NCBI RefSeq assembly: GCF_004138495.1
Contig: NZ_ML142861.1
Coordinates: 153,302-170,689, forward strand
Reading direction: 5' to 3'
Length of the DNA stretch: 17,388 bases
Origin: Phytoactinopolyspora endophytica
GTDB lineage: Bacteria; Actinomycetota; Actinomycetes; Jiangellales; Jiangellaceae
The notes under the pieces are model-generated. The model saw nothing but the letters and a program-made list of their open reading frames with translations. It was not told where the DNA came from and did no database searches. Every line of letters starts with the position of its first letter. The stretch's first letter is position 1. The translations under genes were made by a program, and so were the position numbers. Of this stretch, positions 1-17,388 are shown one piece after another.

Positions 1-63
1 GCGGGCTCGGCTACGTTCGTCGAAGAGATCCTCGCCGACGGAGTGCAGGCGCTGGTGTACTGA
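1..63 (+). CDS. 3' end of an unidentified gene (partial)
   Basis: An open frame runs from the window edge to a TGA at 61-63 and gives a 20-residue C-terminus ending in VQALVY. The codons are GC-rich at third positions, as in neighbouring genes, so this is probably the real end of a gene that begins upstream. The fragment is too short to place in a family. It converges on the aldo/keto reductase gene, whose stop lies 72 bases away. Confidence 0.5.
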   Translation, partial: AGSATFVEEILADGVQALVY

Positions 64-72
64 CACGGCGCA

Positions 73-86
73 GCCGGTGTGCCGGC
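73..86. terminator. Small hairpin between convergent genes, possible terminator
   Basis: GCCGG and CCGGC pair around a four-base loop, starting 10 bases after the TGA at 61-63 and lying between two convergent genes. The stem is only 5 bp and there is no T-run, so this is a weak call. Confidence 0.25.
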
Positions 87-135
87 CCGATACTCCCCCG
101 GACGCGGTTCCGCATCACAGCTCGCGGGGATCCGG

Positions 136-1182
136 TCAGACGGCCGTCGGGGCGATGGGCGGGTTCACGCGGGCAAAGCCTTCCTGACGGTAGTAGGGGA
201 AATACGGGTACGGGGCCGTCCTGGCGCTCGCCGCGTCGAGCCTTGCGACCTGGTCATCGGTGAGGGACCAGCCTGCCGCCCCGAGGTTCTGGCGGAGCTG
301 CTGCTCGTTCCGGGCACCGATGATCACCGATGAGACCGTCGGGCGCCGCAGCAACCAGTTGATGGCGACCTGCGCAACGGCCTTGCCTGTCTCCGTCGCC
401 ACGTCGTCCAACACATCGACCACATCGAAGAGGTATTCGTCGTCCACCGGTGGCCCGAAGTCCGCCGTCTCATGCAGCCTGCTGCCGGACGGAATCGGCT
501 GGCCACGACGGACCTTGCCGGTGAGCCGTCCCCAGCCGAGTGGGCTCCAGACGATCGCGCCGACGCCTTGGTCCGCCCCCAGCGGCATGAGCTCCCACTC
601 GTAGTCGCGGCCGACCAGCGAGTAGTACACCTGATGCGCGGCATAGCGCGCGTAGCCGTGCCGATCGGCGACAGCGAGCGACTTCATCAGCTGCCAGCCG
701 GAGAAGTTCGAGACGCCGACGTAGCGGACCTTTCCGGCTCGCACAAGATCATCGAGCGTCGCCACAACCTCCTCCACGGGCGTACCGGCGTCGAACGCGT
801 GTAGCTGGAACAGGTCGATGTACTCGGTGCCGAGCCGTCGCAGCGCGTTCTCGCAAGCCGTGATCAGCCGCGACCGCGACGATCCCGCGTCCTGAGGACC
901 GTCGCCCATCGGCAGGGTCGTCTTGGTGGACAGGATTACCTGGTCTCGACGACCTCGGATCGCTTCCCCGAGCACTTCCTCCGACGCGCCGTCCGAGTAG
1001 ACGTCAGCCGTATCGAACATCGTGACCCCGGCTTCCAGGCATATGTCCACCAGCCTGCGCGCCTCTGTCGCATCCGTGTTGCCCCACGCTCCGAAGAGCG
1101 GTCCACTGCCGGCGAACGTCCCCGCCCCGAAACTCAACGCGGGCACCTTGAGTCCCGACTCACCTAGTCTTCGGTATTCCAT
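136..1182 (-). CDS. Aldo/keto reductase
   Basis: Predicted 348-residue cytoplasmic NAD(P)H-dependent oxidoreductase of the aldo/keto reductase superfamily, a TIM barrel that reduces aldehydes or ketones to alcohols. The N-terminus MEYRRLGESGLKVPALSFG is typical. The catalytic tetrad is visible as D57 (FDTAD), Y62 (VYSDG), K87 (STKTT) and H128 (QLHAF), followed by the VGVSNF strand near 155-160 and the cofactor-binding IIGARN segment near 287-292. The start at 1182 is preferred because AGGAG sits 7 bases upstream; an ATG two codons earlier would leave only 2 bases. The gene is divergent from a TetR regulator and its start region abuts one of two matching operator-like repeats, so it is probably the repressed target. 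The natural substrate cannot be told from sequence. Confidence 0.93.
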   Translation of the reverse strand: MEYRRLGESGLKVPALSFGAGTFAGSGPLFGAWGNTDATEARRLVDICLEAGVTMFDTADVYSDGASEEVLGEAIRGRRDQVILSTKTTLPMGDGPQDAGSSRSRLITACENALRRLGTEYIDLFQLHAFDAGTPVEEVVATLDDLVRAGKVRYVGVSNFSGWQLMKSLAVADRHGYARYAAHQVYYSLVGRDYEWELMPLGADQGVGAIVWSPLGWGRLTGKVRRGQPIPSGSRLHETADFGPPVDDEYLFDVVDVLDDVATETGKAVAQVAINWLLRRPTVSSVIIGARNEQQLRQNLGAAGWSLTDDQVARLDAASARTAPYPYFPYYRQEGFARVNPPIAPTAV

Positions 1183-1193
1183 CAGCATTCTCC

Positions 1194-1215
1194 TAACGGG
1201 CTTGAAGTTCCGTTA
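1194..1215. promoter_or_regulatory. Operator-like inverted repeat O1 (AACGG-N10-CCGTT)
   Basis: TAACGG and CCGTTA form a perfect 6-bp inverted repeat with a 10-base spacer, just upstream of the aldo/keto reductase ribosome-binding site. A second copy lies at 1243-1264. Site length and symmetry suit a TetR-family dimer. The divergent TetR gene is the obvious candidate to bind it. Confidence 0.7.
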
Positions 1216-1242
1216 AGGTGGACTGTAGCAGCAGTAGACGCT

Positions 1243-1264
1243 TAACGGAACTGGAGACCCGTTT
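1243..1264. promoter_or_regulatory. Operator-like inverted repeat O2 (AACGG-N10-CCGTT)
   Basis: This second copy of the AACGG-N10-CCGTT element has its centre 49 bp from that of O1. The two sites are also mirror images of each other: outer AACGGG blocks and inner AGTTCCGTTAAG blocks match after reverse complementation. O2 ends at the start of the TetR gene, so binding there would block its transcription or translation initiation and give autorepression. Confidence 0.7.
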
Positions 1265-1269
1265 TGAAC

Positions 1270-1887
1270 ATGGAGGTGAGTCCCGGACATGTACGACCCG
1301 GCGGCCGCACGGCGCGCGTACGTGAGGCAGTTCTGGCGGCGGCCGGGGATGCACTGGCGGAGCAGGGCTTCGACCATCTCGATCTCGCCGACATCGCGCG
1401 ACGGGCGCAGGTCGGCAAGACGACGGTCTACCGTCGTTGGGGCAGCATCACCAACCTGGTCGCAGACCTCTTGGCGGACATGGCCGAGCAGTCGCTGCCG
1501 CGCACGGAGACCGGGTCGCTGCTGGGCGACCTGCAGGCCAACGCCCGCCTGGTGCAGCGCACACTGAGCGACCAACGCCAGGGGCGGCTGTTCACCGCGG
1601 TGATCGCCGCGGCCACCTGCGATCCGCGCACGGCAGAGGCGCTGCGCCACTTCTACGAGACTCGCATCGACGAGTGGGCGCCCTGCGTGCAAGCGGCGAT
1701 CGAACGTGGCGAGCTACCCGCGGACACCGACTGCCGTGAGGTCATCCGCGCCGTGTCCGCCCCGCTCTACTACCGGCTCCTGACCGTCGGACACGCTCCG
1801 GACGAAGCCGATGCGGACCAGGCCGCCGAGGCAGCCATCGCGGCCGCACGCGCCGGCGCTTACGTGAAATCGTGGCAGCAGTCGTGA
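1270..1887 (+). CDS. TetR/AcrR family transcriptional regulator
   Basis: Protein of about 205 residues. An N-terminal TetR DNA-binding domain runs from about residue 12 to 60: a helix with VREAVLAAAGDALAEQGF, then the helix-turn-helix ADIARRAQVGKTTVYRRWGS. The C-terminal helical domain, presumably for ligand binding and dimerisation, does not reveal a ligand. Start choice is open: ATG 1270 is used here, but TTG 1264 lies 7 bases after GGAG (1253-1256) and GTG 1276 is also in frame. It is transcribed away from the aldo/keto reductase gene, and the 87 bp between the two starts hold two copies of one inverted repeat. This supports control of both genes by this protein. A short hairpin follows the stop codon. 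Confidence 0.92.
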   Translation: MEVSPGHVRPGGRTARVREAVLAAAGDALAEQGFDHLDLADIARRAQVGKTTVYRRWGSITNLVADLLADMAEQSLPRTETGSLLGDLQANARLVQRTLSDQRQGRLFTAVIAAATCDPRTAEALRHFYETRIDEWAPCVQAAIERGELPADTDCREVIRAVSAPLYYRLLTVGHAPDEADADQAAEAAIAAARAGAYVKSWQQS

Positions 1888-1890
1888 TGG

Positions 1891-1914
1891 TCTGGCCGCT
1901 CAGAGCGGTCCAGA
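1891..1914 (+). terminator. Hairpin after the TetR gene
   Basis: TCTGGCCGCT pairs with AGCGG-T-CCAGA, a 10-bp stem with one bulged base and a three-base loop, beginning 4 bases after the TetR stop codon. There is no T-run, which is common for actinobacterial terminators. It may act with the much stronger repeat about 80 bases further on. Confidence 0.45.
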
Positions 1915-1994
1915 ATCCCACAACTAACTACACGGCCCAGCAGAGCGGCTGCGAGTCACACAACCGCCACCACGAGACCGTGCAGGACAGCGAA

Positions 1995-2043
1995 GGCCCC
2001 ACGACGTTCAGCACACCTATGCCGTGCTGAACGTCGTGGGGCC
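1995..2043. terminator. Perfect 20-bp inverted repeat, probable bidirectional terminator
   Basis: Positions 1995-2014 and 2024-2043 are exact reverse complements, 20 bp without a mismatch, separated by a 9-base loop. The repeat lies between the convergent TetR and sseC genes, where a two-way terminator is expected. No T-run follows on either strand. Such a long perfect stem is more than termination usually needs. Confidence 0.7.
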
Positions 2044-2057
2044 CACAGCCGCTCACG

Positions 2058-2113
2058 CTCCGGATGACCGGAGAAACAGTCCCAGCTCACGCGCCGCGAG
2101 GTCGCCTCGGCGC
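2058..2113 (-). terminator. Two further hairpins downstream of sseC
   Basis: CTCCGG-ATGA-CCGGAG (2058-2073) is a perfect 6-bp stem. Positions 2091-2113 form a 9-bp stem with a two-base bulge around a TCG loop. Both lie 40-95 bases beyond the sseC stop on the minus strand, between that stop and the strong repeat at 1995-2043. They may add to termination of the sulfurtransferase operon. Confidence 0.35.
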
Positions 2114-2153
2114 AAGCCGTGCGGCGCCTGGCGGCTCCGCTGAAGGGACGGGG

Positions 2154-2453
2154 TCAGGCGACGGTGACGTCGACGGTGTTGACCGCGCCCTTCGTCGCCA
2201 CGACCGAGCGGTCGACTGTCTCGGCGCCCGGCGCAAGCGTCCGAACCGTCCACTGCCCCGGGGCAGCGAAGAACCGGAACTGGCCGGTCGTGCTCGTCGG
2301 TACCTCGGCCGTGAACTCACCCGTGGAGTCGAGCAGCCGCACGTACGCGCCCGAGAGCGGCGCGTCGTCACGCGATACCACTCCCTGGATCACGGTCTCC
2401 TTCGCCAGGTCGACGCCGTCCAACGACGCGCCGCCGGTAGTCGCTCCGCACAT
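2154..2453 (-). CDS. sseC: DUF1416 protein, SseC-like
   Basis: Small 99-residue protein of the DUF1416 family, called SseC in mycobacteria and linked there to sulfur metabolism; no biochemical activity is established that I know of. Recognisable stretches are LEKET-like LAKETVIQG near 16-24, VRLLDSTGEFTAEV near 38-51 and GQFRFFAAPGQWTVR near 57-71, suggesting a small beta-sandwich of carboxypeptidase-regulatory type. It begins 4 bases after the sseA stop, with GGAGG placed inside the end of sseA, so it is the last gene of that operon. The pairing with sseA is conserved in actinobacteria. It is followed by the convergent terminator region. Confidence 0.9.
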   Translation of the reverse strand: MCGATTGGASLDGVDLAKETVIQGVVSRDDAPLSGAYVRLLDSTGEFTAEVPTSTTGQFRFFAAPGQWTVRTLAPGAETVDRSVVATKGAVNTVDVTVA

Positions 2454-2457
2454 GTGC

Positions 2458-3306
2458 TCAGGCCTCCCCTGGCTCGTCGCCGACCGCGACCGGCACGCCG
2501 ACCAGCGAGCCGTACTCGGTCCACGAGCCGTCGTAGTTCTTCACGTTCTCCACACCGAGGATCTCCCGCAGCACGAACCAGGTGTGCGACGAGCGCTCAC
2601 CGATGCGGCAGTAGGCGATGGTGTCCTTGTCGAGCTCGACACCCTGGTCGGCGTACAGCTCACGCAGCTCGTCGTCGGAGCGGAACGTGCCGTCGTCGTT
2701 GGCCGCCTTGCTCCACGGGATGTTCGCGGCGGTCGGGATGTGTCCCGGCACCTGCGACACCTCCTGAGGCAAGTGAGCCGGGGCGAGCAGCCGGCCGGCG
2801 TACTCGTCTGGGGAACGGACGTCGACGAGGTTCTGCGCGCCGATCGCGTTGACCACTTCGTCGCGGAAGGCGCGGATGGAGTTGTCCGCCTCCTGCGCCG
2901 TGTACTGGGTCGGGGTGCGCTCCGGCACGTCCTCGGCCAGGTCACGGGCGTCGAGCTCCCACTTCTTGCGCCCCCCGTCGAGCAGCCGGACGTCGGCGTG
3001 CTTGAAGAGCTTGAACTGCCAATACGCGTAGGCGGCGAACCAGTTGTTGTTGCCGCCGTAGAGGATTACGGTGTCGTCGCTGGAGATGCCGAGGCGCGAG
3101 AGCAACGCCTCGAACTGCTCCTTGTTGACCAGGTCGCGGCGGACGGGGTCCTTCAGATCCTGGTTCCAGTTGACCTTGACGGCACCACGGATGTGGTTCT
3201 TGTCGTAGGCGGTGGTGTCTTCATCGACCTCGACGAGGACCACTTTGGGGTCATCGAGATGCTGTTCGACCCAATCGGCCGAGACGAGCGCGGACTCGCG
3301 GCTCAT
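2458..3306 (-). CDS. sseA: Thiosulfate sulfurtransferase (rhodanese)
   Basis: A 282-residue two-domain rhodanese that moves sulfane sulfur from thiosulfate, or a similar donor, to cyanide or thiol acceptors through a cysteine persulfide. The inactive N-terminal domain (about 1-125) carries ILYGGNNNWFAAYAYW and LLDGGRKKWE. The catalytic domain (about 150-275) carries DVRSPDEYAG and the active-site loop AYCRIGERSSHTWF with nucleophile C233. It closely resembles mycobacterial CysA/SseA proteins as I recall them. The start ATG overlaps the DUF4395 stop as ATGA and has GGAGG 7 bases upstream. Genes downstream of the leader peptide at 3841-3918 appear to be one unit, so expression probably follows cysteine supply. 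CysA in the mycobacterial name should not be confused with the sulfate-transport ATPase. Confidence 0.95.
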   Translation of the reverse strand: MSRESALVSADWVEQHLDDPKVVLVEVDEDTTAYDKNHIRGAVKVNWNQDLKDPVRRDLVNKEQFEALLSRLGISSDDTVILYGGNNNWFAAYAYWQFKLFKHADVRLLDGGRKKWELDARDLAEDVPERTPTQYTAQEADNSIRAFRDEVVNAIGAQNLVDVRSPDEYAGRLLAPAHLPQEVSQVPGHIPTAANIPWSKAANDDGTFRSDDELRELYADQGVELDKDTIAYCRIGERSSHTWFVLREILGVENVKNYDGSWTEYGSLVGVPVAVGDEPGEA

Positions 3307-3740
3307 GGAGTGACCTCCGGTGTGTTGTTGGAGCGGGCGGAAACGATGCGGCGGTAAGCCAGATAAACCTCGCAGCCGAGACAGAAGCCGAATGCAGCGT
3401 TGAGGAACGCCGCAGCCAGCGCCGCGCCGACTGCGACATACGCGATGGCCGTCACGCCGGACAGATAGCCGGCGAGACCGATGACACTGAATCCCAGACC
3501 GACCGCTTGGGCGAACCGGGGCGGCATGGGATCTTCGAGCTCAGCGGGCGGCTTCAGACGAGGCCTGACCAGCTTGATGTAGAGGTATCCGTACGGCGAC
3601 CGGGACGGGCCACGGAGCACCGCCACGGCGAAGACGACTGCCTGCAACGCCAGCAGCCAGGCACTGCCCGTGATGAGAACGGCCGCCAAGACGACGGTGG
3701 TGACCACCGCGGCAAGCCGGGGACCTCGTGGGTCGATCAT
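3303..3740 (-). CDS. DUF4395 integral membrane protein
   Basis: A 145-residue membrane protein of the DUF4395 family. Hydrophobic segments fall near residues 10-30, 31-44, 77-92 and 96-125. A paired-cysteine motif, FCLGC (C120, C123), lies near the C-terminal end of the last segment and is followed by EVYLAYRR. The CxxC suggests thiol-disulfide or persulfide chemistry at the membrane, but no activity is established for the family that I know of. The start at 3740 is chosen for its AGGAG 9 bases upstream; the frame stays open 14 codons further without a better site. It overlaps sseA by ATGA, so the two are translationally coupled, and it is the first structural gene after the leader peptide. 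Confidence 0.85.
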   Translation of the reverse strand: MIDPRGPRLAAVVTTVVLAAVLITGSAWLLALQAVVFAVAVLRGPSRSPYGYLYIKLVRPRLKPPAELEDPMPPRFAQAVGLGFSVIGLAGYLSGVTAIAYVAVGAALAAAFLNAAFGFCLGCEVYLAYRRIVSARSNNTPEVTP

Positions 3741-3788
3741 GGTGGGGAGCTCCTGACGCGGACGAGTGGGGCAAAGGCGCACACGTGG

Positions 3789-3839
3789 GGGAACAGGCGC
3801 TAAGGCGCCGCGCTATGCGGCACGACGACAGCGGTTCCC
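3789..3839 (-). promoter_or_regulatory. Candidate attenuator hairpins downstream of the leader peptide
   Basis: On the minus-strand transcript, two short stems compete. GCCGC (3821-3817) can pair with GCGGC (3811-3807), and GGCGC (3809-3805) can pair with GCGCC (3800-3796). They share bases 3809-3807, so only one can form. An outer stem, GGGAAC (3839-3834) with GTTCCC (3794-3789), can enclose both and begins one base after the leader stop codon. A ribosome stalled near the end of the leader would cover the outer stem. This is the layout of an attenuator, though no T-run is present. Confidence 0.5.
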
Positions 3840-3840
3840 G

Positions 3841-3918
3841 TCAGGACATTCGACAGAGCATGGTAGCGACGCGCCGGTAATCGATGGCGCGTCTGCGAGT
3901 CAGCTCTGTGCGGAACAC
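3841..3918 (-). CDS. Cysteine-type leader peptide (25 aa), probably leaderless
   Basis: A 25-codon frame starts with GTG at 3918 and ends with TGA at 3841-3843. The encoded peptide holds RRRAIDYRRVATMLCRMS at its C-terminus. From memory this fits the pattern of actinobacterial putative leader peptides found before sulfur-assimilation and sulfurtransferase genes: a basic stretch, hydrophobic-Asp, a conserved Arg, and a cysteine a few residues from the stop (C22 here). It sits 100 bases ahead of DUF4395-sseA-sseC. A good -10 box ends 7 bases before the GTG, so the mRNA probably begins at the start codon. Slow translation at the Cys and following codons under cysteine limitation would alter the hairpins downstream and raise operon expression. 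Confidence 0.7.
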   Translation of the reverse strand: MFRTELTRRRAIDYRRVATMLCRMS

Positions 3919-3925
3919 GTTTACG

Positions 3926-3954
3926 AGACTAAGTCCGATCGGCTCCGTCGTCAC
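3926..3954 (-). promoter_or_regulatory. Promoter of the leader-DUF4395-sseA-sseC operon
   Basis: On the minus strand, GTGACG (3954-3949) and TAGTCT (3931-3926) form a -35/-10 pair with a 17-base spacer. The -10 fits TAnnnT. The first base of the leader GTG (3918) lies 7 bases past the -10, as expected for a leaderless transcript. Confidence 0.6.
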
Positions 3955-3969
3955 GCCTCGTATCAAATA

Positions 3970-3987
3970 TTGAGACCATTGTCTCAA
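3970..3987. promoter_or_regulatory. Palindrome TTGAGAC-CATT-GTCTCAA, candidate operator
   Basis: A perfect 7-bp inverted repeat with a four-base spacer lies in a locally AT-rich patch. It is 52-69 bases upstream of the inferred start of the leader transcript and 11 bases past the thioredoxin-like stop codon. Position suits an activator or repressor site for the sulfurtransferase operon. A short terminator for the upstream gene is the alternative, though the stem is AT-rich and weak for that. Confidence 0.45.
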
Positions 3988-3998
3988 CTCGCGGGCTG

Positions 3999-4415
3999 TC
4001 AAAGTGCGTTCAAGGCTGCGTGCACGTCCGCCGACCGAGGCACACCACTCGCCCGGCCGACCACCCGGCCCGAGCCGTCGACGACGAGCGTGGTCGGCGT
4101 GCGGGATATCCCCAGCCGACGGACCAGATCGAGCCGGGACTCGGCGTCGACCTCGATATGCTCCACGCCGTCGGCCGTCCCGGCGACGTTCGCCAAGACC
4201 CCACGAGTAGCCCGGCACGGCTGGCAGAACGCTGACGAGAACTGGACGAGCGTGGCGCGGGCGCCGAGAACCTGTCCGAGCTCGTCACTGTCGACCACCA
4301 GCTCGTCCGAGGTCGCCTCCGGCATCGCTCGCACCTTTCCATCCCGCTGGCGCCGCCACAGCCCGAACGCTGCGGCCAGCGCCAAGACGATGACAACGAC
4401 GAGAAGACCGATCAC
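3999..4415 (-). CDS. Membrane-anchored thioredoxin-like protein (ThiX-like)
   Basis: A 138-residue protein with an N-terminal hydrophobic helix (about 2-20) followed by RRQR, then a thioredoxin fold from about residue 42. The redox motif is FCQPCR with C64 and C67, and the cis-proline loop is SRTPTTLV with P107. Basic residues after the helix suggest the fold stays on the cytoplasmic side, although a secreted orientation cannot be excluded. The equivalent M. tuberculosis gene (Rv0816c, thiX) occupies the same place between sseA and a membrane-protein gene. Here the leader and DUF4395 lie between it and sseA. Start is GTG 4415 with only a weak ribosome-binding site. It may reduce or receive persulfides or disulfides formed by the neighbouring sulfurtransferase; that is inference. 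Confidence 0.87.
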   Translation of the reverse strand: MIGLLVVVIVLALAAAFGLWRRQRDGKVRAMPEATSDELVVDSDELGQVLGARATLVQFSSAFCQPCRATRGVLANVAGTADGVEHIEVDAESRLDLVRRLGISRTPTTLVVDGSGRVVGRASGVPRSADVHAALNAL

Positions 4416-4483
4416 ACCCTGGACAACATCTCCACCGTGCCCGGTTGTTCCGCGCCGGCCAAACCAGCGTGCCGGACGGGCAT

Positions 4484-5383
4484 TCAGCTGACGAGCAGCT
4501 GCCCGAGAACGTATGCCGCCGGGGCGGCGGCGACGAACGGCGCGGCGATACGCAGTGGCACCAACGACTCCTGCCCGACCCGCGGCTCGGTTCCCACTCG
4601 CGCTTCGGTTCCGGATTCCGTATCGACCGGCGACTCCACGTCCTGGGCGAGCCCGGCCGAGGTATCGCCCGCCTCCACCGACGATGTCCGGTTGACCATG
4701 GGGACCAGCACAGATTCGCGCACCGGACTGGCGTCCCCGGCCAGCCTGTCCTCAATGGCAAAGGCTACGGCGGCCATGACCCCGGCGAAGGCCGACAGCA
4801 CCACAGCGCTCACCGCGGGCACAGCCTCGTCGATGCTCTCCACCGCGACCACGAGCACTGCCGCCGACGTGCTGGCGAGCAGGACGCCGAGGACGCGGCG
4901 GATCGCACGGGAAATCGGCAGCGCCTCGGCCAACCCGACGGCGCCGACCCCGAGCAGCGCCAGACCCACGACGTGCACACCTTCCGGCGTCGCTCGCAAG
5001 GATAGCCACATCACCGGCAGCACGCTCAGCACGCAGGCAGCGACCACCAGGCTCAACGCGGCGTTGAGCCTGGCCCGACCGTCGCGCCGCAGCAGCTGGA
5101 TGACGAATGCGGCCAGCATGGCAGGGCCCAGAACGGCCGCGACCGGTGTCAGATCAGAGGTGTCGTCATACAGCACCCACGCCAGTACGCCGATCCCGAC
5201 GGCCAGCCCCAACCACGCCGCCGGACGCGCCGACGCCACGCCGGAAGAACGGATGGCTCCCAGCGCGAAAACCACCTGAACAATCGCGATCCCCCCGGCC
5301 AAGAGCAGCGCGTCAGACGCCGACGCCAACGCCAGCACGCCCGCCAGGGCAGCGGCGGCTAACGAGAACGGGGAGGAAGGCAC
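4484..5383 (-). CDS. Conserved multi-pass membrane protein of unknown function
   Basis: A 299-residue protein with about eight hydrophobic segments: six or seven between residues 5 and 215 and one near the C-terminus (about 277-297). A polar, acidic Ser/Thr/Glu-rich linker of roughly 60 residues separates the last segment. I do not recognise a catalytic domain. By position it matches the membrane-protein gene between thiX and glnR in mycobacteria (Rv0817c), so the association with the sulfur genes is conserved. The start is GTG 5383, with no clear ribosome-binding site. The gene contains a striking 13-bp-arm palindrome at 5047-5073. The thioredoxin-like gene follows after 68 bases. Confidence 0.75.
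   Translation of the reverse strand: MPSSPFSLAAAALAGVLALASASDALLLAGGIAIVQVVFALGAIRSSGVASARPAAWLGLAVGIGVLAWVLYDDTSDLTPVAAVLGPAMLAAFVIQLLRRDGRARLNAALSLVVAACVLSVLPVMWLSLRATPEGVHVVGLALLGVGAVGLAEALPISRAIRRVLGVLLASTSAAVLVVAVESIDEAVPAVSAVVLSAFAGVMAAVAFAIEDRLAGDASPVRESVLVPMVNRTSSVEAGDTSAGLAQDVESPVDTESGTEARVGTEPRVGQESLVPLRIAAPFVAAAPAAYVLGQLLVS
5047..5073. repeat. Near-perfect palindrome with 13-bp arms inside a coding region
   Basis: Bases 5047-5059 and 5061-5073 are exact reverse complements around the single base G5060. The repeat is inside the membrane-protein gene and encodes part of RARLNAALSL. Symmetry stops sharply at both ends. Confidence 0.85.
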
Positions 5384-5506
5384 TCGTCAATACTTACAGA
5401 CCCGCGCCGCAGACTTCCGCCGGTTAGACAACAACTCGGCAACAGTCCGGTCACTCCAGCGGACCAGGGGTGACGCAGGCCACACACCGATACCCGACCG
5501 AGAACA

Positions 5507-5767
5507 TCAACCGCCTGCGTAGGGCGGTAGCAGCTCAATGACCGAGCCGTCACGCAACGCGACCTGTGACGGGTCGGCCTTGCCGGCCGGAGTCTCGTCG
5601 ACGACGATCGCACAGATGCCGAGGACCGTCGCGAATCGCGAACTCGCCCCATGCGCGGCGCGGGCCGCACGCAACGCGTCGTCGAGCGTCGCGGCATCGA
5701 ATGTCTCCTCACTCACGCCCGCGGCGGCTCGGAGGGCAGCCCAGTAGCGCAGGGTCACTTTGGGCAT
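5507..5767 (-). CDS. MoaD/ThiS family sulfur carrier protein
   Basis: An 86-residue ubiquitin-fold protein. It begins PKVTLRYWAALRAAAG and ends in LLPPYAGG. The C-terminal Gly-Gly is the defining feature of MoaD/ThiS carriers: an E1-like enzyme adenylates it and it is converted to a thiocarboxylate that donates sulfur. RDGSVIELLPPYAGG is the usual MoaD end. No moaE, moeB or other molybdopterin gene is in the window, so the acceptor pathway is open: molybdopterin, cysteine (CysO-type) or another product. It is the first minus-strand gene of the sulfur block and is divergent from glnR. A 123-base gap separates it from the membrane-protein gene, so co-transcription is uncertain. Confidence 0.87.
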   Translation of the reverse strand: MPKVTLRYWAALRAAAGVSEETFDAATLDDALRAARAAHGASSRFATVLGICAIVVDETPAGKADPSQVALRDGSVIELLPPYAGG

Positions 5768-5815
5768 GTCGCCACCCGCTGTGTGAACAGCATCAGACCA
5801 ATGTACTCATCCCTG

Positions 5816-5831
5816 GTTTCCTGAAGTTCAC
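5816..5831 (-). promoter_or_regulatory. Possible GlnR half-box pair upstream of glnR
   Basis: Read on the minus strand, GTGAA-N6-GAAAC resembles the GlnR a/b half-site pair gTnAC-n6-GAAAC, matching 8 of 9 fixed positions with the right spacing. It lies about 100 bases before the glnR start codon and just upstream of a possible -10 (TACTCT, 5842-5847). I see no second half-site pair next to it. Confidence 0.3.
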
Positions 5832-5859
5832 CGCTGTCCGCTACTCTTAACGCCAAGTT

Positions 5860-5887
5860 GGGCCTGGGCGATGATGCTCCCGGGCCC
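5860..5887 (+). promoter_or_regulatory. Strong hairpin in the glnR leader, terminator-like
   Basis: GGGCCTGGG pairs with CCCGGGCCC, a 9-bp stem with one G-T pair and a 10-base loop. TTTCGCGTTT follows. The hairpin lies 40-67 bases upstream of the glnR ATG and downstream of the possible -10 at 5842-5847. It could be an attenuator, a stabilising 5' structure, or a terminator for transcripts coming from upstream. Confidence 0.45.
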
Positions 5888-5926
5888 TTTCGCGTTTGTA
5901 GGGATGGCGGCGAAGGAGATCTCGAC

Positions 5927-6724
5927 ATGGCAACCATCGTCCTGCTCACCCCGGTACATCAGCCACCCGAAGAGGTACTTCCAGCGTTGGGACTACTTCT
6001 CCACGATGTCCGGGTCATGCCAGCTGAAGGCTCCGCGCTCGTCGACGCCCCTACCGGGGACGTCGTTATGGTCGACGCGCGGCGCGACCTGTCCCAGGCG
6101 CGAAGCCTCACCCGACTTCTCCACACCACCGGTGTGGACGCACCGCTGCTCGCCATCGTCACCGAGGGCGGCCTGGCCGCCGTGACCGCCGAGTGGGGCG
6201 TCGACGACGTGCTGCTCGACACGGCGGGCCCGGCCGAGGTAGAGGCCAGGCTCCGGCTCGCCCAGGGCAAGCTCGCCGCCACCACCAGCGACGAACCGCA
6301 CGAGATCCGCTCCGGCGACCTGCTGATCGATGAAGCCACCTACACGGCACGGGTCGGCCGCCGCACGCTTGAGCTCACGTACAAGGAATTCGAGCTACTC
6401 AAGTTCCTTGCCCAGCACCAGGGCCGGGTGTTCACCCGAGCGCAGCTGCTACAAGAGGTGTGGGGGTACGACTACTTCGGAGGCACCCGTACGGTCGACG
6501 TCCACGTCAGGCGGCTACGAGCCAAGCTGGGCGCCGAGCACGAGGCCCTAATCGGCACCGTGCGCAACGTGGGATACCGGTTCGTCCCGCCGCAGCAGCG
6601 CGGCTCCCGGCAGGCGGGGGCGGCACCGGCGCCGGTCGACCTCCCGGATGACACCCATTCACAGGACTTCCGCGTCCCTGCCGATTCTCCGTCCTCGCTC
6701 GACGCTATCCGTATCGACGTCTAG
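5927..6724 (+). CDS. glnR: Nitrogen-response regulator GlnR (orphan OmpR type)
   Basis: A 265-residue protein with a receiver-like domain (about 1-115) and an OmpR-type winged-helix domain (about 127-222). The second contains [41 protein letters not shown] and [11 protein letters not shown], almost as in mycobacterial GlnR as I recall it. GlnR activates or represses glnA, amtB, nirBD and other nitrogen genes in actinobacteria. The receiver keeps D50 ([10 protein letters not shown]) but lacks the usual acidic pocket, fitting a regulator without a partner kinase. ATG 5927 has AAGGAG ideally placed; the frame extends further upstream. A tail of about 40 residues rich in Pro/Ala/Ser/Asp follows the winged helix. 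The glnR-mshD order is conserved with mycobacteria. Confidence 0.95.
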
Positions 6725-6784
6725 AGGTCGCACAGAAGGCGCCCCGAGTGTCGTCGCCGGCTCCGTGTCGGCGATGATTCCGGG

Positions 6785-7729
6785 GTGGAGATCTCTCACG
6801 CGACGGCTCTGACCAGCGCCCAGTCGGAACAGCTGCATGTGCTCGCGGAGCGTGCTCGCCGCGCCGACGGGTCAGATCCGTTCTCCGATGACCTCTGGCG
6901 CCGAGCCGTCTCAGGCGAGACCGATGTCGCGGTGGCGCTGACCGCGGACTCCGGGGAGCTGCGTGGCGTCGCCTTCGCCGCTCCCCAAGGGGTTCGGCGG
7001 GCTGCGGAGCTGCTGGTCGACCCCGAGTATCGCGCCCAGGGTCACGGCGCTGCACTGCTGGCCACGCTGCTGGACTCCGTCGACGGCGAGTTGTGGGTAT
7101 GGGCGCACGGGGATCACCCGGCCGCACGCATTCTCGCTGCCCGGACCGGGTTGGACCGGGCCAGGGAGCTGTTCCAGCTACGCCGGCCGGCCGGGGCGCC
7201 GGTGCCGCGGACGCAGCCACCGCCGGGCGTCACGGTCCGCAGCTTCGTTCCAGGGCAGGATGAGCAGGCCTGGGTGGACGTCAATGCCGCCGCCTTCTCC
7301 TGGCATCCCGAGCAGGGCGCCCAGACCGTGGACGACCTCCTGACGGCCGAAGGCGAGCCGTGGTTCGACCCGGACGGGTTCTTCCTCGCGACCGGCCCGG
7401 ACGGCGAGCTGCTCGGTTTCCACTGGACCAAGATCCACCAGCTCGATGACGAGGACCAGGGTCCGGCGGCCATCGGCGAGGTATACGTGCTCGGCGTCGC
7501 ACCATACGCCCAAGGCGACCGGCTATGGACGCATCTCGGCGTACCGAAGCCCTCATCCGCCCACGGCCTCGGCACCCATCTCACCGCCGTCGGCCTGGAC
7601 TACCTGGCCGCGCAGCCAGGCGTCGAACAGATCATGCTCTACGTCGAGGGGGACAACCCGGCAGCTCTCAAGGTCTACGAGCGGCTGGGCTTCACCCGCC
7701 ACACCATCGACGTCGCCTACCGCCGTTGA
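6785..7729 (+). CDS. mshD: Mycothiol synthase
   Basis: A 314-residue tandem GNAT protein catalysing the last step of mycothiol synthesis, acetylation of Cys-GlcN-Ins with acetyl-CoA. Domain 1 (about 3-135) has a degenerate acetyl-CoA loop, EYRAQGHGAALL (81-92). Domain 2 (about 148-314) has PWFDPDGFFLA, GFHWTKIH, GEVYVLGVAP and MLYVEGDNPAALKVYERLGF, the usual MshD signatures. The loop after VAPYAQ carries an extra 16 or so residues (about 245-260) before GLGTHLT, which is unusual. GTG 6785 has no clear ribosome-binding site; GATGAT six bases before it would allow a leaderless transcript. It lies 60 bases after glnR, in the same relative place as in M. tuberculosis. A lone mshD is normal, since msh genes are scattered. 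Confidence 0.95.
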   Translation: MEISHATALTSAQSEQLHVLAERARRADGSDPFSDDLWRRAVSGETDVAVALTADSGELRGVAFAAPQGVRRAAELLVDPEYRAQGHGAALLATLLDSVDGELWVWAHGDHPAARILAARTGLDRARELFQLRRPAGAPVPRTQPPPGVTVRSFVPGQDEQAWVDVNAAAFSWHPEQGAQTVDDLLTAEGEPWFDPDGFFLATGPDGELLGFHWTKIHQLDDEDQGPAAIGEVYVLGVAPYAQGDRLWTHLGVPKPSSAHGLGTHLTAVGLDYLAAQPGVEQIMLYVEGDNPAALKVYERLGFTRHTIDVAYRR

Positions 7730-7804
7730 CCGACTCGCTCGTCGCCGCTCATCCGGCAACTTTCATCTACCCGCAGTTCACATCGGCGTGACACCATTGG
7801 GTGT

Positions 7805-9883
7805 ATGGCTGGCGAACAGACGACTCCTGAGGAAAGATACCTCGATCGAGAGCTGTCCTGGCTGGCGTTCAATACGCGGGTCCTCGAGCTGGCCGAGGAT
7901 CCAGATCTGCCACTGCTCGAGCGGACGCGGTTCCTCTCAATCTTCTCCAGCAACCTCGACGAGTTCTACATGGTCCGGGTCGCCGGCCTGAAGCGCCGCA
8001 TAGCCGCCGGAGTCGCCGTCCCGGCGGCCAGCGGGCGACTTCCACGAGATGTTCTGGAACAGACGCTCGAACGCTCGCAAGAGCTGATGACCCGCCAGAC
8101 CCAGTGCTTCCGTAACGAGGTGCTGCCGGCGCTGCACAAGGAGGACATCGAGCTGGTCCGGTGGGACGACCTCGACGATTCCGAGCATCTACAGCTACGC
8201 ACGCTGTTCCGGGAACGGATCTTCCCCGTCCTCACCCCGCTGGCCGTGGACCCCGCCCACCCGTTTCCCTATATCTCCGGGCTGTCGCTCAACCTCGCCG
8301 TGATGGTACGCAATCCGCGCAACGGCACCGAGCACTTCGCACGGGTGAAGGTGCCGCCGAACTTCGCACGCTTCCTGCCGGTGGCCGAACAGCGCTTCGT
8401 CCCGCTCGAGGACATCATCGCCGCCCATCTGTCGCTGTTGTTCCCCGGCATGGAGGTCCAGCAGCACCACACCTTCCGGGTCACGCGCAATGAGGATGTC
8501 GAGGTCGAAGAGGACGATGCCGAGAATCTGCTGACGGCGATGGAGCGCGAGCTGATGCGCCGCCGGTTCGGGCCCGCCGTCCGGCTCGAGGTGGAAGAGA
8601 CGGTCGACCCGCACGTGCTGGACCTCCTCCAGCGCGAGCTCGGAGTCAGCCACACCGAGACGTTCTCGCTACCCGGCCCGTTGGATCTCACCGGTCTGAG
8701 CGGCATCGCCGACCTGGACCGTGCCGAACTGAAGTACCGCCCGTTCCTCCCGGCCACCCACCGCGACCTGCCCGACGTGGAGTCCGCGGCTCCGGCCGAC
8801 ATGTTCGCCGCGATCTCCAAGGGTGACGTGCTCGTCCACCACCCGTACGACTCGTTCTCGACGAGCGTGCAGCGGTTCATCGAGCAGGCCGCCGCCGATC
8901 CGCGAGTGCTGGCCATCAAGCAGACCCTGTACCGCACCAGCGGCGACTCCCCGATCATCGACGCGCTGGTCGACGCCGCCGAGGCCGGCAAGCAGGTACT
9001 CGCCCTGGTCGAGATCAAGGCCCGGTTCGACGAGCAGGCCAACATCACCTGGGCCCGCAAGCTCGAACAAGCCGGCGTACACGTCGTCTACGGCTTGGTG
9101 GGGCTGAAGACGCACTGCAAGCTCTGCCTCGTCGTCCGGGACGAGAGCACCGGCATCCAGCGTTACACGCACATCGGTACCGGCAACTACCATCCGAAGA
9201 CCGCCCGTCTCTACGAAGACCTCGGCCTGCTCACCGCCGATGCCAACGTGGCCGAAGACGTCAACCTGCTGTTCAACACCCTGTCCGGCTACTCCATCGA
9301 ATCGGACTACCAGCGGCTCCTGGTCGCGCCGCACGCACTGCGCTCCGGGATCACCGAACGGATCGAGCGAGAGGTCGAGCATCACGCCGCCGGGCGACCA
9401 GCCCGGATCCGGCTCAAGCTGAACTCTCTGGTCGACGAGGCCACCATCGATGCGCTCTACGCGGCGTCCCAGGCAGGTGTCCCGGTCGACGTCTGGATCA
9501 GGGGCATCTGCAGCCTGAAGGCCGGGGTTCCCGGGCTCTCGGAGAACATCCGCGCCGTCAGCATCCTCGGCCGTTTCCTGGAGCACTCCCGGATCCTGGG
9601 CTTCGAGAACGGCGGGCAACCGGAGTATTGGATCGGCTCCGCGGATCTCATGCATCGCAACCTCGACCGGCGCGTCGAAGCCCTCGTCCAGCTGAGCCGA
9701 CCAGAACACCTCCGTGAGCTCGAAGCCATGTTCGAGTTCGCCTTCGACCCGTGTACGTCCCGGTGGCAGCTGCAGCCGGACGGCGACTGGGAACGTCTGC
9801 ACCTCGACACCGAGGGCGAGCCGCTGGCCGACATGCAACATGAGCTGATCGACCGCAAACGACGTCGAAAGACCACCACGTGA
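7805..9883 (+). CDS. ppk1: Polyphosphate kinase 1
   Basis: A 692-residue, full-length PPK1 (E. coli enzyme 688), which reversibly polymerises the gamma-phosphate of ATP into polyphosphate. All four domains are present: N ([21 protein letters not shown], about 11-115), head (about 120-310), C1 (about 320-500) and C2 (about 505-680). Catalytic histidines are H437 (GLKTHCKL), matching the phosphorylated E. coli His435, and H594 (FLEHSRI), matching His592. [14 protein letters not shown] and [14 protein letters not shown] are intact. The 75 bases after mshD hold no convincing ribosome-binding site; CACCAT seven bases before the ATG could serve as a -10 for a leaderless mRNA. The next gene overlaps the stop codon by GTGA and encodes a CYTH protein of a type tied to triphosphate or polyphosphate binding. 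Confidence 0.97.
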
Positions 9884-10911
9884 ACTGCGCGGAGCCGGTG
9901 ACTCAGCCTCCCGTCGAGCACCAGGCTGAACAGAAGTTCCGCGTTCATGGGCTTTTCCGCGTACCCGACCTGCACAACGTCGAAGGTGTCGGCAGCGTGG
10001 ACGATCTCGGCTCGGTGGAGCTGGAGTCCGCGTACTTCGACACCGACGACCTCAGGCTCACCCGCGAGGGTGTCACGCTCCGGCGGCGTACCGGCGACGA
10101 CGAGGGTTGGCACCTCAAACTGCCGGCCGACCTTTCGACACCGGATGTCCGCGACGAGGTCAGGCTCCCGCTCACCACCGGCGAGGACGCTGCTCCAGAT
10201 GAGCTGGCCCAGATCGTGCGCGTCATCGTCCGCGGATCGGCGGTCACTCGTGTGTCGACGTTGCGGACGTATCGCCGGCGGCTGCGGCTCCATGACGCCG
10301 CGGGTGGGGCGATCGCGGACCTGGTGGACGACACAGTGCACGTCGTCGGTGAGGACGGCACCGTGACGGCGCGGTTCCGCGAGCTGGAACTCGAAGAGCG
10401 TGCCGGCGGCGACGCACTCGCCGTGGTGGCAGCCGCGTTGAACAGCGCCGGCGCGGTCGGCGGAGAGTTCGTCGCCAAGGTGGTGCGGGCGCTCGGCCCC
10501 GCCGCCACGAGCCCACCGGAGATCCACGTGCCACGGTCGCTCTGGCACCACGACGCGACGGGTCCCGGCGACCCCTCGCGGCTCGCCCTTCTTGTTCACG
10601 CGATGCGCTCAGCGGACCTGACGTATCGCTTGGACAGCGAGGCGGCGTCGGATGCGTTAGGTCGGCTGGCCGACACCGCGGACCAGCTTCTCGACAGAAT
10701 CTCCGAGCCACAGGAGTTCATCCCTGCGGACCAGGTGAAGGCCCTGCAGGCCGAACTCAGCTGGCTCACCGGGGAATTGAAGGCGACCGCGGAACCCGCC
10801 GGCGCCCCCACGCGTGCTCCGCGCGCGCTCGACTCTCAACGGTATCTCGCCCTGCATGAGGCCCTTGTCTCGGCCGTCGGCGCGGAACACCGCTGGCTCA
10901 CGACTGTTTGA
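9880..10911 (+). CDS. CYTH domain protein with a reduced CHAD domain
   Basis: A 343-residue protein. The CYTH (triphosphate tunnel) domain spans about 12-206: [54 protein letters not shown] and [12 protein letters not shown] proteins hydrolyse or bind triphosphate-containing substrates. The first Glu of the ExExK signature is Gln here (Q15-A-E17-Q-K19). Residues about 222-343 resemble the first part of a CHAD domain ([32 protein letters not shown]) but most of its usual Arg/Lys residues are missing and it is far shorter than normal. CHAD domains bind polyphosphate. The GTG start overlaps the ppk1 stop, so the pair is translationally coupled. Its 3' end overlaps the convergent DUF47 gene by 14 bases. 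Confidence 0.88.
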
Positions 10912-11521
10912 GAGCTATCTGCTCCACGATGTTGGCGACCCGCTCGAAGCCGTCCACAGCGGACTCCAGGGTCTCGATGACGTCCTTCAGCTTGTGCACC
11001 GTGAGTGCGTCGTACTCACCGGAGAAGATCCGTGCGAGAAGCCGGCGGTAGGTCTGGTCGGCCTCGTTCTCCAGGCGGTTGATCTCGATCCAGTACTTGG
11101 TCAAGTCGTTCGCCACCCGCAGCCGGGGCATCGCCTCCGCTGTCAGGTCCGCCGCGCGATCCAGCACATCGATCATGGCTGCGACGCCGGTGGGGAGCTC
11201 TCGGATGCGATACAGCACCATGAGGTCCAATGCCGCCTCGACATCGTCGAGCACGTCGTCCAACGCACCGGCCAGCCGGTAGATGTCGTCACGGTGGAAC
11301 GGCGGCTTGAGGCCTGAGTTCACCCGGCGGACGATGTCGTGCGTGTGCTCGTCGCCGGTGTGTTCGATGTCCTTCAACGTGGGGACGAGAGCCGACCGGT
11401 CGGCATCCGGTACCAGCGCCTCCGACAACACTCGCACCCCGTCGCGCAGATTCTGCGCGGACGCTGTGAAGAGGTCGTAGAAGATGCTGTCACCCGGTGA
11501 GAGGCGCATGCGCAATCGCAC
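10898..11521 (-). CDS. DUF47 family PhoU-like protein
   Basis: A 207-residue all-helical protein of the DUF47/PhoU-like family, usually encoded beside a Pit-type phosphate transporter and thought to regulate it. The N-terminus MRLSPGDSIFYDLFTASAQNL is typical, followed by IEHTGDEHTHDIV, an E/D-x3-D metal-binding type motif, and FHRDDIYRLAGALDDVLDDVE. A second motif set, WIEINRLENEADQTYR and IETLESAVDGFERVANIVEQI, completes the two three-helix bundles. GTG 11521 is chosen for its GGGAG six bases upstream. No pit gene lies next to it: downstream is the convergent ppk1-CYTH operon and upstream the epimerase. The setting therefore points to phosphate or polyphosphate balance. TCAC occurs twice with 11-bp spacing just before the start (11533, 11544), a faint hint of a PHO box. 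Confidence 0.88.
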   Translation of the reverse strand: MRLRMRLSPGDSIFYDLFTASAQNLRDGVRVLSEALVPDADRSALVPTLKDIEHTGDEHTHDIVRRVNSGLKPPFHRDDIYRLAGALDDVLDDVEAALDLMVLYRIRELPTGVAAMIDVLDRAADLTAEAMPRLRVANDLTKYWIEINRLENEADQTYRRLLARIFSGEYDALTVHKLKDVIETLESAVDGFERVANIVEQIALKQS

Positions 11522-11616
11522 GAGTTTCTCCCTCACTGTGCGGTCACCTGGATAAAGAAGCAGCTGGGTATCAGGCTGCCACAAACTGCCGGACTTCGTC
11601 GTCCCTCACAGCAGTC

Positions 11617-11647
11617 CGGGCGAGCAAGCCGTAGGCCCTCTCGCCCG
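11617..11647 (-). terminator. Hairpin terminator downstream of the epimerase gene
   Basis: CGGGCGAG (11617-11624) and CTCGCCCG (11640-11647) form a perfect 8-bp GC-rich stem, and GCC/GGC inside the 15-base loop can extend it. It starts 31 bases after the epimerase stop on the minus strand and before the DUF47 promoter region, so it most likely ends the four-gene operon. There is no T-run. Confidence 0.6.
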
Positions 11648-11678
11648 TTGGTCGCATGCTAGAGGTTCGAGGTGAACA

Positions 11679-12731
11679 CTAGCGCAGCGGTTCGTGCGCG
11701 AAGGCCGCCATTCCCTCGGTGAAGCCGACCTGCGCACGAAAACCGAGCACGTCGGCGGCAAGTTCCGGTGAAGCGATCACGTGACGGACATCACCCAGCC
11801 GAAACTCGCCCGTAACCTCCGCAGCGGCCACGTGCGCCCGGGCTCCGTGTGGCCGCGCGGCTCCGTCTCCGAGCGCTTGTGCCATGTCCAGGATGCTGTG
11901 CGGCTGCCCGCTGGCGACGTTGCACGCGCCCTGCCACTCCGCTTCGAGGGCGAGGACGTTGGCCCGAGCCACGTCGTGCACGTGCACGAAGTCGCGCATC
12001 TGGCGGCCGTCCTCGAAGACCCGCGGAGCCCGGCCTGCCTCATACGCGCTGCGGAAGATGCTGGCCACACCGGCGTAGGGGGTGTCGCGAGGCATCCGCG
12101 GCCCGTAGACGTTGTGATAGCGCAGAGCGCAGACCGTGCTTCCGGTCTCCCGGCCGTAGACGGACGCGAGATGCTCCGTGTGCAGCTTCGTCGCCGCGTA
12201 GACGTTGCGGGGGTCCAGTGGGGCGTCCTCCCGGACCGCGGCCCACGCGAGCTCCCGCCCACAACGCCCGCATTTGGGCTCGAACCTGCCCGCTCGCAGG
12301 TCCTCGGCGCGTCTCGGCTCGGCGCGGACGTCGCCGTGCTCCGCACACTGGTAGCGGCCCTCCCCGTAGACCACCATCGACGACGCGACGACGAGCCGGC
12401 CCTCGAAGGACCGGCGCCACAGGGCCCTCAGGAGGGCGGCCGTCCCGGCGTCGTTGTCGCGGACGTAAGCGGTGACGTCGTCGAAGTCGATCCCGAGGCC
12501 CACCCGGGCGGCCTGGTGGCAGACAGCGTCCACGCCGTCAACCGCCGCCGCCACTGCGCGCTCGTCCGACAGGTCGGCGACGCGTAGGTCAACGGTGGAC
12601 GGCAGGTACGCGGGGACCTCGTCGTGCGCCGCCAGCGAGTCGAAGACCACCACGTCAGCACCCCGCTCGACCAGCTGCTCCACCACGTGGCTGCCGATGA
12701 ACCCGGCCCCACCCGTCACCAATACCCGCAT
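11679..12731 (-). CDS. NAD-dependent sugar epimerase/dehydratase (extended SDR) with a zinc-ribbon-like insertion
   Basis: A 350-residue extended short-chain dehydrogenase/reductase acting on nucleotide sugars. The Rossmann motif is TGGAGFIG (6-13). Catalytic residues are S117/S118 (VASSMVVYG) and Y178-x3-K182 (NVYAATK), and RYHNVYGPRMP and RDFVHVHDVA mark the substrate and cofactor region. Between the serine and tyrosine motifs an insertion of about 35 residues carries C129-x2-H132 and C154-x2-C157, a likely metal-binding knuckle. Actinobacterial epimerases annotated as dTDP-L-rhamnose 4-epimerase carry a similar insertion as I recall, but the substrate is not determined here. ATG 12731 has AGGGAG close upstream. 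It lies 26 bases after the membrane glycosyltransferase-like gene and is the last gene of the response regulator operon. Confidence 0.9.
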   Translation of the reverse strand: MRVLVTGGAGFIGSHVVEQLVERGADVVVFDSLAAHDEVPAYLPSTVDLRVADLSDERAVAAAVDGVDAVCHQAARVGLGIDFDDVTAYVRDNDAGTAALLRALWRRSFEGRLVVASSMVVYGEGRYQCAEHGDVRAEPRRAEDLRAGRFEPKCGRCGRELAWAAVREDAPLDPRNVYAATKLHTEHLASVYGRETGSTVCALRYHNVYGPRMPRDTPYAGVASIFRSAYEAGRAPRVFEDGRQMRDFVHVHDVARANVLALEAEWQGACNVASGQPHSILDMAQALGDGAARPHGARAHVAAAEVTGEFRLGDVRHVIASPELAADVLGFRAQVGFTEGMAAFAHEPLR

Positions 12732-12757
12732 GCTCCCTCTTTCCCTTCCCGGCGGAT

Positions 12758-14146
12758 TCACCATGGCACCTTCAGCGCCGCCACCAGCAGCACGGTGGTC
12801 GCCAGCTGCAACGTCAACCATCCCCGCACCGCACCCCCTACCGCGGCCAGTGCACACCCCGCCGCGAGCACGAGGGGCATGAAGGGCTGCCAGATCCGCT
12901 CGGTCTCCCCGGACGACATGCCGGAGAGGTCCGCCAGGAGGACGACCGCGAGACCGGAGCCGACGACGAGCCACACCCGGCGGTCCCGCAGCCGGGCCAG
13001 CGCGACGGCGATGGCCGGACCAAGCGCCAGCGCGAACACACCCAGGTTCGCCAGGACGAAGTACCCGTAGCCGCGTGCGCTCGCCACCCCCGCGTAGTAC
13101 CGCTCACGGGTCACCTGCAGACCTTCCAACCACCAGTAGCCCCATGCCAGCGGCGCCAGCACCACGAGGGCCGCCACGGCACCGCCTCCGAGCACCGCCC
13201 ACCACGGCTCAAGCGCCGCCCGGGGCTTCGAACCGCAGGCCGGCCCGTTCCTGCTCCGAAGTACCGCTACCACCAGGACCGGCACCACGAGCAGCGCGAC
13301 ACCGAAGGTGAGCATCAGCGCCGCACCGAACGACAGCCCGCCGGCCAGCGTCAGCGCCACCCACCGCCGACGGTTTCTCGCCGGGTTCGTCGCCAGAATC
13401 AGGCAGGCCACACCGGACAGCGCCGCCCCGCCGAAGATGATGTCGGCGTTCGTGTGCCACACGGCGGCCGGCGCGACCACCAGGAACGGCGCCGCCCGTC
13501 GTGCCCACCGCTCCCCGGCGACATCGCGCAGCACCGCCAGTACGGCCACTATCGCCGCCGCGGCTCCCAGCATCGCGACAGCGTTCGCGAACCACGGACC
13601 GGACAGCCCGACCTGAGCCGCCGCCCAGAACAGCAGCACCAGGCCCGGCGGGTGTCCCTGCAGGTGCACCGGATAGGCCGGCTGACGTTCGGTGTAATCC
13701 CTCAGGAACGCGCCGGGACCCTGCTCTTCGACGAAGCCCGCTTGCCGCGCGTACGAGTCGTCGATGTTCGTCCACACGTCGGGATGCGCCTGCGCCACGG
13801 CGAGCGAGAGGCTGAGCAGCACGCCACCGGCGGCCACAACGGTCAGCACCGCATGCCACGTCCAGCGACACGAAGCCCACGGAAGGACGGCGACGACCAG
13901 CGCGCCGACGACGGCCGGCAGCAGCAACCACCAGCCGGCCTCCCACGCCCACCGCCCGAACAACGGGATCGCCCGGAGCTTGAGGTTCTCGTCCCGGGTC
14001 GCGACGACGTGCAACCCCCACAACCGCACCCCGACGAGCAGGACCACCCAAGCGGCAAGCGCAAGGACGGTTCGCCGGCCCGGGAGACTCCTGGCCCGTG
14101 CAGCCCGTACCACCGTGGCCGGGGCGTGCGAACGCGAAGCGGTCAC
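12758..14146 (-). CDS. Multi-pass membrane protein, GT-C glycosyltransferase-like
   Basis: A 462-residue protein with about ten or eleven hydrophobic segments. A long extracytoplasmic-type loop follows the third (about 121-165) and holds HPDVWTNIDDSYARQAG, with D129-D130, and AYPVHLQGHPPG. An acidic pair in the first large loop followed by a HPPG motif resembles GT-C enzymes (PMT/ArnT type), which move sugars from polyprenyl-phosphate donors outside the membrane. This is family-level inference. GTG 14146 overlaps the histidine kinase stop as GTGA, so the genes are translationally coupled. A polyprenyl-phosphate donor could come from the DPM1-like enzyme encoded at 16886. Sugar and acceptor are unknown. 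Confidence 0.75.
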   Translation of the reverse strand: MTASRSHAPATVVRAARARSLPGRRTVLALAAWVVLLVGVRLWGLHVVATRDENLKLRAIPLFGRWAWEAGWWLLLPAVVGALVVAVLPWASCRWTWHAVLTVVAAGGVLLSLSLAVAQAHPDVWTNIDDSYARQAGFVEEQGPGAFLRDYTERQPAYPVHLQGHPPGLVLLFWAAAQVGLSGPWFANAVAMLGAAAAIVAVLAVLRDVAGERWARRAAPFLVVAPAAVWHTNADIIFGGAALSGVACLILATNPARNRRRWVALTLAGGLSFGAALMLTFGVALLVVPVLVVAVLRSRNGPACGSKPRAALEPWWAVLGGGAVAALVVLAPLAWGYWWLEGLQVTRERYYAGVASARGYGYFVLANLGVFALALGPAIAVALARLRDRRVWLVVGSGLAVVLLADLSGMSSGETERIWQPFMPLVLAAGCALAAVGGAVRGWLTLQLATTVLLVAALKVPW

Positions 14147-15372
14147 GGACCAGCACCCTGGGGAAGGTGGATCGTGAACTCGCAACCGCCGGCATGGTTC
14201 GCGACGGACACCGTTCCGGCATGTGCCTCCACCAGGCCGCGGGCGATCGCCAGTCCAAGGCCACCGCCACCATCACCGCGGCCGCGAGCGTTGTCGCCTC
14301 GGAAGGCGACGTCGAACACGCGCGGCAGGTCGGGCTCGGGAATTCCGCCGCACTCGTCTAAGACCCGGAGCACGGCGGCGCCCTCGACGCTCGCGGCCTC
14401 CACCACGACCTTTCCACCAGCGGGCGTGTGCCGGATGGCGTTGTCGAGGAGGTTGTCCAGGGCCCGGCAGAACTCACGCGCGGAGACCTCGACATCCGGA
14501 AGGCGGCTCAGCCGCTCGACCAGCTCGACCCCTTCGACCTCGGCGTGGGCGCTGGCACCGGCGAGCGCATCCGCGACCGCGTCGGCCAGCCCGACCCTCT
14601 CATCACCCAGGCGCATGACGCCGCTGTTGATCCGAGAGAGCTCGAAGAGGTCGTCGACCAGGCCGGTGAGCCGTTCGGCGTCGTTTCGGATCTGGCGGTG
14701 GTAGCGGGCGACGGCCGCGTAGTCCTCGACCACGTCGTCGTCGAGCGCCTCCGCCATGGCACGGATGGTCGCCAGCGGCGCTCGCAGGTCATGCGAGACC
14801 CAGGCGATCAGCTCCCGCCGCGACGCGTCCAGGGCGCGCTCGCGCCGTTGCGATTCCTCCAACCGCCGGGACACGCTCGCCAGTTCACCCGCCAGCGCCG
14901 ACAACTCGCCCGGTCCGGTCACGTCCGGAACGCGTCCCGTGGCCAGAGCTCCGTCGGTGTCCACCATCGACCTGGCGAAGTCGCCCACCTGACGGGCGCC
15001 GGAGTCGATGTCGTCGCCGAGCTGGACCGCCGCCCCGATCGCCACCGCGGCGGCCACCACAAGGACGATGAACAGTGCGGTGAGGTCGTGCGTGGAGATG
15101 AACATGGCGATCGCGGCCGCCACCACACCGGCCACGGTGACCAGCACAGACGCCAGCGCAACGACCAGTACCTGAGCACGGATCGGCCGGCCGCGGAAGC
15201 GGCGCGCCATCATCGCGCCCACCACGCTGGCGGCCACGGAACCGAGCAGCGCGTAGCCCAGCAAGATCGCTGTCTCATCGACGGGAACGCCGTTGAACAG
15301 GGCTGCGGCGCCCGCTGTCACCAAGGCGACCAGCAGGATCGCCGCGATGGTCGGCCAGCGTTGCCTCGTCAT
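14143..15372 (-). CDS. Sensor histidine kinase, four-helix membrane sensor
   Basis: A 409-residue kinase. Four membrane helices (about 8-26, 34-57, 66-93, 97-117) leave only short loops outside, so the signal is probably sensed in or at the membrane. A HAMP-like linker (about 118-180) leads to the H-box ELIAWVSHDLRAPLATI with H194. The ATPase domain has N-box DNLLDNAIRH (N307, N311), a G1 box reading D339-E-C-G-G-I, and G2 GGGGLGLAIARGLVEAHAG (368-386). The Cys in place of the first Gly of DxGxG is a variant I believe also occurs in other actinobacterial kinases. ATG 15372 overlaps the response regulator stop as ATGA. The pair clearly forms one two-component system. Confidence 0.93.
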   Translation of the reverse strand: MTRQRWPTIAAILLVALVTAGAAALFNGVPVDETAILLGYALLGSVAASVVGAMMARRFRGRPIRAQVLVVALASVLVTVAGVVAAAIAMFISTHDLTALFIVLVVAAAVAIGAAVQLGDDIDSGARQVGDFARSMVDTDGALATGRVPDVTGPGELSALAGELASVSRRLEESQRRERALDASRRELIAWVSHDLRAPLATIRAMAEALDDDVVEDYAAVARYHRQIRNDAERLTGLVDDLFELSRINSGVMRLGDERVGLADAVADALAGASAHAEVEGVELVERLSRLPDVEVSAREFCRALDNLLDNAIRHTPAGGKVVVEAASVEGAAVLRVLDECGGIPEPDLPRVFDVAFRGDNARGRGDGGGGLGLAIARGLVEAHAGTVSVANHAGGCEFTIHLPQGAGP

Positions 15373-16064
15373 GCCTCGAACCTGTATCCCACGCCGCGCA
15401 CGGTGAGCAGGTACTTCGGCTCGGACGGGTCCTCCTCGATCTTCTCGCGCAGCCGCCGCACGTGGACCGTGACGGTGGAGACGTCGCCGAAACGCCATCC
15501 CCACACCTCCTCCAGCAGTTCTTCTCTCCGGAACGCCCGCCCCGGGTTGGCCAGGAAGTGCACCAGCAGGTCGAACTCCTTCGCCGTCAGCTGGACTTCG
15601 GCTCCATGACGGCGAGCCTGATGACCGACGACGTCGATCTCGACACCGCCGCCGGAGAGCGTCCGGACCGACGTGGCAGAAACTCCGCCCGCAGACCTAC
15701 GCAGTACCGCGCGGACTCTGGCGGCCAGCTCGCGCGGTGAGAACGGCTTGGTGACATAGTCGTCGGCACCGATCTCCAGCCCGGCGATACGGTCGCTCTC
15801 CTCCCCCAGCGCGGTCAGCATCACAATCGGGATCGGCGCGACCTGGCGCAGCCGTCGGCAGACCTCCAAGCCGTCCATACCCGGCAGCATGAGGTCGAGG
15901 ACCACCAGATCCGGCAGCGTGGCCAGCGCCTGTTTCAGGCCGTCGATGCCGTCCGTGGCGAACGACACCTCGAAGCCGTCCCGGCGTAGGTAGCGCCCGA
16001 CGACATCGGCCAGCGCGGGATCGTCGTCGACGACCAGCACGCGCGAGCCGGCCTCAGTGCTCAT
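15369..16064 (-). CDS. OmpR/PhoB family response regulator
   Basis: A 231-residue regulator. The receiver domain (about 7-118) has the acidic pair D13-D14, phosphoacceptor D57 (LVVLDLMLPGMDG), T84 and K106 (DDYVTKPF). The winged-helix domain (about 129-231) has LTAKEFDLLVHFLANPGRAF, VWGWRFGDVSTVTVHVRRLREKI and VRGVGYRFEA. ATG 16064 is the natural start for a receiver; the frame stays open well upstream and the ribosome-binding site is weak. It heads an operon with kinase, GT-C-like protein and epimerase, all overlapping or closely spaced, and is divergent from the DUF2064-glycosyltransferase pair. It may control both units from the 147-bp region between them. Confidence 0.95.
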   Translation of the reverse strand: MSTEAGSRVLVVDDDPALADVVGRYLRRDGFEVSFATDGIDGLKQALATLPDLVVLDLMLPGMDGLEVCRRLRQVAPIPIVMLTALGEESDRIAGLEIGADDYVTKPFSPRELAARVRAVLRRSAGGVSATSVRTLSGGGVEIDVVGHQARRHGAEVQLTAKEFDLLVHFLANPGRAFRREELLEEVWGWRFGDVSTVTVHVRRLREKIEEDPSEPKYLLTVRGVGYRFEA

Positions 16065-16178
16065 CTGAGCGGCCGAGGACGCTGGGATGTCGTGCTCGGG
16101 ACTTTCATGGACACAACGATGACTGATCCGAGCGCGCGCCGTCGCCTCCAGCGGAAAGACTTTCGCGCTTCGTAATGA

Positions 16179-16205
16179 TTGACCAGGGCTTTTCGTGACT
16201 ACTCT
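16179..16205 (+). promoter_or_regulatory. Promoter of the DUF2064-glycosyltransferase unit, probably leaderless
   Basis: TTGACC (16179-16184) and TACTCT (16200-16205) form a -35/-10 pair with a rather short 15-base spacer. The ATG at 16212 lies 6 bases past the -10 and has no ribosome-binding site, which fits an mRNA starting at the AUG. Confidence 0.5.
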
Positions 16206-16211
16206 CACGGC

Positions 16212-16883
16212 ATGCCGATCATGTCAGGGGAGCACGTGCTGGTGCTGGCCAAGGCGCCGGCGCCCGGGCGATCGAAGACCAGGCTCAGCCCTGTGTTCGG
16301 CCCCGTCCAGGCCGCCGCCATCGCCGAGGCCGCGCTCGCCGACACCCTGGATGCGGTCGCACGGTGCAACGTCGAGCGGAAGATCATTGCGTTGGATGGG
16401 GAGCCAGGACTGTGGCTGCCGCCCGGTTTCGACGTCGTCCCGCAGGTCTCCGGCACGCTCAACGAACGGCTCGCCGCGGCCTGGGCCTACGCGGACGGGC
16501 CCGGTCTGCAGATCGGCATGGACACCCCTCAGGTCACCCCGGAGCTCCTGGAACGCTCGCTCGCCGCCGTCGACGGCCATGGCGCTGACGCCGCCCTCGG
16601 CCTGGCGAAGGACGGCGGATGGTGGGCGATCGCGCTCCGCGGCCCCCATCCGGAGGCGTTCCGTGACGTGCCGATGAGCCGGCCGGACACCGGGCGGCGT
16701 CAACACGCCCGGCTTCGCTCGCTCGGTCTCGACGTCGCTCTCCTCCCCATGCTGCAGGACCTCGACGACGCAGACGACGCGCGGGCCGTCACGGAGCTCA
16801 TCCCCGGATCCCGTACAGCGTCCGCGGTACGAGATGCCTACTCATCGCTCCGAGCGTCGTCCACCACCACTGGAATGAGCTGA
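16212..16883 (+). CDS. DUF2064 / TIGR04282-type nucleotidyltransferase-like protein
   Basis: A 223-residue protein with a GT-A/nucleotidyltransferase-like fold. The signature LAKAPAPGRSKTRLSP (about 12-27) is the phosphate-binding start seen in DUF2064 and related CofC/MobA-like proteins. IGMDTPQVTPELL (about 98-110) supplies the Asp that would bind a metal-nucleotide. GLAKDGGWWAIALRG, the PMSRPDTG stretch and LDDADD near the C-terminus complete the family pattern. Family members are often named glycosyltransferase, but activity is largely inferred. ATG 16212 is used because it lies 6 bases from a -10 box; ATG 16221 is an alternative. It is followed after 2 bases by a glycosyltransferase gene, so the two form an operon. 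Confidence 0.85.
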   Translation: MPIMSGEHVLVLAKAPAPGRSKTRLSPVFGPVQAAAIAEAALADTLDAVARCNVERKIIALDGEPGLWLPPGFDVVPQVSGTLNERLAAAWAYADGPGLQIGMDTPQVTPELLERSLAAVDGHGADAALGLAKDGGWWAIALRGPHPEAFRDVPMSRPDTGRRQHARLRSLGLDVALLPMLQDLDDADDARAVTELIPGSRTASAVRDAYSSLRASSTTTGMS

Positions 16884-16885
16884 CC

Positions 16886-17388
16886 GTGGTGATCGACGTG
16901 GTGCTGCCAGTGCTCAACGAGCGCGAGGCGATCCCCTGGGTGCTCGAACGGATGCCGCCCGGCTACCGGCCGATCGTGGTCGACAACGGCTCGGACGACG
17001 GCTCCGCGGAGGTTGCCACGGCAGCGGGCGCGCGCGCCGTCGCCGAGCCACGGCGCGGGTTTGGAGCGGCCTGCTATGCCGGTCTGACCGCCGCGACAGC
17101 ACCGGTCGTGTGTTTCATGGATTGCGACGCGTCGCTGGATCCGGGTGAGCTGCCCCGGCTCGTGGAACCGGTGCTGAACGAGACCGTCGACTTGGTGCTG
17201 GGAGCGCGGCGCCCTGACGACGGCGCGCTTGGGGTACACAACCGGCTGGCCAACCGCTATCTGGCGCGCCAGGTTCGACGCTGCTGCGGTGCGCGGATCA
17301 GCGACATCGGCCCGATGCGGGTGGCTCGCCGTGAGCCGCTGCTGGCGCTCGGCATCACCGACCGGAGGTCGGGCTGGCCACTGGAGAT
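16886..17388 (+). CDS. Glycosyltransferase family 2 (DPM1-like), truncated by the window end
   Basis: The first 167 residues of a family 2 glycosyltransferase. The start is VVIDVVLPVLNEREAIPWVL; VVDNGSDDGS (about 31-40) is the nucleotide-sugar loop and FMDCDAS (about 77-83) the DxD-type metal site. RRGFGAACYAGL (about 56-67) lies between them and LGARRPDDGALG follows, as in dolichol/polyprenyl-phosphate mannosyltransferase-like enzymes. GTG 16886 is two bases after the DUF2064 stop; GTG 16889 is equally possible. The reading frame is open to the window edge. The product may make the lipid-linked sugar used by the GT-C-like protein encoded across the divergent promoter; that link is inference. 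Confidence 0.9.
   Translation, partial: MVIDVVLPVLNEREAIPWVLERMPPGYRPIVVDNGSDDGSAEVATAAGARAVAEPRRGFGAACYAGLTAATAPVVCFMDCDASLDPGELPRLVEPVLNETVDLVLGARRPDDGALGVHNRLANRYLARQVRRCCGARISDIGPMRVARREPLLALGITDRRSGWPLE

Follow-up and report, generated by a model that had tools for sequence, protein, structure and literature searches.

Can a short leader peptide with a single Cys codon report on cysteine supply? The question is raised by a 25-codon reading frame ahead of a DUF4395-sulfurtransferase-SseC operon in a 17,388-nucleotide stretch of DNA (the window, meaning the whole stretch analysed). Here, we report a computational analysis of this leader and of its counterparts throughout the class Actinomycetes. 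Going by sequence comparison and RNA folding, the leader with its one Cys codon is probably a gauge of cysteine supply: were a ribosome to pause at this codon, the start signal for the gene downstream would be exposed.

Leader and promoter

The features of the locus are collected in Table 1. Judged by its conservation, the leader ORF is real. A preliminary description of this DNA had read a 25-codon frame from GTG 3918 with the end RRVATMLCRMS, and this frame was borne out, the peptide being conserved. The leader was compared with NCBIfam models and matched NF042933 ("Ms5788A family Cys-rich leader peptide"; E 7.8e-7, 28.7 bits, below the cut-off of 45) and NF042934 ("putative leader peptide"; E 0.0031, 17.1 bits, below the cut-off of 27); NF042936 (Ms4527A) was absent from the matches listed at E ≤ 1. 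A poly-Cys leader of another genome reached 56.3 bits against NF042933. Of the traits of NF042933, the place upstream of a cysA2-type sulfurtransferase operon was found (DUF4395, rhodanese and DUF1416 genes lie downstream), and the Cys-rich C terminus was not, the window leader and all 21 leaders of the order having a single Cys each. By sequence, the window leader is a divergent relative of the Ms5788A family.

Table 1. Positions of the leader, its RNA elements and the neighbouring genes in the window
Feature	Positions	Strand	Basis
-35-like hexamer GTGACG	3949..3954	minus	sequence; 17 nt to -10
-10 box TAGTCT	3926..3931	minus	sequence; 7 nt to GTG start
Leader ORF, GTG start, 25 codons + TGA (3843-3841), (M)FRTELTRRRAIDYRRVATMLCRMS, then stop	3841..3918	minus	conserved; NCBIfam match
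P0 5' arm ACAGAGC (codons 4-6), pairs with GCUCUGU 3859-3853 (codons 21-22) around Cys22	3903..3909	minus	
Cys codon 22, UGU, sole Cys, three codons before stop	3853..3855	minus	conserved UGU
P2 5' arm, anti-Shine-Dalgarno UCCUGACG (last codon, stop, 2 nt)	3839..3846	minus	helix search; RNAalifold
P1 5' arm (outer stem) GGGAAC, directly after stop	3834..3839	minus	best-helix search, 21 order loci; shuffle control
P1 3' arm GUUCCC	3789..3794	minus	double changes in relatives
P2 3' arm CGUCAGGA, overlaps DUF4395 Shine-Dalgarno	3751..3758	minus	helix search; RNAalifold
Shine-Dalgarno AGGAG of DUF4395	3750..3754	minus	sequence; 9 nt before ATG 3740
DUF4395 protein, first operon gene	3303..3740	minus	Pfam PF14340, E 5.3e-47; ATG 3740
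Two-rhodanese-domain sulfurtransferase (SseA/CysA2 type)	2458..3306	minus	Pfam PF00581, E 2.9e-34, two stretches; overlaps DUF4395
DUF1416 / SseC	2154..2453	minus	Pfam PF07210, E 1.2e-39
Thioredoxin-like protein, upstream of leader promoter (context)	3999..4415	minus	Pfam PF00085, E 1.1e-7

The leader transcript is predicted to be leaderless, since only 7 nt separate TAGTCT from GTG 3918. This -10 box had been proposed before, and its spacing is kept beyond chance in relatives: TANNNT lies 6 to 7 nt before an in-frame RTG in 88/104 leaders when the best-spaced RTG is chosen, and in 59/104 with the nearest in-frame RTG. Most of the Jiangellales sequences inspected have GTGAC at about the same distance as the window. 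A generic sigma-70 scan of the window gave no promoter, so the promoter call rests on conservation. An Rfam scan of the window returned nothing at the gathering score.

Distribution in relatives

Family and order searches covered the same 22 genomes, all of one family. Of these Jiangellales genomes, 21 have a DUF4395 orthologue, with a leader upstream in 21/21 and one Cys in each. One genome (G015) carries a second, diverged DUF4395 copy (L023; 37 to 40% identity), for which the motif search gave no leader. In the class-wide sample, DUF4395 was found at E ≤ 1e-8 in 180/246 genomes, and 138 DUF4395 loci in the class Actinomycetes were examined, these being among the matches listed, with a few passed over. 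A leader was found at 113 of the 138: 104 by motif (after an off-motif match, L165, was dropped from 105 regular-expression hits) and nine more by an HMM search that left out L023. These nine enter only the later codon and residue counts, not the statistics with n = 104. All nine loci from the family of Streptomyces griseorubiginosus had no DUF4395 leader by motif or HMM; in four genomes of that family (L298, L299, L302, and L303), a leader lies ahead of a sulfurtransferase-type gene instead. A phylum-wide search matched 9/149 genomes, all nine within the class Actinomycetes.

The same leader type precedes other genes. Out of 68 other loci, the regular expression found a leader at 62 and none at 6, and 60 of the 62 had a readable downstream ORF. 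BLASTP clusters (one member of each Pfam-checked, L279 and L312) placed a rhodanese-type sulfurtransferase behind 25 leaders and a sulfite reductase behind 17. The window's own genome has a second leader of this type (L170; G000:C21:117200-121700, ending at 557), with a single UGU Cys and the end ...VVRRHVDYRRVSSMMCLTS, followed by sulfite reductase, PAPS reductase, and siroheme-type genes (Pfam); it resembles NF042936 Ms4527A (26.4 bits, cut-off 45). Another leader in the window's order (L173), also with UGU, stands before a solute-binding/ABC transporter set. Leaders of this type were also seen before varied genes at L295, L311, L313, L320, L322, L337, and L350, where Pfam readings include a PALP enzyme (cysteine synthase-like), a molybdopterin oxidoreductase, a luciferase-like monooxygenase, and solute-binding proteins; going by their leaders, these are possible unrecognised cysteine-controlled genes.

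Peptide body and Cys codon

The non-Cys body of the peptide is, by sequence comparison, conserved as amino acids. R9, R10, D13, and R16 recur with synonymous changes, and R9 uses six codons including AGR (entropy, 2.0 bits). Invariance at these four residues and at the Cys is partly by construction, since the motif filter for the 104 leaders called for D13, R16, a Cys, and effectively R9/R10; the codon findings are independent of the filter, which worked on amino acids. Among the nine HMM-found leaders, R16 is replaced by H or L in three, R10 by L in two, and Cys22 by R in one. At GC-rich loci, CGC is favoured at R10 (78/85) and R16 (74/85), against a DUF4395 gene background of 38%.

The number of Cys codons varies (one in 35, two in 27, three in 30, and four or more in 12 of the 104 leaders), and a single Cys is also found in 21/62 leaders at other loci. 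Runs of at least four Cys occur, among the matches listed, only in one mycobacteria-like family (f4), where five or six are consecutive in L153, L157, L162, L163, and L164; from likeness to published leaders, we take this family to be Mycobacteriaceae. Common to all 104 leaders is Cys22, always nine residues after D13, with 3 codons to the stop in 75/104 and 2 in 19/104.

This shared Cys is encoded by UGU in 102/104 leaders and in 8/8 of the HMM-found leaders that have it (110/112 DUF4395 leaders in total). Where these peptides have a further Cys upstream, at position 15, its codon is UGC in 62/65. At GC-rich loci, UGU makes up 84/85 at Cys22 versus 1/58 at Cys15 (57/58 UGC), and the DUF4395 genes in the same comparison have 26 UGU and 150 UGC (26/176). 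Kinship is allowed for in the Fisher and Wilcoxon p values only through non-redundant sets, where UGU was counted at position 22 in 17/18 and at 15 in 0/12 (12/12 UGC). The window genes have 8 UGU and 30 UGC. At other loci, position 22 is UGU in 58/60 leaders (59/62 before removal of L323 and L330, which adjoin a DUF4395-like gene); the remaining Cys codons in the 62 leaders comprise 60 UGC and 13 UGU. UGU is read by wobble by tRNA-Cys(GCA).

The single Cys had earlier been taken as a hint of a different sensing mechanism. That view is supported: one Cys in place of a run suggests more than a counting of Cys codons, and a nascent-chain or UGU-specific stall would be plausible.

Pairing of the leader end with the Shine-Dalgarno sequence

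In the window, UCCUGACG and CGUCAGGA pair perfectly over 8 bp, across the Shine-Dalgarno (SD) sequence AGGAG, a pairing between stop region and SD that the preliminary description missed (helix P2). As anti-SD pairing needs, the stop is TGA in 87/104 leaders and the preceding codon TCC or CCC in 67/104. The rare-context Arg/Met/Ser codons invoked earlier are not needed, the C-terminal Ser/Pro and stop being better explained as the anti-SD arm. The helix between leader end and SD region had a mean score of 16.3, versus 11.2 in shuffled sequences and 10.9 in upstream windows (n = 104; Wilcoxon p ~1e-14), and 59% of loci were individually at p ≤ 0.05. Flanking pairs of P2 covary (permutation p 0.001 for 50 non-redundant loci and 0.002 for 92 loci; the pair counts omit 12/104 loci whose SD window has no AGG), with variants such as CCCUGA/UCAGGG, UCCUGA/UCAGGA, and CCUGAAC/GUUCAGG. 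Most of this signal lies at the two positions that follow the stop codon; upstream of the core, pairs are about at expectation, and the core itself hardly varies (permutation p 0.08, non-redundant set). RNAalifold, run on the window and five relatives, picked P2 and extended it into the GGGA also used by P1 (covariation term, +1.83 on the six sequences; no P2 pair with a double change there).

Leader-end anti-SD pairing as a general rule was ruled out: at p ≤ 0.05 it was found in 0/25 leaders before sulfurtransferase genes (one of which, L323, adjoins a DUF4395-like gene) and in 0/17 before sulfite reductase genes, so this RNA platform is not general. In the poly-Cys leaders L153, L157, and L162 to L164, the Cys codons CUGUUG look complementary to CAACAG at the SD, an anti-SD position that differs from that at the stop codon.

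Other stems

The outer stem proposed earlier (P1) exists and, as a group, beats shuffled sequences in the order, and in the window alone it is not above chance (p 0.33). A best-helix search found a counterpart after the stop in the 21 order loci (weak in L021 and L022), with a score of 21.1 versus 15.8 shuffled (n = 21; Wilcoxon p 1e-6) and 12/21 individually at p ≤ 0.05. Among six sequences, P1 shows compensatory double changes (A-U/G-C and G-C/C-G). The two inner stems of the preliminary description, GCCGC(3821-3817)/GCGGC(3811-3807) and GGCGC(3809-3805)/GCGCC(3800-3796), also exist and share three bases; they are no more than expected by chance, and their columns are not conserved in relatives, for which reason the overlapping inner hairpins were rejected as the switch. 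What persists of the earlier interpretation is the cysteine-type leader, predicted leaderless and of the mycobacteria-like kind, before a sulfur operon; relatives keep the peptide, the outer stem, and also the anti-SD helix described above. The fold z-score of 3860-3735 was -1.38.

Twelve Jiangella-type loci (g5; L008 to L014 and L016 to L020) carry UUCCUGACG, a further copy of the anti-SD that shares bases with the 3' arm of P1 and would make a three-state switch possible. When only the RNA downstream of the ribosome was left free to fold, predicted SD openness in these loci was 0.3 to 0.5 in 6/12 with a ribosome at Cys22 and 0.02 to 0.07 in 11/12 with a ribosome at the stop.

A further helix, P0, takes in the Cys22 codon. 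It is strong in 37/104 DUF4395 leaders (hence not class-wide) and reaches p ≤ 0.05 in 3/62 others. Its 5' arm uses the rare Thr codon ACA (16/262 Thr codons in the window genes). In free-RNA folds, the wobble U of UGU22 is usually paired (mean unpaired, 0.20 versus 0.33 for leader bases; n = 101). Because this U pairs with the ACA of codon 4, the UGU bias could be partly structural in Jiangellales; P0 as the sole reason for UGU was rejected, given its strength in 37/104 and 3/62 leaders while UGU is near universal.

Ribosome position and proposed mechanism

The effect of a ribosome on the SD was modelled at 102 loci, 2/104 with long gaps being left out. Mean predicted SD openness was 0.20 in free RNA, 0.33 with a ribosome at Cys22 (p 9e-8), and 0.20 with one at codon 15; gains above 0.3 were seen in 24/102 loci for Cys22 and in 0/102 for codon 15. 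The window went from 0.10 (free) to 0.43 (ribosome at Cys22). In Jiangellales the mean gain was small, from an openness of 0.17 to one of 0.24, and openness fell at 7/21 loci. A second model, with only the downstream RNA free, gave class means of 0.21 (codon 15), 0.34 (Cys22), and 0.29 (stop) and window values of 0.20, 0.28, and 0.21, respectively. With a class openness of 0.29, the stop position is not clearly "off" in the second model. Given these means and the small gains in the order, the explanation leans more on pairing and spacing than on energy.

The reading that we consider fairly likely, based on sequence and predicted structure, is a cis-acting, cysteine-responsive translation attenuator. 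Transcription would start at GTG 3918, and a ribosome would translate the leader at once. With ample Cys-tRNA, the ribosome would pass UGU22 and leave at the stop, and the freed UCCUGACG would pair with CGUCAGGA, so that the DUF4395 SD would be hidden and the operon off. When Cys-tRNA is short, the ribosome would wait with UGU22 in the A site, and its 3' edge (about 12 nt downstream) would cover UCCU(GA) and leave GGGAAC free; P2 would therefore be blocked, P1 allowed, and the SD exposed. A ribosome held at Cys22 would mask the anti-SD because the Cys codon lies 2 to 3 codons before the stop. The near-invariant UGU and the body R-R-x-V/I-D-x-x-R probably strengthen or sharpen the stall, and such help would let one Cys codon match a mycobacterial run.

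A broader proposal is held more tentatively, as possible but short of even chances. The conserved nascent chain (R-R-x-V-D-x-x-R) and the chosen UGU would jointly set the stall in one class-wide cysteine sensor, with the UGU/UGC wobble distinction as part of the sensor and the RNA output swapped between operons; the poly-Cys mycobacterial leaders would then be derived, codon number replacing nascent-chain help.

Alternative explanations

A TnaC-like arrest peptide would sense free cysteine or another sulfur signal, with R-R-x-V-D-x-x-R...C in the exit tunnel halting translation at UGU22 or the stop, or close by. It would suit a body that is kept as amino acids while its codons vary (six at R9) and that recurs ahead of sulfurtransferase, sulfite reductase, solute-binding, and other genes; it would also suit the lone Cys of 35/104 DUF4395 leaders and 21/62 others and the constant nine residues from D13 to the Cys in 104 leaders. 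We nonetheless think it unlikely: a Cys codon before sulfur genes is directly explained by starvation, HMM-found leaders tolerate H or L at R16 (three) and L at R10 (two), and purely peptide-based arrest does not predict UGU over UGC. In addition, PMC9031893 reports that a mycobacterial relative works via cysteine-dependent elongation speed. Control at the level of transcription, with leader translation deciding Rho-dependent or intrinsic termination before DUF4395, is about equally improbable. Rho was suggested for mycobacterial cys leaders and a transcription attenuator was proposed for the Mycobacterium tuberculosis ilvB1 leader, in PMC1262725 and PMC13236596, respectively. Against this, an intrinsic-terminator consensus scan of 3600-4100 found no terminator-like site, between leader and DUF4395 or elsewhere in that range, what is conserved in the RNA is the anti-SD/SD helix and P1, and leader-to-gene gaps go down to 36 to 46 nt (L066, L074, and L055), which leaves little room.

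That the leader encodes a small protein acting in trans would account for the strong amino-acid conservation, and yet the sequence past Cys22 tracks RNA pairing (Ser/Pro and TGA), separate copies lie in cis before different genes, and the codon choice of UGU is near-invariant; we regard this as very unlikely. Least credible, to the point of being negligible, is a chance ORF with an ordinary hairpin, for which a short frame in GC-rich DNA and the modest fold z-score could be cited, as it is contradicted by class-wide conservation, promoter spacing, and codon choice.

Comparison with known systems

Leaderless cysteine attenuators are already known, and the single-Cys form with UGU and a stop-codon anti-SD is a putative variant of them. 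By our sequence comparison, the new elements are the stop-codon/SD pairing with class-wide covariation, the UGU bias, and the conservation of the body at the amino-acid level; neither the UGU bias nor a stop-codon anti-SD was reported in the texts reached by an open-library literature search. The poly-Cys attenuators of mycobacteria are thereby placed in a class-wide set of leaders with one common Cys codon. Two predictions follow: a synonymous change of UGU to UGC should weaken regulation, and body residues that make no demand on Cys supply should matter.

The window leader resembles Ms5788A of Mycobacterium smegmatis (NF042933) in the cysA2-type operon downstream, the leaderless start (predicted for the window leader), the core T-K-R-R-A-V-D-x-x-R, and a Cys near the stop. 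They differ in that Ms5788A has a run of Cys and the window leader one, and in that the SD is reportedly paired by the Cys codons there and, by prediction, by the last codon and stop here. SD sequestration was reportedly described for the Ms5788A leader, or poly-Cys leaderless short ORFs, by Canestrari et al. in 2020. The likeness to NF042934 and to NF042936 Ms4527A lies in the core R-R-x-V-D-x-x-R-x-x-x-x-x-C.

In the mycobacterial orthologue, ribosomes occupy the short ORF before cysA2, according to PMC4633059, and contiguous-Cys leaderless ORFs regulate downstream translation by attenuation, according to PMC9031893. A candidate attenuator of the Rhodobacterales, uORFC-8-2 before cysS, is likewise a uORF with Cys codons and differs, according to PMC8632094, in its two tandem Cys, dominant UGC, and U-run terminator. 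Cys leaders predicted in 2005 in Mycobacterium, P. acnes, and B. longum (PMC1262725, in the part available) share with the window leader a Cys near the stop before cys operons and the lack of a terminator; they have Cys runs, and that part describes neither SD pairing nor codon bias and leaves their mode of regulation as unknown to its authors. In the stop-codon anti-SD, the DUF4395 type of leader gains a candidate RNA output that the 2005 prediction lacked.
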